DNA from: an uncultured Gammaproteobacteria bacterium
GTDB taxonomy: Bacteria; Pseudomonadota; Gammaproteobacteria; Eutrophobiales; Eutrophobiaceae
Assembly (NCBI GenBank): GCA_938084745.1
Contig: CALKEZ010000017.1
Location: 1-64,000 of the forward strand
DNA: 64,000 nt
Reading direction: 5' to 3'
Part shown: positions 1 through 64,000 of the stretch, piece after piece
Layout: each line of letters starts with the position of its first letter
Numbering within the stretch: position 1 is the stretch's first letter
Program-made: the position numbers and the translations under genes
The notes under the pieces: generated by a model
What the model saw: the letters and a program-made list of their open reading frames with translations, nothing else
Told to the model about the DNA's origin: nothing
Database searches by the model: none

Positions 1-45
1 TTGACATGGTAGGGGTCGTTGGTTCGAGTCCAATCGTGCCTACCA
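1..45 (+). tRNA. tRNA-Val (GAC), 5' part outside the window
   Basis: The window opens inside the anticodon loop (TTGACAT, anticodon GAC). What follows is the 3' half of the anticodon stem, a T arm (stem GTTGG/CCAAT around loop TTCGAGT), a 7-nt acceptor strand, discriminator A and an encoded CCA ending at 45. A GAC anticodon reads valine codons. The 5' half lies upstream of the window. A tRNA-Val just before thrS is a common gammaproteobacterial arrangement. Confidence 0.9.
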
Positions 46-54
46 AACGACACT

Positions 55-86
55 CAGGCACCGTTATGCGGTGCCTGTTACATTTT
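55..86 (+). terminator. Hairpin terminator after tRNA-Val
   Basis: A perfect 9-bp stem (CAGGCACCG / CGGTGCCTG, loop TTATG, 55-77) is followed by a moderately T-rich tail. It lies between the tRNA and thrS and probably ends the tRNA transcript. The tail is weak, so it could also be partial or attenuating. Confidence 0.6.
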
Positions 87-144
87 AAATATCCTTTACA
101 CGTGGCCTATTGTGGGGGTCACCACTGATCAAAAAGGAGAGAAT

Positions 145-2070
145 ATGCCCACGATTACGTTACCCGATAATAGTCAGCGTGAATATGATCATGCGTTGAC
201 CGTCATGCAAGTCTCTGAATCCATAGGTCCAGGTTTAGCTAAGGCAACCTTGGGCGGGATGGTGGATGATACGCTTGTCGATGCTTCTTATCTGCTGGAT
301 AAGGATTGTAGTTTAAGGATTATTACTGAGCGTGATCCTGAAGGCCTGGAAATAATCCGTCATTCATGCGCACATCTTATGGCGCAGGCAGTAAAATCAC
401 TTTATCCCGAAGCACAAGTTACCATCGGCCCCGTTATCGAGGACGGTTTCTATTATGACTATGCGTATGAGCCCGGTTTCACACCGGATGACTTGGTCAA
501 AATTGAAAATAAGATGCAGGAACTGGCTAAAGCTGATCTAGAAGTCTCTCGTACAGTAATGAGCCGAGATGAAGCAATAGAATTCTTTCGTGCTAAGGGT
601 GAGGAATACAAAGCACAAATTATTGAATCTATTCCCAGCAATGAAGAACTTTCCCTCTATACCCAGGGTGAATTTACCGATTTGTGTCGTGGTCCACATG
701 TCCCCAGTACCGGCAAGATCAAATCCTTCAAGTTGATGAAACTGGCGGGTGCGTATTGGCGCGGTGATTCCAACAATGAAATGCTGCAAAGAATCTACGG
801 CACTGCCTGGGAAAATAAAAAGGCACTCAAGGCGTATTTGACGCGGCTTGAAGAGGCCGAGAAACGTGATCATAGAAAGTTGGCCAAGAAACAGGATTTA
901 TTCCATTTTCAGGAAGAAGCGCCAGGCATGGTGTTCTGGCACCCGAAGGGCTGGACTATCTATAAAGTCATAGAACACTATATTAGTGCCAAAATGCAGC
1001 AACATGGCTATCAGGAGATCCATACTCCACAGGTCGTCGACAAGAGCCTTTGGGAGCGTTCTGGTCATTGGGATAAATTTCGCGAAGATATGTTTACCAC
1101 GAGTTCCGAGAGTCGGGACTACGCGATTAAACCGATGAATTGTCCTTGTCATGTACAAGTCTTTAATCAGGGTTTAAAGAGTTACCGGGATTTGCCTTTA
1201 AGGCTTGCTGAATTCGGGTCATGTCATCGCAATGAAGCCTCTGGCACATTGCATGGCTTAATGCGGGCACGTAATTTTACCCAGGATGATGCGCATATCT
1301 TTTGTACCGAGCATCAAATTCAGGATGAAGTCTCAAACTTTATCGATATGCTGTTTGAGGTCTATCGTGACTTTGGATTTGATGACGTCATCATCAAGCT
1401 GTCGACACGACCGGAAAATCGGGTTGGTAGCGATGAAATCTGGGATAAGTCAGAACAAGCACTCGAATTAGCGCTAAATAATAAAGAAATCGATTGGGCG
1501 TTACAGCCCGGCGAAGGCGCTTTTTATGGGCCAAAGATAGAGTTTTCATTGAAAGACTGCATAGGCAGAGTATGGCAATGTGGAACAATTCAGGTCGATT
1601 TTTCCATGCCAGAACGTCTGGATGCCTCTTATGTTAATGAAGATAGTACAAAACAAGTTCCTGTTATGTTACACCGGGCCATTGTTGGTTCGATGGAACG
1701 ATTTATTGGTATTTTGATCGAGAATTATGCCGGCGCATATCCGGTTTGGTTGGCCCCGGTACAGGCAGTTGTCATCTCAATTACTGAAAATCAAATCGAA
1801 TATGCGAAAAAAATTACAGAAATCTTGAAAAACCAGAGCTTTAGGGCCGAAGTTGACTTGAGAAATGAAACGATCGGGCTTAAAATCCGCGACCACGCAA
1901 TGCAACGCGTTCCCTACCAGATAATTCTGGGGGCACGTGAACAAGATGAAAATACTGTGGCCGTGCGTACGCGAGAAGGCGAGGACTTGGGAGCAATGTC
2001 TCTGGATAGTCTGATTGAACGCCTGAATAAAGATATCGTGTGCCTCGGTCGTACTAATTTGGAGGATTAA
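145..2070 (+). CDS. thrS: Threonyl-tRNA synthetase
   Basis: Charges tRNA-Thr in the cytoplasm; 641 aa, the normal length. I start at the ATG at 145 because an AAGGAGA ribosome site lies at 134-140 and the product then begins [10 protein letters not shown], like a TGS domain. An open frame extends up to 19 but would run through the terminator. In order come the N-terminal TGS domain, the editing domain (HSCAHLMAQ, an HxxxH-type site) and the class II catalytic core, with MNCPCH and the motif-2 region [17 protein letters not shown]. The anticodon-binding domain begins near YPVWLAPVQ. It heads thrS-infC-rpmI-rplT, and its last codons contain the infC ribosome site. Confidence 0.97.
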
Positions 2071-2074
2071 ATTT

Positions 2075-2590
2075 ATCAGCGTAGAAAAGCAGACACGCCT
2101 CAATGAAGACATAACTTCGCCAGAGGTGAGGTTAATTAATGCTGAGGGCGAACAAGTAGGTGTCGTGTCAATTAGTGAAGCGCAAAAGATGGCAGAAGAA
2201 TCAGAGTTAGATTTGGTTGAAATTGTTCCAAATTCGGAGCCGCCAGTTTGTCGAGTCATGGATTACGGTAAATTTATATTTGAACAGAATAAGAAGAAAC
2301 ACGCTGCCAAGAAAAAGCAAAAGCAGATACAGGTAAAGGAAATCAAGTTCAGGCCTGGTACGGAAATTGGTGATTACCAGATTAAATTAAAGAATCTGAT
2401 AAAATTCCTGGAAAACGGTGACAAGGTCAAAATTACTCTCCGATTTCGCGGTAGAGAAATGGTGCATCAGGAATTAGGTACAAAGATGTTAAAGCGGATC
2501 GAAGCCGATCTTGAAGAATATGGCTCAGTAGAGCAATTTCCAAAGATGGAAGGCCGGCAGATGGTCATGGTATTGGCATCGAAAAAATAG
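2075..2590 (+). CDS. infC: Translation initiation factor IF-3, AUC start codon
   Basis: IF-3 binds the 30S subunit and proofreads start-codon selection. The reading frame gives the expected N-terminus ([20 protein letters not shown]) only if translation starts at the ATC at 2075. A GGAGG at 2061-2065, inside the end of thrS, sits 9 nt upstream. No ATG, and no GTG or TTG before 2126, precedes this conserved segment. The GTG at 2126 would remove a conserved piece of the N domain. infC of other bacteria uses AUU or a similar rare start, which lets IF-3 repress its own translation. The product is 171 aa and carries [17 protein letters not shown] and FRGREM, typical of IF-3. Confidence 0.93.
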
Positions 2591-2630
2591 ATTCGAAAAG
2601 TTAAAGAATATTGAAAGTGGAGTTAATGAA

Positions 2631-2828
2631 ATGCCCAAGATGAAAACTAACCGCGGTGCCGCTAAGCGTTTTTCACGTACTGCTTCAGGAAAATTCAAGC
2701 ATGGCCAGTCGCATCGCAGCCATATATTGACCAAGAAAAGCACTAAACGTAAACGTCAGTTGCGCGGAATGCTAGCAGTTCATGATAGTGACCAGAAGGC
2801 CGTTGCCCGAATGGTACCGTATTTATAG
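2631..2828 (+). CDS. rpmI: 50S ribosomal protein L35
   Basis: A 65-aa, strongly basic protein starting [14 protein letters not shown], the L35 signature, and containing [16 protein letters not shown]. It lies 40 bp after infC and 15 bp before rplT, in the standard order, and is cotranscribed with both. Full length for the family. Confidence 0.97.
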
Positions 2829-2843
2829 AGAGGAATTGAAGCA

Positions 2844-3203
2844 ATGCCCAGAGTAAAACGTGGTGTTACCGCACACGCCAGACACAAAAAAATAATTGAT
2901 CAAGCCAAGGGGTATAGTGGTCGACGCAAGAATGTATTTCGCGTTGCCAAACAGGCTGTTACCAAAGCGGCCCAGTACGCTTATCGGGATCGACGTCAAC
3001 GTAAAAGACAATTCAGATCGCTTTGGATCACCCGTATTAATGCGGCAGCCAGAATTCATGGCCTGTCCTACAGCCGTTTTATTGATGGCCTAAATAAGGC
3101 ATCAGTGGAAGTTGATCGCAAGGTCTTGGCTGACATGGCAGTGTTTGATAAGGCAACCTTTGGTGTATTAGCGGAACGGGCTAAAGCCAGCCTCACCCAT
3201 TAA
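2844..3203 (+). CDS. rplT: 50S ribosomal protein L20
   Basis: 119 aa, starting [16 protein letters not shown] and containing [17 protein letters not shown] and [18 protein letters not shown], diagnostic for L20. L20 acts early in 50S assembly. In E. coli it represses its own operon by binding the rpmI leader; that site was not traced here. A clean terminator follows. Confidence 0.97.
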
Positions 3204-3227
3204 TCATTGTCTTAATGACTAAGAACG

Positions 3228-3254
3228 GGGAAAGGATTACCTTTCCCTTTTTTT
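3228..3254 (+). terminator. Intrinsic terminator after rplT
   Basis: The stem GGGAAAGG/CCTTTCCC with loop ATTA (3228-3247) is followed directly by seven T. It ends the thrS-infC-rpmI-rplT transcript. Confidence 0.9.
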
Positions 3255-3271
3255 ATGTGCAGGAAGTACAG

Positions 3272-3299
3272 TTATCATCAGTAACTTCTGCATTATAAT
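3272..3299 (+). promoter_or_regulatory. Candidate promoter for pheST
   Basis: A perfect TATAAT at 3294-3299 is preceded by TTATCA at 3272-3277 (4 of 6 to the -35 consensus, 16-bp spacer). It sits between the rplT terminator and pheS, leaving a leader of roughly 105 nt. I found no obvious phenylalanine-rich leader peptide of the E. coli pheM type. Confidence 0.5.
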
Positions 3300-3408
3300 G
3301 TTTCTGCTATCAATGACGCATACGTTGTCTGGGAACACATCTGCAAGATGTCATAGTCATGCAGGAGTTCAGTACAGACAATTTTGTCGTCACGATATAT
3401 TGGATTAA

Positions 3409-4392
<984 letters not shown>

Positions 4393-4413
4393 GTTTTGAA
4401 GGATAAATAACTT

Positions 4414-6789
4414 ATGAAATTCAGCGAAAAGTGGCTAAGAGAGTTTGTTAATCCCGCTATAGACTCAGAAACCTTAATGCATCAACTCACCATGGCTGGT
4501 CTGGAAGTTGATGGTGTGATGCCTGCATGTCAAAAATTTGATGGACTGGTCGTTGCTGAAGTCGTCAGCCTTCAAAAGCATCCCGATGCGGATAAACTCC
4601 AGGTATGCCAGGTAAATTATGGTGAAAAAGAGACGATAACGATCGTTTGTGGTGCAGCCAATGTCAGGGCCGGTATGCGTACGGTTTTGGCCAAGGTTGG
4701 TGCACAGTTACCGGGCAAACCAGAACTGGTTGCGACACCTTTAAAAGGCGTGGTTTCTCATGGCATGCTCTGCTCAGCCAGAGAAATCGGTCTGGGTGAC
4801 GATCATGAAGGCATCATCGAACTATCGGCTAATGAAGCCGTTGGCAAGTCACTGGCTGATATTGTTGACGTTAACGACAGCATTATTGAAATATCGCTGA
4901 CGCCCAACCGCGGTGATTGTTTGAGTATAAAAGGGATCGCCCGAGAAGTAGCCGTCTGTAATCAGCTAGATTTAGTTATGCCTGAGTATCCATCTGTCGA
5001 AGTCCGTTCGTCGGCGACAAGACAGGTTAAATCCAATGCAGTGATGAATTGTCCAAGATATCTTGGCCGAATTATTGAAGATATCGATGCGACGGTCAAA
5101 ACACCGCTCTGGTTATCTGAAAAATTACGTCGCTCAGGCATCAGAAGTATCAATATCGTGGTGGATATCACCAATTTTGTCATGCTTGAATTAGGGCAGC
5201 CGATGCATGCCTTTGATAATGATTATTTGCAGGGTGATATCGTGGTCCGGTTTGCAAAGGATAAGGAACGGATAAAACTACTGGATGAATCAGAAGTTGA
5301 TATTAAGCCGAAAACGCTGTTGATCACGGATGATTCCGGTCCATTGGCCATGGCCGGTTTAATGGGTGGTTTTGATAGCGCGGTGAGCACGACAACAAAG
5401 AATGTCTTCCTGGAAAGTGCATTTTTTACCCCGGACACAATTATTGGCGAGGCTCGTCAGTATGGCATGCATACCGATTCTTCCCATCGTTTTGAACGCG
5501 GTGTTGATCCAGAACTTCAACTCTCTGCTATTGAACGCGCGACAAGTTTGTTAATTGCTCTCTGTGGTGGTAATGCGGGGCCGATTACTGAAGCAGTGGA
5601 TCATGCTGCTCTTCCAACAAATCAACAGGTGATTCTTCGCCAAGCACAGATCGAACGAGTCCTGGGCGTTGATTTAGATGATCAGTTTGTAACAGATACC
5701 TTCATAAAATTGGGGATGACTTGTCAATATAATGAAGAACAATGGTTTACAACTCCTCCTTCACACCGTTTCGATATTAATATTGAAGTAGATTTGGTTG
5801 AAGAACTCGCGCGTATTTACAGTTATGACGCAATTCCAGCGTCGCTACCCAAGCATACGTTAAAAATGCGATGGCCGAATAAATTGCATGAGAGTGTAAA
5901 GCACCTCAGTGAGGTGTTGATCAACCGGGATTACAGTGAAGTCATAACATACAGTTTTGTTGATCCTAAACAAAATAACTTATTGAATGACAAGTATAAA
6001 AAATTAAGTTTAGCCAATCCTATCGCGCCCGAGTTATCAGAAATGCGCTCCAGTCTGTTACCGGGACTATTGAGTACATTGCAATACAATATCAAGCGGC
6101 AACAGGAACGCGTGCGAATCTTTGAAACCGGCCTCGTCTTTACAGACGCTGAAAACCTTAAACAAGAACCTCATGTTGGTGGATTAATATATGGGAATAT
6201 TTATATTAAACAATGGGATGAGAAAATAATCTTATGTGATTTCTATGACTTGAAGTGTGATATTGAAACATTGCTGTACTCTATGATGAGCATGGAAGAA
6301 ATAGAAATGAGTCCGTCTAAATCAGCATTCTTACATCCCGGGCAGGCCGTTGACGTTTTAATCGACGGTGCTGTGGCTGGTTATTTTGGTCGTATTCATC
6401 CGCAAATTGGTACGGATCTGAATATCAGCGATAATGTCTATCTGTTTGAATTTAATCTCAAAAAAATTAGAAAGAAAGAAAAGCGGAGTTATCAAGCAAT
6501 CTCAAAATACCCCTCAATTAAACGCGACATTGCTATTGTTCTCGACAAGTCTGTCGCGTTGGCAGACGTTATGCATAACATAAAAAGTACTGCGACAAAC
6601 CTGTTAACTAACCTAGAGTTATTTGACCTATATGAAGGGGAAGGCATTGAAAAAGAGAAAAAAAGTCTTGCTTTAGGCTTGACCTTTCAAGCAACTTCTA
6701 GCACTCTTAAGGATGAAGAGGTTGAAACCATCATGAGGAATGTGATTGATGGATTACATAATAATTTCGGTGCAAAACTGAGAGAATAA
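4414..6789 (+). CDS. pheT: Phenylalanyl-tRNA synthetase, beta subunit
   Basis: 791 aa, full length. The N-terminal tRNA-binding (EMAP/OB) domain contains [13 protein letters not shown]3/B4 editing domains, a B5 domain and the degenerate class II core follow ([28 protein letters not shown]). The C-terminal ferredoxin-fold anticodon-binding domain begins near [14 protein letters not shown]. It partners PheS. The ihfA start follows the stop by a single base, so the two are translationally linked. Confidence 0.97.
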
Positions 6790-6790
6790 T

Positions 6791-7090
6791 ATGGCAGCAC
6801 TGACAAAAGCTGAAATGGCGGAAAAATTATACGAAGAATTGGGCTTAAATAAACGTGAGGCCAAGGAGATCGTGGAAATGTTTTTCGAAGAAATTCGAAC
6901 CGCTTTAGAATCAGGTAATCAAGTCAAACTTTCCGGTTTCGGCAATTTTGATTTGAGAGACAAGAACCAACGGCCTGGACGAAACCCGAAAACGGGTGAA
7001 GAAATTCCTATTAGCGCTCGTCGCGTAGTAACTTTTCGTCCCGGTCAAAAACTAAAGGCACGAGTAGAAGCATATGCTGGAAGCGTCTAA
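6791..7090 (+). CDS. ihfA: Integration host factor, alpha subunit
   Basis: A 99-aa HU/IHF-family DNA-bending protein. It starts [20 protein letters not shown], then has [20 protein letters not shown], the beta-arm segment with the intercalating proline, and ends in [12 protein letters not shown]. Placement right after pheT is the classic position of himA/ihfA. IHF bends DNA at sigma-54 promoters among others, which matters for the promoter at 14625. Its 3' end overlaps the next gene by 17 bp. Confidence 0.96.
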
Positions 7091-7430
7091 CAATAGTGAA
7101 TTACCGGTAATACCCGGTAAACGTTATTTTACAATAGGTGAGGTTAGCGAGCTCTGTGCTGTTAAGCCCCATGTGTTACGTTACTGGGAGCAAGAATTCC
7201 CCTCTCTAAAGCCTCTCAAGCGCCGTGGTAATCGTCGTTATTATCAACGACATGATGTCATCTTAATAAGACAAATCAGAAGCCTGTTGTATGAACAAGG
7301 ATTTACTATAGGTGGTGCCAGACAGCGTCTTTCTGGTGATGAAGCAAAAGATGATTCAAATCAAAGTCAGCAGATTATCCGACAATTAAGAACTGAACTT
7401 GAAGAAGTTCTCGATCTTTTACGTCGTTAA
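7074..7430 (+). CDS. MerR-family regulator downstream of ihfA
   Basis: 118 aa with an N-terminal MerR-type winged helix-turn-helix ([20 protein letters not shown], then [19 protein letters not shown]) and a short C-terminal helix rich in Q, E and L, suitable for dimerisation. There are no metal-binding cysteines of the MerR/CueR sort. A MerR-like gene overlapping ihfA is widely conserved in gammaproteobacteria, but its target is unknown to me. It is probably the last gene of the pheST-ihfA transcript. Confidence 0.88.
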
Positions 7431-7543
7431 GTCTTTTTAGCTTAGTTAATCGATTTTTGTTCTTGCCGAGTTTATCTTCCGACCATTGGACTCAAACAGT
7501 GGCTGAAACAACTCTCTTTCGTTAATATCGCATTATTCAATTT

Positions 7544-7621
<78 letters not shown>

Positions 7622-7693
7622 TAATTGATGGTGTTTTTAAATGTTTATTTAATAGATAATTACTAATAAGTGCTTAAAATATCAACAATTACG

Positions 7694-8209
7694 ATGATTA
7701 AAAAAACCATTTTCTATGTGTTTCTTTTGGTTTCGATACAGCAGTTAACAGCATGTAGTAAAGAAACTGATCCCAAAAAAGCATTTGAGAAAGGCGATTA
7801 CGAGACCGCTTTAACGCTATGGACGCCATTAGCTGAAAACGGGGATGCGGACGCACAAAACTATCTGGGCATACTTTACTATCTCGGCTTTGGTGTTGAA
7901 AAAGATTACAAGAAAGCACTTGGCTGGTATGAAAAAGCAGCAAAAGCCGGAAATGCCGATGCACAGAAAAATTATGGTGACATGATTAATTTTGGCAGGG
8001 GCATACAAAAAGACAACTACAAGGCATATAAATGGTATTTTGCCGCGTCTCAACAGGGCAACGAAAAAGCGGTACGCCAGATTGAAGTAATTGCCGCATC
8101 AGGTAATTTATCGCCAAATCAACAGATGCATGCCAAGATTGAAGCCAATGAATTCATTCTCGATGAATCAAAACGTTTCATGAGTCACGATACCTATATC
8201 AATAAATAA
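7694..8209 (+). CDS. Sel1-repeat (TPR-like) lipoprotein
   Basis: 171 aa from the ATG at 7694. The upstream GTG at 7670 would spoil the signal peptide. A lysine-led hydrophobic signal peptide ends in LTAC, a lipobox, so the mature protein is likely anchored by Cys21. Two to three Sel1/TPR-like repeats follow, such as AQNYLGILYYLGFGVEKDYK and AQKNYGDMINFGRGIQKDNY, each pairing a G/A-rich helix with the next. Such proteins act as periplasmic scaffolds; the partner is unknown. glmS starts 22 bp downstream. Confidence 0.85.
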   Translation: MIKKTIFYVFLLVSIQQLTACSKETDPKKAFEKGDYETALTLWTPLAENGDADAQNYLGILYYLGFGVEKDYKKALGWYEKAAKAGNADAQKNYGDMINFGRGIQKDNYKAYKWYFAASQQGNEKAVRQIEVIAASGNLSPNQQMHAKIEANEFILDESKRFMSHDTYINK

Positions 8210-8231
8210 TAAACGATAAAGCCTAAATATC

Positions 8232-10064
8232 ATGTGTGGAATTGTCGGTGCCGTCGCCCAGCGAGATGTTTCTCCTATCTTACTCGAGGGCTTGAAGCGG
8301 CTTGAATATCGTGGTTATGATTCTGCTGGCTTAGCCATCGTTGATAACGAGAATGTAATCCAGAGAATTCGTGTACTGGGTAAAGTTAACCAATTACAGC
8401 AAGAACATGATAACTCACCACTCAGCGGTGGAACCGGAATTGCCCACACGCGTTGGGCGACACACGGTAAACCCAGCGTAAGTAATGCTCACCCCCATAT
8501 TTGTCGTGAAAAAATCGCATTAGTCCACAATGGCATAATCGAAAATCACGAATCATTACGCCAGCAACAAAAACAAGCCGGTTTTGAATTCAAATCTGAA
8601 ACGGATACCGAGGTAGTCGTTAATGGTATTTATCAGGCATTACAGATTAACCCGGACATACTTGAAGCTGTATTTGAGACAATCACGCGGCTCGAAGGCG
8701 CTTATGCATTAGGTGTTATCAACAGTGATGATCCGAAACGATTAATTGCAGTCAGAAAGGGAAGCCCATTAGTTATCGGGATTGGTATAGGTGAGTATTT
8801 TATTGCTTCTGACGTCTTTGCATTATTACCTGTAACGCAACGCTTTATCTTTCTTGAAGAAGGTGATGTTGCTGACATAAGACGAGACAGTCTGGTTATC
8901 TATGATAAAAACCGGAAAGTAACCGAGCGGCCGATTAATGTTTCGGAACTCAGCGCAGATGTCGCGGATAAGGCGGGTTATCGGCATTACATGCTAAAAG
9001 AGATCTTCTCGCAACCTGATGCCATAGCAGAATCGTTAAAAAATCGAGTAGACGAAGACCAGGTTGTCATAAGTGAATTTGGCCAAAATGCAGAGTCTGT
9101 TTTTTCTCAGGTTAAAGCTGTCAAAATAGTTGCTTGCGGCACCAGTTATCATGCGGGTTTAATTGCCGCTGGTTGGATGGAAGAAATTGCCAATATTAGT
9201 TGTCATGTAGAAATTGCCAGTGAGTTTCGTTACCGCAAATCGGTAGTAACGGAGAGTACTTTGTTTGTCTGTATTTCCCAGTCAGGCGAGACGGCAGACA
9301 CCCTGGCTGCCTTACAAAAAGCAAAACAGGAGCCCTATATCAGCACACTTGCCATTTGTAACGTGGCTGAAAGCACGATAACCAGAGAGTCTGAACTGGT
9401 CTTTTTAACGCACGCAGGTCCTGAAATAGGGGTAGCGTCAACGAAAGCGTTCACGACGCAATTGGTGGCCTTATTTCTATTGGTTATTGCTATCGGAAGG
9501 AATAATGGGGTTTCGAAAGAGGATGAAAATATTTTTGTCAGGCAATTGGAAAGTTTACCCGGTCGCGTTAATCAATTGCTCTTACATAAAGATGAAATAG
9601 AGGCTATGGCCAAAAACTTTGCCGATAAACACCACGCACTTTTTCTCGGCCGAGGTAGTTTTCTCCCAGTAGCAATGGAAGGGGCGTTGAAATTAAAAGA
9701 GATATCCTATATCCATGCCGAAGCTTATGCCGCAGGAGAACTCAAACATGGGCCGTTGGCGCTGGTAGATAAAGATATGCCTGTTGTTGCGGTGGCACCG
9801 AATAATCATCTACTGGAAAAATTGAAGTCGAACTTACAGGAAGTACAGGCGCGTGAGGGTAAATTATTTATCTTTGCGGACAAAAACAGTGAAGTTGAAG
9901 CCTCTGACAGCGTTGTCGTCTTAAAAATCAGCACTATTTATGATTTTATGGCGCCGATACTGTACACCGTACCGCTACAGTTGCTTGCTTACTATGTGGC
10001 TGTTATTAAAGGGGCGGATATCGACCAGCCAAGGAATCTTGCTAAATCTGTCACAGTTGAGTGA
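8232..10064 (+). CDS. glmS: Glucosamine-6-phosphate synthase
   Basis: 610 aa, full length. It makes glucosamine-6-phosphate from fructose-6-phosphate and glutamine, the first step to UDP-GlcNAc for peptidoglycan and LPS. The N-terminal nucleophile glutaminase domain starts MCGIVGAVAQRD (Cys2 nucleophile) and has RLEYRGYDSAGLA and HTRWATHGKPS. Two SIS sugar-isomerase domains follow (CGTSYHAGL, SQSGETADTLAAL, AEAYAAGELKHGPLALV), and the C-terminus is NLAKSVTVE as usual. I saw no glmS ribozyme in the 22-bp gap, as expected for a proteobacterium. Confidence 0.97.
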   Translation: MCGIVGAVAQRDVSPILLEGLKRLEYRGYDSAGLAIVDNENVIQRIRVLGKVNQLQQEHDNSPLSGGTGIAHTRWATHGKPSVSNAHPHICREKIALVHNGIIENHESLRQQQKQAGFEFKSETDTEVVVNGIYQALQINPDILEAVFETITRLEGAYALGVINSDDPKRLIAVRKGSPLVIGIGIGEYFIASDVFALLPVTQRFIFLEEGDVADIRRDSLVIYDKNRKVTERPINVSELSADVADKAGYRHYMLKEIFSQPDAIAESLKNRVDEDQVVISEFGQNAESVFSQVKAVKIVACGTSYHAGLIAAGWMEEIANISCHVEIASEFRYRKSVVTESTLFVCISQSGETADTLAALQKAKQEPYISTLAICNVAESTITRESELVFLTHAGPEIGVASTKAFTTQLVALFLLVIAIGRNNGVSKEDENIFVRQLESLPGRVNQLLLHKDEIEAMAKNFADKHHALFLGRGSFLPVAMEGALKLKEISYIHAEAYAAGELKHGPLALVDKDMPVVAVAPNNHLLEKLKSNLQEVQAREGKLFIFADKNSEVEASDSVVVLKISTIYDFMAPILYTVPLQLLAYYVAVIKGADIDQPRNLAKSVTVE

Positions 10065-10110
10065 CACGGGCTTACAATCAACCTGAAAAATAGCTAATGT
10101 TTAACTGGTA

Positions 10111-10126
10111 TATAATCCTTTATAAT
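10111..10126 (+). promoter_or_regulatory. Tandem TATAAT boxes upstream of the phosphorelay operon
   Basis: Two perfect TATAAT hexamers lie 10 bp apart (10111-10116 and 10121-10126), about 70 bp upstream of the response-regulator start. No strong -35 is visible; the closest candidates around 10098-10105 (TGTTTAAC) are poor. They likely mark a sigma-70 promoter for the three-gene signalling operon. Confidence 0.4.
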
Positions 10127-10192
10127 GAGTTGGTGATTATTCTGTATTCATGTATTGAGTGTTCTTGAGAATTAAACTGAAGAGACATACCT

Positions 10193-11578
10193 ATGACAAT
10201 TAAAAAATCAGAATCCGCAATAAAAGTCTTAATCGTGGACGATGATAATGACGTCCTCAATCTTTTAGAAACGTGGTTAATTGGTGAGAAATTCAATGTC
10301 ATACGATCACTGTCGGGTATTGAGGCATTAAATCTGGTCAGCATACATGAGCCGGATCTGGTTATTACTGATCTGTACATGGAAGGCATGGATGGTATGG
10401 CCTTGTTAACTGAACTACACAATGATAATCCACTCTTGCCAGTCATTATGTTGAGTGGCCAGGCCCAGATTCCCGATGCGATTAAAGCCATGCATCTTGG
10501 AACATCGGCGTTTTTGACGAAACCAATAAATCAAACTGAATTTCTCGATACGGTCAAACGAGTCACGCCCAGTTTTATAAATAAATCATTACTCAATGAA
10601 GTTGCAAAAAATATTATTTATAAGAGTAAGGAAATGTCTGACATTATTGAAATGGCCAGTTTGGTCGCGGACAATGATGTTTCTGTCTTTATTTCAGGAC
10701 CAACCGGTTCGGGAAAAGAGGTCATCGCAAAGGCTATTCACGAAGCAAGTTCCAGGCGTAACCATCGATTCATCGCCGTAAATTGTGGCGCGATCCCGGA
10801 GCAACTGCTCGAATCAGAATTGTTTGGACATGAAAAAGGTGCTTTTACGGGAGCGAATGTAAAGCATGAAGGTTTGTTTCAGGCTGCAAATGGAGGCACT
10901 ATTCTCCTCGATGAAATAGGTGATATGCCGCTTGCACTGCAAGTAAAATTATTAAGAGTGTTACAGGATTTTGAAGTACGTCCGGTTGGCTCAACGAAAA
11001 CATATCCTATCGATGTGAGATTGATCTCTGCTACCCATAAAAATCTGGAAGAGGCTGTAGAGAAAGGCGAATTTAGACAGGATCTCTATTATCGCTTGAA
11101 AGTGGTTCCTTTAGATATTCCGACCCTTGCCAATCGGCCTGATGACATCCCGCTTTTGGCAGAGCATTTTTTGGCTAAATACGCGAAGAATAACAAGCAG
11201 GAATATAAAAAATTCTCTCCCGACGCGATGAAATATCTGGTGTCGATGTCCTGGCCCGGTAATGTCAGGCAATTAATGAACGTTATTGACCTATGCGCAA
11301 CCTTATCTAAAAACAAGACTATTCCACTTAGTCTGGTTAAAAAGGCGGTGCACGATGATCCAATACATATACAGACGCTGAAAGAAGCCAAGCAGGCATT
11401 CGAACGAGGCTATTTATTAAGCGTGTTACGTATTACACATGGTCATGTCGCTAATGCCGCCAAGGTGGCAGGGCGTAATCGTACCGAGTTCTATAAATTA
11501 TTGAACCAGTATAATATTGAACCGGCAGCATTTCGTGATAAAAAGAATCTCGAAAAAGAAGTAAATTCATTGGATTAA
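10193..11578 (+). CDS. Sigma-54-dependent response regulator (NtrC family)
   Basis: 461 aa in three parts. The receiver domain (about 1-125) has VLIVDDDND, phospho-acceptor Asp60 in ITDLYMEGMDG and FLTKPIN. The AAA+ sigma-54 interaction domain (about 140-370) has GPTGSGKEVIAKAIHEAS, the sigma-54 loop GAFTGA intact, Walker B GGTILLDEIGDMP and YYRLKVVPL. A C-terminal Fis-type helix-turn-helix (AAKVAGRNRTEFYKLL) completes it. It should drive open-complex formation at sigma-54 promoters when phosphorylated. The HPt gene starts 3 bp after its stop. Pairing with an HPt protein and hybrid kinase is unusual for this family. A possible target promoter is at 14625. Confidence 0.94.
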   Translation: MTIKKSESAIKVLIVDDDNDVLNLLETWLIGEKFNVIRSLSGIEALNLVSIHEPDLVITDLYMEGMDGMALLTELHNDNPLLPVIMLSGQAQIPDAIKAMHLGTSAFLTKPINQTEFLDTVKRVTPSFINKSLLNEVAKNIIYKSKEMSDIIEMASLVADNDVSVFISGPTGSGKEVIAKAIHEASSRRNHRFIAVNCGAIPEQLLESELFGHEKGAFTGANVKHEGLFQAANGGTILLDEIGDMPLALQVKLLRVLQDFEVRPVGSTKTYPIDVRLISATHKNLEEAVEKGEFRQDLYYRLKVVPLDIPTLANRPDDIPLLAEHFLAKYAKNNKQEYKKFSPDAMKYLVSMSWPGNVRQLMNVIDLCATLSKNKTIPLSLVKKAVHDDPIHIQTLKEAKQAFERGYLLSVLRITHGHVANAAKVAGRNRTEFYKLLNQYNIEPAAFRDKKNLEKEVNSLD

Positions 11579-11581
11579 ATT

Positions 11582-11887
11582 ATGTCAGACCAAAAAATTA
11601 TTATTCAGGTTGACCCTGATTTGGAAGACCTGATACCCGGGTTTCTCGAAAATAGAACAATAGATTTAGATAAATTGCGCACTCACCTTGAGCTTAATGA
11701 TTTCACTAATGTGCAATCAATAGGCCATAGCCTTAAAGGTGTTGGTGGCGGATATGGCTTCATGCTTATGTCTGAATTGGGTGCGGAGATTGAGTCTGCA
11801 GCAAAAGTAAAAGATGCTAACAAAATACGCGAAAAAATAGATCAGCTTGACGATTATCTGCAACGAATAGAAATTGAATATGCCTAA
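11582..11887 (+). CDS. Stand-alone HPt phosphotransfer protein
   Basis: 101 aa forming a single histidine phosphotransfer domain. His49 sits in QSIGHSLKGVGGGYGF, matching the HxLKG...GF signature, and predicted helices flank it. It would relay phosphate between the receiver of the hybrid kinase encoded 17 bp downstream and the receiver of the sigma-54 activator encoded 3 bp upstream. No other domain is present. Cytoplasmic. Confidence 0.92.
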   Translation: MSDQKIIIQVDPDLEDLIPGFLENRTIDLDKLRTHLELNDFTNVQSIGHSLKGVGGGYGFMLMSELGAEIESAAKVKDANKIREKIDQLDDYLQRIEIEYA

Positions 11888-11904
11888 ATAATTAAGGTGT
11901 TATT

Positions 11905-14439
11905 TTGAAAAAAGATGATGATCTGCCTATCTCAAACCGTTTTACCTATGTAATAACGTTCTTACTGGGGCTTGCGTTCAGTATTACACTGATGCAAAGC
12001 GCCTGGAAAACCGGTATCGAGCGTAAGCAAAAAGATTTCCATTTTGAAATTCTGTCAATTCAGCAAGCCGTGGCCAGTAACGTTCTTACCGGTAATGATG
12101 TAACTAATAATGTCGCCGCTTTCATCTCATCAAATGATGATGTTTTATCAAATCAATTTGATACATTTACCAAAGATGTTCTGGCTCGATACAAGCACAT
12201 TGAGGCAATTAATTATTATTCATTCACAGGGGATGATTGGGTTAATGAATTCCGCTTAGTTTATGAATCGGCGCGAAACAGTAACAGAATTAAAATAAAT
12301 GACGATATCTATAGCGATCCTAAGTATATAGATGCTGTTGATACAGCAATTGTGACAGGTTCTGTTGTGCCCGCACCACCCGATATAGAGACGGATCCGG
12401 ATAGAAAGTATTGGTTATTTAAGGCAATTTATAGTCAGGGCAGTCCACTGTCCGTGAAGAAAAAACATTATGCGGGCATAGTCAAAGGTATGGTTTCTGT
12501 ATTGGTATCCCCTACCAAGTTATTGGGTGATATGGGTGCCAATAGTAGCTTAACTATCACCATGTTTAGCGATACCTCCAATCTATATGGGCGCCAATTA
12601 CTCTATTTTAATGATCCTGAACAGGACGATGCCAACAAGTTTTGGAAAGTAGAAACGCTGACTGAGGAAAAACTTATTCAGCTTCCACCATATTCAATCA
12701 AGATAATCATTGAGAAGGATCTTTATTTTTCAGATCTTGAACATCATTTATTACTAGTGTCGTTGCTGATTAGTGTCGGTATCCTGATGATGTTGTTTGG
12801 TTTGGTGCGCGCCAGAATCAAACAGGAAGAAGAGTTAAAAATACGAAATGCTGTCATTGAACAAAAAGTTGAAGAGCAAACTTATGAATTAGCCATCGCA
12901 AGAGACAGTGCGCTGGAAGCCGTACGAATGAAATCTGAATTTCTTGCCAGCATGAGTCACGAAATAAGGACGCCATTAAATGCGATTATAGGCATGAGTG
13001 ATTTGATGTCTGAAACACAGCTTTCAAGTGAACAGAGTCGTTATGTCAATGTATTTCGAAAGGCCGGTGATGCGCTTTTAAGTCTGGTTAATGACATACT
13101 CGATTTATCCAAGATCGAGGCTGATCAACTTTCACTCGAAGAAATCTCCTTCAATATACTCGACTTGATCGAGGAAGAAGCTGAAATCTATGCGCTAAAA
13201 GCAGCGGATAAGGATATTGAGATTATCACGCAGGTTGATACCGGCATAAATGTTTTTCGTGTTGGTGATCCAAGCAGATTAAAACAAATCATATTAAATC
13301 TAATCAGTAATGCCCTGAAGTTTACTGAACAAGGCGAGATAATCGTGTCATTAACAGCTGACACTGATAGTGAAGCAGAAGGTCAATTGTTGATTACTAT
13401 CAGTGATACAGGTATCGGCATAGCCAAAGATAAGCTGGAATCAATTTTCGTCAGTTTTACCCAGGCAGATACCTCTACCACGCGTAAGTATGGTGGTACT
13501 GGTTTAGGTTTAACGATTTCCAAAAGATTAACGGAAATGATGCAAGGTAAAATCTGGGTGGACAGTATAGAGGGGAAAGGCAGTGATTTTCATGTCAGTG
13601 TGAATCTGCCAGAATTGTCCAAGCAGTCAAAAATAAGTCAGGATTTCTTACATAAAAATATACTGATAATTGATTCTCGCATAAGCAATTGTAATTCTAT
13701 TGCCAAGCAACTGGTTGCCGCTGGTGCCAGTTGCCATCAAGCTACGAGTCTGGTTGAAGCACAAACATTACTCACGAATCAGGCCAGTATCGATGCTGTT
13801 TTAATCGACAGCCGACTGGCCTTGCTCGACAAACAAATTAATCCATGGTTAAAAGAAACTATGGGTCCTGATAACGTGGTTTTGCTTGTTAATCCTAAAG
13901 ATGCAAATGAACATTTAGCACAAGCTCAGTTAAACAAAGTTAATAACATATTGCTGAAGCCAGTTAAACGGAGTGAACTCTTTAAAGTTTTGAATAACGT
14001 AATAAATGATGCTGATGAAACAACCATTCAACTTACCAGAAAAGAATTAGAAGCAGAGGTTGTTACACCAAGACATATCTTGTTGGTTGAAGATAATCCG
14101 GATAATCGTATGCTAATAAAAGCATACCTTAAGAAAACGCCGCATACACTCGATGAAGCAGAGAATGGGGCTGTTGCAGTAGAAATGCGTAAACAGACTG
14201 ATTATGATTTAGTTTTCATGGATGTGCAGATGCCGGTGATGGACGGTCATGAAGCGACGCGCTTAATTCGTGAATGGGAAGAGAAAGAATCGAAACAGCG
14301 CACTGTTATTATTTCACTCACGGCGCATGCAATACGTGAAGAAATTGAAAAATGCCTGGCATCAGGTTGCGATTCACACTTAAGTAAACCGATTAAAAAA
14401 GCAACTTTGCTGCATACCATTAATACATTGGGTGCTTGA
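11905..14439 (+). CDS. Hybrid histidine kinase with two receiver domains
   Basis: 844 aa. It starts with TTG at 11905, supported by AAGGTG a few bases upstream. Membrane segment 1 (about 13-32), an unrecognised extracytoplasmic sensor of about 250 aa and membrane segment 2 (about 280-302) come first. A short coiled coil leads to HisKA with phospho-acceptor His352 in MSHEIRTPLNAIIGMS. The ATPase domain has NLISNALKFT, SDTGIGI and KYGGTGLGLTISKRL. Receiver 1 (about 585-700) is degenerate (LIIDSRISN, without the usual second acidic residue). Receiver 2 (about 725-842) is intact, with LLVEDNPDN, Asp773 in FMDVQMPVMDG and LSKPIKK. The architecture is BarA-like. The ligand is unknown. Confidence 0.94.
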   Translation: MKKDDDLPISNRFTYVITFLLGLAFSITLMQSAWKTGIERKQKDFHFEILSIQQAVASNVLTGNDVTNNVAAFISSNDDVLSNQFDTFTKDVLARYKHIEAINYYSFTGDDWVNEFRLVYESARNSNRIKINDDIYSDPKYIDAVDTAIVTGSVVPAPPDIETDPDRKYWLFKAIYSQGSPLSVKKKHYAGIVKGMVSVLVSPTKLLGDMGANSSLTITMFSDTSNLYGRQLLYFNDPEQDDANKFWKVETLTEEKLIQLPPYSIKIIIEKDLYFSDLEHHLLLVSLLISVGILMMLFGLVRARIKQEEELKIRNAVIEQKVEEQTYELAIARDSALEAVRMKSEFLASMSHEIRTPLNAIIGMSDLMSETQLSSEQSRYVNVFRKAGDALLSLVNDILDLSKIEADQLSLEEISFNILDLIEEEAEIYALKAADKDIEIITQVDTGINVFRVGDPSRLKQIILNLISNALKFTEQGEIIVSLTADTDSEAEGQLLITISDTGIGIAKDKLESIFVSFTQADTSTTRKYGGTGLGLTISKRLTEMMQGKIWVDSIEGKGSDFHVSVNLPELSKQSKISQDFLHKNILIIDSRISNCNSIAKQLVAAGASCHQATSLVEAQTLLTNQASIDAVLIDSRLALLDKQINPWLKETMGPDNVVLLVNPKDANEHLAQAQLNKVNNILLKPVKRSELFKVLNNVINDADETTIQLTRKELEAEVVTPRHILLVEDNPDNRMLIKAYLKKTPHTLDEAENGAVAVEMRKQTDYDLVFMDVQMPVMDGHEATRLIREWEEKESKQRTVIISLTAHAIREEIEKCLASGCDSHLSKPIKKATLLHTINTLGA

Positions 14440-14514
14440 CGCCACCTTAATAGCGTCGTAGATGAGCGACGTAATTCCTCTCTTTTTTTAAGCCCTCTGT
14501 TATATTTTCGCTAC

Positions 14515-14530
14515 AACTAAATCAATAGTT
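14515..14530 (+). promoter_or_regulatory. Dyad AACTA-N6-TAGTT, possible enhancer site
   Basis: A perfect 5-bp inverted repeat with 6-bp spacing lies about 100 bp upstream of the sigma-54 promoter candidate, a usual distance for an NtrC-type upstream activator site. A further pair of matched blocks (ATCAATA/TATTGAT and TTTAAGT/ACTTAAA, between 14521 and 14573) surrounds it. Binding by the activator encoded at 10193 is only an inference. Confidence 0.3.
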
Positions 14531-14624
14531 TAAGTAACGTAATGACCTCAAGCCATTGTTATTGATACTTAAATTCATCCATTTCCTGAAAGTAGTTCGC
14601 TCGTTTCAAGAGCTATCTTCCAAG

Positions 14625-14640
14625 TGGCATATCGCTTGCG
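14625..14640 (+). promoter_or_regulatory. Sigma-54 (-24/-12) promoter candidate
   Basis: TGGCAT-ATCGC-TTGCG matches the consensus TGGCAC-N5-TTGCA at 9 of 11 defined positions. GG and GC are exactly spaced. It lies 44 bp upstream of the membrane-protein start at 14684 and 185 bp after the gene for a hybrid kinase that is itself co-encoded with a sigma-54 activator. Confidence 0.6.
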
Positions 14641-14683
14641 TTGTTTCTTTATAATCCCTGGTTATAGAGAAGAGAGAATTGTC

Positions 14684-15121
14684 ATGCTAAACGTATTCGG
14701 TTTCAGGCTTACGCCTTTTTTTCTTTTCGTGTTAGGTATCGAATGCCTGTCTCTACTAGGGTGTTTGTACATGGGGCTTTTATTATATAAAGGCGCGTTT
14801 ACTCAGCTTGCCTACGTATCGATAGACAACATGGTTTACGCCGGATTTCTCCTGTTGATATTACTGCCGATAACCAGCCCGCGTTTTTTTTCTCTGGCAA
14901 GGATACGAAATGGCATAAAAAAAATATTGAACGAAAAGCTGGCAGGTTTGGTAACAGCGTCAATCATCATGTCAGTTTTTGTTTTCGTTAACATGGCTAA
15001 CCTGGACACAAAAACAATTTTTGTCGCAGCGTTATTAAGTGCCTGTGCCGGATTCTGTATTACGCAAGCTGGGGTGCTCAGTAAATTCTGGCGTTTACGA
15101 GTACGCCCGAATATGAATTAA
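14684..15121 (+). CDS. Small four-helix membrane protein, unknown function
   Basis: 145 aa from the ATG at 14684, which has AGAGAG-rich sequence upstream. The longer frame to 14624 would run into the sigma-54 promoter and is not preferred. About four hydrophobic helices are visible: roughly 10-35, 45-63, 88-106 and 110-128. The opening MLNVFGFRLTPFFLFVLGIE resembles the N-terminal membrane part of polyprenyl-phosphate sugar transferases of the exosortase/EPS type (TIGR03013-like), but the catalytic C-terminal domain is absent. This resemblance is from memory and weak. The gene ends 4 bp inside the convergent isochorismatase-like gene. Confidence 0.6.
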   Translation: MLNVFGFRLTPFFLFVLGIECLSLLGCLYMGLLLYKGAFTQLAYVSIDNMVYAGFLLLILLPITSPRFFSLARIRNGIKKILNEKLAGLVTASIIMSVFVFVNMANLDTKTIFVAALLSACAGFCITQAGVLSKFWRLRVRPNMN

Positions 15122-15693
15122 TTGATTAGCTTGCTGAGGGTTTTGAATTGTGGGTGTGAGGCATCTCGTAACCATTCAAAGAGTACCGATTCAGTATTCA
15201 GCAAACCAATACCGGCTTGTTTCAAACGCACTAGAGCTGATTCATAGCTGGTGAATTCACGAGACGCAATGGCATCAATAACGACATACACTTCAAATCC
15301 TTCTTCTGCCAATTCTATAGCACTTTGAAACACACAAATATGCGCTTCAATCCCGGTCAATATGACCTGCTTTCGATTTAATTCAGTTAAATGTTTTTTG
15401 AACCCATTCGCCCCTAGACAGGAGAATCGGGTTTTTTCAAAATTCACACTAGAGTCCGTCAGCTTATTTGTAATAAAGCTTTCAATTGGCCCAAGACCTT
15501 TAGGGTATTGTGCGGTTGTCACAATGGGAATATCTAGCGCATTACCAGCACTTATTAAGATGTCGGTATTCTTTCGCAGGCGATTGATGACTTTGCCTGG
15601 AATAGCGGCCGTTAATTTTTCCTGAACATCAATGATGACTAAACAACTGTCATTGATATCACATAACGATTTAATATGGGTGTTTGATGTCAT
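15118..15693 (-). CDS. Isochorismatase-like cysteine hydrolase
   Basis: 191 aa from the ATG at 15693. An ATG at 15711 would add six residues and overlap tolC by 16 bp; neither has a clear ribosome site. The catalytic triad is visible: Asp in LVIIDVQEKL, Lys in the FEKTRFSC segment, and Cys in GIEAHICVFQSA. The cysteine hydrolase fold includes YCAC/nicotinamidase-type enzymes acting on amides or esters. The actual substrate cannot be read from sequence. It is the last gene of the minus-strand PCMT-rhodanese-TolC set. Confidence 0.85.
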   Translation of the reverse strand: MTSNTHIKSLCDINDSCLVIIDVQEKLTAAIPGKVINRLRKNTDILISAGNALDIPIVTTAQYPKGLGPIESFITNKLTDSSVNFEKTRFSCLGANGFKKHLTELNRKQVILTGIEAHICVFQSAIELAEEGFEVYVVIDAIASREFTSYESALVRLKQAGIGLLNTESVLFEWLRDASHPQFKTLSKLIN

Positions 15694-15695
15694 TG

Positions 15696-17027
15696 TTATT
15701 GAGTTAACCATGCGTTGATTGATTCAAGATCTTCCGGAGAAAGCGTTCCAGCAGCCTGCTTAAGATTAAGTGTATCCAGAATGTAATCGTATTTTGCCTG
15801 ACTATAATTACGCCTGGCTTCTGAGGTTGCCCGTTGTGATGCTACGACATCAACAGCGGTACGGGTTCCGACTTCAAAGCCAGCCTCGGTAGCCTCAAGT
15901 GCTGTCTCACTTGAGATAACAGCTTGTTTGAGCGCCTTTACACGACTGATGCCCGATATGACCCCGAGATAGGCTTCTCTTGTTTGTCGTTGTGCCAAGC
16001 GCCGAGCTCTTTCGAGTCCATACATTGAGATATTGTAATTCTCATGTGCTTCACGCGTTTGTGAACTGGTCAAGCCGCCGGAATAGATTGGAATATTCAA
16101 TTCAAGTCCTATTGCAGTGTCATGTTGCTTGGTCGACCCGAACCGACCACCCGTTGAGTCATATGATTCAGAGGCAACCAGGTCCAGAGTCGGTATATGA
16201 CCGGCAGTCTGTCGTTTAATCTCATTTCTGGCAGTTTCAGCCGCATAGCGTGCTGCGATGATAGCCAGGTTTTGATCCAGCGATAATTCTGTCCAGCTTT
16301 CGATCGCTTCGGGTTCAGGATGTACCAGTAACATAGCATCGCCCAATGGATCGAGTTTCATGATGTATGCACCTGTTAATTCACGCATGGCTTCGCGCGC
16401 ATTATCGATGGCATTGTATGCCTGTATTTCCTGTGCAACCGCGAGGTCATATCCTGCCCGTGCTTCATGTACATCTGTTATTGCGCTTAAACCGACTTCA
16501 AACCGTTGGTTTGCCTGCTCAAGTTGTCTACTCAGGGATTTTACTTCCGCTTGTGCAAATTCAAGATTATCAATCCGGGCCAGAACATCAAAATAACGTT
16601 CTGTGATACGAATCATTAGCTCTTGCTCGGCCTGATTAAGTTCAGCCTCGGCTTGATTTATTTCACTATCAGCCTGACTCAGGGCGATAAAGCGATCACG
16701 TCTAAATAGAGGTTGAGTAACACTTAGCCTGTATCCGCGACTATTAAAATTGACTTCGCCGCCAGCACCGATAGCGGATCGACTGGTGGATATATCCTGA
16801 TCATGGCGAGTAGACGCTGCGCTAAGATTTATTGAGGGAAGAAGCTGTGACAAGGCTTGAGGCCTTGCTTCAAGTGCGGCGCGGTGGGTCGCCCGTTCCT
16901 GTAAATATTCCTGATCATTTTTTTCTGCCAGTTTATAGACATCGAGTAAATCTGCTCCAAGACTGTTAGCAGATATTAATGACAATGTGAGCAGAACTAC
17001 TTTTGAAAACACAGGATTTTTATTCAT
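15696..17027 (-). CDS. tolC: TolC-family outer membrane channel
   Basis: 443 aa with a Sec signal peptide ending near NSLGA and two repeats of the outer-membrane efflux protein domain. It starts LLDVYKLAEKNDQEYLQERA, has RGYRLSVTQPLFRRDRF and FEVGLSAITDVHEARA, and repeats the pattern in FEVGTRTAVDVVASQRA near the C-terminus. It forms the trimeric outer-membrane exit duct for tripartite efflux pumps and type I secretion. The order PCMT-rhodanese-tolC is known from many gammaproteobacteria. No inner-membrane pump gene is adjacent. Confidence 0.93.
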   Translation of the reverse strand: MNKNPVFSKVVLLTLSLISANSLGADLLDVYKLAEKNDQEYLQERATHRAALEARPQALSQLLPSINLSAASTRHDQDISTSRSAIGAGGEVNFNSRGYRLSVTQPLFRRDRFIALSQADSEINQAEAELNQAEQELMIRITERYFDVLARIDNLEFAQAEVKSLSRQLEQANQRFEVGLSAITDVHEARAGYDLAVAQEIQAYNAIDNAREAMRELTGAYIMKLDPLGDAMLLVHPEPEAIESWTELSLDQNLAIIAARYAAETARNEIKRQTAGHIPTLDLVASESYDSTGGRFGSTKQHDTAIGLELNIPIYSGGLTSSQTREAHENYNISMYGLERARRLAQRQTREAYLGVISGISRVKALKQAVISSETALEATEAGFEVGTRTAVDVVASQRATSEARRNYSQAKYDYILDTLNLKQAAGTLSPEDLESINAWLTQ

Positions 17028-17065
17028 TAAAAAATCTTATTTTATTGATGAAGTCAGGATGTTAA

Positions 17066-17383
17066 CTAATACTGCGCCATTTTTGTATCAACTGTTTTAG
17101 CCCAGTAATCAACACCACCTTCAAGATTAGTGACGTTATTGTAGCCTTGTCCTTCCAGATAATTGGCAACCTGAAAACTACGCATTCCATGATGACAAAT
17201 GACTATCGTCTCATCCTCAGGTTTAATTTCAGTTTGTATTTTCGCTATATTAGTCATGCTGATGTTGGTAGAACCTTCAATATTACATAGTTCATATTCC
17301 CAGGCTTCACGTACATCGAGCAGGATTAATTTTTCACCTGCATCAAGTTTCGATTTAAGCTCTACTGGCGTTATTGATTTCAT
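17066..17383 (-). CDS. Single-domain rhodanese-like sulfurtransferase
   Basis: 105 aa, one rhodanese domain, no signal peptide. It contains LILLDVREAWEYELCNIEGS and the active-site loop ICHHGMRS with the catalytic cysteine, followed by NLEGGVDYWA. It belongs to the small GlpE/PspE-like group that moves sulfane sulfur; the partner is unknown. It lies 6 bp downstream of the PCMT-like gene and 38 bp upstream of tolC. Confidence 0.92.
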   Translation of the reverse strand: MKSITPVELKSKLDAGEKLILLDVREAWEYELCNIEGSTNISMTNIAKIQTEIKPEDETIVICHHGMRSFQVANYLEGQGYNNVTNLEGGVDYWAKTVDTKMAQY

Positions 17384-17389
17384 TAGAAC

Positions 17390-18049
17390 TCAGAATTCAA
17401 ACTTGTCTTTTTGTTCGGAGCCAATTAATGCAGGCAGATCTGTTTCAAACAAACCTTCATAAGACCAGCTTGAATCGTTTTGTTTTGTGTAAACGCGTGC
17501 TTCCATAGCAGGCGACTCGCCGACAATAACAAACAATCTTCCATTGTTATTGAGCAAGTTCAGAAAACGCTCATCCATTTTAGGTAGTGACGCTGTCAGT
17601 ACAATCACATCAAATTTGGCTGATTCCTCAAGTAATGAATAAGCATCTTTATTCTCGAGTTCAATATTACTTAAACCGGTTTTTGCAATTTTTTCTTTTG
17701 CCGAATCGATAAAGTCAGGAAAAATATCGATACTCTTGATTTGTTTTGCCGTTTTGGCCAGCAATGTCGTCAGATAGCCACATCCCGTACCTATTTCCAG
17801 CACCGACTCGTCGAGCTTAATTGAAAGTGATTGTAGCAACCGTGCTTCGAGTTTTGGGGTCATCGTGGCCTGGCCATGCCCCAGCGGAATACTGGTATCT
17901 GCGAAGGCGAGATCTCGATAGGCCTCGGGGACAAATTCTTCGCGGTGAATTTCATTCAGCAGGTCCAGCACATCCTGGTTCAGCACTTCCCAGGTCCGAA
18001 TCTGTTGTTCAATCATGTTGAAGCGCGCTTGTTCTATATTCATGGTCAT
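17390..18049 (-). CDS. Protein-L-isoaspartate O-methyltransferase-like protein (tolC-linked)
   Basis: About 219 aa. I prefer ATG 18049 (or ATG 18043) to the upstream extension to 18091. The order is the PCMT-type N-terminus (ARFNMIEQQIRTWEVLNQDV, then REEFVPEAY), the SAM-binding motif VLEIGTGCGYLT and the post-I acidic residue in IKSIDIFPDF. The C-terminus diverges from canonical Pcm, which is encoded separately at 42733. Substrate specificity is therefore uncertain. It is the first gene of the minus-strand rhodanese-tolC operon and is divergent from thiC. Confidence 0.85.
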   Translation of the reverse strand: MTMNIEQARFNMIEQQIRTWEVLNQDVLDLLNEIHREEFVPEAYRDLAFADTSIPLGHGQATMTPKLEARLLQSLSIKLDESVLEIGTGCGYLTTLLAKTAKQIKSIDIFPDFIDSAKEKIAKTGLSNIELENKDAYSLLEESAKFDVIVLTASLPKMDERFLNLLNNNGRLFVIVGESPAMEARVYTKQNDSSWSYEGLFETDLPALIGSEQKDKFEF

Positions 18050-18099
18050 TTTCTTAATATAGTTGTAGTTAGTAATCGTATTATATAGCATGTCATCAA

Positions 18100-18168
18100 G
18101 CTAGGGGTGCCTTTATGGGCTGAGATTGACCCTTGAACCTGATCTGGTTAGTACAAGCGTAGGGAAGC
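18100..18168 (+). promoter_or_regulatory. TPP riboswitch (THI element)
   Basis: The conserved parts are all present: GGGGTGCC at the 5' stem, CTGAGA (18120-18125), AACCTGATCTGG (18136-18147), and GCGTAGGGAAG near 18157-18167. A small stem GCAAG/CTTGC follows immediately and may belong to the expression platform. There is no U-run, so control of ribosome access to thiC is more likely than termination. It shuts off thiamine synthesis when TPP is plentiful. Confidence 0.95.
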
Positions 18169-18209
18169 AAGCATCTTGCCATTGGCGCTCTATTACTATT
18201 TCTTTATAA

Positions 18210-20105
<1,896 letters not shown>

Positions 20106-20141
20106 TCATTAATTATTAAATAATGCCTGAGCGGTCTTTGG

Positions 20142-21443
20142 ATGAAACTCGATAAACTTATCGAGCAGACAGCAGAGCCGGATTTGACCTCAAACCGGCT
20201 ACAAGCCCTACTCGGAGATGAACAAGCAACACGAATCATTAATTCGTTTTCAGATGATCAGAAGTCGGGATTAATCCAGATACTGGGGACATCCCGATTC
20301 TTATCCAATTTCATGCAACGCAATCCTGATGCGATCGCATTAATCGGCACACCTTACACGGCATCAACGATAAAAAAAGGCGCTGACGTCAATGAATTGC
20401 GCCTCCACAAATACCGATCCCTGTTGCAAATTACCTGGATGGATGTGTGCAACACGTGTCCTTATGAAACGGTATTAACCCGCCTGAGTCATTTGGCTGA
20501 TTCAATTCTGCAACGTGCTACTTTATTAGTCGAAAAAGAATCTAGTGCATTTGCAGCCAACGTTAGATCTGATCTGGCAGTAATGGCATTGGGCAAGTTG
20601 GGTGCTAGTGAACTGAATTATAGTTCTGATGTTGATCTGATATTTATCGTTCGTAATGCCGACGAGAAGCTACGTCATGCTATGCATGAACATTACACGC
20701 ACTACATAAGACGTTTCTGTCGTTTGCTGGAAGAGAAAACGGAGGATGGCTTTTTGTATCGCGTCGATCTGAATTTACGCCCCTGGGGAAGAAGTGCGCC
20801 TTTGGTCTTTTCTGTGGATGAAAACGAAGATTACTATCAGGCCTCAAAGGAAGCATGGGAACGTATTGCCTGGTTGCGCGGTCGTTGTGTTGCAGGGTCA
20901 GAGGAACTGGGACATGACATGCTTAGCCGTATACAACCGTTTGTGTTTCATAAAAACTTAAGTACAGACGACATAGATCGTTTTCTGAAAATAAAAAGTG
21001 ATATGGCTGAACAACGCATAAAAGAGGGCCACTGGAATGTGAAACTGGGTGAGGGCGGGATCAGGGATATTGAATTTTTTGTACATATGCTACAGATTGT
21101 CAATGGTGCACATCATCCTGAATTACGCATTACCAATACAATTGACCTGTTAGAACAATTCACAGGCTTCGGTTTTATCAATGAGGAAGAACATCAAGAA
21201 CTCAGGGACAGCTATCTTTTTTTACGCAGGCTGGAAAATCGTTTACAAATGTTTGATGAACAACAAACACACCAATTGCCAAATGACCGTACTTTGCTCG
21301 GTAAAATAGCAAAAATGATGGGTTATGCAGGCAACAGTATTGACGAAGCCTATGCTGGCTTTAGTGATGATTTGATTTTGTATCAGCACATTGCAAAAAA
21401 ATATTTTGATAAATTACTAACTGCAAACACAGCATCTGTATGA
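20142..21443 (+). CDS. glnE: GlnE N-terminal half: glutamine synthetase deadenylylase (AR) domain as a separate protein
   Basis: 433 aa, matching in length and motifs the N-terminal adenylyl-removing half of E. coli GlnE (about 440 of 946 aa). The nucleotidyltransferase site is intact: Gly151-x11-Asp163-x-Asp165 in ALGKLGASELNYSSDVDLIF, then DGFLYRVDLNLRPWG and KLGEGGIRDIEFFVHML, then the helical SYLFLRRLENRLQMFDEQQ. It ends at a TGA overlapping the ATG of the second half (ATGA at 21440-21443). It should remove AMP from glutamine synthetase under PII control. The family is normally one bifunctional protein. Confidence 0.9.
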   Translation: MKLDKLIEQTAEPDLTSNRLQALLGDEQATRIINSFSDDQKSGLIQILGTSRFLSNFMQRNPDAIALIGTPYTASTIKKGADVNELRLHKYRSLLQITWMDVCNTCPYETVLTRLSHLADSILQRATLLVEKESSAFAANVRSDLAVMALGKLGASELNYSSDVDLIFIVRNADEKLRHAMHEHYTHYIRRFCRLLEEKTEDGFLYRVDLNLRPWGRSAPLVFSVDENEDYYQASKEAWERIAWLRGRCVAGSEELGHDMLSRIQPFVFHKNLSTDDIDRFLKIKSDMAEQRIKEGHWNVKLGEGGIRDIEFFVHMLQIVNGAHHPELRITNTIDLLEQFTGFGFINEEEHQELRDSYLFLRRLENRLQMFDEQQTHQLPNDRTLLGKIAKMMGYAGNSIDEAYAGFSDDLILYQHIAKKYFDKLLTANTASV

Positions 21444-22762
21444 ACTACAGTTCAGAAATTCGTTACGCTTTATCACAAGCCTGGCATATCGATGCGGCTG
21501 AAAACAGTTTTAAACGCTGGCTGGAATTATTGCATCAGGAAAGCTGGAAGATGTCTGATGAGTCGCTGCTGCGGCTTATTGCGTTATTTGGTTCAAGTTG
21601 GTACTTCACCCGGTTTTGTTTTTACCGTGGCAATAATATTATCCCTTTATTCGATAAAGATCGTCAGAGCCTTGCTGTTGTGCAATCAAGACTGGATGAG
21701 TTTACGACTGCATTCCCCGAATCTTCTTTAGATGTAGCCATTGAACAATTAAGGCTTAATAAAAACGAATTAATGTTGTCTGTTCTCCTATTACATCTCG
21801 CGAACATTATTGACCAGGAACAGGCTGAGGCATTGCTCACACAATTGGCGGAAAAGGTCCTGATCTCTATCTACAGACTGTTTGATATTGAACAGCCTGG
21901 TGCTGTTCAGTGTGCCATCTTGGCCATGGGTCGTTTTGCCGGTAACGAAATGAACTATGGTTCTGATCTCGACTTGATTTTTATTGAGAAAATTCTAAGC
22001 TCCGGACATGAGGCAGTTACTCTAAACAAGATCAGGAAAATGTTGCGTTATATCGCAACCAACGATCCATCTGGCACTTTGTATGAAATAGATACGCGAT
22101 TAAGACCCCATGGCAGTTCAGGCGTGCTTGTCACACCATTGGATAGCTTTATACATTTTCATCAAACTGAACGAGAAGCCTGGGAACGACAAATGATGAC
22201 GCGCTGTCGAGTCATTGTTGGTGATTCAGCGTTAGCCAAACAAATTATTAATGCAATCAATATTAATATTTACAAACACCATGAAAAATCCTATCTAGCC
22301 CGGGAAATAGTAACAACACGTTTGTTAGTGCAACAGGAATTAGCCGGCGGTAGTGATAAAATTGACCTTAAGCGAGGTTATGGCGGCATTATGGATGTTG
22401 ACTTCCTGACCCATTTTTTGCAGCTCGCGTATGGCACTGAAAATCCGCAGTTAAGAATCACAAGCACACGAGCGATATTAAAAGCCTCTTCAAAACTGGG
22501 TGTGATTAATGCCAGTACAGCAGCAATGTTATTGAGCGCTTATGACTTTTATAAAAAAAGTGAGTCTGCGCTACGTGTTTTCGATATGAAATCAATCAGC
22601 AGTGTTAATAAAGACACAAAATCATTATTGCCGCTGGCACGGGCATCGGGCTTTATCGAAACTGAGCCGGAGAAGTCTGTTGCTGACTATCTTGCGAAAT
22701 TGATGGATTACCGGGAGCAAGTCAGGCAGACATTTGAATTAATTATGCACGCTGCAATTTAG
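21440..22762 (+). CDS. glnE: GlnE C-terminal half: glutamine synthetase adenylyltransferase (AT) domain as a separate protein
   Basis: 440 aa. Its own nucleotidyltransferase site is Gly164-x11-Asp176-x-Asp178 in AMGRFAGNEMNYGSDLDLIF. GTLYEIDTRLRPHGSSGVLV, EREAWERQMMTRCRV and KRGYGGIMDVDFLTHFLQL follow, matching the C-terminal adenylylating half of E. coli GlnE. The segment before the catalytic motif is about 160 aa, shorter than the region between the E. coli domains, so part of the central linker is missing. Translation is coupled through ATGA. The 3' end overlaps convergent putP by 20 bp. Confidence 0.88.
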   Translation: MNYSSEIRYALSQAWHIDAAENSFKRWLELLHQESWKMSDESLLRLIALFGSSWYFTRFCFYRGNNIIPLFDKDRQSLAVVQSRLDEFTTAFPESSLDVAIEQLRLNKNELMLSVLLLHLANIIDQEQAEALLTQLAEKVLISIYRLFDIEQPGAVQCAILAMGRFAGNEMNYGSDLDLIFIEKILSSGHEAVTLNKIRKMLRYIATNDPSGTLYEIDTRLRPHGSSGVLVTPLDSFIHFHQTEREAWERQMMTRCRVIVGDSALAKQIINAININIYKHHEKSYLAREIVTTRLLVQQELAGGSDKIDLKRGYGGIMDVDFLTHFLQLAYGTENPQLRITSTRAILKASSKLGVINASTAAMLLSAYDFYKKSESALRVFDMKSISSVNKDTKSLLPLARASGFIETEPEKSVADYLAKLMDYREQVRQTFELIMHAAI

Positions 22763-24194
22763 GGTGCTGTATGAATTCGTTTAGTAATATACACAGCATG
22801 GCAATCAAAAACCCGGGCACCAGTTCATACAGCTCAAACAACGCATAACTGGATTCAATGTTGTTCCAGACTAATACTGTTATACCGCCACCTAGCATGC
22901 CTATGATGGCAGAAGTCTTATGCATGGGACGCCAGAGCAAGGATATGAGCATGACCGGACCAAATGTTGCGCCAAATCCAGCCCAGGCATAAGCAACCAA
23001 GTCCAGCACATTATTGTCGGGTGTTAACGCAAGCAGGGTCGCACAAACTGTAATCAACATAACGGCCATACGACCAGCGAATACCAGTTGTTTATCGGTT
23101 ACTTCACGATTAATGATTTTATAAATATCTTCGGTTAGTGCTGAAGACGCGACTAATAATTGCGAGTCAGCAGTGCTCATAATGGCAGCAAGAATAGCGG
23201 CCAGACAGATACCTGCCGGCACGGGGTGTAATAATAAGTTGAGCAATTCGATAAATACTTTTTCACTATCACCGCTGGGTAACTGTTCGCCAAGGAGCGA
23301 AGTGCCGGCAAGGCCAACAATGAGTGCGCTTAATAAACTGATGAAGGTCCAGCTAAGGGCAATTCGACGGGAAGATGGAATTTGTTCTGCCTTACTAATG
23401 GCCATAAAGCGCACTAAAATATGCGGCTGACCAAAATAGCCCAGCCCCCAGCCTAGTAAAGAAGCGATACCGATAAAGCCTAATGTTTCTCCAGAGGCGG
23501 ATGTAAAAAGATTCACCAATTCCGGGTTCTGTATAGCCAGGGATGACAATAATGCGTCTATTCCATGTAGATAATATATCGAAATAATTGCGACATAACT
23601 CAGGGCCGCGGCCATTAATAAACCCTGAATCAGGTCAGTCCAGGAGACGGCAAAAAAACCACCGAGACTCGTATAGGCCAGAATGGCTATCGCACCGCTA
23701 ACTACTGCCCATGTGTAAGATAAACCAAATACGGATTCGAATAGTTTGCCGCTCGCGACCAGCCCGGAACTGGTATAAAACATATAAAATAACAGGATAA
23801 ATGCAGCAGAAATGATACGCAGGATATGGCTGTTGTCTTTAAACCTGTTTTCCAGATATTCGGGCAAGGTCAGGGCGTTGTTTAATCTTTCAGTCTGTAT
23901 ACGTAGACGAGGAGCAAGGAGGTACCAATTAAAGCAAGTCCCAACAAACAACCCAACAGCGATCCAGATAGCTTCAAGCCCGGCGACATAAGCATAGCCC
24001 GGCAAGCCTAATAATAACCAGCCACTCATGTCAGATGCCCCGGCACTGATGGCTGTAGTCCAACGACCGAGTCGCCTGCCGCCGAGGATATAATCAGAAA
24101 AATTATGTGTGTTACGCCATGCATACCAACCTATTAGTGTTATGACTAGCAGGTAGACTATAAAAGTGCCCAGTGTGACGTTCAGGTGGGCCAT
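22743..24194 (-). CDS. putP: Sodium/proline symporter (SSS family)
   Basis: 483 aa, about 13 membrane helices. It shows SSS-family motifs of PutP: ISAGASDMSGWLLLGLPGYA near the N-terminus, LPEYLENRF, GGFFAVSWTDLIQGLLM, GYFGQPHILVRFMA and AAIMSTADSQLLVASSA. It imports proline with Na+. It starts 3 bp after the stop of the SPL-like gene and so appears to be the last member of a five-gene minus-strand unit. Its 3' end overlaps the AT gene by 20 bp. Confidence 0.92.
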   Translation of the reverse strand: MAHLNVTLGTFIVYLLVITLIGWYAWRNTHNFSDYILGGRRLGRWTTAISAGASDMSGWLLLGLPGYAYVAGLEAIWIAVGLFVGTCFNWYLLAPRLRIQTERLNNALTLPEYLENRFKDNSHILRIISAAFILLFYMFYTSSGLVASGKLFESVFGLSYTWAVVSGAIAILAYTSLGGFFAVSWTDLIQGLLMAAALSYVAIISIYYLHGIDALLSSLAIQNPELVNLFTSASGETLGFIGIASLLGWGLGYFGQPHILVRFMAISKAEQIPSSRRIALSWTFISLLSALIVGLAGTSLLGEQLPSGDSEKVFIELLNLLLHPVPAGICLAAILAAIMSTADSQLLVASSALTEDIYKIINREVTDKQLVFAGRMAVMLITVCATLLALTPDNNVLDLVAYAWAGFGATFGPVMLISLLWRPMHKTSAIIGMLGGGITVLVWNNIESSYALFELYELVPGFLIAMLCILLNEFIQHPKLQRA

Positions 24195-24197
24195 TAT

Positions 24198-25196
24198 TTA
24201 TATGGTTTCATGACAGGGATAAAATTTTTCCAGGGGGACATGTTGCAGAATAATGTTTTTACAAAATGTCAGCATGTCATTACGAATATCGGCCGGGTAA
24301 CCGATGCTATTATTTTCTTCAATTAACGGCGATGAAAAAAGTTTTTCATCGGGATACAGCTTTTCCAGTTTTCGATAGTAATCTTTTGGTAAACGAAATC
24401 CGCCCAGGCTAACTGAATGCACCAGATCGGGATTAAGTTTTGAAAAGAGGGTGTTGAATAGAGTGCTGTATTCTTCAATATAATCCCGAGTGTAGATTAA
24501 GGGGTCAAATCGCAATCCTATTGTCCAGCCAGCATTCTGCAAATCTATAATCGCCTGCAAACGTTTTTCAACAGGTGGCGCTTTATGTTCCAATGCGGTT
24601 GCTATTTTGTCTGGCGTAAAACTAAATGCGATCACACAATTTTTAATTGGCTCGCGCTTTAGCAAGCTTCTTGTCTGTGTGCTCTTGGTGCGTAATTCGA
24701 GTAAGGACTGCGGATTTTTTTCAAAAAAGGGCAGGAAGGTCGTTGTGAAATGAGTTACCGGCTCAAGCGCAAGACTATCGCAATCATAACCGGAGAAAAA
24801 ATGAACCGGGTCGTTATTATGCTGATTTAATACAGATTGCATCTCGTCGATGAAATCTTCGTAATTCACAAATAGAACGTAGTGTGCCGATTGAAACATG
24901 CCTTGCAAAAAACAGTAACGACAGTCATAAAGGCAATTCAACATATGTGAAAAATAATAATTATGCTCAGCGCCGATGCCGTATTGTTTCGGCGTCGACA
25001 GTACCAGCCCCTTATGTTTTTTCGCCAGTATCAGCGCGGGTTTTTTCTTTTGTAATCTGAAATTTTGTGACTTGCGATTAAAGATCTCACCATAGCGTTC
25101 ACAAGCTATTATTTCAGCGTCAGGAAAGCGTTCAAGAATAGCCCGGCTGCGGGGGTGTTCCGCAATCTCTTCTTCTATGTATATAGTGCTAATCAT
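24198..25196 (-). CDS. Spore photoproduct lyase-like radical SAM protein
   Basis: 332 aa. The radical SAM cluster motif Cx3Cx2C is Cys88, Cys92 and Cys95 in NCLYDCRYCFLQG. The N-terminal YIEEEIAEHPRSRAILERFP and the C-terminal layout match the SPL family, which repairs UV thymine dimers in spores. This organism gives no sign of sporulating, so the substrate here is open. By my own alignment to Bacillus SPL (EASCTSDIVGIDHLTH), the H-donor cysteine position is Tyr, with a Cys two residues on (SGYDCDSLALEPVTH). It overlaps the nucleosidase-like gene by 8 bp. Confidence 0.85.
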   Translation of the reverse strand: MISTIYIEEEIAEHPRSRAILERFPDAEIIACERYGEIFNRKSQNFRLQKKKPALILAKKHKGLVLSTPKQYGIGAEHNYYFSHMLNCLYDCRYCFLQGMFQSAHYVLFVNYEDFIDEMQSVLNQHNNDPVHFFSGYDCDSLALEPVTHFTTTFLPFFEKNPQSLLELRTKSTQTRSLLKREPIKNCVIAFSFTPDKIATALEHKAPPVEKRLQAIIDLQNAGWTIGLRFDPLIYTRDYIEEYSTLFNTLFSKLNPDLVHSVSLGGFRLPKDYYRKLEKLYPDEKLFSSPLIEENNSIGYPADIRNDMLTFCKNIILQHVPLEKFYPCHETI

Positions 25197-26007
25197 GTAT
25201 CACAAAATCTGTGTTTTTCATCTGGTCTTCTAGTGTACGGATGATTGCCTGTGCAGTCTTATGTCGGTCAATGGTGGATAAAACTTCCTGGTCTGAAAAA
25301 CGTGTAGTCCATTGCCGCAATAGTCGGAATAACTGGCGGCGCTCAGATTGAGTGAAGTGCCATTGTTCAATAATAGTCTGGTAGTGTTCTGGCTCTGCGT
25401 TTATCAATGCCAGCTCGTGTGAAAATGTTCGCAAGTTCTCGACCAGATCATTAATCGTTTCTAACTGCGCGGTAATCATCTGTTTTACATCCGACGCGTT
25501 CACGGATGACATTGTTTGACTGGCATTATCCGAGATTACCTTCAGGCAATGAATCATTTCGGCAGTCCCCAGACGTATTGCCATCTGATAGAAAGCAGAT
25601 GCTTCCATATCGAACAAACTGGATTGGTAAGTAGCGGAAGGCTTGTCCAGTGTAATAAGGGCGGCGCATGAAACGTTGTGTTTGAAAATAATTTGTGGAT
25701 ACCAGGTCGCATTACTTTGCTTATCTGTGATCTTATTAATTAACCGAGCCTCTCCGACAGGAATGGTTTTATGTCCGGCAACACCAATATTCAACCAACA
25801 GTCTGCCGGCTGAGTGCCTATCCTGGCATGATGATAGGTCACTGCGGCTGCCGTATTAAGTTTGCCCGGACCGGTAATCATCAAACTTATGTCCCTGTCT
25901 TTTGATTGATAAAGACGAAATAAATCGCACGGTTTTAATTCCGTCAGCTTGAAGTGTTGGATGATAGGGCTAGCCTCACAGGGGAGGGCACAAAAAATAT
26001 GCAACAT
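25189..26007 (-). CDS. Nucleoside phosphorylase/nucleosidase-fold protein (MTAN-like)
   Basis: 272 aa. The first 185 residues follow the MTA/SAH nucleosidase (PNP_UDP_1) pattern: ALPCEASPII (the E12 equivalent), GPGKLNTAAAV, NIGVAGH, MEASAFYQMA (the ME pair) and LKVISDNAS (catalytic Asp). A helical tail of about 80 aa has no family match I recognise. The central beta-sheet part looks shorter than in E. coli MTAN. Being fused by overlap to a radical SAM gene, it might clear 5'-deoxyadenosine or act on base or nucleoside products. That is inference. Confidence 0.75.
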   Translation of the reverse strand: MLHIFCALPCEASPIIQHFKLTELKPCDLFRLYQSKDRDISLMITGPGKLNTAAAVTYHHARIGTQPADCWLNIGVAGHKTIPVGEARLINKITDKQSNATWYPQIIFKHNVSCAALITLDKPSATYQSSLFDMEASAFYQMAIRLGTAEMIHCLKVISDNASQTMSSVNASDVKQMITAQLETINDLVENLRTFSHELALINAEPEHYQTIIEQWHFTQSERRQLFRLLRQWTTRFSDQEVLSTIDRHKTAQAIIRTLEDQMKNTDFVIHD

Positions 26008-26013
26008 CGGTAA

Positions 26014-26469
26014 TTATTTCAATTCATTAGAATGAGACAGGCAACCATCAATAAATGTTTGCCATGTATCATCCGGGTTCCAGACAGTGAGCATATCCTG
26101 CCTTGCGATGTCATCGCCGCAGTGTTGTCTAATGACACGATACAAATAAACAAAACAGGCTACGCGCCAGTTATAGGCACAATGGATTAACAGGCATTTA
26201 TCCTTGTATTGTGTCATGGCATTAAAAAATAATACCAGATCCGCCATCGTAGGGTTTTTAAAATCTACTGGTATATTCAGGTAATCCATTCCATTTTTCT
26301 GAACCAGTTGTGCTTCATCATTAATCGCATCAGGTGAGTCTGCTCTGGCCAGATTAATCACCATCTCAATTCCCGCTTGGTTCAGTAACGTAAAATCTAC
26401 TTCGCCTGGTTGTGCCGAGGTATGTAGCTTATCGTTTATCTTGTGATAATGTTTAAGTGTGTTAAGCAT
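26014..26469 (-). CDS. Protein tyrosine phosphatase-like protein with CX4R loop
   Basis: 151 aa. It begins with the DUF442/PTP-like pattern (HTSAQPGEVDFTLLNQAGIE, then VINLARAD). The active-site-like loop is IHCAYNWRVACFVYLYRV: Cys then four, not five, residues to Arg. Canonical phosphatases have CX5R, so catalysis may differ or be lost. From memory, related gammaproteobacterial proteins share this HCxxNxR form. It overlaps the glycosyltransferase gene by 8 bp and lies 6 bp upstream of the nucleosidase-like gene. Confidence 0.75.
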   Translation of the reverse strand: MLNTLKHYHKINDKLHTSAQPGEVDFTLLNQAGIEMVINLARADSPDAINDEAQLVQKNGMDYLNIPVDFKNPTMADLVLFFNAMTQYKDKCLLIHCAYNWRVACFVYLYRVIRQHCGDDIARQDMLTVWNPDDTWQTFIDGCLSHSNELK

Positions 26470-27283
26470 AATGTTCCTTTAACAGCCTGAACTCATCACA
26501 AAATTTATTGTGACCATGTTTCTCTGCGCCGTTAAGAAAGATCGTTGTCTTTCTTAACAGCATGGCGACTGCGGCGTGTCGATCTATGTCATTTAACTGA
26601 CTGGATTCGATACACTTTTGCAATGCGATGATACGGAAACGATCCATGCCCCAATGCTTTCGGGATAGTTGATCTGCGTGTCCGCCATATTTATTTGTTA
26701 ATGGCTGGTCTAGAAAGAGCACCGGGTATTTGCAACAGATGCGTAGCCACATATCGTAATCTTCACATGCCGGCAAATTTTCATCAAACAAACCGACCTC
26801 ATCAAACAGTTGTTTTTTAATCATCACTGAAGAAGGCGAAATAGCGCAGAGAGGTAAGCAATGTTGGAAAATATAGCCGCCGTATTTTTTATGCTTTTTT
26901 CCCTGATTTAAAATCTTGCCATTGCGATACCAGGTTTCATTCGTATGACAAATCAAACAGTCAGCCTGCTTGCTCAATGCCTCCGTTTGTCTTTCCAGTT
27001 TATCGGGCTGCCAACTGTCATCGGAATCGAGCAAACAGATCCAGTCACTCGTTGCCGCATTAATGCCGGTATTTCTGGCGGCACTTACGCCTTTGTTTTT
27101 TTGACGCAGGTATCTGACTTGCGGGTAACGAGACTGAACAAGTTGTTTCGTATCATCCGTAGAACCATCATCGACCAGAATAATCTCGGTTGCCAAACAG
27201 GATTGTGCGAGTACCGACTCGATAGCCACTGGCAATAGCGATGCTCGATTGTAACTTGGAATAATGACTGCAATTTTAAACAT
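26462..27283 (-). CDS. Family 2 glycosyltransferase
   Basis: 273 aa, a soluble GT-A fold enzyme. It shows VIIPSYNRASLLPVAIESVL, ILVDDGSTDDT, AARNTGINAA and the metal-binding DSDDSW, then CEDYDMWLRI in the acceptor region. It transfers a sugar from a nucleotide-sugar donor; donor and acceptor cannot be read. It is the first gene of the minus-strand unit down to putP. No polysaccharide cluster surrounds it, so its role with the SPL-like protein is unexplained. Confidence 0.9.
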   Translation of the reverse strand: MFKIAVIIPSYNRASLLPVAIESVLAQSCLATEIILVDDGSTDDTKQLVQSRYPQVRYLRQKNKGVSAARNTGINAATSDWICLLDSDDSWQPDKLERQTEALSKQADCLICHTNETWYRNGKILNQGKKHKKYGGYIFQHCLPLCAISPSSVMIKKQLFDEVGLFDENLPACEDYDMWLRICCKYPVLFLDQPLTNKYGGHADQLSRKHWGMDRFRIIALQKCIESSQLNDIDRHAAVAMLLRKTTIFLNGAEKHGHNKFCDEFRLLKEHYA

Positions 27284-27343
27284 GCCAAATAGTCAGGTTG
27301 TCAGTTAGAATAACGCGCTCACGATAAACGACCTGAATCATAA

Positions 27344-28099
27344 ATGGAACGTCTTAAAGATAAAATTGCGGTTATTACCGGCGCCAGCAGTGGTATTGGT
27401 GCCGCCATTGCAAAGTCATTTGCACTGGAAGGCGCCACTGTTGTTGTGAACTATCTAAAATCCAGAGAACGCGCAGAAGCACTGGTTGAAGAACTGACAG
27501 CATCAGGGCAACGTGCCATCGCGGTACAGGCAGATATGGCGAATAAAAAAGATATTGATAATTTAATCGCCACGACCTTACAGGAATTTGGGCGTATCGA
27601 CATCTGGATAAATAATGCGGGTGCCGATATATTGACCGGTGCTGGTGCGACAGCCGATTTGAGTGAAAAACTGGGTCAACTTCTCGATGTTGATCTTAAA
27701 GGAACGATGAATGCTTGTTGGTCTATTACCGCAGCAATGCAGGAACAAGGGCATGGCGTTATTGTGAATATGGGCTGGGATATGTCAACGCACGGTTTTG
27801 AAGGTAATAATCCACAAATTTTTGCTGCCTCTAAAGCCGGTATCCTGGGTTTTACCCGTTCATTTGCCAAGACAGTTGGTCCTGACATTCGCGTTAATAT
27901 GGTTTCGCCTGGCTGGATAATGACAGCGTTTGCTGAAGAGCATATGAATGATGAGTATTATCAAGCGCGAATAAACGAAATTCCTCTAGGTCGTTTCGGT
28001 CGACCTGAAGATGTGGCCTCGGCTGTGGTATTTTTAGCGTCCGATGAATCATCCTACTTATCTGGCGAAGCCATCAAAATAAACGGTGGTTTGGTTTAA
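27344..28099 (+). CDS. Short-chain dehydrogenase/reductase lacking the catalytic tyrosine
   Basis: 251 aa with a classical Rossmann start TGASSGIGAAIAKSFA, NNAG and the C-terminal YLSGEAIKINGG typical of FabG-like enzymes. The YxxxK site reads Phe160-x3-Lys164 (IFAASKAG), and the usual ISS serine region is NMGWDMSTHG. Phe replaces the proton-donating Tyr, so ordinary carbonyl reduction is doubtful. I recall other SDRs with a similar GWD...FAA.K pattern, so it may be a subfamily rather than a broken gene. It is paired with the CMD gene 27 bp downstream and divergent from the glycosyltransferase. Confidence 0.88.
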   Translation: MERLKDKIAVITGASSGIGAAIAKSFALEGATVVVNYLKSRERAEALVEELTASGQRAIAVQADMANKKDIDNLIATTLQEFGRIDIWINNAGADILTGAGATADLSEKLGQLLDVDLKGTMNACWSITAAMQEQGHGVIVNMGWDMSTHGFEGNNPQIFAASKAGILGFTRSFAKTVGPDIRVNMVSPGWIMTAFAEEHMNDEYYQARINEIPLGRFGRPEDVASAVVFLASDESSYLSGEAIKINGGLV

Positions 28100-28126
28100 T
28101 CTTACAATTATTATTATCTAATTATT

Positions 28127-28510
28127 ATGTCTGAAGAATCAAAAAAGAATGGACTGAAAGTTCGTACAGAAGTGATGGGCGAAGAATTTGTGCAACGAGC
28201 CATTAACAATACAACAGAATTAACCGCCCCGCTGCAAGACTGGATCAACGAACATGCCTGGGGTTCGACCTGGCAACGTGATGGCCTGCCGCGCCAAACG
28301 CGCTCATTGGTCACGATTGCCATGCTGGCGGCATTGAAAGCACCAACTGAATTAAAAGGCCATGTACGTGGCGCGTTGAATAATGGTTGTACGGTTGCAG
28401 AAATCCAGGAGGTGCTATTACATTCTGTTGTTTATGTCGGTGCCCCCGCCGCTCAAGAAGCGTTTCGTGCGGCACAGGAAGTCATTGATCAATGGCAGGC
28501 TAATACGTGA
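28127..28510 (+). CDS. Carboxymuconolactone decarboxylase-family protein
   Basis: 127 aa, all-helical, PcaC-like. It shows LTAPLQDWINEHAWGSTW, GLPRQTRSLVTIAMLAAL, the GHVRGALNNGCTVAEIQEVL segment and HSVVYVGAPAAQEAFR. It lacks the CxxC of AhpD. The best guess is a gamma-lactone decarboxylase or similar non-redox CMD enzyme. No beta-ketoadipate genes are nearby, so the substrate is unknown. It is likely transcribed with the SDR upstream. Confidence 0.88.
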   Translation: MSEESKKNGLKVRTEVMGEEFVQRAINNTTELTAPLQDWINEHAWGSTWQRDGLPRQTRSLVTIAMLAALKAPTELKGHVRGALNNGCTVAEIQEVLLHSVVYVGAPAAQEAFRAAQEVIDQWQANT

Positions 28511-28559
28511 TCCGTTAATCAAACCGCCAGTCATTATTGTTTATTTGTATTATGAAATA

Positions 28560-29075
28560 TCAGTAATGTATTAGAGAATGAACATCGTATTTAGCGAGCT
28601 TCTCTCTGCCCTTGAGAAAATCAAGCTCAACCACGAACGCGCATGCAGCAACTTCAGCGCCGAGTTTTTCAATCAGATCGCAACTCGCCGCCGCCGTTCC
28701 ACCCGTGGCGATCAGATCATCGATGAGTAAAACCCGATCATCTTTGCCCACGGCATCAATATGTACTTCCAAAGAAGCCGAACCGTATTCCAGATCGTAT
28801 GACATGGTTTCGACGTCATAAGGTAATTTGCCGGGTTTACGTAAGGGAATAAAACCAATGCCGAGTTCCCATGCGGCAAGCGTTCCAAAAATGAAACCGC
28901 GTGCTTCCATACCGGCGACCGCGGTAATGTTCTTGCCAAGAAAAGGATGTATTAGCTGATTAACCGCGAGGCGCAGCATGGCCGGTTCCTTGACTAGTGG
29001 TGTTATATCCTTGAATTGTATTCCCGGTTCTGGAAAGTCGGGGATGTTACGAATATAGGCTTCCAGACGATGCAT
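28560..29075 (-). CDS. apt: Adenine phosphoribosyltransferase
   Basis: 171 aa, full length. It salvages adenine to AMP using PRPP. It starts IRNIPDFPEPGIQFKDITPL, followed by GMEARGFIFG and the PRPP-binding motif RVLLIDDLIATGGTA. It is divergent from the Tag-like glycosylase gene. Confidence 0.97.
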   Translation of the reverse strand: MHRLEAYIRNIPDFPEPGIQFKDITPLVKEPAMLRLAVNQLIHPFLGKNITAVAGMEARGFIFGTLAAWELGIGFIPLRKPGKLPYDVETMSYDLEYGSASLEVHIDAVGKDDRVLLIDDLIATGGTAAASCDLIEKLGAEVAACAFVVELDFLKGREKLAKYDVHSLIHY

Positions 29076-29143
29076 GTGGTTATCTCCAGTTTATAAGTAT
29101 AATTTTTCTCTATAATAAACATATATTAATCAAGAAGGGAGTA

Positions 29144-29818
29144 ATGCAGATTAAATCTTTTGATATTATTTACGAGTCAGCACTGGATCATGCGGGAAGC
29201 ATTGCCTCACTGGAAAATATATTGCCAACACCGCGCAGTAAAACACAACTGAAAAATTTAACTGATGCATTTTGTTTGTCCAATATGACACGGCGAATTT
29301 TCCAGGCGGGTTTGAATCGTAAAATAATCGACAATAAATGGCCTGCCTTTGAAGAAGTGTTCCATCAGTTTGATATTGATGCGGTACGTATGATGGGTGA
29401 TGAAACTCTGGATCGTTTGATGGAAGATAAACGCATTGTCCGGCATTGGCGGAAAATACAATCTGTACGACATAATGCACAGACCATTTATGACATCAAT
29501 GAAGATACCAACAGTTTTATCGATTATCTGGCGGAATGGCCGTCGGATAATATTGTCGAGTTATGGGAAATACTCAAGAAACGCTTCACGCAGCTAGGTG
29601 GTGCATCGGGGCCGTATTTTTTACGACGAATCAAAAAAGATACGTTTCTGTTAACCCCGGATGTGGTTAGAGCATTATTACGCTGGGGTACTATTGATGA
29701 AGAACCTAAAAATAAAAAACAAAAACGTTATGTACAGCAGTGTATGAATCAGTGGCAGGCGGAAACTAAACGGCCCTATTGTCAGATCAGTATGATTTTA
29801 GCACGGTCGGTAGAGTAA
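29144..29818 (+). CDS. DNA-3-methyladenine glycosylase I (Tag)-like protein
   Basis: 224 aa. The core resembles Tag: FQAGLNRKIIDNKWPAFEEV, FHQFDIDAVRMM, IVRHWRKIQSVRHNAQ and SGPYFLRR. The N-terminus lacks the zinc-binding Cys and the CGW start of E. coli Tag, so it belongs to the zinc-free Tag-like branch. Its likely role is removing alkylated bases from DNA. Its stop lies 2 bp before the greB start, so the two are coupled. Confidence 0.85.
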   Translation: MQIKSFDIIYESALDHAGSIASLENILPTPRSKTQLKNLTDAFCLSNMTRRIFQAGLNRKIIDNKWPAFEEVFHQFDIDAVRMMGDETLDRLMEDKRIVRHWRKIQSVRHNAQTIYDINEDTNSFIDYLAEWPSDNIVELWEILKKRFTQLGGASGPYFLRRIKKDTFLLTPDVVRALLRWGTIDEEPKNKKQKRYVQQCMNQWQAETKRPYCQISMILARSVE

Positions 29819-29820
29819 TC

Positions 29821-30315
29821 ATGGGACGTTGGCGACCACCGGCAGCACAATCTGCCCCGTATATCACTCCTGAAGGTTATAAAATGCTGGAACAGGAGGC
29901 TGCCACGTTATGGACAAAGCGTAATGAAGTCGCAAAAGCCGTTGCAGTAGCAGCCGCCGAAGGCGATCGTTCTGAAAACGCTGAATATATTTACCGCAAG
30001 AAACAATTGCGCGAAATAGACGCAAGGATTGGTTATTTACAACGACGCATGCCGAAACTGACCATAGTAAGAGATGTGCACGATAAGCAACGTATCTTTT
30101 TTGGCGCGTGGGTAACGGTGGAAAACGAGCAGGGTATTGAAACACGTTACCGTATTGTCGGTGCCGATGAGTTTGACCAGGCTAAGGATTGTATTACGGT
30201 TGACTCGCCATTGGCCAAACTCTTGTTAGGTAAAACAATCGATAGTGAGGTTTGTCTTGATGCGCAGGAAAGAAAACAAATCCTCTACATCACGAATATT
30301 GAATATGATGTATAA
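29821..30315 (+). CDS. greB: Transcription elongation factor GreB
   Basis: 164 aa from the ATG at 29821, where the product begins MGRWRPPAAQSAPYITPEGY as GreB does; the longer frame overlaps the upstream gene. The N-terminal coiled coil carries the tip acidic motif in AAAEGDRSENAEYIYRKKQL, and the C-terminal FKBP-like domain follows. GreB stimulates RNA cleavage by backtracked RNA polymerase. The basic RRMPKL before the second domain fits GreB rather than GreA. Confidence 0.95.
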   Translation: MGRWRPPAAQSAPYITPEGYKMLEQEAATLWTKRNEVAKAVAVAAAEGDRSENAEYIYRKKQLREIDARIGYLQRRMPKLTIVRDVHDKQRIFFGAWVTVENEQGIETRYRIVGADEFDQAKDCITVDSPLAKLLLGKTIDSEVCLDAQERKQILYITNIEYDV

Positions 30316-30365
30316 AAATGCAGGTATGCGCACTTTAATTCCACATCTCACTGGAGGTGCTAATC

Positions 30366-30839
30366 ATGTTTAGAAAAATACTTTTCTCTATCATGTTGCT
30401 GTTAGGTTCTATCGTCCATGCCGGAGAAGAACAAAATGCAATTTTTTCCATTAGCGTAGATCGTGACGGCGAAGAGGTCTATCAGTCTGTTTATAAGTCG
30501 CTGGAAGAGTCACGCTTCTATGTCATATTTGAAGCTAATATAGGCAAAAATCTGGCCCGTAATGCCGAGCGTTGGGGGGATGAGTACAACAAGAATAAAT
30601 TTGAGCTAGTTAAGGTGTTGATCATATGTAATCCCTTTTACGCTAACCAGGTGCTGAACATTGACCCAACGATGATGGCGTTATGCCCTATGACGGTTAC
30701 GGTTATGTTTAAACAAGGTCGAACTACCGTCTTGTTTGGAAAGTTAACACCAATCGCCAAAGGCAGTGCGGCACAAGAAACATTATGGGAAGTCGAAAAT
30801 ACAGTTATTACTGCAATTGAAAATGCGGTTGCGCAGTAA
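30366..30839 (+). CDS. DUF302-family secreted protein
   Basis: 157 aa from the ATG at 30366, chosen because GGAGG at 30353-30357 is well spaced. A Sec signal peptide ends near IVHAG. The mature part (SVYKSLEESRFYVIFEANIG, VLIICNPFYANQVLNIDP, CPMTVTVMFKQGRTTVLF) follows the DUF302 fold. Function is unknown. Convergent with aas. Confidence 0.75.
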   Translation: MFRKILFSIMLLLGSIVHAGEEQNAIFSISVDRDGEEVYQSVYKSLEESRFYVIFEANIGKNLARNAERWGDEYNKNKFELVKVLIICNPFYANQVLNIDPTMMALCPMTVTVMFKQGRTTVLFGKLTPIAKGSAAQETLWEVENTVITAIENAVAQ

Positions 30840-30878
30840 TACTAGTTTTTATCAGCAGTGGAGTCGTGCTTCACCAGC

Positions 30879-33095
30879 TTACTTAATTTTAGATATCCAG
30901 CCATTCTCTTCGTTTGTCTCGGTCGTATTCTTTGCCGCCGCCATCTTAGTCAGACTGATATAATCTGTCTTACCAGTACTTAATACCGGGATTTGATCGG
31001 TATAGATAAACTGTTTGGGTATGATCAATTCGCTCATTTGTTTTTCTTTTGCAACATCTACCAGGGGTTTTCGTTCCGGGTTTTTCTGTTCTGTAATAAG
31101 AACGATCTTTTCGCCTTTGCGCTCATCGTAAACGGCAACAGCCGCATGATTAATGTTTGGCCATGTGAGCATTGCCAGTTCTTCAACGGCCGTGAGGGAA
31201 ACCATTTCACCACCAATTTTTGCAAAGCGTTTAGCTCGTCCCAGAATGGTAATGAAACCTTCCTCATCAATATCGGCAATATCACCGGTATCATACCAAC
31301 CGGTTCCACGCTCGGTCGCAGGCGCTTGTATTTCTCCGGGTTTATCATGGCTAAGATAGCCTTGCATGATATTTGGACCTTTCACAACCAGGTGGCCACC
31401 CTGTTCAATTCCATCAACCGGTTTTATATAGCATTCCATATCGGACATCAGCCGGCCGGTAGTGCCAGTTTTATTCAGCATTTTATTATTCACCGAGATA
31501 ACCGGACTCGCCTCGGTTACGCCATAGCCTTGCAGAATGCGATGGCCAAATTTATCTAGCCATATTTGCATTGTATCTTTGTGCAATTTTTCAGCGCCAG
31601 CGACAACGTAATTTAACGAATTAAAATCAAATGGGTGTGCGTATCGCGCATAACCCTTAAGGAAAGTATCAGTGGCAAAGAAGATCGTTGCCCCCAGTTC
31701 ATAAATCAATTCAGGAATAATGCGGAAGTGTAACGGCGATGGATAAAGAAAAACTTTGCCACCACCCAAAAGCGGCATCAAGAACCCGGCATTGAGTCCA
31801 AATGAATGAAATAATGGCAAGCAGTTAAAAACGGTGTCGCTAGGTGTGAAGTTGATATGGCAACGGACCTGGGCATAGTTCGCTAATATATTGCGATGAG
31901 ACAGGACAACACCCTTGGGATGTCCCTCGGAACCAGAGGTAAACAGTATTACCGCAGCGGCATCAGGGTTCGTATTCAGGTTCTGTTTTGCATAATGTCT
32001 TGCCGGGTTTCTGCTCTTTAACAATGCGGTCAGTTTTGTTATTAAGTTGATACCCTGTTTTAAATCTTCCAGGTAGATAACAGTAAAATGATGTTCAAGT
32101 TCTTCCGCCAGCTTTTCGAGTTTAGCGTTTGTGACAAAACGCCTCGATGTGTAGATGATTCTGACCTGTGCGGTTTCACACGCACGTTTTATGGTGAATG
32201 CACCGGCAGTAAAATTCAACATCGCCGGAATGCGACCAATAAATTGTAAAGCGAAGAATAAAACAGGCAAAGCATTGACGTTGGGCAATAAAATACCGAT
32301 ATGCTCATTTGCCTTGGATTGTTTTTTAATTAAAGCACTGAGTAAAATACTACGTAAAATTAATTGTGTATAAGTTAATACTTCGCGGCTGAAGTCTTCC
32401 AGAATGTTATGATTTTTACCAAATTGCTTGCTTGCCACTATCACGGCACTGAACAGCGTTGTGTTCTGATTGAAGCTGGCATAGGTCAATTTATACATCA
32501 AGTCCTGCAATTGTCTCGATGCGGCTTTGCGGCGCTCATGCCCCGTTAGCTGGGGCGCTATCTGTATTTTTTCCGGGGGCAGAATGACCATGCTGATTTT
32601 AGGAAACCAACAGACATGACCTCGGCCCTTCATATAGGACAGACGACTGTATTGTGCGCCATCTATGGCGATGGGCAAGATCGTCGCGTTGCTTTTATCG
32701 GCGATTAAACCCGGCCCTTCATAAATTTTCATTAGTGCCCCGGTGACGGTAATGCGGCCCTCCGGGAAGATCACGGCTTTCTTATCCTGTTTCAAATATT
32801 TAACCATGGATTTCACCGATAACGGGTTTGACGCATCCATTTCAAACAGATCAACAAACGATAAAAAAGGTTTAAATATTTTCTTCGCAGCTATGTCTCT
32901 ATTTATAGCGAAGGTGGGCGTTTCTGGTAGCCAGGCATAAAGTAATAGGCCATCAAGCAAGGAAGTGTGGTTTGCAATGATAAGCACGCGATCGCCGGCT
33001 TGTTGATAGTTTTCCAGGCCAGATACTTCAACCCGGTAAATCAGGCGCAGTAATACGCGAAAGAATAATTTCCATAGGTAAATCATGCTGCTCAT
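30879..33095 (-). CDS. aas: Bifunctional acyltransferase/acyl-ACP synthetase
   Basis: 738 aa in two parts. The N-terminal PlsC-type acyltransferase (about 1-200) has NHTSLLDG (HX4D) and FPEGRITVTGALMKIYEG. The C-terminal AMP-binding domain has VILFTSGSEGHPKGVVLSHR, LPLFHSFGLN, QGYGVTEASPVISVN, WYDTGDIADIDEEGFITILG, RAKRFAKIGGEMVS and the catalytic Lys in STGKTDY. It re-acylates lysophosphatidylethanolamine at the inner membrane. Matches E. coli Aas in length and order, although no LplT gene is adjacent. Confidence 0.93.
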   Translation of the reverse strand: MSSMIYLWKLFFRVLLRLIYRVEVSGLENYQQAGDRVLIIANHTSLLDGLLLYAWLPETPTFAINRDIAAKKIFKPFLSFVDLFEMDASNPLSVKSMVKYLKQDKKAVIFPEGRITVTGALMKIYEGPGLIADKSNATILPIAIDGAQYSRLSYMKGRGHVCWFPKISMVILPPEKIQIAPQLTGHERRKAASRQLQDLMYKLTYASFNQNTTLFSAVIVASKQFGKNHNILEDFSREVLTYTQLILRSILLSALIKKQSKANEHIGILLPNVNALPVLFFALQFIGRIPAMLNFTAGAFTIKRACETAQVRIIYTSRRFVTNAKLEKLAEELEHHFTVIYLEDLKQGINLITKLTALLKSRNPARHYAKQNLNTNPDAAAVILFTSGSEGHPKGVVLSHRNILANYAQVRCHINFTPSDTVFNCLPLFHSFGLNAGFLMPLLGGGKVFLYPSPLHFRIIPELIYELGATIFFATDTFLKGYARYAHPFDFNSLNYVVAGAEKLHKDTMQIWLDKFGHRILQGYGVTEASPVISVNNKMLNKTGTTGRLMSDMECYIKPVDGIEQGGHLVVKGPNIMQGYLSHDKPGEIQAPATERGTGWYDTGDIADIDEEGFITILGRAKRFAKIGGEMVSLTAVEELAMLTWPNINHAAVAVYDERKGEKIVLITEQKNPERKPLVDVAKEKQMSELIIPKQFIYTDQIPVLSTGKTDYISLTKMAAAKNTTETNEENGWISKIK

Positions 33096-33166
33096 TGTAC
33101 GTGCAAATACATCACGATGAGAATAGCTTGCTTAGATAACGACGAAGAACTTGTCGGTTGATTGTA

Positions 33167-34798
33167 TCAGGCACCAGCGATGTTGCTTTGCACTATCAGG
33201 CTTTGTCCGGGTTGCAGATGCTTGCCTTTCTTCAGATTGTTCCACTTGAGTAAATCTTTAACGCGGATATCAAACTTTTTGGCAATCAACCATAAGGAAT
33301 CGCCTTGTTTAACCGTATAGGCATTGTCTGCGTCTTTCTTTGCGACGGTTTTAATTAAACTGCCTTGCTTACCGGTGTTGTCTTGTTTTACCCAGACAGT
33401 CAGTTTTTGACCCGGTCTAAGCAGGCTTTTGCTTGAGATGCCATTCCATTGCGTCAGTTGCGTTACGCTAATCCCGTACTGTCGTCCAATATCCCAAAGG
33501 TTATCACCACGCTTAACAGCATAGATATAACGTTTACCATCACCGGTTTTTTTAAGACCGTTAAATTTCCTTGCATCCGCGCTTAAAGAATAATACTTGC
33601 TGGCTTCTTTTGCGGTTGGAATCAGTAATGAGCGGCCGGCACGGATGCGGCTGTCTTTTAGTCGATTGATTTCCTTTAATGCCGATACGCTGGTCTGGTA
33701 ACGGGTTGCAATCTGACTCAAGGATTCACCGTCACGAATCTTATGTTGTTGCCATGCAATACGATCCGCTGCCGGCAATGCCATTAGGTTTTGTTTGAAT
33801 TCGCCAGCTTTTTCTACCGGTATCAGGATTCGATGCGGTCCTCTTGGATCCGTTGCCCAACGACTGAAGCCGGGATTCAAGGTATATACTTCATCAATCG
33901 ATAAGCCGGATAAGCTGGCAACGGTTGCCAGATCGATTTGACTGCCAATATCAATGGCTTCGAAATGGGGTGTATTTGGAATAGTCTTGAAACTGATATT
34001 GTATTGAGCGTTGTTTTTTAAGACTTCCGCAATGGCTAGCAGGCTTGGTACATAGCTACGTGTCTCTCGTGGCAACTGTAATGACCAGAAGTCAGTTTTT
34101 TTACCGGCTTTTTGATTTCTTCTGATTGCTTTTTCGACATTTCCTTCTCCGGCATTGTAAGCGGCGAGAGCATGAAACCAGTTACCATGAAAACGTTTAT
34201 GTAAATTCTGCAGATAATCGAGTGCGCCGTCTGTTGCAGCAATAATGTCGCGTCGTCCGTCATACCACCAGTTCTGTTTCATGCCAAAGCGTTTACCGGT
34301 AGCGGGTATGAACTGCCAAATACCCGAAGCGCGACTGGGTGAATAAGCGAACGGATGATAGGCGCTTTCCACAATGGGTAATAATGCCAAATCGAGTGGC
34401 ATATTACGCTCTTTCAATTTGGAAATAATATGAAATAGGTAAGGGTCGGCACGATCAGAAACGCGATCCAGGTAATCCTGATTACGTGCAAACCAGGCAA
34501 CCTTATCCTGAACGCTGGATTGATTGATGTTGCGATTAAATTGAAGTTCATCCTTGATCAGCAACCAGAGATTGTCGTGATCTTTTGTAATGGCAACTTG
34601 TTCAGTGAGTTCATCGCTAACATCAATCTGGTGCGTATTGGTCACCGGGACCGAAGATGATATTCCAATTGAGTTTAGTTGATGACTTTTGTCTGCGGTC
34701 GGAGCCGGGTCAACTGAATTAGGTCGCGTAGAGCTGAAGTTACAAGCGCTTATTATTATTGGTATAAAGCAAATAATTGCTTTAGGTATCATATGCAT
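33167..34798 (-). CDS. mltD: Membrane-bound lytic transglycosylase D
   Basis: 543 aa. A lipoprotein signal ends in IISAC. The SLT catalytic domain (about 130-260) has LPIVESAYHPFAYSPSRASG with the catalytic Glu, IWQFIPATGKRFGM and ALAAYNAGEGNVEKAI. Three LysM repeats follow: DGESLSQIATRYQTS, RGDNLWDIGRQYGIS and QGDSLWLIAKKFDIR. It cleaves peptidoglycan between MurNAc and GlcNAc from the outer membrane. It lies 74 bp downstream of gloB on the same strand, an arrangement shared with enterobacteria and pseudomonads. Confidence 0.96.
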   Translation of the reverse strand: MHMIPKAIICFIPIIISACNFSSTRPNSVDPAPTADKSHQLNSIGISSSVPVTNTHQIDVSDELTEQVAITKDHDNLWLLIKDELQFNRNINQSSVQDKVAWFARNQDYLDRVSDRADPYLFHIISKLKERNMPLDLALLPIVESAYHPFAYSPSRASGIWQFIPATGKRFGMKQNWWYDGRRDIIAATDGALDYLQNLHKRFHGNWFHALAAYNAGEGNVEKAIRRNQKAGKKTDFWSLQLPRETRSYVPSLLAIAEVLKNNAQYNISFKTIPNTPHFEAIDIGSQIDLATVASLSGLSIDEVYTLNPGFSRWATDPRGPHRILIPVEKAGEFKQNLMALPAADRIAWQQHKIRDGESLSQIATRYQTSVSALKEINRLKDSRIRAGRSLLIPTAKEASKYYSLSADARKFNGLKKTGDGKRYIYAVKRGDNLWDIGRQYGISVTQLTQWNGISSKSLLRPGQKLTVWVKQDNTGKQGSLIKTVAKKDADNAYTVKQGDSLWLIAKKFDIRVKDLLKWNNLKKGKHLQPGQSLIVQSNIAGA

Positions 34799-34872
34799 GG
34801 CGGAATCCTAGGGATAGGAGGCGATTCGGTCAAGTACTAATTTACAGGAGGCTACAATTTTAGCAAAAGTGA

Positions 34873-35643
34873 TTAAAAACTGTCCTTCCATTGCCGTATT
34901 GCAGCAAAAATCTGGGCGGGTTCTGCTAATGCTTCGCCACTATGTTGACTGGCGGCATCGATAACTGTTTGTTGCTCACAGCGCAGAAACGGGTTGGTTT
35001 GTTTTTCTTCTGCCAGTGTCGCCGGTACAGTGGCTTTGTCAATTCGACGGGCTTCTTCGGCCTGTTGCAGACGCTGCTGAATCGCCTCATTTTGCGGTTC
35101 TACTGCCGCTGCAAACCTGAGATTGGAGACAGTGTATTCATGGCCACAATATAACAACGTGTCATCAGGCAAGGTCTTGAATTTCGACAACGACGCATGC
35201 ATTTGCGGAGGCGTGCCTTCAAACATACGGCCACAACCGGCAGTGAAGAGCGTGTCACCACTAAAGACCATAGCATCATTGTAATAGGCGACCGCACCGG
35301 CGGTATGTCCCGGCACATCCAGTATATTCAAATTGAGGTCCAGTTCGTGTAATTTGACAACATCACCTTCAGCCACTGGATTCGTGCTACCCGGAACGGT
35401 CTCGGTCTTCGGCGTATAGACCGGAATAGAAAAATGTTCAGTAATACCGGCAATGCCACCAACATGGTCCCAGTGATGATGCGTAATCATGATGGCGATC
35501 GGGATTAATTGTTCTGATTTTAAAAATTTAAGGACCGGTTCGGCCTCGCTGGGGTCAACTATAGCGACATGCCGACTTGCCTTGTTTTTCAGCAACCAGA
35601 TATAGTTATCCTTTAATGCGGGTAGGGGTATGATCTCTAGCAT
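34873..35643 (-). CDS. gloB: Hydroxyacylglutathione hydrolase (glyoxalase II)
   Basis: 256 aa metallo-beta-lactamase fold enzyme. It has DNYIWLLKN near the start, the metal motif THHHWDHVGG, VPGHTAGAVAYYN, FSGDTLFTAGCGRMFEGT and CGHEYT, and the C-terminal glutathione-binding part (TNPFLRC). It hydrolyses S-lactoylglutathione in methylglyoxal detoxification. Divergent from the methyltransferase-rnhA-dnaQ genes, the usual gammaproteobacterial context. Confidence 0.96.
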   Translation of the reverse strand: MLEIIPLPALKDNYIWLLKNKASRHVAIVDPSEAEPVLKFLKSEQLIPIAIMITHHHWDHVGGIAGITEHFSIPVYTPKTETVPGSTNPVAEGDVVKLHELDLNLNILDVPGHTAGAVAYYNDAMVFSGDTLFTAGCGRMFEGTPPQMHASLSKFKTLPDDTLLYCGHEYTVSNLRFAAAVEPQNEAIQQRLQQAEEARRIDKATVPATLAEEKQTNPFLRCEQQTVIDAASQHSGEALAEPAQIFAAIRQWKDSF

Positions 35644-35716
35644 GGTTTTATCAATAGTCCGCTTCTGTTTTGTCAGAATAATAGTATGTGATTAGTTTAT
35701 GAATTTCGAGAACACA

Positions 35717-36463
35717 ATGACATTAACATTAAGAGAAAAATTCTCAAGTTGGTTTGCGAGCCCGTTAGGAAAAGCGGTTTATGCGGCAGAGCTTGAACAG
35801 ATAGAAGACATACTGCCGGGCTTGTTTGGTTATCATATTATGCAATATGGTTACGCGGCAGAATCGAACTACCTGTTCGCATCGCGCATAGTCAATAAGA
35901 CGATATTGTTCCTTGATACTAGCGAATGTGATGACAACATCAATGCGATTCATACCAGTGCAGAAGAGTTACCCATCGCGACAGACAGCATAGATGTTAT
36001 TGTATTGCCGCATATTCTCGAATATTCCAAAGATGTGCATAAAATGCTGCGTGAGATGGATCGTGTTCTGATTGATAATGGACATGTTGTTATTCTGGGA
36101 ATAAACCCGCTGAGCCTTTGGGGCTTATGGCATTTATTTCTTTGTTGGTGGGGTGAAATGCCGTGGAGCGGTCGTTTGATCTCTATCCCCAGAATAAAAG
36201 ACTGGCTATCGTTACTGGATTTTGAAATTGAGAAAACCAACTGTTTTTTCTTTTCACCACCATTACGCAATCAAAAAATATTAAAAAAGCTATTGCCCCT
36301 CGAACGTCTCGGTCGTTATTGTTGGCCTATATTCGGCGGTTTATATGTGGTCGTGGCAAAAAAACGTGTTGTTCCGCTTAATCCAATCAAGATGCAATGG
36401 CGTACTAAACGCAATATGATTGGTTCAGGCGCAATTGAACCTACTACAAGAGAAATTTTTTAA
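35717..36463 (+). CDS. Class I SAM-dependent methyltransferase (gloB-rnhA neighbour)
   Basis: 248 aa from the ATG at 35717; the ATG at 35699 is an alternative. It begins [20 protein letters not shown], then [11 protein letters not shown]. The methyltransferase core is degenerate at motif I, but [20 protein letters not shown] and [20 protein letters not shown] fit motifs II to III. A homologue at this position between gloB and rnhA is conserved in gammaproteobacteria. Its substrate is not known to me. rnhA follows after 5 bp. Confidence 0.85.
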
Positions 36464-36468
36464 AAATA

Positions 36469-36921
36469 ATGAGTGAAAAAATACACATCTTTTCCGATGG
36501 TGCCTGCCGTGGTAATCCTGGTCCGGGCGGCTGGGGTACTTTATTGAAATTTAATGGCACCGAAAAAGAACTTTATGGTGCTGAAGCCGATACCACCAAT
36601 AATCGCATGGAATTAATGGGCGCCATCATGGGTCTCGAATCGTTAACCCGACCCTGCGAGGTAATATTAACGACCGATTCACAATATGTGATGAATGGCA
36701 TTACGGAATGGATGCCGGCCTGGAAAAGTCGGGGCTGGAAAACAGCAGCAAAGAAACCAGTTAAAAATAAAGAATTATGGCAACGTCTCGATGAAGCCTG
36801 CAAACCCCATAAAATAAAATGGGAGTGGGTCAGAGGTCATAGTGGACATGATGAAAATGAACGCGTTGATCTATTGGCCAATAAAGCAATTGACGAAATG
36901 TTCGAAAAGGCCAGTTCATGA
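36469..36921 (+). CDS. rnhA: Ribonuclease HI
   Basis: 150 aa. The four catalytic acidic residues are visible in [17 protein letters not shown] (Asp), [10 protein letters not shown] (Glu), [11 protein letters not shown] (Asp) and [11 protein letters not shown] (Asp). It cuts RNA in RNA/DNA hybrids. The TGA overlaps the dnaQ ATG (ATGA), a conserved coupling. Confidence 0.97.
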
Positions 36922-37634
36922 GACAAATTGTACTCGATACAGAAACAACCGGGCTTGAACCAAAACAAGGTCATCGCATAATTGAGATAGGCTGTGTTGA
37001 GATAGTCAATCGACGCAAAACTGATCGACACTTTCATCAATATTTGAACCCGGATCGCGAGATTGATGACGGTGCTTTCAACGTACACGGTATCAGCAAT
37101 GAATTTCTCGCTGACAAACCCCGCTTTGCAGATATCGCGCAGGAATTTATCGATTTTATCCGTGATAGCGAGTTGATCATTCATAACGCACCTTTCGATG
37201 TGGGTTTTATCAATTCCGAGTTAAAGCAGTTGGGGAGAAAGTGGGGCAAGACCGAAGATTATTGTGCCGTCATCGATACCCTAATGATGGCGCGCGAAAA
37301 ACACCCCGGTCAAAAAAACAATCTCGATGCCTTGTGTGGTCGTTATGAAATAGATAATTCAAGTCGTGATTTACACGGAGCACTACTTGATGCACAAATT
37401 CTGTTGGACGTTTACCTAGCCATGACAGGTGGACAGGAAACCTTGAGTTTTGACGCTACCCAGGAACAACAGGCGGCGGATACCGGTCATGCAAAAAAAA
37501 TCGACGTCAATCGAAAGCCATTACCTGTTATTGAACCCTCGACAGAAGAGCTCGCGGCGCATGAGCAATATCTGGAAAGAATAAATCAAGAGAGTGGTGG
37601 AAAATGTGTCTGGATCGATAGTGGTTATGATTAA
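36918..37634 (+). CDS. dnaQ: DNA polymerase III epsilon subunit (proofreading exonuclease)
   Basis: 238 aa DEDDh exonuclease. Exo I is [11 protein letters not shown], Exo II is in [16 protein letters not shown], and Exo III is in [20 protein letters not shown] (H-x4-D). A linker precedes a C-terminal segment for binding the alpha subunit. It edits replication errors. It overlaps rnhA by 4 bp. Confidence 0.96.
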
Positions 37635-37681
37635 TGTAGTTTTGATTTCTTTTTTTCATGACATGAGAACGAAGTATTCTC

Positions 37682-38401
37682 ATGTCACATAGAAAGTATT
37701 TTCTAGTCCTCTCATTTATTTTTTTCATTGAATTTCTGATCCTCGCTATATCGCCCTATGATCGATCAGACTGGGCGCTGGAAAATGCCCTGGTCCTGGT
37801 GTTTGTCATCATCATGGCATTTACCTATAAGAAGTTTTCGTTCTCAAGAATATCCTACACTTTGATTTTCATCTTTATGTGTTTGCATGAAATCGGCGCA
37901 CATTACACCTATGCGAAGGTACCGTACGACGCGTTTTTAATGACGTATTTCAACTTTAGTCTGAACGACTTGATGGGCTGGGAGAGAAATCATTTCGATC
38001 GTCTGGTTCATTTTCTTTATGGTTTATTCATGGCATACCCGTTTCGAGAAATCTACTGCCGCATTGCCTATGGCAAAGGATTTTGGGGTTACTTGTTACC
38101 CTTGTTATTTACCATTGCTGCATCAGTCACCTTTGAACTGTTTGAATGGGCAGCCGCGGAGTTATTCGGTGGTGATCTGGGTGTGGCTTATCTCGGCACG
38201 CAAGGTGATGTATGGGATGCACAAAAAGATATGGGCCTGGCAAGCCTTGGTGCATTTGTTGCGATGCTGATTGTTATCGCGATAAATTTACGAATACAGA
38301 AAGACTTCGCTAGGGAATGGAGAAACAGTTTACGTATTAAAAGAAAGAAACCGTTGGGGGAAGATGAGATTGCTCGTTTGTTAGATGAGCATGATAAATA
38401 A
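37682..38401 (+). CDS. DUF2238 (YjdF-like) membrane protein
   Basis: 239 aa, about six membrane helices. It shows the conserved polar stretches of DUF2238: FMCLHEIGAHYTYAKVPYD, NHFDRLVHFLYGLFMAYPFR, FELFEWAAAELFGGDLG and YLGTQGDVWDAQKDMGLASL. Inner membrane, function unknown. Convergent with grxD across a hairpin. Confidence 0.88.
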   Translation: MSHRKYFLVLSFIFFIEFLILAISPYDRSDWALENALVLVFVIIMAFTYKKFSFSRISYTLIFIFMCLHEIGAHYTYAKVPYDAFLMTYFNFSLNDLMGWERNHFDRLVHFLYGLFMAYPFREIYCRIAYGKGFWGYLLPLLFTIAASVTFELFEWAAAELFGGDLGVAYLGTQGDVWDAQKDMGLASLGAFVAMLIVIAINLRIQKDFAREWRNSLRIKRKKPLGEDEIARLLDEHDK

Positions 38402-38422
38402 CAATAATGAAAAAAACCGGAA

Positions 38423-38450
38423 AGGATGGGCTAAAGACTTAACCCATCCT
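38423..38450 (-). terminator. Hairpin between convergent yjdF-like gene and grxD
   Basis: The stem AGGATGGG/CCCATCCT with a 12-nt loop is followed, on the minus strand, by TTCCGG and seven T. It probably terminates grxD and may act on both strands. Confidence 0.65.
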
Positions 38451-38462
38451 CAGATAAAACGA

Positions 38463-38780
38463 TTAACTACCTACTGCTTCTTTAGCCATTTTCTGCAATT
38501 CGCCTTTCTCATACAGATCCATAACGATATCGCAGCCGCCGACGAGTTCGCCGTTGATGAAGACTTGTGGGAAGGTTGGCCAGTTTGAATATTGTGGCAG
38601 GTTGGCGCGCATTTCGGGCTGTGCCAGTACGTCGACAAAACCAAACTCAACGTCGCAAGCCTTGAGGGCTTGTACGGTGCGCATCGAAAAACCGCATTGT
38701 GGAAAGTCGGGTGAGCCTTTCATGAAAAGTACTACGGGATTTTCTGCTAGTGTTGCTTTAATTTGTTCGATTGGATCCAT
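38463..38780 (-). CDS. grxD: Monothiol glutaredoxin (CGFS type)
   Basis: 105 aa. The active-site motif is CGFS in KGSPDFPQCGFSMRTVQAL, with NWPTFPQVFINGELVGGCD for glutathione binding. Such proteins carry a glutathione-ligated [2Fe-2S] cluster and pass it on in iron-sulfur assembly. Full length. Confidence 0.96.
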   Translation of the reverse strand: MDPIEQIKATLAENPVVLFMKGSPDFPQCGFSMRTVQALKACDVEFGFVDVLAQPEMRANLPQYSNWPTFPQVFINGELVGGCDIVMDLYEKGELQKMAKEAVGS

Positions 38781-39169
38781 TACATTTACCTCTGTTTTAA
38801 ATTCTTGCGTTAGTCGTCTCTTTAGCGTCCTTCTCTCACGACATTTAGTGCTTCCTGCACATTAATTGTCGCGGATTATACGCGAAAGCCGCAGTCAATC
38901 ACTAACTGTTATCATGACCTGCTGTCGTTAATCTAAATGAGGGCGGTATTGTTGAATTCAAGTGTGTCTTCCGGGGTGCAAATCCTTGTTTTAGCTAAAA
39001 TTGCATCTTTTAGGTGAGTTTGTCGATTAAAAGGCTTATTTAGGCCTTGATAGACAAGATTCTGTTGTGAAAGGGGTGGAAGCGGGCACCGACATCAGTA
39101 TAATCCTAGCCATTATTTTGTGTCTTAAAGTATAAAAGTTATTAATTTATTTATTTCGGGGGTATTAGT
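38781..39169. other. 389-bp gene-free region between grxD and a PuuD-like gene
   Basis: Divergent promoters are expected here. TATAAT at 39099-39104 lies about 65 bp before the PuuD-like start, with no good -35. An imperfect long stem can form at 39020-39057 (TTGTC/GACAA outside, AAGGC/GCCTT inside). A 26-codon frame at about 38938 lacks a ribosome site and looks random. I see no tRNA or repeat. Confidence 0.4.
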
Positions 39170-39754
39170 ATGAATCCACTCAAGTCAGTGCATGGCACGA
39201 TAGCGCTTGGTTTTGTTGTAGCAGTAGTTCTTACATTATTGGTGGGCGATACTGCTCTGAATCTATGGTCTTTAGCCGTCTGGTTTCATGTCTTTTTCGG
39301 CGTTATCTGGATTGGTTTACTTTATTACTTCAATTTCGTACAAGTTCCTGCTGTTGGTGCAGCGCTAGCTGATGAAGGTGGCCCCGGACCTGCGGCAATT
39401 AACAAGTATGTCGCACCACGTGCATTATGGTGGTTTCGTTGGGGTGCTCTAGGTACCTGGCTAACCGGCGCAGCCGCACTGGAGATCATGGGTGTAGGTT
39501 TAAAGGATGCCTTTTTACTGCAAGGCAACGGTTTGGTTATCGGTCTTGGCGCATGGATGGGTACCATCATGCTGTTTAATGTCTGGGTATTAATCTGGCC
39601 AAATCAGAAAAAAATTCTGGGTATGGTCGAAGCCACCGCTGAAGAAATTGCAAAAGGCAAGGTCGTTGCATTGATGGCGTCCAGAACCAATACATTTCTC
39701 TCCATACCGATGATTATGTGTATGGTGGGTCAAGGACATGGTTTGCCACTATAA
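39170..39754 (+). CDS. PuuD/DUF989-like membrane protein without cytochrome domain
   Basis: 194 aa, about four to five membrane helices. WFHVFFGVIWIGLLYYFNFV matches the Urate_ox_N (PuuD N-terminal) family, which in the full-length urate oxidase carries a C-terminal cytochrome c. Here the protein stops before any CxxCH, so urate oxidation is not implied. Its histidines could hold a haem. A GGGGG-rich ribosome site lies at about 39157-39161, and a terminator follows. Functional assignment is family-level only. Confidence 0.7.
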   Translation: MNPLKSVHGTIALGFVVAVVLTLLVGDTALNLWSLAVWFHVFFGVIWIGLLYYFNFVQVPAVGAALADEGGPGPAAINKYVAPRALWWFRWGALGTWLTGAAALEIMGVGLKDAFLLQGNGLVIGLGAWMGTIMLFNVWVLIWPNQKKILGMVEATAEEIAKGKVVALMASRTNTFLSIPMIMCMVGQGHGLPL

Positions 39755-39780
39755 GTATTAGCTAGATTTAATTATGTTTG

Positions 39781-39811
39781 AGCCCGGCTCATGGCCGGGC
39801 TTGTTATTTTT
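39781..39811 (+). terminator. Intrinsic terminator after the PuuD-like gene
   Basis: An 8-bp GC stem (AGCCCGGC/GCCGGGCT, loop TCATG, 39781-39801) is followed by TGTTATTTTT. It separates the PuuD-like gene from argD and rules out the upstream extension of the argD frame. Confidence 0.88.
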
Positions 39812-39849
39812 GGAGTCGGATAAATTACGACTTGTCTGGAATGTATGTG

Positions 39850-41022
39850 ATGAGCACTGCGTTAATGTCAAATTATCAACCTTTGTCGATTGAGTTTATA
39901 AACGGATCTGGTGCATGGTTAACCGATACTCAGGGACAACGTTATCTGGACGCCCTGAGCGGTATTGCGGTCTGTGGTTTAGGACATGCACATCCTGCTG
40001 TGCAAGCAGCAATTGCTGATCAAGCTGCGAATTTAATACACACATCTAATCTATATCGAATTCCGTTACAGGAAAAACTGGCCGAGAAGCTGGTGCAGCA
40101 TTCCGGTATGGAGAAGGTCTTCTTTGGCAACTCCGGTGCCGAGGCAAACGAAGCCGCGATCAAGCTCGCACGTTTGTATGCGAATAATAGCAATATCGCT
40201 AATCCCGTTATTGTCGTGATGGAAAAAAGTTTTCATGGTCGGACCATGGCTACACTGAGCGCCACCGGTAATGCAAAAGTACATAAAGGCTTTAATCCCC
40301 TGGTCGAAGGGTTTTTGCATATCCCGTATAACGATGTCGGCGCGTTAAATGAATTAAGTGATAAGGATTTAAACATTGTTGCAGTCATGGTTGAACCGAT
40401 ACTCGGTGAGGGCGGTGTAATTATCCCTGATGCGGGTTATTTGCAAGCAATAAGAACCTTTTGTGATCAACATGATTCTTTAATGATGATTGATGAGGTG
40501 CAAACGGGCATGTGCCGAACGGGCAAATGGTTCGCTTTTCAACATGAGGGGGTCATGCCGGATGTGTTGACGCTGGCAAAGGCGCTGGGTAATGGCGTGC
40601 CAATAGGTGCGTGTCTGGCAAAAGGAAAGGCTGCTGAATTGTTTCAGCCCGGTAGTCACGGTTCTACTTTCGGTGGCAATCCACTGGCATCCAGAGCGGC
40701 TCTGGCGGTTATTGAAGTGTTAGAAGCGCAACAGCTTGAGCAGCGAGCAACAGAACTGGGCAATCGATTATTAGACGGCTTTAAACAGTCCCTGGCTGGT
40801 GTGAAGGGAATTAAAGACATTCGCGGTAAGGGGTTAATGCTCGGCATTGAACTGGAGCAGGATTGTCCGGAATTAGTTGGTCTGGCATTAAAGGAAAAAT
40901 TATTAATCAATGTCACTTCAGGTAATGTGATTCGATTGTTACCGCCGTTGATCATGAGTGATTCAGAAGCAGATCAAATCATTTCGATCTTGAGTGATGT
41001 GATCAAGGCATATTTAACTTAA
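39850..41022 (+). CDS. argD: Acetylornithine aminotransferase
   Basis: 390 aa from ATG 39850. ATGs at 39841 and 39865 are also possible; the frame upstream crosses a terminator. PLP fold type I features: GIAVCGLGHAHPAVQAAI, FGNSGAEANEAAIKLAR, SFHGRTMATLSATGN, MIDEVQTGMCRTGKWFAF, then the PLP lysine in LTLAKALGNGVPIGA and GSTFGGNPLA. It acts in arginine synthesis, and can serve DapC in lysine synthesis. argF follows after 10 bp. Confidence 0.95.
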   Translation: MSTALMSNYQPLSIEFINGSGAWLTDTQGQRYLDALSGIAVCGLGHAHPAVQAAIADQAANLIHTSNLYRIPLQEKLAEKLVQHSGMEKVFFGNSGAEANEAAIKLARLYANNSNIANPVIVVMEKSFHGRTMATLSATGNAKVHKGFNPLVEGFLHIPYNDVGALNELSDKDLNIVAVMVEPILGEGGVIIPDAGYLQAIRTFCDQHDSLMMIDEVQTGMCRTGKWFAFQHEGVMPDVLTLAKALGNGVPIGACLAKGKAAELFQPGSHGSTFGGNPLASRAALAVIEVLEAQQLEQRATELGNRLLDGFKQSLAGVKGIKDIRGKGLMLGIELEQDCPELVGLALKEKLLINVTSGNVIRLLPPLIMSDSEADQIISILSDVIKAYLT

Positions 41023-41032
41023 AGGTACAGAT

Positions 41033-41935
41033 ATGAGTGTTCGACATTTCTTAACACTAAACAGTTTGAATCAAGACGAGTTACTGTCGATTATTAATCG
41101 CGCGGTTGTTCTAAAGAAACAATTCCAACAAAAAAACTTTGAGACCACGTTGAGTAATCGTGTCCTGGGTATGATCTTTGAAAAATCGTCCACGCGTACA
41201 CGTGTTTCATTTGAAGCGGGTATGGCGCAACTGGGTGGTCACGCCATCTATCTCTCGCCAACAGGCAGTCAAATAGGCCGTGGTGAGCCAATAGAAGATA
41301 CAGCGCGTGTATTATCAAAGATGGTCGACTGTATTATGCTGCGTACCTTTGAACATGAACGCCTGGAACTGTTTGCATCCTATTCCGATGTGCCGGTGAT
41401 CAATGGACTCTCTGATAGTTTTCATCCCTGCCAGTTGTTAGCGGATTTATTAACTTACTTTGAAAAACGCGGTTCTATTCAAGGTAAAAAAGTGGTGTGG
41501 TTGGGTGATGGCAATAATATGTGCCACTCTTACATGAATGCGGCCAACATTTTTGATTTTAAATTAACCATTTCCTGTCCCGAAGAATTTGTGCCTGATG
41601 CAAAACTACTCGATGTCACCAAAGCGCACGTCAGTTTGGAACGTGATCCGATTAAGGCCGTGAAAAATGCCGATCTTATTGTGACTGACGTCTGGGCCAG
41701 CATGGGGCAGGAAGACGAACAGGTTCAGCGAATGGAAAAATTTGCACCGTATCAGGTCAATACAAATTTGATGGAATGTGCTAATAGTGATGCCTTGTTT
41801 ATGCATTGTTTACCGGCACACCGTGGTGAGGAAGTCTCTACTGCTGTATTGGAAGGACCTCAAAGTGTTGTTTGGGAAGAGGCGGGTAACCGATTGCACT
41901 CGCAAAAAGCACTATTGGAATTTTTACTTTGTTGA
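41033..41935 (+). CDS. argF: Ornithine carbamoyltransferase
   Basis: 300 aa, full length. It shows the carbamoyl-phosphate site FEKSSTRTRVSFEAGM, FHPCQLLADLLTYFE, WLGDGNNMCHSYMNA and the ornithine/Cys motif FMHCLPAHRGEEV. It makes citrulline in arginine synthesis. Transcribed with argD. Confidence 0.96.
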   Translation: MSVRHFLTLNSLNQDELLSIINRAVVLKKQFQQKNFETTLSNRVLGMIFEKSSTRTRVSFEAGMAQLGGHAIYLSPTGSQIGRGEPIEDTARVLSKMVDCIMLRTFEHERLELFASYSDVPVINGLSDSFHPCQLLADLLTYFEKRGSIQGKKVVWLGDGNNMCHSYMNAANIFDFKLTISCPEEFVPDAKLLDVTKAHVSLERDPIKAVKNADLIVTDVWASMGQEDEQVQRMEKFAPYQVNTNLMECANSDALFMHCLPAHRGEEVSTAVLEGPQSVVWEEAGNRLHSQKALLEFLLC

Positions 41936-41986
41936 TGACGACATATTCAGTTCTAATATCGACTTTAATGGTCACTAGTAATATTT

Positions 41987-42736
41987 ATGCATTTTTTGTT
42001 GAGTAACGATGATGGCTATCAGTCACCTGGATTATCTGCTTTGGCAGATATGCTGGCTGATTTGGGAACAGTGACTGTCGTCGCCCCAGATAGGGATCGC
42101 AGTGGTGCCAGCAATTCACTAACACTTGATGCGCCGCTCCATGTAAAACAAGATAGCCGGGGTTTTTATTACGTTAACGGAACTCCAACAGACTGCGTTC
42201 ATTTAGCAATTACCGGGATGTTAGATCATGAACCTGATATGGTCATCAGTGGTATTAATACCGGCGCGAACCTGGGTGATGATGTGCTTTATTCAGGAAC
42301 TGTTGCGGCAGCAATGGAAGGCCGTTTTCTGGGGTGTCCTGCAATTGCATTTTCATTGGCGGGTGAAAGACAGGCTGACTACAAACCTGCTGTGACTGTC
42401 GCCAGAAAAATCATTGAATCACTTATGCAAAAACCATTAGATGATGTGCTCTTGAATGTGAATATTCCTGATATTGATCTTGAACTCATCAAGGACTATT
42501 CGGTTACGCGTTTAGGTAATCGACATAAGTCAGAACCTGCGTTGCAAGCGTTTGATCCACGCGGTAGAAAAGTCTATTGGGTTGGTCCTGTCGGCTCTGA
42601 ACAAGACGCCGGAGAAGGAACTGATTTTCATGCGATTCGTTCCGGTAAGGTCTCAATAACACCATTACAAATCGATTTAACTCGTCACCAAACCTTAAAA
42701 ACATTATCTAGCTGGCTAGAAGGTCTTGAAAAATGA
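41987..42736 (+). CDS. surE: 5'/3'-nucleotidase SurE
   Basis: 249 aa. It begins [20 protein letters not shown] with the metal-binding Asp pair and continues with [48 protein letters not shown] and [17 protein letters not shown]. Metal-dependent phosphatase for nucleoside monophosphates. It opens surE-pcm-nlpD-rpoS, a gammaproteobacterial stationary-phase block, and overlaps pcm by 4 bp. Confidence 0.97.
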
Positions 42737-43398
42737 TGGCTGAACATAGTGGTATAGGCATGACATCACAACGTACACGTGATCGACTTGCCAACACGCT
42801 AGCCGATATGGGCATACAATCCGAAGTTGTCCTCGAAGCAATACGTAAAACGCCACGTCATCTTTTTGTTGATGAGGCACTTGCCAGTCGAGCGTATGAG
42901 AATACGGCATTGCCTATTGGTTTTAGCCAAACAATTTCGCAACCGTATATTGTCGCAAAAATGACGGAAGCCCTGATTAAAGACAGGGATTTAAAAAACG
43001 TTTTGGAAGTTGGTACCGGTTGTGGTTACCAGACGGTCATCATGGCGCAATTTACCAAACAAATTTACACTGTTGAACGTATCAATGGCTTATTAGTTCG
43101 TGCCCGAGCACGCTTTCAACAACTCGCGTATACCAACATTCGCAGCAAACACGCAGATGGTAATATTGGTTGGTCGGCACATGCGCCTTTTGATGGCATT
43201 ATTGTTGCTGCTGCGCCTATAGGTGTGCCTGAGGCATTATTAGAACAGCTTGCAATAGAGGGACGCCTGATTATCCCTGTTGGTAAATCGGGAGATCAAA
43301 AATTATTATTGATCACGCGTAAAGAAGATGGTTTTGTGGAAGAAATTATTGATTCGGTAAGTTTTGTGCCAATGCTTGGTGGTATTGATACGACTTGA
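42733..43398 (+). CDS. pcm: Protein-L-isoaspartate O-methyltransferase
   Basis: 221 aa, canonical Pcm. It shows [34 protein letters not shown], the SAM motif [13 protein letters not shown] and [20 protein letters not shown]. It repairs isoaspartyl damage in aged proteins. It overlaps surE by 4 bp (ATGA) and is followed by nlpD. A more divergent PCMT-like gene lies at 17390. Confidence 0.96.
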
Positions 43399-43408
43399 AA
43401 GTGATAGG

Positions 43409-44260
43409 ATGAGATCTTGTTATAATACTTATAGCTGTTTATTAATGCTTGTTTTGCTACAGGCATGTGCCGGGACCGGAACTGCACCGGTGACCAATCG
43501 TGATGAAGTTAAAGAATTAAGGCCAACCGTCACTCAGCACGGTATTGTTACCAAATCAAGCGCAAAGCCTAAACCGGCATTACAAAATAAATCGGGTGTT
43601 CATATCGTCAACAGAGGTGATACCTTATATTCGATAGCCTGGCGTTATAATTTCGATTATAAATCACTCGCACACTGGAACAATATCAATGCTCCCTACA
43701 CCATCTATCCGGGACAGATTATTCGACTAAAACCAGTCCTTAAAAAGCAAGGTATTCCGCTAAAATCTGATTCGGTTGCTAAAAAAACATTACCCGCACC
43801 GACAACCAAACCGATAACGAAACCACTACAGGAAAAACCGAAAGTTATCGTCCAAAAAAAGAAGACCGGCCCTGCTTTGCCAAATGGACCGATCAAGTGG
43901 GCCTGGCCGACCAATGGTAAACTGGTTATGTCCAACTCACCAACATCGAAAAAGGGTATCGACATTGCTGGCAAATCAGGTCAGGCGATTAAAGCCGCTG
44001 CAGCGGGTGAAGTTGTCTACAGTGGTAGTGGACTTCTCGGTTATGGAAAGCTTATCATCATAAAACATAACGAAACGTACTTGAGTGCCTATGCCTACAA
44101 CAGCAAACTTTTGGTCAAGGAAGGAGACAGGGTGACTATGGGTCAGCAAATCTCGGAAATGGGACGCGATAATGCCGGACGTACTGTGCTTCATTTTGAA
44201 ATCCGGCAGAATGGAAAACCCGTGACACCTACCCGACATCTCCCGCAAAAACGTGCCTGA
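43409..44260 (+). CDS. nlpD: NlpD: LysM and LytM-domain lipoprotein
   Basis: 283 aa from the ATG at 43409. The lipobox is LLQAC. One LysM (NRGDTLYSIAWRYNFDYKSL) is followed by a basic linker and a C-terminal M23 domain. The zinc ligands are degenerate (KGIDIAGKSG without His, TVLHFEIRQNG with one His), as in NlpD, which activates the AmiC amidase at the septum rather than cutting. In E. coli the main rpoS promoter lies inside nlpD; I did not locate it here. Confidence 0.94.
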   Translation: MRSCYNTYSCLLMLVLLQACAGTGTAPVTNRDEVKELRPTVTQHGIVTKSSAKPKPALQNKSGVHIVNRGDTLYSIAWRYNFDYKSLAHWNNINAPYTIYPGQIIRLKPVLKKQGIPLKSDSVAKKTLPAPTTKPITKPLQEKPKVIVQKKKTGPALPNGPIKWAWPTNGKLVMSNSPTSKKGIDIAGKSGQAIKAAAAGEVVYSGSGLLGYGKLIIIKHNETYLSAYAYNSKLLVKEGDRVTMGQQISEMGRDNAGRTVLHFEIRQNGKPVTPTRHLPQKRA

Positions 44261-44267
44261 ATAATTA

Positions 44268-45308
44268 ATGCATGATAATGATATGAAAGACGAATCCGAC
44301 AAACTCAAATCAGAATCAAAGTCAAAATCATCAGCCGATAAATTAAAGGACAGTGATCCTGATGATATTGATTTGAACGATGACGAACTCGAAGCTTTAA
44401 GCGATGTGGATGATAATATCGTCGATAAAAATGTTAAAGAAAAAATCCCTGAAACGACTGTATTAGCAGGTGATATGGATGCCACCCGTTTGTATTTAAA
44501 CGAAATCGGATTTTCACCCTTGTTAAGTGCAGAAGAAGAAGTTTATTTTTCACGTAAGGCCTTAAAAGGGGATGAGAGCTCACGTAAACGGATGATTGAA
44601 AGTAATTTACGTCTTGTCGTCAAAATCGCACGCCGTTATATGAATCGAGGTCTGGCCCTACTTGATTTGATAGAAGAAGGTAATCTTGGACTGATTCGTG
44701 CGGTTGAAAAATTTGATCCGGAACGCGGTTTTCGATTTTCCACCTATGCTACCTGGTGGATTAGACAAACTATCGAACGTGCATTGATGAACCAGACCAG
44801 GACAGTCCGCTTGCCGATCCATGTTGTAAAAGAAATAAATATTTATTTACGGGCTGCGAGAAAGCTTTCTCAAACTCTTGATCACGAACCTACTCCGGAA
44901 GATGTGGCTGAAATGCTGGATCAACCTATCGATGTCGTAAAACGCATGTTGGGTTTAAACGAACGCATAACATCGGTCGATGCACCCAGTCCCTATGATT
45001 CAGAAAAATCCCTGCTGGATACCTTGCCCGATGAACAAAATCTGGACCCGTCTCGCTTATTGCAAAATAACGACGTAAAAGAACACATCGATACCTGGTT
45101 AAGCTTACTAACCGATAAGCAATGCGCTGTTGTAGAGCGCCGTTTTGGTCTGCATGGCGGCGAAACAGCTACTCTGGAAGAAATAGGTAATGAATTAGGC
45201 GTTACGCGCGAAAGAGTCAGACAAATCCAGATAGAAGCCATTAAAAGGTTACGACAAATTTTACAAAGAGAGGGTTTCTCACTCGATACTTTGAATATGG
45301 AGACTTAA
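44268..45308 (+). CDS. rpoS: RNA polymerase sigma factor RpoS
   Basis: 346 aa. The acidic, low-complexity N-terminus is followed by region 1.2 ([20 protein letters not shown]), region 2 ([58 protein letters not shown]), region 3 and region 4 ([38 protein letters not shown]). The nlpD-rpoS position and YLNEIG identify sigma-S over RpoD. It directs stationary-phase and stress transcription. Its last 4 bp overlap the convergent next gene. Confidence 0.96.
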
Positions 45309-45685
45309 TTATCAGGTAAAAATAAACAGGCAACGACATCTCTGCCTTCATCAATCAGTAAATTATAGCTACGACAGGCTGCCCCCGTGTCCATGACTTC
45401 CAAACCAATATTTCTAGAACTTGCATAAGCAATTAACTCGGGGTTAGGAAAACTTGGTATTCTACCGGTACCGATAATTATAAGCTCTGGCTGCCATAAA
45501 ATGATTTGATCTAGATGTTGCAATGCAAGATTCTGATAAGAATCTACGGGCCAGTTATCAATTAAACGATCTTTTGAAATAACCAGGTTTGTTTTTATTA
45601 ATGTATCTTTTAATTTAAATGAGTCATCAGAATAGGAAATAATTTTGTTTGAAATAGAAAATTCGCTATCAAGTTCGATCTTCAT
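45305..45685 (-). CDS. Mth938-like (DUF498) domain protein
   Basis: 126 aa from the ATG at 45685; the longer frame to 45823 would cover the adk start. It shows [20 protein letters not shown] and [20 protein letters not shown], then [10 protein letters not shown], the Mth938/NDUFAF3-like fold. Homologues are widespread; the bacterial role is unknown. Divergent from adk across 86 bp. Confidence 0.85.
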
Positions 45686-45765
45686 GGATTTTTTCGCCTT
45701 ATTTTGAGCTTGATTATGATTATATTGTAGTAAGTGAAATAATTTAAATAATAAACGGGAGGTAA

Positions 45766-46422
<657 letters not shown>

Positions 46423-46518
46423 GTTTTGTTTTATATCATTTTGCTTAAGAATGTTTTGTTGTAAAAATAGTGATAAACAAACTATCTATGTTGAAAACAA
46501 TAAACTTTTTAAAAAAAA

Positions 46519-46549
46519 TTATAGAAAAAAGATAAAACATGACTATAAT
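46519..46549 (+). promoter_or_regulatory. Candidate promoter of the H1-like gene
   Basis: TATAAT at 46544-46549 follows a very A-rich stretch (46509-46538) that could act as an UP element. The -35 is poor (TTATAG, 19-bp spacer). The leader to the ATG at 46628 is about 70 nt, with AGGGGAG as ribosome site. Confidence 0.45.
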
Positions 46550-46627
46550 TGTTTGCGTGTATGTTTAATGTGATGTATACAGTTATTTGTTAAATCCAAT
46601 ATTCAGTTTCTAGGGGAGTCTCTAAAC

Positions 46628-46906
46628 ATGGCAAAGAAGAAAGCAAAGAAGAAGACTGCGAAGAAAAAAGTCGCAAAGAAAACGGCTAAGAAAAAAGTAG
46701 CTAAGAAAAAAGTAGCGAAGAAAAAGGTAGCGAAGAAAAAGGCTACCAAGAAAAAGGCTAAGAAAAAAGTAGCGAAGAAAAAAGCAAAGAAAAAGACTGC
46801 AAAGAAAAAAGCTACCAAGAAAAAAGTAGCGAAGAAAAAAGCTACCAAGAAAAAAGCAAAGAAAAAGGCTACTAAGAAAAAAGCCAAGAAAAAAACCAAA
46901 AAAAAA
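46628..46906 (+). repeat. Low-complexity AAGAAAAAAG/GCN repeat array
   Basis: Imperfect tandem units of 12-15 bp (gcnaagaaaaaa and variants) make up the whole gene. Such arrays change length by slippage and make poly-A runs that can also slip during transcription. The phenylalanine-rich frames on the minus strand are by-products. Confidence 0.85.
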
Positions 46907-46909
46907 TAA
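46628..46909 (+). CDS. Histone H1-like, lysine-repeat DNA-binding protein
   Basis: 93 aa made almost only of K, A, T and V in 4-5-residue units (AKKKV, AKKKT, TKKKA). It resembles the AlgP/Hc2-type C-terminal tails of bacterial H1-like proteins, which bind and compact DNA without a fixed fold. A strong AGGGGAG ribosome site lies 11 bp upstream. Directly before the stop codon is a run of nine A (46898-46906), and the +1 frame stays open to 47030 (see next entry). The terminator comes only at 47067, so the transcript includes that tail. Confidence 0.85.
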   Translation: MAKKKAKKKTAKKKVAKKTAKKKVAKKKVAKKKVAKKKATKKKAKKKVAKKKAKKKTAKKKATKKKVAKKKATKKKAKKKATKKKAKKKTKKK

Positions 46910-47030
46910 AACGCAAAATTTGACAACTGGCCAGCGTGATTTAATACGCAGAGAACAAGCCAGAGCGGTCATTGATGCAAGGAAAAAGCGTCGCAAGGCG
47001 CTAGTTGAGCACTTGCTGAAGTCTGAATGA
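46908..47030 (+). other. Open +1-frame tail after the H1-like gene (frameshift product or tiny ORF)
   Basis: From the A9 run the +1 frame reads on to a TGA at 47028, giving a charged peptide with QRDLIRREQARAVIDARKKR and then RKALVEHLLKSE. It could join the H1-like protein if one A is skipped. It could also be a separate 36-codon ORF from TTG 46920, but that has no ribosome site. The basic amphipathic content and lack of stops suggest coding, without proof. Confidence 0.4.
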
Positions 47031-47066
47031 GAAATCAGACCATGTGAGACTCTCTAAAACACTGAT

Positions 47067-47091
47067 AGGCCCCATATTTGGGGCCTTTTTT
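47067..47091 (+). terminator. Intrinsic terminator after the H1-like transcript
   Basis: The stem AGGCCCC/GGGGCCT with loop ATATTT is followed by a T6 run. It sits 37 bp after the end of the +1-frame tail and well past the H1-like stop codon. Confidence 0.9.
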
Positions 47092-47204
47092 ATGTTCTGG
47101 ATGAAATTTTATTCCAAACGCAGCCTGAATACCGACATCAGACAAGCCGATGATGTAAAATATGGCAGTTCACACCCTGATAAACCCCGACTTATTTCAA
47201 TTAA

Positions 47205-49478
47205 ATGCCGAAAAAACGCCCCACTCCCCGTAAACGGAAAAATTCGACTAAAAAACGTAAGCCCTCCTTAATGAAACAATGGCTGCTGCAAATCAGCATT
47301 ATTCTGGTTTGTGTATTCCTGTCGTATTGCGTGTTTATTGATTTTCAGATCAGAAAAGAATTTGATGGTAAACGTTGGTCTATTCCGGCAAGGGTTTATT
47401 CACAACCACTTGAGTTATATGCCGGTCGACATTATGCGCAACATGCAATCACTGAAAGACTTGAAAATGCCGGGTATAAAAGTGTTGCTACATTAAATGG
47501 ACCAGGACAGTTCAGGATTAGAGATTCATCCATTGAAGTCTATTCTCGTGAATTTGATTATTGGGATGGGACAGAAGCTGCAAGAAAGTTACGGATAAAT
47601 TTTAGTGGGAAACGGATTAAAGAAATTTTGGATATCGGCACTGGCAACGTCGTTCAGATCATAAGACTAACACCGATGTTAATTGGCAAGATATTTCCTC
47701 TGCACGATGAAGATCGGGTGCTAGTGACCTATGAAGATATCCCAGAGCCTTTAATAAAAGCCTTGATTGCAGTTGAGGACAAAACATATTTTGAGCATTT
47801 TGGACTAGATCCCAAGGGTATATTGAGATCGCTGTTTGTGAATCTAATGGCAGGAGAAGTTGCGCAAGGCGGTAGTACGCTGACGCAACAGTTGATCAAG
47901 AATATGTTTCTAACACGCGAGAGAACATTCTCACGCAAGATTAACGAGATGTTGATGGCATTAATGCTGGAATATCACTATTCGAAAGAAAATATTTTAA
48001 GTGCCTATGTAAATGAGATCTATTTAGGCCAAAATGGCCAACGTAGTATCCATGGTTTTGGAACGGCGGCAGAATTCTATTTTTCCAAGCCGCTGGCAGA
48101 ATTAAATATCGCTGAATTTGCATTATTAGTCGGCATGGTCAAAGGTGCCTCCTACTACAATCCACGTAAACAACCTGAAAGAGCACTGGAACGTCGAAAC
48201 CTGGTTCTTAATTTACTATTGGAACAGGATTTTATCAGCACTTCCGAATACAAGCGTGCGTCATCCACAGCATTGGGCGTAACAGCTAAACCGCGCTGGA
48301 GCAGTGCCAAATATCCTGCCTTTATTGATCTGGTTAGACGTCATTTAAAACGCGATTATCGAATTGATGACCTTCGAAACGAAGGCCTGCAAATTCATAC
48401 CTCACTGGATGTTGATAAACAGGAAATTGCCCAAAACAGTGTTAAACATAGTTTGTCTGTTCTTGAAAAACACAAAGGCTTTAACACCGGGACGTTACAA
48501 TCGGCACTGGTAATCGCGGAACAACATAGTGGAGAGGTTCTGGCATTAATCGGTGACAGGAATAAAGACAGGAATGCGTTTAATCGGGCTTTAGATGCAA
48601 AAAGGCCGATAGGCTCACTGATTAAACCGGCGATATACATGACGGCGCTTGATCAGCCTTCGCGCTATAATGTGTTGTCATCGCTTGATGACAGCAAACT
48701 CGTTTTAAAGCAGTCCAATGGACAACAATGGGCGCCTGATAATTATGATAATCAGTCGCATGGGAACGTGCCGTTAGTCCGTTCGATTTCCAAATCATAT
48801 AATGTCTCTACTGTACGACTGGGCATGGCACTGGGTCTTGAAAATGTTATTCGTACCTTAAAAAACCTGGGTGTGTCGTCAAGCATACCTAAATTACCTT
48901 CAATCTTGCTTGGTTCACTCAATCTTTCACCCTACGAAGTGACACAGATGTATCAAACCATTGCCAGTGGCGGGTTGCAAATACCCTTAAGGACCATCCG
49001 CGCTGTCCTCGATGATAAAGGTCAGCCATTAAAACACTATGATCTGAAAGTACGGGAATACGTCAAACCGGAAACGGCTTTTTTAACACAGTTTTTATTA
49101 ACCGAGGTGGTGCAAAATGGAACCGCAAAACGATTGACCAGAGAACTACCTTCATTAATGCCGTTAGCCGCTAAAACAGGCACGACGAACGCTTTAAGAG
49201 ACAGTTGGTTTGCCGGGTTTGGCGATCGTCTGTTAGCGGTTGTCTGGATAGGACGTGATAATAATCAGCCGACTAAACTAACGGGCTCAACTGGCGCGAT
49301 GCAAATCTGGATCAATATGATGAAGGAAATAAAACTGGCACCCTTATTATTAATCGAACCAGATGAAATCGAATGGCGAAATTATCCGGACATGAGTAAC
49401 CCGGACAGCTCCTGTTCTCAAACAAAAGCCTATCCTGTCATAAAAAATTATGCTCCCGGCTATATTAAATGTTTTTAA
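47205..49478 (+). CDS. mrcB: Penicillin-binding protein 1B
   Basis: 757 aa. The basic cytoplasmic N-terminus precedes one membrane helix (about 25-45). A UvrB domain 2-like region follows. The glycosyltransferase 51 domain has EDKTYFEHFGLDPKGILRSL and GGSTLTQQLIKNMFL. The transpeptidase domain has the serine motif RPIGSLIKPAIYM (SxxK), SKSYN and KTGTTNALRDSWFAGF. It polymerises and cross-links peptidoglycan at the outer face of the inner membrane. The start at 47205 lacks a clear ribosome site; ATG 47271 is possible. Confidence 0.95.
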   Translation: MPKKRPTPRKRKNSTKKRKPSLMKQWLLQISIILVCVFLSYCVFIDFQIRKEFDGKRWSIPARVYSQPLELYAGRHYAQHAITERLENAGYKSVATLNGPGQFRIRDSSIEVYSREFDYWDGTEAARKLRINFSGKRIKEILDIGTGNVVQIIRLTPMLIGKIFPLHDEDRVLVTYEDIPEPLIKALIAVEDKTYFEHFGLDPKGILRSLFVNLMAGEVAQGGSTLTQQLIKNMFLTRERTFSRKINEMLMALMLEYHYSKENILSAYVNEIYLGQNGQRSIHGFGTAAEFYFSKPLAELNIAEFALLVGMVKGASYYNPRKQPERALERRNLVLNLLLEQDFISTSEYKRASSTALGVTAKPRWSSAKYPAFIDLVRRHLKRDYRIDDLRNEGLQIHTSLDVDKQEIAQNSVKHSLSVLEKHKGFNTGTLQSALVIAEQHSGEVLALIGDRNKDRNAFNRALDAKRPIGSLIKPAIYMTALDQPSRYNVLSSLDDSKLVLKQSNGQQWAPDNYDNQSHGNVPLVRSISKSYNVSTVRLGMALGLENVIRTLKNLGVSSSIPKLPSILLGSLNLSPYEVTQMYQTIASGGLQIPLRTIRAVLDDKGQPLKHYDLKVREYVKPETAFLTQFLLTEVVQNGTAKRLTRELPSLMPLAAKTGTTNALRDSWFAGFGDRLLAVVWIGRDNNQPTKLTGSTGAMQIWINMMKEIKLAPLLLIEPDEIEWRNYPDMSNPDSSCSQTKAYPVIKNYAPGYIKCF

Positions 49479-49499
49479 ATTAGTGAGTAAAATTCCATT

Positions 49500-50009
49500 A
49501 TGAATATTAATTCTCTAACGTTGCTATTGTGGACCCTGTTTCTGACAGCTTGTGCCGAACAAGCGACCAGACCCGGAGTATTGGTTCCGGTTGAAGAGCG
49601 CAATGCACCTGTCACTAATAGTACTACTGGCACAATCACAACAGCGCCAGTCACTAACACAGCAATTAATGATGTTAACAAACCGCAACAATCCGTCATC
49701 GTCGCCTTACTTGATGATGCTGATAAGTTTGCCAGCCAGGGCAATAGTGACAAAGCGGCGGCAACGATAGAGCGCGCATTGCGTATTGAGCCGGGCAATG
49801 CATTATTGTGGCATCGTTTGGCGGTCATTCGCATTCAGCAACAAGAGTGGCAACAAGCGATTGCTATGGCCAGAAAGTCGAATGCACTTGCTGCAAATAA
49901 CCCGCGGTTAAAATCCGATAATTGGGGTGTGATTGCCTTAGCCTATGAAAAACTGGGGAATCAGCAAAAAGCCAATGAAGCCAGAAGTAAACAAAAAGCC
50001 GAAAGTTAG
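49500..50009 (+). CDS. TPR lipoprotein downstream of mrcB
   Basis: 169 aa. The signal peptide ends in FLTACA (lipobox). A Thr/Pro/Asn-rich linker is followed by two TPR motifs (FASQGNSDKAAATIERALRI, then ALLWHRLAVIRIQQQEWQQA, then AYEKLGNQQKANEARSK). A similar arrangement is seen in pseudomonads after mrcB, suggesting a helper of PBP1B at the outer membrane. That role is inference. It lies 21 bp after mrcB. Confidence 0.85.
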   Translation: MNINSLTLLLWTLFLTACAEQATRPGVLVPVEERNAPVTNSTTGTITTAPVTNTAINDVNKPQQSVIVALLDDADKFASQGNSDKAAATIERALRIEPGNALLWHRLAVIRIQQQEWQQAIAMARKSNALAANNPRLKSDNWGVIALAYEKLGNQQKANEARSKQKAES

Positions 50010-50011
50010 TT

Positions 50012-50293
50012 TTACTTCCTCTTAGTTGGGAATTTGCCTTTGATCAGATAGGCAAAAGCAATAACTTCAGCAACAGCAATATAAAGCTCTCTGGGAATTT
50101 CGTCGCCTAACTTAAGTCGTGCTAAGAGGTTGACGAGATCTGGCTCTTCGCGTATTGGAATATTATGTTCTTTGGCCAAGGCAATAATTTCTTCTGCAAT
50201 ATCACCGGCGCCCTTGGCCGAAATTTTTGGTGCGGTAATTCCATCGTAGAACAGGGCAACTGCTTTTTTGGGGACTTCAGATGATGTTGTCAT
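50012..50293 (-). CDS. FlhB C-terminal domain-like protein
   Basis: 93 aa corresponding to the cytoplasmic tail of FlhB/YscU export-switch proteins ([58 protein letters not shown]). It lacks the membrane part. The NPTH autocleavage motif position reads DGIT, so it cannot self-cleave. It overlaps the FliK-like gene by 4 bp and is likely its partner. Confidence 0.88.
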
Positions 50294-51537
50294 ACTTTGA
50301 TATTAATCAGTTTGTCTGGTGTTGGGCATTCGGGTCCAACCGGGCAGCCATCCAGACAAACAATTTTGCCTATAGTTAAACCGCACCGTTCAATTTGTCT
50401 ATCAAGCAGCCTTAAATTTTCATTAATCAATTTATGAAGAGTGACATCTTCCGACCACAGTGTCGCACTCACTTCATTATCTAGCATGGAGAGTTTTGCC
50501 GATATTGAACCGCTATCTTGAAAATCGATCTTTATGTGCACGGTCCATAGCTGGTCTTTTTTATTATCAGATTTTGCTTGTTTATCAGCATGGACATCAA
50601 GCTTGAGTAAGTCGACATCGTTTTTATCTTTTACTGGCGTCTCAATTGACCAGGTCGCAAATTGATTGTCGTTAGTTACCATCGCTTTCGACTGGTTTAC
50701 TTCAATACGTGCGATTGACGATTCTATATGCTTGCTGATTGTGTCAATGTTTGCTGAGCTAGTTAGTTCAGCTAAGCGAGGGGTGTTGTCTACATGTGGT
50801 TTTGCTGCTGGAGTCGATTCTTTCATCGTTAATGTTAAGGGTTGAATTTGTTTTGTAATCGCGGCTTCTGTTTTTTGATGAGCTTGTTTGTATTTCAGAA
50901 TTACGTCTGAAACCTGCAATAAATTCGTTTTGAGATCTTTTGTTAACGACTCGTTGGGCGGTGACGCAGGTGCTCTGGATTGTGGGCTTGTCGCTTGCTT
51001 ATTAGTGATTTCAGTTAATAGTTTTGCTTCAAGGAATATCCCTGCATTTTTTATAACTGTTTTTAACGTTGAGGGGTTTTTTATGCTTTCCTTGATGGGA
51101 AAGTTTTCAATAAGCTTTTTGATTTGTTGCTCTATCGGCGCAGGTAAAATGGTAACCGTTGATCTGATATTATTTGAAATCTGATTTAACAAGGTAGACA
51201 TCTTTTCCATGCCTGCCTGTCTTGGTATGGCATGACGCAGCAGTTGTTGCCTGGCTTCTTGTGTTGATACAGCTGATTCATGCTGAACTACTCGAAGCAC
51301 CACGGGGTTGCCCTGTTTCTCAACGACAAGTTTTAACTGCGATCCTATATCTAGCGGTTTATCAGAACTGGTTTTTGCCTCGATTTGCTGATTGTTAATT
51401 TCCAATACGACAGTGCCGGGCAATTGTTGGCTGACGACCCGGGCATTCAAAATTTGTCCTGGTAGCCATTGCGTCAAAATAGTTTGTCCCGTTTTTACCG
51501 GTAACAATGCAGATAAGAGAGAAGGTTGAATATCCAT
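50290..51537 (-). CDS. FliK-like hook-length control protein
   Basis: 415 aa. The N-terminal beta-rich part ([20 protein letters not shown]) precedes a long Gln/Lys/Thr-rich middle and a C-terminal Flg_hook domain ([20 protein letters not shown], then [20 protein letters not shown]). FliK measures hook length and switches export through FlhB. This copy is paired with an FlhB-C-like gene and lies away from any flagellar operon in the window. Confidence 0.82.
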
Positions 51538-51618
51538 TCCCTATAAAACGTCATTCTGGCATGAAACTTGAGGTCTTCTTTATAAGAAATTCAAGTTTGT
51601 AACAATGGAGAAAGCGGT

Positions 51619-52497
51619 TTGGTTGAAAGAAGATTGTGGTTTTTCAGACGAAATGGCGTCGTTAAAGGGCCGTTTATACCTGCTCAAATCACGCGAAATA
51701 TCCTGCTGGGTCGTATCAAACCTGATGATGAATTGAGTCTGGATGAGCAAAATTGGCAACAAGTTGCCACTCACCGAGAACTTTATCCTGATGTCATGCG
51801 CGAAACACCCGCTGATTCTGAAAAAATTGACATCTCCAGGATGCAACTCGATGAGCGTGTTTCGGATCAGCGACGTGATAAGCAGAATATGGAACAGGAA
51901 CGACGACGTAGTCGAGAAAGACGAGCGAATGAATCTGACGCGATGTTGGAACATCGTCAACACAGAAAAGAAATTGATGATGCTTATAAAAACAATCTTA
52001 AACGCCCTAAAACGCCATTTTTATCGCTATTGTTAATCGCAATTGTCATTATAGGGTTTGGTGTCGTACTTAAACCTGAAAACAAGGCTTCTCAAGCTGA
52101 TTGCGCGAGTCCTCCGGCTAAAGGTGTTAACTGGGCAAACTGTAGGTTTATAAGTTTGGATATAGAGAATCAAAATCTCGAATCCGCCATATTAACGGAT
52201 GCAATACTCAATGAATCCAGATTATCGGGTGTCAACTTTGCCGGATCAAATATGGCTTATGCAGAAATAAGCAGAAGTGATTTAAGTTATTCCAATCTCG
52301 AAGATGTAAGACTTATTGGTGCTGATTTGAGATATTCTGATCTGAGTTATGCTGACTTAAAAGATGCGGATTTTTCTTATGCTGATCTTAGCAATGCACT
52401 ATTAGCAGGTGCCAACATGGTCAATACCAAGTTTGATAATGCCATCTGGATAGATGGTCGAGTCTGTAGTGAAGGATCAACAGGGGCTTGCTATTAA
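51619..52497 (+). CDS. GYF-like, membrane-anchored pentapeptide-repeat protein
   Basis: 292 aa. It starts with TTG at 51619, with GGAG 9 bp upstream. The N-terminal DUF4339/GYF_2-like segment (RRNGVVKGPFIPAQITRNIL) precedes a highly charged helical region (about 70-130, DQRRDKQNMEQERRRSRERR) and one membrane helix (about 133-150). Then comes an A(D/N)LXX pentapeptide-repeat beta-helix (SDLSYSNLEDVRLIGADLRY and similar). The repeats probably lie in the periplasm. Function unknown. Convergent with the MEMO-AMMECR1 gene with a 4-bp overlap. Confidence 0.8.
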   Translation: MVERRLWFFRRNGVVKGPFIPAQITRNILLGRIKPDDELSLDEQNWQQVATHRELYPDVMRETPADSEKIDISRMQLDERVSDQRRDKQNMEQERRRSRERRANESDAMLEHRQHRKEIDDAYKNNLKRPKTPFLSLLLIAIVIIGFGVVLKPENKASQADCASPPAKGVNWANCRFISLDIENQNLESAILTDAILNESRLSGVNFAGSNMAYAEISRSDLSYSNLEDVRLIGADLRYSDLSYADLKDADFSYADLSNALLAGANMVNTKFDNAIWIDGRVCSEGSTGACY

Positions 52498-53876
52498 GCA
52501 ATTTCAGGAGAAGTATAATGTTCTGCTGTATAGCGCCAGGCTTTCTCTGGTGACTCAGATGATTTTATACCGGCCTTCTTTTTCAGCTCGTGCAGAAATA
52601 CTTCAGGTTTACTAATTGACTCCCACACTGCCGGTAAAAATGTTGCGCGCGCATTATTTTTTGAAATAATCAAACCATCTATATCAGGCCGTAGTTGTTG
52701 AATCAGATCAGCTTCATCATTGAAGTTTATTGGCATGGGAGAGGAAAGTATCGACAGATTTATTTCGATATTCTTGTATTCGTCTTCAGTGAGAGGTTTA
52801 AACCGTGGATCGGAAAATGCCGCCGCATAAGCGTATTGCGCGATAGCACTGATTAGCGGCGCATGTGCTTCAGTTGTCCCGATACAACCACGTAGATGAC
52901 CATGCAATTTTAACGTTATGAATACGGCTAATTTTTTTCTAAATGGCGCATCAAATTTTTCAACTTCCGGTTCATAGGCGCATCCATTTTGCAGGCCTTG
53001 CATGATACTTTTATGAATGGTGTCAAAAGCGATTTTTTTATTTTCTTCATTGAGAATTAACGGTTCAAATAAGGCGTAGGCGCCATAACCAACAACGCGA
53101 TCTTTTGTGCCGGCAGTGTCGCCTGAATTCCGTTGATCGATTGTGCAGATAACCATGTTTTTTTCTCGGGCAAGTTTTAATAGACCGCGCAGTGGCATAC
53201 AACCGCAAGCTTGTTCCGGGCCAATTTTTTCGTAGTCAAAATGTTCTATTAATTCACTTGTGCTTTTGTCTCTCGCGCGAGCTGACGTGTAGTCGAGATA
53301 ATGACTTAGATCAGAACTGATCACGATCAAGGTCTCATCGCCACCCCATAATTCTTCCAGTATTGTCGCTACTTGAGCAGGTTCTGCATCGCCCACCAGT
53401 AAAGGTACGAGGGTAAAGTCGCCAAGCACTTTTTGTAAGAAGGGGATATGTACCTCAAGGCTGTGCTCTTGTTCATGAGCAATGTCCAGAAACTGTACGT
53501 AAGGATGATGTGTTAACTGGTTTAATGTATCGATGTCGACAGGGACATTACCTAGCGGTGTCGCAAAATGAGTATTTGATGGCAATGCAATACCTTGCAC
53601 ATAAACCCGATGCGTTGGGCCTAATAAGATGACACGGGTAATTTGGGTTTTTAGTTGTTTGAGTGCTGCATAAACACTCGCCGCGATAGCACCCGAATAG
53701 ATATAACCTGCATGTGGGGCAATGATGGCTTTCGGCGGCGTAATTTCAATTTCTTTTTCTGCCAGATAACTATCCAGCATATTGTTTAATTGGTTAGCAT
53801 TGCCGGGGTAAAAACTGCCGGCAACTGCTGGTGGTCTTATGGAAATACGGCGCTGATATGTTACGTTTTCAGTCAT
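52494..53876 (-). CDS. MEMO1-AMMECR1 fusion (AmmeMemoRadiSam proteins B and A)
   Basis: 460 aa from ATG 53876; a TTG at 53885 is also open, but AGG lies just before the ATG. The MEMO part (about 1-270) begins RPPAVAGSFYPGNANQLNNM and has IIAPHAGYIYSGAIAASVYA, LEVHIPFLQKVLG and SSDLSHYLDYTSAR, giving the metal-site His residues. The AMMECR1 part (about 290-460) has LHGHLRGCIGTTEAHAPLIS and SDPRFKPLTEDEY. It is divergent from the radical SAM gene that defines the system. The system's biochemical role is unknown. Confidence 0.93.
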   Translation of the reverse strand: MTENVTYQRRISIRPPAVAGSFYPGNANQLNNMLDSYLAEKEIEITPPKAIIAPHAGYIYSGAIAASVYAALKQLKTQITRVILLGPTHRVYVQGIALPSNTHFATPLGNVPVDIDTLNQLTHHPYVQFLDIAHEQEHSLEVHIPFLQKVLGDFTLVPLLVGDAEPAQVATILEELWGGDETLIVISSDLSHYLDYTSARARDKSTSELIEHFDYEKIGPEQACGCMPLRGLLKLAREKNMVICTIDQRNSGDTAGTKDRVVGYGAYALFEPLILNEENKKIAFDTIHKSIMQGLQNGCAYEPEVEKFDAPFRKKLAVFITLKLHGHLRGCIGTTEAHAPLISAIAQYAYAAAFSDPRFKPLTEDEYKNIEINLSILSSPMPINFNDEADLIQQLRPDIDGLIISKNNARATFLPAVWESISKPEVFLHELKKKAGIKSSESPEKAWRYTAEHYTSPEIA

Positions 53877-53962
53877 TATCCTCAATCGGCGTTTCGTTGA
53901 TAAAATTATAGGACTAATATCATTAAAACATTATAAAAATAGACACAATATGACAATATTCT

Positions 53963-55048
53963 ATGCAATCAATCGTTAAAACGAAATACTGGCATAGGCT
54001 TGCGGATGGTCGAGTGCAATGTGACCTTTGCCCGCGAGAATGCAAGTTAAAGCAGGGACAACGCGGTCTTTGCTTTGTCCGTGCCTGCGAAGATGAAGAG
54101 ATTGTTTTAACGTCCTATGGTCGGTCCAGTGGTTTTTGTATCGATCCCATAGAAAAAAAACCACTTAATCATTTTTATCCCGGTTCCTCGGTACTTTCAT
54201 TTGGCACTGCCGGGTGTAATCTGGCTTGCAAGTTTTGCCAAAACTGGGATATCAGTAAGTCCCGAGAAATGGACACACTGGCGGATGCCGCAAGTCCGGA
54301 GACTATCGCATTAACAGCAAAACATGCACAGTGCTGCAGTATTGCGTTTACTTATAATGATCCGGTTATTTTTCATGAATACGCCATTGATGTGGCCGCT
54401 GCGTGTCATGAACTGGATATAAAAACGGTTGCTGTCTCGGCGGGTTATGTTTGTCCAGAGCCGAGAGCAGAATTTTATAACTATATTGATGCGGCAAACA
54501 TTGATTTGAAGGCGTTTACCGAAAATTTCTACCATCGTATTACAGGCAGTCATCTAGCCGCAGTGTTAGAAACCTTGTCTTATCTAAAGCATGAGACCAA
54601 TGTCTGGTTTGAAATAACAAACCTGGTTATTCCGGGTGAAAATGATTCAGACAAGGAATTCAATCAAATGACCGAATGGATCGTGTCTGAATTAGGACCG
54701 GATGTGCCACTGCATTTTTCTGCTTTCCATCCTGATTGGAAAATGCGTGATAAACCACATACGCCACTGGCGACACTACAAAGGGCAAGAGCCATCGCGA
54801 TTATGAACGGTTTGAAATATGTCTATACCGGTAATGTCCACGATCCAGCAGGCGACACAACCTATTGTTATGAATGCGGGACAGAATTAATAGTTCGGGA
54901 TTGGTACGTAATTAAGGACTGGGTGCTTGATGATGCTGGCAAATGTCCGGTATGTAATACGATTTGTGCGGGCATCTTCGCCGCAGACCACGGAAACTGG
55001 GGCTCTAAACGCGTTCCCGTCAGGTTAAATCATTCCGGTTTATATTAA
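53963..55048 (+). CDS. AmmeMemoRadiSam system radical SAM enzyme
   Basis: 361 aa. An N-terminal Cys-rich module (Cys20, 23, 27, 37 and 42 in CDLCPRECKLKQGQRGLCFV and just after) precedes the radical SAM Cx3Cx2C motif (Cys85, 89, 92 in GTAGCNLACKFCQNW). A C-terminal zinc-ribbon-like part has CYECGTELIVRDWYVIKDW and CPVCNTICAGIF. It resembles pyruvate formate-lyase activases in the core (YNDPVIFHEYAIDVAAACHE). It pairs with the divergent MEMO-AMMECR1 gene; the substrate is unknown. Confidence 0.93.
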   Translation: MQSIVKTKYWHRLADGRVQCDLCPRECKLKQGQRGLCFVRACEDEEIVLTSYGRSSGFCIDPIEKKPLNHFYPGSSVLSFGTAGCNLACKFCQNWDISKSREMDTLADAASPETIALTAKHAQCCSIAFTYNDPVIFHEYAIDVAAACHELDIKTVAVSAGYVCPEPRAEFYNYIDAANIDLKAFTENFYHRITGSHLAAVLETLSYLKHETNVWFEITNLVIPGENDSDKEFNQMTEWIVSELGPDVPLHFSAFHPDWKMRDKPHTPLATLQRARAIAIMNGLKYVYTGNVHDPAGDTTYCYECGTELIVRDWYVIKDWVLDDAGKCPVCNTICAGIFAADHGNWGSKRVPVRLNHSGLY

Positions 55049-55113
55049 TCAAATCAAATGCATAAAGTACCTTGAAAATCATCATGGAGCCCTGTACTAT
55101 TCGCCACCTCTGA

Positions 55114-55190
55114 TGCGGGGTGGAGCAGTCTGGCAGCTCGTCGGGCTCATAACCCGAAGGTCGCAGGTTCAAATCCTGCCCCCGCTACCA
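55114..55190 (+). tRNA. Initiator tRNA-fMet (CAT)
   Basis: 77 nt. The anticodon loop is CTCATAA in a stem with three G-C pairs (GGG/CCC), the initiator mark. The acceptor is T-GCGGGG/CCCCGC-T, so position 1 and 72 form a U-U mismatch in place of the E. coli C-A. CCA is encoded. A tRNA-fMet upstream of rimP-nusA-infB matches metY of E. coli. Confidence 0.96.
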
Positions 55191-55244
55191 AAGTTTAAGT
55201 TATTTTGTGGTCATTTTATGAATGTCACATAAAGTATTAACATT

Positions 55245-55266
55245 GGCCCCTGATCAGGGGCTTTTT
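55245..55266 (+). terminator. Intrinsic terminator after tRNA-fMet
   Basis: The self-complementary GGCCCCTGATCAGGGGC (55245-55261) is followed by TTTTT. It may be partly read through into rimP, as in E. coli metY-nusA. Confidence 0.8.
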
Positions 55267-55401
55267 GTTATGTGCTGATTGTGAAAGGTTATTTTCGGGC
55301 TTTTGCCTTACTTCGGTATGCTGGGATTTCACCATGCAAAGTAACGGGCTGATAGTGACTTAATATATTGTCTGCGTGTGGCGGACTGAATATAAACTGG
55401 C

Positions 55402-55407
55402 TATAAT
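55402..55407 (+). promoter_or_regulatory. Candidate -10 box for the rimP operon
   Basis: TATAAT lies 20 bp before the leader hairpin. An alternative -35/-10 pair is TTGTCT near 55367 with TATAAA at 55391. Neither has a fully convincing partner. Confidence 0.4.
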
Positions 55408-55426
55408 TTTACATAGTTTTTAATTA

Positions 55427-55453
55427 AGTGGGCCTTGTGCCCACTTTTTGTTT
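55427..55453 (+). terminator. rimP leader hairpin (terminator-like attenuator)
   Basis: AGTGGGC/GCCCACT with loop CTTGT, then TTTTGTTT, ends only 8 bp before the rimP ATG. Its position resembles the rimP-leader RNAs known from other proteobacteria. It should control entry into the rimP-nusA-infB operon, possibly through NusA or its products. The mechanism is inferred. Confidence 0.7.
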
Positions 55454-55460
55454 GCGGCGT

Positions 55461-55916
55461 ATGTATAGACAAAATCAAGCATTACTCGATTTATTTGAGC
55501 CTGAAGCGGCGGCGATAGGATACGAAATATTAGGCATTGAGCTTAATCAGAGTACCCATGGCTCGCTCTTGCGCGTCTATATTGACAAGGAAGGCGGTAT
55601 CAATGTTGATGACTGTGCTTTGGTAAGCCACCAACTGGCAGGATTGCTTGATGTTGAGGATCCGATACAGGGCAATTATGACCTCGAAGTATCGTCTCCC
55701 GGACTGGATCGACCCTTGTTTACCCTGGCGCAATTAAAAAAAGTCGTAGGTCAAACAATCAAAATCAGGTTGTATGAAAAACTTAACGGCAGGAAACGTT
55801 TTGTTGGTACTTTAAATTCAGTTAATGACGAAGACATCGTGATTAACTGTGAAGACGGCGAATATGAGCTGCCTTTCAGATTAATAGATCGGGCTAGCCT
55901 GGTTCCACAGTTTTGA
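55461..55916 (+). CDS. rimP: Ribosome maturation factor RimP
   Basis: 151 aa from the ATG at 55461; the frame upstream runs through the leader hairpin. It shows IGYEILGIELNQ, LRVYIDKEGGINVDDCALVS, the GNYDLEVSSPGLDRPLFTLA signature and the C-terminal SH3-like domain (GTLNSVNDEDIVINCEDGEY). It assists 30S assembly. Followed by nusA after 21 bp. Confidence 0.95.
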   Translation: MYRQNQALLDLFEPEAAAIGYEILGIELNQSTHGSLLRVYIDKEGGINVDDCALVSHQLAGLLDVEDPIQGNYDLEVSSPGLDRPLFTLAQLKKVVGQTIKIRLYEKLNGRKRFVGTLNSVNDEDIVINCEDGEYELPFRLIDRASLVPQF

Positions 55917-55937
55917 ATTTTTTAAACGGTAGATTAA

Positions 55938-57458
55938 ATGAATAAAGAAATTTTAATGGTTGTTGATGTTGTTAGTAATGAAAAAGGTGTTGCTAAAAGC
56001 ATCATTTTCGAAGCAATTGAAGCGGCGCTCGCAAGTGCAACCAAAAAGCGTAATCGTGAAGATATAGAGTCGCGCGTTAGTATTGATCGGGAAACGGGTG
56101 ATTATAATACGTTTCGTTGCTGGGAAGTGGTTGATGATAAGCCTGAGTCTCTGGAAGCACCAACCCGACAGATTCGCTTGAGCGATGCCAGGGAAAAACA
56201 GCCGGACATTGAAGTCGGTCAATTTATTGAAGAACCGATGCCTTCTGTAGAGTTTGGCCGTATTGCCGCGCAAGCAGCCAAACAGGTTATTGTGCAAAAG
56301 GTGCGCGAAGCCGAGCGAGCTCAAGTAATTGACGCTTATCAGGGCCGCGTTGGAGAAATGGTCAGTGGTGTTGTAAAACGTTCTGAGCGTACTGGCGTTA
56401 TTCTGGATTTGGGCAATAATGCTGAAGCCTTTATCCCAAGAGAAGAACTGATACCTCGTGAGGCAGTTCGTCCGGGTGATCGTATTAGAGCCCATCTGAA
56501 GGAAGTCAGACCTGAAGTTACGCGTGGACCACAACTGTTTTTGAGTCGAACTGCTCCAGAATTACTTATCGAATTATTTAAAATCGAAGTGCCGGAAATT
56601 AACGAAGGCATGATCGACATTATTAATGGTGCGCGCGATCCCGGTGCCCGGGCCAAGATTGCTGTTAAAACTAATGACCCGAGAATTGACCCGATTGGTG
56701 CCTGTGTCGGTATGCGCGGTTCAAGAGTACAGGCCGTTTCCAATGAGTTGGGTGGTGAAAGGGTAGATATCATCCTGTGGGATGAAAATCCGGCTCAATT
56801 TGTTATTAATGCCATGGCGCCAGCGGAAGTCGCATCAATTATGGTCGATGAAGATGCCCATACCATGGATGTGGCTGTTGCCGAGGAGAATCTATCGCAG
56901 GCTATCGGCAGAGGCGGCCAAAACGTTAAACTTGCCAGCGAACTGACGGGTTGGGAACTGAATGTGATGTCAGTAGAGCAAGCTGATGAAAAAAGTGAAG
57001 CCGAAGCGGAAACATTACAAGCGATGTTCATGGAACATCTTGGCGTTGATGAAGAGGTTGCAATCATTCTGGTACAGGAAGGGTTTTCAAGTATAGAAGA
57101 AGTTGCCTATGTTCCAGAGAAGGAAATGCTGGCTATCGAAGAATTTGATGATGATCTGGTTAATGCATTACGTGAACGAGCGAAAGACATTATGTTGACT
57201 CGTGCAATTGCCAATGAAGAAAAACTGGGGGATGAAAAACCTGCAGAAGACTTATTGACGATGGATGGAATGGATAAAGCACTGGCTTATGAACTGGCCG
57301 GTAAAGGCGTTGTAACCATGGAGGATTTAGCAGAGCAGTCTGTTGATGAATTAATGGATATGACGGGTCTTGAGAAGGAGCGTGCCGGAGAATTAATTAT
57401 GACCGCGCGAATACCTTGGTTTGAAGCAGAAGAATCTACTAGTGAGAGTGCTAATTAA
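55938..57458 (+). CDS. nusA: Transcription termination/antitermination factor NusA
   Basis: 506 aa. The N-terminal RNA polymerase-binding domain ([20 protein letters not shown]) precedes S1 ([20 protein letters not shown]), KH1 ([20 protein letters not shown]) and KH2 ([20 protein letters not shown]). Two C-terminal acidic repeats follow ([40 protein letters not shown]), as in E. coli. It controls pausing and termination. Its final A is the first base of the infB ATG. Confidence 0.97.
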
Positions 57459-60034
57459 TGCCTGAAGTTACAATCAGTGAGTTTGCCGCCGATGTTGGTG
57501 TTCCTGTAGAACGTATCCAGGAACAATTGCTTGAAGCGGGTCTGACAAAGAAAAAAGCCGAAGAAGTCATTACTGATAAAGAAAAATCGGTGTTGTTGGC
57601 TTTTTTAAGAAAAAAACATGGCAAAGATGATACCTCTGAGCCACGTAAAATTACCTTGCGCCGTAAAACGGTAAGCGAACTTCAAGTACCTGTCGCGACT
57701 CAGGGGCGTGCGAAACCGCGTTCCAAGACGGTAAATATTGAATTTCGCAAGCGCCGCACTTATGCCAAACGCGGTGATATTGCTGAAACATTGAAACAGG
57801 AAGAGGAAGCGGCCAAGTTACTCGAAGAACAGGCAGCAACTAAACTGAAAAATATACAGGCTGAGGCCGAAACGGCTATCGTTGCAGCGGAAGCTGAGAA
57901 AGAGATACCTGTTGTTGAGGATGTTGTCGAAGTTGAAGCCATTGAAGTAACTGCGGTTCCATCGGAAACACCTGAACAAGCTGCGGTTGAAGAAGTTGAA
58001 ACTAAAGCCACTGTCGAAGCAGAAATTGAGACGCACAAGATTCCGGAAACTATTAAACCGGAAGTAGCTGTCGTTCCAAAAGTGGCAACCGTTGCAAAAG
58101 AACCTGCAAAAACACCAAGCAATAAAGAAAAGTCGCGTAAGGAACAAGCGCGTCACGGTAGACAAGAATTACATGTCGCTACCAAGGGTTCGGGTAGACG
58201 TCGTAAAAAATCAAGACATACGCCAGTAATTCAACAGTCCGGTGACAACATACATGGTTTTGAAAAACCAACCGCGCCTGTTGTAAAAGAAATCGCTATC
58301 CCGGAAAGCATCACCGTTGCTGAATTGGCGCAGCGTATGTCAGTCAAAGGTTCGGAAGTTGTTAAAGTGATGATGGGTCTCGGCAGTATGGCGACGATCA
58401 ATCAGACCATTGATCAGGATACAGCAGGTATTGTCGTAGAGGAGATGGGCCATAAGGCCAAGTTCCAGAAGGATAATGCACTCGAAGAAGAAATGATTCA
58501 GGCAGCACAACAAGGTGGCGAACAAGTCACTCGTGCGCCTGTAGTAACGATCATGGGTCATGTCGATCACGGTAAAACATCATTGCTGGATTATATTCGT
58601 CGTACCAAAGTGGCCGCTGGTGAAGCCGGTGGTATTACACAGCATATTGGCGCCTATCGGGTTAAGACGGAGAACGGTGATATCACCTTTCTTGATACTC
58701 CCGGACATGAAGCATTTACTTCTATGCGTGCTCGCGGCGCAAAGGTAACGGATATTGTTGTTATTGTGGTTGCTGCCGATGATGGTGTTATGCCACAAAC
58801 AGAAGAAGCAGTGAAGCATGCAAAAGCGGCTAATGTGCCCATCATCATCGCGGTTAATAAGATTGATAAGGAAAACGCAGATCCAGACCGCGTTAAACAG
58901 GAATTATCAAAATATGATGTTATCCCTGAAAGTTGGGGCGGCGATACTATTTTTATAAATCTTTCTGCGTTAACAGGTGAAGGTGTTGATGACTTACTAG
59001 AAAGTATTTTATTACAAACAGAAGTGCTTGAATTAAAAGCAGTAATGACGGGCCCTGCATCGGGCGCAGTAATTGAATCTCGACTGGATAAAGGCCGTGG
59101 CCCTATTGCGAGTATTCTGGTTCAGAATGGCACCTTGAATAAGGGCGATGTGATTCTGAGTGGTCATGAATTTGGTCGTGTACGCGCAATGATTGATGAT
59201 AGTGGTCATGAAGTTCTGTCTGCTGGTCCCTCTACCCCGTTAGAAGTGCTCGGCTTGTCAGGCACACCTAATGCGGGCGACGAAATGCTGGTTGTGCCAG
59301 ATGAAAAGAAAGCGAGAGAAATTGCGCTATTCAGACAGGGTAAATATCGAGAAACCAAGATGGCACAGCAACATGCCATGAAGCTTGAGAATGTGATGAA
59401 TCAGATGCAGGAAGGTGAAGTCTCTTCATTGAACCTGCTGATTAAGGCTGATGTGCAGGGGTCTTCGGAAGCACTGGTAGATGCCTTAACTCGATTTAGT
59501 AATGACGAAGTACGAGTCAACATTATTAGTAGTGGCGTTGGTGGCATTACCGAGTCTGATATCAATCTTGCCATGGCATCAAGCGGTGTTGTGATTGGGT
59601 TTAACGTACGTGCAGATGCAAGTGCACGTAAGCTAATTGATGCTGAAGGTATTGATCTGCGTTATTACAGCATTATTTATGATGTTATCGATGATGTTAA
59701 AGCTGCACTGAGTGGTATGTTATCACCGGAAATTCGTGAGCAAATCACGGGTGTTGCTGAAGTCAGAGAAGTTTTCAGATCGCCAAAATTTGGTGATATC
59801 GCGGGCTGCATGGTTACAACGGGCCGTGTTAATCGGAACAATCCTATTCGTGTATTGCGCGATAATGTGGTTATTTATGAGGGTGAGCTTGAATCACTAC
59901 GACGCTTCAAAGATGATGTCAGCGAAGTTAAGTCAGGTATGGATTGCGGTATTGGTGTGAAAAATTACAACGATGTACAACCCGGTGATCAGATCGAAGT
60001 GTTCGAACGCGTCAGTGTCGAACGTAAAATCTGA
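57458..60034 (+). CDS. infB: Translation initiation factor IF-2
   Basis: 858 aa. The N-terminal IF2 domain, a long Ala/Glu/Val/Lys-rich linker (about 100-230) and a second IF2 N domain ([20 protein letters not shown]) come first. The GTPase has [20 protein letters not shown] (G1), DTPGHEAF (G3) and [15 protein letters not shown] (G4). Domains II-IV include [18 protein letters not shown]. It delivers fMet-tRNA to the 30S subunit. Overlaps nusA by one base. Confidence 0.97.
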
Positions 60035-60042
60035 TTTAGCTT

Positions 60043-60414
60043 ATGCCTAAAGAATTTGGGCGTCACCAGCGCGTAGCCCAGTTTATAAAAGAAGAACTTT
60101 CTGTTCTTGTGCAACGCGATTTTCCGTTAAATCAATATGGCATGATAACACTGGTAGATGTTGATCTGAGTCCGGATTTGAAGAATGCAACAATCCATGT
60201 CACCGCACTTAATAACAACAAACCCAAAGAAGATCTTGTTGCTGATATGAATGACCAGGCGAGTCATTTTCGTCATGAACTTTCAAAAATGTTGACAACA
60301 AGAGGCGTTCCTACGATACGTTTTAAATACGATGAGTCTATTGAGCGAGCACAACGTCTAACCGATCTGATTAATTCTGTTAGTCAAACTAATCCTGAAA
60401 AGCCGGATGAGTAG
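60043..60414 (+). CDS. rbfA: Ribosome-binding factor A
   Basis: 123 aa KH-fold protein (HQRVAQFIKEELSVLVQRDF, ITLVDVDLSPDLKNATIHVT, RHELSKMLTTRGVPTIRFKY, DESIERAQRLTDLI). It matures the 5' end of 16S rRNA. It sits between infB and truB, overlapping truB by 8 bp. Confidence 0.95.
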   Translation: MPKEFGRHQRVAQFIKEELSVLVQRDFPLNQYGMITLVDVDLSPDLKNATIHVTALNNNKPKEDLVADMNDQASHFRHELSKMLTTRGVPTIRFKYDESIERAQRLTDLINSVSQTNPEKPDE

Positions 60415-61345
60415 GCCAAGAAAAAAACGCGGTAGAGATATCAACGGTATTCTGGTTTTGGATAAACCTGCCGGAATGAGCTCCAACGGCGCTTTGCAAC
60501 ATGTAAAGCGCCTGTTTAATGCCAATAAGGCAGGTCATACCGGTAATCTCGATGTACCTGCGACAGGTTTATTGCCGATATGTTTGGGAGAGGCAACAAA
60601 AGTGTCAGCGTACCTGTTGGACTCCAGTAAAACCTATCGGGCACGTTGTCAATTGGGCATAACGACAACTACCGGTGATGCCGAGGGCGAGATAGTCGAT
60701 AAAACCCCCGTCCCGGTATTATCCGAATCTGATCTGAAGCAGGTTTTTACAAAGTTTATCGGTCAAATTGAACAAATTCCGCCCATGTATTCCGCTCTTA
60801 AACAGAATGGACAACGTTTATATGAGCTTGCTTATAAAGGTATTGAAGTTGAGAGAAAACCGAGAAAAATTACTATCCATAGCATAGATTTGCTGGGTTT
60901 TGATGATGATGTGTTTGAGATAGAAGTGTTTTGTACAAAAGGTACTTATATACGAACTCTGGCAGAAGATATCGGTAAGGTGTTGGCTTGCGGCGCCCAC
61001 ATATTAACCTTGCGTAGGTTAGGCGCTGGACCATTTAATGAATCGCAGATGGTAACCCCCGCGCAGTTACAATCAATTGCCGAACAGGGTTTAGAGCAAC
61101 TCGATAATTTATTATTGCCTATGGACATGGCACTACTTGATATGCCCGAGATTCGCTTGTCAGAAGATTTGGCATATTACCTTTGCCGGGGGCAAACGGT
61201 TATGGCACCGGGGCTGCCTAAATCAGGTCAATTAAGAATTTATAACCATTCTGCTCAGTTTATTGGTTTAGGTGAAGTAACGGACGATGGACGTATTGCT
61301 CCTAAACGCTTGATTAATAATGTGGAAATGGGAATTACGGGTTAA
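60407..61345 (+). CDS. truB: tRNA pseudouridine-55 synthase
   Basis: 312 aa. The catalytic Asp is in KAGHTGNLDVPATGLLPICL, where the usual LDPLATG reads LDVPATG; the Asp is kept. YLLDSSKTYRARCQLGITTT, PPMYSALKQNGQRLYELAYK, FCTKGTYIRTLAEDIG and LRRLGAGPF follow. It makes the T-loop pseudouridine of tRNAs. Starts 8 bp inside rbfA. Confidence 0.95.
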   Translation: MSRPRKKRGRDINGILVLDKPAGMSSNGALQHVKRLFNANKAGHTGNLDVPATGLLPICLGEATKVSAYLLDSSKTYRARCQLGITTTTGDAEGEIVDKTPVPVLSESDLKQVFTKFIGQIEQIPPMYSALKQNGQRLYELAYKGIEVERKPRKITIHSIDLLGFDDDVFEIEVFCTKGTYIRTLAEDIGKVLACGAHILTLRRLGAGPFNESQMVTPAQLQSIAEQGLEQLDNLLLPMDMALLDMPEIRLSEDLAYYLCRGQTVMAPGLPKSGQLRIYNHSAQFIGLGEVTDDGRIAPKRLINNVEMGITG

Positions 61346-61441
61346 GTTGAAACAAATCGATGTTTCGCTTGTTAGACACGATATGCGCGGGTACAATACG
61401 CGCGAATTTTGATATCAGTAGGTTTGCGGGAGTATTTAAAT

Positions 61442-61711
61442 ATGGCAATAAGTTGTGAACAGAAAGCAGGAATAGTTAAGGATTATCAGCGTGGTACAAA
61501 CGATACCGGTTCTCCAGAAGTACAGGTTGCTTTGCTGACATCCCGTATTACTGATCTGTCAGGACATTTTAAAGAGCATGGTAAAGATCATCATTCAAGA
61601 CAGGGTCTGTTGCGTATGATTAATCAAAGACGTAAATTGCTCGATTATCTGAAAGGCAAGGACCTCAATCGCTATCGCGATTTGATCAGCCGTCTTGGTC
61701 TGCGTAAATAA
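61442..61711 (+). CDS. rpsO: 30S ribosomal protein S15
   Basis: 89 aa from the ATG at 61442, exactly the E. coli length. It shows [40 protein letters not shown] and [13 protein letters not shown]. It binds the central domain of 16S rRNA. In E. coli S15 represses its own translation; no operator was traced here. Confidence 0.97.
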
Positions 61712-61751
61712 TATTCTTTCTGGCATTTGCCAATGAAGAAACGATATCAAT

Positions 61752-61772
61752 AAACCCGCTACTGCGGGTTTT
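61752..61772 (+). terminator. Terminator between rpsO and pnp
   Basis: The stem AACCCGC/GCGGGTT with loop TACT is followed by only two T, with upstream A pairing to them. It resembles the leaky rpsO terminator of E. coli, which lets part of the transcript continue into pnp. Confidence 0.75.
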
Positions 61773-61837
61773 AACGTTTTTATAATTTCAAAATTATCTT
61801 TAAATCAAAAACAACATTATCTTGTTAGGGAAAATCC

Positions 61838-63940
61838 ATGAGCGTGGTAACAAAAGAATTTCAATTCGGTAATCATAAAGTCACTTTAGAAACAGGTAGA
61901 ATCGCCAGACAGGCCTCAGGCGCCGTAATGGTAAGTATGGGCGATACTGTTTTACTCGTCACCTGTGTCGCCAAAAAGGAAGCAAGAGAAGGGCAAGACT
62001 TTTTTCCTTTAACTGTCGACTATCAGGAAAAAACCTATGCTGCAGGTAAAATACCGGGTGGTTTCTTTAAACGAGAAGGTCGTCCATCAGAAAAAGAAAC
62101 ATTAACCTGTCGTTTAATCGACCGTCCCATCAGACCGCTGTTTCCTAAAAGCTTTAAGAATGAGATTCAAATTATTGTTACGGTGATGTCTCTCGACCCG
62201 ACTGTGGATCCTGATATACCGGCAATTATTGGTGCTTCTGCTGCTATTAGTTTATCAGGCGCACCATTTAGTGGTCCGGTCGGTGCTGCAAGAGTCGGTT
62301 ATGTCGATGGTCAATACACCCTTAACCCTTCCTTTAAGGATTTGGAAAATTCTCAGCTCGACCTCATCGTTGCTGGAACCAGTACTTCAGTCTTGATGGT
62401 TGAATCGGAAGCCAAGCAGTTACCTGAAGACGTCATGTTAGGCGCGGTGATGTATGGGCATGAGCAGTTCCAGGTAGTTATTGAAAATATTAAAGCTCTG
62501 GCAGCGGATGCAAACACCAAGCCCTGGGACTGGACGGCAACAGAAAAAGACGAAGCGCTTGAAAATGAAATTCAGTCACGTGCGGGCGATTTGGTTCGGG
62601 AAGCATATAGCATCCAGGATAAGCTTGAACGTAAGGAACGCTTGACCGAGATTAAAAACGAAGTCATCGAAGCGATGACCGTAGGTGAAGAATTGCAATG
62701 GTCCGCAGGTGAAATTGCCGGTGCCATAGAAGCATTAGAAAGCCACATTGTCAGAAGTAGTGTATTAGCTGGTGAAAATCGTATTGATGGTCGTGATTCA
62801 AAAACCATACGTCCTATCACCATTGAAACGGGGATATTACCAAGAGTACATGGTTCAGCGTTATTCACACGTGGTGAAACACAAGCCATTGTGGTGACCA
62901 CCCTCGGTACGCAACGCGATGCACAAATTATTGATGCAATTGAAGGTGAACGTAAAGATCCTTTCATGTTCCATTACAATTTCCCTCCATTTTGTGTCAA
63001 TGAAACCGGTCGTGTCGGTTCGCCAAAACGTCGTGAGATTGGTCATGGTCGCCTAGCGAAACGCGGAATTTTGGGTGTCATGCCGAATATGGAAGAATTT
63101 CCTTACTCAATACGCGTCGTCTCTGAAATCACTGAATCAAATGGTTCGAGCTCAATGGCATCAGTGTGTGGTAGCAGCCTGGCATTAATGGATGCCGGTG
63201 TTGAATTAGACGCACCAGTAGCCGGTATTGCGATGGGGCTGATTAAAGAAGGCGAAAAATTCGTCGTTCTGTCAGACATCATGGGAGATGAAGATCATCT
63301 TGGCGATATGGACTTCAAGGTGGCAGGTTCTGAAAAAGGTATTACCGCCTTACAGATGGATATCAAGATTGATGGCATTACCAAAGAGATCATGGAAGTG
63401 GCATTGCATCAGGCGCAAGAAGGTCGTATCCACATTCTTGGCAAAATGAATGCAGTGTTATCCGGTCATAAGCAGGAAATGTCTGAATTTGCACCACGTA
63501 TCACTACGATTAAGATTCATCCTGATAAAATTCGTGATGTTATCGGTAAGGGTGGTGCAACCATTCGCGCGATTACTGAAGAAACAGGTGCGACAATTGA
63601 TATCGATGATGATGGAACCGTCAAGATTGCTGCCACAGATAAAGCCGCTGGTGATGCTGCTATGAAGCGTGTAGAGCAAATCACGGCTGATATTGAAGTG
63701 GGCAAGATCTATGAGGGTAAAGTTGCAAAACTGATGGATTTTGGTGCGTTTGTAAATATATTGCCGGGTAAAGATGGTCTGGTACATATCTCACAAATCT
63801 GTGAAGAACGGGTTGAGAATGTCAGTGATAAGCTGAGCGAAGGTGATATGGTGCAGGTCAAAGTTCTTGAGGTTGACAGACAAGGCCGTGTTCGCCTGAG
63901 TATGAAGGCTGTACATGAGGTTGTTGAAGCCAGTGAATAG
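61838..63940 (+). CDS. pnp: Polyribonucleotide nucleotidyltransferase (PNPase)
   Basis: 700 aa. Two RNase PH domains (start [20 protein letters not shown]; second with [18 protein letters not shown] and the active-site [19 protein letters not shown]) flank a helical domain. KH ([20 protein letters not shown]) and S1 ([20 protein letters not shown]) domains follow. It is a phosphate-dependent 3'-5' RNA exonuclease of the degradosome. It ends the rimP-pnp cluster. Confidence 0.97.
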
Positions 63941-63963
63941 GCTCTCGCAATGTTGAGTTAAAC

Positions 63964-63989
63964 AAAAAAGGGCCTAACGGCCCTTTTTT
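63964..63989 (+). terminator. Intrinsic terminator after pnp
   Basis: AAAAAGGGCC/GGCCCTTTTT with loop TAAC ends in a T6 run. The A-run on the other side makes it usable on both strands. Confidence 0.92.
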
Positions 63990-64000
63990 AATGCCATGAA

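Follow-up and report, generated by a model that had tools for sequence, protein, structure and literature searches.

Most of what is established about GlrR (QseF) comes from enteric bacteria, in which this envelope-stress regulator feeds the GlmY/GlmZ/glmS circuit and rpoE. Two papers give the GlrR/QseF consensus as TGTC-N10-GACA (PMC8745638, PMC4987338), and a third describes TGT-N12-ACA at glmY, with three sites and help from IHF (PMC6075780). In a control scan of the DNA upstream of E. coli K-12 glmY we recovered all three sites as TGTC-N10-GACA, located between -134 and -230. Two further reports mention GlrR groups in Acidithiobacillia (PMC12194929) and a QseF-like group counted at 117 (PMC3162934). 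A literature search by title, in a limited collection and with limited terms, returned nothing on the two output genes described here, memb and gene B, or on a regulator of GlrR type that works with an HPt/hybrid-kinase relay.

The locus analyzed here resembles the GlrK-QseG-GlrR system of E. coli and Salmonella (QseE-QseG-QseF; glmY and rpoE promoters) in three respects: (i) its regulator belongs to the GlrR clade and carries an identical recognition helix, (ii) a putative enhancer with the core GTC-N10-GAC is combined with a sigma-54 promoter, and (iii) there is a link to glmS, which runs through GlmY/GlmZ in E. coli and Salmonella and takes the form of gene adjacency here. The two systems differ in the kinase, which is a hybrid kinase with an HPt protein and no QseG here and GlrK with QseG in E. 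coli and Salmonella; in the number of enhancer sites per promoter, one here as opposed to three at E. coli glmY; and in the targets, which are predicted to be two uncharacterized protein genes instead of a small RNA and rpoE.

Table 1. Coordinates of the features discussed in the text (window positions unless a contig is given).
Feature	Position	Strand	Remarks
Presumed glmS	8232..10064	+	next upstream of regulator
TGTC-N10-GACA, perfect GlrR consensus	10049..10066	.	spans glmS stop codon, 3' end
GlrR-type sigma-54-dependent response regulator	10193..11578	+	receiver, AAA+ with GAFTGA, C-terminal HTH
HPt phosphotransfer protein	11582..11887	+	His49 in HSLKG
Hybrid histidine kinase	11905..14439	+	HisKA (SHEIRTP), HATPase, C-terminal receiver
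Conserved dyad GTCGTAGATGAGCGAC = GTC-N10-GAC, predicted enhancer (UAS)	14455..14470	.	11/11 regions
Dyad AACTA-N6-TAGTT of the preliminary description	14515..14530	.	overlaps perfect IHF consensus AATCAATAGTTTA (14520-14532)
Partly conserved TTGTTATT block	14556..14563	.	between enhancer and promoter; from alignment
Predicted sigma-54 (-24/-12) promoter TGGCAT-ATCGC-TTGCG	14625..14640	+	GG/GC ten bases apart
Output gene 1, memb; 145-aa four-helix membrane protein	14684..15121	+	relatives at same place
Gene B, predicted unlinked second target	G000 contig C6, 227123-227416

The window, that is, the whole 64-kb stretch of DNA that was analyzed, is part of a 2.2-Mb genome (G000 in our numbering of genomes) that is 87% complete. 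The preliminary description had placed an activator of the matching class in the operon next to memb, and the operon indeed encodes a receiver, an AAA+ domain with GAFTGA and a C-terminal helix-turn-helix in one protein, together with the HPt protein and the hybrid kinase. The kinase has a putative periplasmic sensor region flanked by two hydrophobic segments, and the HPt histidine is conserved in 11 of 11 sequences. Regulator, HPt and kinase genes are present in 18 of the 19 relatives' loci fetched, G003 being the exception, and memb lies between the kinase gene and a convergent isochorismatase gene. The ORF list holds no QseG gene between regulator and kinase, and neither GlmY nor GlmZ was found within the 64-kb window. 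What we take to be glmS lies directly upstream of the regulator gene in the window and in all 15 relatives' loci for which the fetched stretch was long enough. GTC-N10-GAC is present at the end of glmS in 8 of the 16 loci read (G000, G010, G008, G004, G001, G005, G017, G023), and no sigma-54 site follows this dyad within the 150 bases scanned. In the window, the full TGTC-N10-GACA at this position is a tentative candidate for an autoregulation site, tentative because of the missing sigma-54 site and because the coding sequence is conserved in its own right.

Elsewhere in the window, an ORF about 3 kb before the regulator gene (6791-7090) reads like ihfA, which presumably encodes a subunit of the DNA-bending protein IHF. 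A TPP riboswitch (Rfam; 18093-18182) lies ahead of a thiC-like ORF, and two adjacent ORFs of 433 and 440 aa with a 4-base overlap (20142-22762) presumably encode the GlnE adenylyltransferase in two parts, either because the gene is truly split or because of a frameshift. A histone-like ORF at 46628-46909 consists almost entirely of KKA/KKVAKK-type repeats.

Among the E. coli regulators compared, the window's regulator is most similar to GlrR (49.5% identity), followed by ZraR (38.6%), AtoC (38.1%) and NtrC (36.4%), and GlrR is its closest match outside its own family among 44 proteins. Conversely, the 13 best rows for GlrR are regulators of the window's family (11 distinct), the top one being that of G019 at 53.5%. 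A maximum-likelihood tree of 40 rows, in which there are only four E. coli regulators and for which the tool warns of long branches, groups GlrR with the 13 family rows (11 distinct) at a support of 100/100. As judged by mutual best match and by the tree, the window's regulator is a member of the GlrR clade, and its kinship with GlrR is clear. The nine family regulators shown have exactly the recognition helix of GlrR, AGRNRTEFYKLL, and ZraR, AtoC, NtrC and three other activators differ in this segment. An AAA+ domain with GAFTGA and a C-terminal HTH mark the regulator as an enhancer-binding protein; the GAFTGA motif is present in 10 of the 11 regulators read (GSFTGA in G004). We use the name GlrR-type and do not claim a strict equivalog, because the best NCBIfam match, PRK15115 GlrR, reaches 526 bits against a curated equivalog value of 763, and because the kinase partner differs, the operon holding an HPt protein and a hybrid kinase in place of a cognate GlrK (QseE) kinase and the QseG lipoprotein.

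Upstream of memb, TGGCAT-N5-TTGCG stands at 14625-14640 with exact spacing, 44 bp before the ATG at 14684, all as originally described. As expected of a sigma-54 promoter, the site fits TGGCAY-N5-TTGC, its GG and GC doublets are ten bases apart, and a putative activator site lies upstream. Without mismatch, TGGCAY-N5-TTGC occurs at two sites in the 64-kb window, the other one, at 43194, being inside a coding ORF; with one mismatch allowed there are 14 matches versus 10.4 expected, so that a match alone proves little, and it is position and conservation that weigh. The pattern occurs once per region in all 11 orthologous upstream regions (G000, G010, G008, G006, G004, G001, G017, G007, G016, G005 and G019), 49-60 bases before the start codon. 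TGGCA and TTGCG are invariant in all 10 aligned upstream regions, an alignment with a mean column identity of 48% from which the promoter and dyad blocks stand out. In shuffled intergenic regions the sigma-54 pattern appeared in 0-0.3% of 2000 trials each, chances that must not be multiplied since the orthologous regions are related. Judged by these sequence comparisons, the sigma-54 promoter of memb is real. RpoN was found in 10 of the 12 genomes of the genus, the two in which it was not found being G000 (87% complete) and G008 (80% complete).

The preliminary description had proposed as enhancer a perfect dyad, AACTA-N6-TAGTT. The dyad is exact at 14515-14530, but none of the 10 other orthologous regions has it, and as enhancer candidate it is replaced by the conserved GTC-N10-GAC, 60 bp further upstream. 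One GTC-N10-GAC occurs in each of the 11 orthologous upstream regions, in the window within the flanks CGTCG...CGACG at 14454-14471. Its distance to the promoter is 156-171 bp in ten regions and 200 in G019, whose memb is 22% identical; in shuffled memb upstream regions it arose in 1-9% of 2000 trials each. The published GlrR/QseF site has the same GTC-N10-GAC core; the outer bases at the memb and gene B targets are mostly C or T ... G as compared with T ... A in the consensus. This shared core, taken together with a recognition helix identical to that of GlrR, makes the dyad a predicted enhancer for the linked regulator.

IHF recognizes WATCAA-N4-TTR. The exact IHF site in the window, AATCAATAGTTTA, was considered as a conserved element and set aside, being absent in exact form from the 10 other regions. 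The TTGTTATT block, in which TTG and one following T are invariant in all 10 aligned regions, contains no exact IHF consensus and is a possible bending element.

To survey further targets, we searched 18 genomes for GTCGT-N6-RCGAC and chose 20 places among the matches. At three of these a sigma-54 site reaches the maximal score, each time before the same gene, here called gene B, which is present in 12 of 58 genomes (G000, G001, G003, G004, G005, G006, G008, G010, G016 and G017, and more weakly G019 and G026). Its product has about 97-100 residues and, in G000, no membrane helix; comparison with Pfam, NCBIfam, PHROGs and solved structures gave nothing above cut-off. GTC-N10-GAC lies upstream of gene B in all 12 genomes that have the gene, as the full TGTC-N10-GACA in G019, and TGGCRY-N5-TTGC precedes it in 10 of the 12, with TTGT in G000 and TTGA in G019. 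Dyad and promoter are 111-124 apart in ten genomes, 169 in G019 and 134 in G026; among 1000 shuffles of the gene B regions, 0.4-4% contained the dyad and at most 0.2% the promoter. Eleven genomes have memb and gene B together (memb being broken in G003 and G005), G007 has a broken memb without gene B, and G026 has gene B without memb.

Across all 12 genomes of the genus, TGGCRY-N5-TTGC combined with GTC-N10-GAC 98-158 bases apart gave 15 matches, eight at memb, six at gene B and one elsewhere (G003:C2:490057), versus two for the reversed-pattern control. The gene B promoters of G006, with a gap one base short, and of G000, with TTGT, fall outside this pattern. At a gap of 36-96 there were four matches versus one in the control, none of them at memb or gene B. 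A looser half-dyad search gave many matches, and in none of the five other places read did a full dyad accompany a sigma-54 site. Under the pattern used, the target set in the genus comprises two genes. The idea of a self-contained module with its own output gene thus needs to be revised: conservation and the match to the GlrR site lend good support to control of the sigma-54 promoter by the neighboring activator, but the module was drawn too narrowly, since the same promoter-plus-dyad precedes the unlinked gene B. Eight family genomes have the phosphorelay with memb and gene B undetected (in G014 and G020 the contigs end early), and the regulator must therefore have other or older targets there. 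As a separate observation, one pattern match recurs four times in G002, on C9 (54026, 60404, 65936) and C14 (97773), with the same leading sequence, as in a repeated element.

Based on these observations, we propose that memb is very probably a direct target of the GlrR-like regulator (10193-11578) through the dyad and the sigma-54 promoter, and gene B likewise. A signal, probably from the envelope, would be sensed by the hybrid kinase (11905-14439), and the order of domains and the conserved residues suggest that phosphate would pass from the kinase histidine to the kinase receiver, on to HPt and finally to the regulator. The phosphorylated regulator would then bind GTC-N10-GAC at 14455-14470 and, presumably with DNA bending, activate sigma-54 RNA polymerase at 14625-14639, with a transcription start expected near 14651. 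The same regulator would act on gene B through the same arrangement, so that the two small proteins would be induced together.

It is improbable that the memb promoter, while sigma-54-dependent, answers to a different activator encoded in the genome, with the linked phosphorelay as a bystander. The sigma-54-activator family, which also catches other AAA+ proteins, has 12 matches in G000, of which two were read (the regulator and L063), and G003 (85% complete) keeps an intact gene B promoter with no phosphorelay found. The dyad nevertheless equals the GlrR site in its core, and the GlrR recognition helix is found in the linked regulator and absent from the six other activators shown. In addition, in a search of 40 genomes that left out G026, the linked HPt was found in 10 of the 11 genomes having memb and gene B, G003 being the exception, and the three genus genomes in which no HPt was found (G002, G009, G011) yielded neither memb nor gene B and no promoter-plus-dyad match.

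Less probable still is that the GTC...GAC dyad forms an RNA hairpin, as a terminator or 3'-end element of the phosphorelay mRNA. Its place just after the kinase stop codon would suit this role, as would a run of seven Ts 10-11 bases later in G000 and G006 and four Ts one base later in G017, but the other seven aligned regions have no T-run directly after the dyad, the dyad is absent from the terminator-scan list, and its middle varies. Moreover, the same dyad stands before gene B, which no kinase gene precedes in G000, and its spacing to the sigma-54 site is held. Finally, a chance -24/-12 match with memb transcribed from a sigma-70 promoter is hardly credible: G000 has a perfect TATAAT at 14650-14655, one-mismatch sigma-54 matches are no commoner than chance in the window and the terminator scan gives a weak hairpin over the promoter (14621-14638), but all 11 regions retain the sigma-54 site, no sigma-70 promoter pair is called at the memb promoter and the TATAAT is not conserved in the aligned regions.

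The memb product had been described as a four-helix membrane protein, which hydropathy and a low-confidence model (pLDDT 55) support; comparison with Pfam, NCBIfam, PHROGs and the PDB gave no match above cut-off. Matches were obtained in 11 of the 58 genomes searched, the window's own included. The gene is intact in G000, G010, G008, G006, G004, G001 and G017, frameshifted in G005, interrupted by an early stop (two tandem stops) in G007, reduced to a C-terminal remnant in G003 and weakly matching (26%) in G016; a twelfth, very diverged copy (22%) was located by position in G019. Among the six intact relatives, identity to the window is 43-50% for memb and 67-91% for the regulator and HPt, so memb evolves faster. 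The gap between the kinase match and that of the next gene is 18-58 bases in G015, G023, G012, G022 and G024, leaving no room for memb; the 0.5-kb gap after the kinase in G013 holds no ORF of more than 53 residues, and in G014 and G020 too little of the contig is left beyond the kinase for memb to be sought by eye. In G003, a two-ORF transposase unit (L019, 3012-4710), which we take to be IS3-like, abuts the memb remnant, with another copy at a distance of 4.9 kb (8233-9590).

Seven of nine memb homologues, which are related sequences, give in-register matches to the N-terminal membrane part of TIGR03025, TIGR03013 or both, at E-values of 0.01 to 0.74. These are families of exopolysaccharide polyprenyl glycosylphosphotransferases (WcaJ/EpsB type), to whose N-terminal four-helix domain memb thus shows a faint colinear similarity, whereas it lacks their nucleotide-binding and catalytic domains. 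At 145 aa, with no catalytic domain and with scores of 9-15 bits where the cut-offs are 295.55 and 393.35, memb falls outside both families. Other families score similarly (dctM, 0.0076; DUF6814, 0.0047), and single E-values mean little because a reversed control reached an unrelated channel model at 0.0054; none of seven reversed sequences touched TIGR03025 or TIGR03013. Using hhalign, memb aligned with the EpsB-type protein of G015 at probabilities of 71% and 76%, the latter being the best of about 14 comparisons. Two WcaJ-like proteins gave 0.3% and 0.7%, and five other EpsB-type proteins and two WcaJ-like ones taken singly gave 0.1-0.7%, which is noise level: reversed or block-shuffled memb gave 0.1-0.6%, and 35 PutP windows at most 0.6%. 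A profile of 13 mixed N-termini, in which row L262 looks like a wrong domain and from which L257 was left out because of a faulty reading frame, gave 28%, and one of six EpsB-type proteins 18%, or 1.1% without two divergent memb rows. No TIGR03025 match was found in G000. We regard a relationship of memb to the N-terminus of polysaccharide-priming (EPS) transferases as a lead and not as an assignment.

A role of memb and gene B in adjusting the envelope or surface polysaccharide is the likeliest but a tentative reading, which we put forward with less than even confidence. A fuller version is doubtful: the GlrR system would have had its enteric small-RNA output replaced by two co-inherited proteins, memb being a free-standing transmembrane domain from an EPS-priming transferase and gene B a small helical cytosolic partner, which would jointly adjust envelope or surface-polysaccharide synthesis at the inner membrane, while the old glmS link would be kept as gene adjacency and not as GlmY/GlmZ control.

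The named members of the host Gammaproteobacteria group considered here are all metagenome-assembled. In them, a GlrR-clade regulator that is predicted to use the same DNA code and to be fed by a phosphorelay, and that lies next to glmS, appears to control two uncharacterized proteins, and the two families gain a candidate regulator and a testable shared context. The arrangement also suggests that the link between GlrR and glmS may be older than the small RNAs.

Follow-up and report, generated by a model that had tools for sequence, protein, structure and literature searches.

The glnE gene in the window (the whole 64,000-nucleotide stretch of DNA that was analysed) is divided into two genes. 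This fission is real, old and conserved, and it is not a sequencing error. The window comes from a little-known branch of Gammaproteobacteria. Textbooks present GlnE as a single bacterial enzyme with two heads, which turns glutamine synthetase (GS) off and on. It is also the founding example of opposite reactions housed in one enzyme, where PII, PII-UMP, glutamine and 2-oxoglutarate are weighed across the domains. The locus very probably encodes a natural two-polypeptide GlnE which arose by one fission before the families that carry it diverged; its probably coupled halves, the adenylyl-removing (AR) half followed by the adenylyl-transferring (AT) half, would act downstream of PII and GlnD.

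The two halves of GlnE

The features of the locus are collected in Table 1. The frames of 433 and 440 codons with an ATGA join given in the preliminary description were confirmed, and each contains the G-x11-DxD site and the GGI(R/M)D(I/V)(E/D)F element reported there. Both halves match the Pfam families GlnE and GlnD_UR_UTase. They match GlnE models far better than GlnD models, and against models of the bifunctional enzyme the AR half aligns to the first half and the AT half to the second. The locus thus has the two nucleotidyltransferase modules of a GlnE in AR-AT order, each with its catalytic motif and each followed by a GlnD_UR_UTase helical domain, but on two polypeptides; the single chain with a central regulatory region is replaced by separate ORFs which are together roughly 55-80 aa shorter. 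No second glnE, the possibility of which had been raised earlier, was found in the assembly (2.2 Mb, 87% complete). The 3' end of the AT gene and a convergent sodium:solute symporter gene overlap by 20 nt (22743-22762). A gammaproteobacterial gene for a spore-photoproduct-lyase-family protein (Pfam SPL) lies at 24198-25196, and stays near glnE in many relatives.

Table 1. Features of the divided glnE locus (positions in the window)
Feature	Position	Strand	Basis
TPP riboswitch aptamer, upstream of thiC	18093..18182	+	Rfam RF00059, 59.7 bits against a gathering threshold of 54.3
thiC, putative leading gene of a thiC-AR-AT transcription unit	18225..20105	+	Pfam ThiC_Rad_SAM
AR gene, predicted stand-alone adenylyl-removing half of GlnE, 433 aa	20142..21443	+	Pfam, PDB, HMM, AF2 model
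AR site G151-x11-D163-x-D165, with the AR-specific Asn (E. coli position 169)	20592..20636	+	
AR GGIRDIEF element	21054..21077	+	Sequence and conservation
ATGA overlap of AT start codon and AR stop codon	21440..21443	+	Junction survey
AT gene, predicted adenylyl-transferring half of GlnE as a separate protein with a shortened N-terminus, 440 aa	21440..22762	+	
AT site G164-x11-D176-x-D178 (GRFAGNEMNYGSDLD), derived signature	21929..21973	+	Lineage alignment
AT GGIMDVDF element	22382..22405	+	Alignment

The first frame had been described as the adenylyl-removing half, and by its sequence it is a canonical one. It scores 192 bits against the E. coli AR structure (1v4a) and 87 bits against the AT structure (3k7d); with HMMs of canonical GlnE built in this analysis, the scores are 308 (AR) and 202 bits (AT). 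Its AF2 model (pLDDT 90.0) superimposes on 1v4a with Z 40.9 and rmsd 2.5 over 402 residues. Asn169 of the E. coli enzyme is essential for AR activity (PMC4454073), and Asn is present at this position in all 36 lineage sequences scored.

The second frame also bears out its earlier assignment, as the adenylyl-transferring half, although its site is derived. It scores 98 bits against 3k7d and 82 against 1v4a, and 202 bits with the canonical AT model against 164 with the AR model. This preference of 38 bits lies within a range of 0.8-42 bits among the AT halves of the lineage. The AF2 model (pLDDT 90.9) aligns to residues 505-945 of 3k7d with Z 37.6 and rmsd 3.8 over 405 residues, and fits the AR structure 1v4a slightly better (Z 39.7, rmsd 2.8, 411 residues). 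Weaker matches to DrrA/SidM (Z 21-22), aminoglycoside nucleotidyltransferases and HEPN/MNT proteins were taken as shared fold only. At the position equivalent to 169 (E. coli 697), Gly is usual in AT domains (PMC4454073). It is replaced in 35/36 lineage sequences (N16, T9, I6, S3, H1; G1 retains it); the window has Asn. As Asn varies in the AT half and is invariant in the AR half, it is poor evidence for a second AR enzyme. The canonical motif GKLGGxELGYxSDLDL has become GR[MLFI]AGxEM..GSDLDLIF, with the canonical Lys changed to Arg; this Arg (35/36), the Ala (34/36) and the Met (36/36) are conserved in the lineage. The catalytic Asp residues (DxD) and the RLRPHG and GGxMDxDF elements are invariant.

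The second protein could alternatively have lost or changed its catalysis and become a regulator of the AR half, for example a sensor of PII or glutamine. The derived yet conserved signature, the lost class Gly, the weak preference for AT over AR models and the structural drift would all suit such a role, as would the missing segment 449-504 of the AT crystal domain. Against it, the catalytic elements listed above are invariant, the gene is under purifying selection, and an AR enzyme without any AT has nothing to remove. Furthermore, AT domains of other bacteria are able to adenylylate GS on their own, as engineered truncations show (PMC9249168). A second half turned regulator is therefore improbable, and the likely reading, from position, gene order and HMM and PDB similarity, is an AT with a remodelled site. 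The catalytic assignment of both halves is likely on the same kind of evidence. The first protein would most likely strip AMP from type-I GS by phosphorolysis, and the second would most likely add AMP at the conserved Tyr397 of GS.

A degenerate GlnE-like nucleotidyltransferase also occurs outside glnE. In genus g15 (L258:2146-4599), an 817-aa protein combines a fatty-acid-desaturase-type (AlkB-like) domain with such a module and GlnD_UR_UTase; similar matches of 808-817 aa are found in G062, G064 and G066.

GlnE consists of two homologous domains with a central regulatory domain between them, and the balance of its activities is set by PII and PII-UMP (PMC12409994, review). The lineage is compact in this region. 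From GGIRDIEF in AR to SDLDL in AT there are about 295-305 aa, where canonical GlnE of the class has 363-389, which agrees with the earlier statement that part of the central linker is absent. Roughly 55-80 residues are lacking. Because the AT model aligns to 3k7d only from residue 505, some 55 residues at the start of the AT crystal domain (segment 449-504), along with the linker, have no counterpart. The missing segment appears from the alignments to fall in the central regulatory region; its exact borders are approximate. With this stretch between the domains gone, the two halves may plausibly have ceased to signal to each other. The halves could form a complex, and any communication would now take place by contact or through PII and GS, not within one chain.

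Junctions and history of the split

The window's order contains one family, in which 53 species were searched; almost every one that carries GlnE has two adjacent frames, each of about 430-530 aa. Junctions were read base by base at 24 loci, including that of the window. The gene is split at the same place in 21 of these (in one of them, G024, the assembly is interrupted by a gap close to the junction) and fused in G012, G025 and G036. The split junctions consist of an ATGA overlap, a TAATG, or stop and start codons a few bases apart; in some relatives an in-frame stop is followed by a spacer, and each of the three frame offsets is represented. Since junction type and offset vary in this way, a shared frameshift or recoding signal is ruled out. 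Where it could be computed, dN/dS is about 0.06-0.2 for both genes. Synonymous change thus far exceeds non-synonymous change in each, and both halves are maintained proteins.

The preliminary description had suggested that the two activities may be separately translated and regulated. Separate translation is well supported. Separate regulation is less so, because junctions that overlap or touch suggest a single transcript with coupled translation more than independent control; the adjacent halves are probably translated in this manner through their overlapping or near-touching stop and start codons.

A programmed frameshift or stop read-through might also yield a fused AR-AT protein, besides or instead of the two proteins. 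An ATGA overlap permits ribosome handover and true fusions did evolve in two clades, but relatives vary in junction sequence, frame offset and spacing, so that no recoding signal is conserved, and none is visible at the window junction; recoding is very unlikely. Still less credible is an ordinary bifunctional glnE broken by a frameshift or assembly error: single-base differences do join and break genes in MAGs (in G067, set aside as a third re-fusion, one base in a poly-A run joins a frame that is split in its congeners, and L300 is broken inside the AT domain), but 21 of 24 loci share one break point with coherent stop/start junctions in three frame offsets, and the compact linker is present in fused relatives too.

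The split spans three GTDB families. Outside the window's order it is also seen in family f95, whose order comprises four species, and in family f136, where G187 has it. The break had been placed at the domain boundary, and it holds that place across the three families. The surrounding gene order is also conserved among them, with TolC-like, rhodanese and PCMT genes on one side and thiC, AR and AT following; none of 13 canonical gammaproteobacterial glnE loci showed this neighbourhood.

In AR+AT trees (quick trees with SH-aLRT), the whole lineage forms one clade, well apart from canonical GlnE. G190, whose GlnE is fused but highly divergent, was excluded from the last tree on account of its long branch. 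Mapping the split and fused states onto the trees requires three changes: a single fission, then re-fusion both in genus g15 (six species) and in G012. When all split sequences were constrained to one clade without the fused ones, the constraint was rejected (AU p = 0.014). The preferred explanation is one old basal fission, followed by two re-fusions which retained the short linker. A bifunctional AR-AT gene would have been broken once at the domain boundary, before the families diverged, with the loss of the linker and central residues described above. Re-fusion fits better than an unbroken ancestor because the fused relatives have the same short linker. A continuous frame together with a longer linker in close relatives had been named earlier as grounds for doubt; some do have a continuous frame, but their linker is equally short and they fall within the split clade. 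The G012 re-fusion is less certain than that of g15, since a primitively fused G012 costs only about one extra change. Given two re-fused clades, being split is not obligatory.

Other apparent separations of AR and AT modules were seen. A Desulfobacterales chromosome (G286; L301/L302) has an AR-bearing and an AT-bearing GlnE gene separated by about 1.4 Mb; both of them also contain additional partial domain sequence. In a Nitrospinota MAG (L298:1-3685), an AR-like gene and a GlnE/AT-like gene are divergently transcribed, and the latter has a weak N-terminal ACT-like match; this is possibly another natural separation. In a Myxococcaceae assembly (L133:1777-4808), an AR frame of 563 aa overlaps an AT frame of 473 aa, which may reflect an independent split or a frameshift. 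L300 was rejected as a comparable case because of where its break sits. It should be noted that the class-wide survey covers the best-scoring matches listed, with low-scoring genomes checked individually, and so is no measure of how rare splits are.

Cascade partners and the possible link to thiC

Both proteins would act downstream of the PII/GlnD cascade. The window's genome encodes a full-length GlnD elsewhere, and its two PII proteins keep the T-loop tyrosine (PII Tyr51); GlnD is present in most relatives too. The adenylylation tyrosine of type-I GS (Tyr397) is kept in KDLYDL, KDMYDL and close variants in those glnE-bearing relatives whose gene was read. No GS gene was detected in the window's own MAG. 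Most of the region which holds glnA in congeners is missing from this assembly, the one match being to a gene next to it, and the absence is probably an assembly gap.

Where glnE is absent, type-I GS tends to be absent as well: both are present in 32 cases, neither in nine, glnE only in two and GS only in nine (Fisher p = 0.0005, uncorrected for relatedness). The alternative enzyme was read in a single species that lacks glnE; it has 337 aa and is GSII-like by its sequence. Two species without glnE, G011 (L228) and G009 (L229), have a type-I GS with altered motifs both in the active site (GETGSGMH, GDTGSGMH) and in the adenylylation loop (KNLYV).

Between the end of thiC and the start of AR there are 36 nt in the window and -1 to 174 nt in relatives. 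No terminator-like site was found in the window's gap. The two genes overlap in G014 and G029, which suggests a thiC-glnE operon. A TPP riboswitch precedes thiC at nine of the 12 related loci scanned; thiC is absent beside glnE in a few relatives. Thus thiC, AR and AT may be co-transcribed, which would make GS modification depend to some extent on thiamine, transcription partly following the upstream riboswitch-controlled gene.

A broader proposition is that GS adenylylation throughout this gammaproteobacterial lineage is carried out by two coupled enzymes, with the signalling region gone, the AT site remodelled and the genes in a thiamine-riboswitch operon. As a whole this is doubtful. If true, GS control would be wired unlike the bicyclic cascade of E. 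coli, including a link to thiamine status.

Comparison with known systems

In the open-access literature searched, no account of a naturally split AR/AT pair came to light; such absence is no proof. The lineage offers natural stand-alone AR and AT proteins, and is a clean case of gene fission and subsequent re-fusion in a signalling enzyme. The conserved split and its re-fused sister clades amount to a ready-made experiment on the role of intramolecular coupling and the central region.

The closest known system is the bifunctional GlnE (GS-ATase), such as E. coli GlnE (946 aa; 1v4a for AR, 3k7d for AT). The window pair shares with it the AR-then-AT order, two nucleotidyltransferase folds with catalytic Asp residues, the GGI(R/x)D(I/V)(E/D)F elements, the AR-specific Asn169, and occurrence with PII, GlnD and the Tyr397 of type-I GS. 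It differs in being two polypeptides, in lacking roughly 55-80 aa of the linker and central region, in its derived AT signature without the class Gly, and in lying downstream of a thiC gene that has a TPP riboswitch. Engineered unidirectional adenylyltransferases (uAT), in which GlnE is cut down to its AT domain (PMC9249168), likewise have AT as a separate protein, and uAT adenylylates GS; these are artificial and have no AR partner, whereas the window locus keeps both halves as an adjacent pair. GlnD, the PII uridylyltransferase/uridylyl-removing enzyme, is a related nucleotidyltransferase with a GlnD_UR_UTase helical domain. The window pair, however, matches GlnE models far better, and a separate GlnD is encoded elsewhere in the genome.
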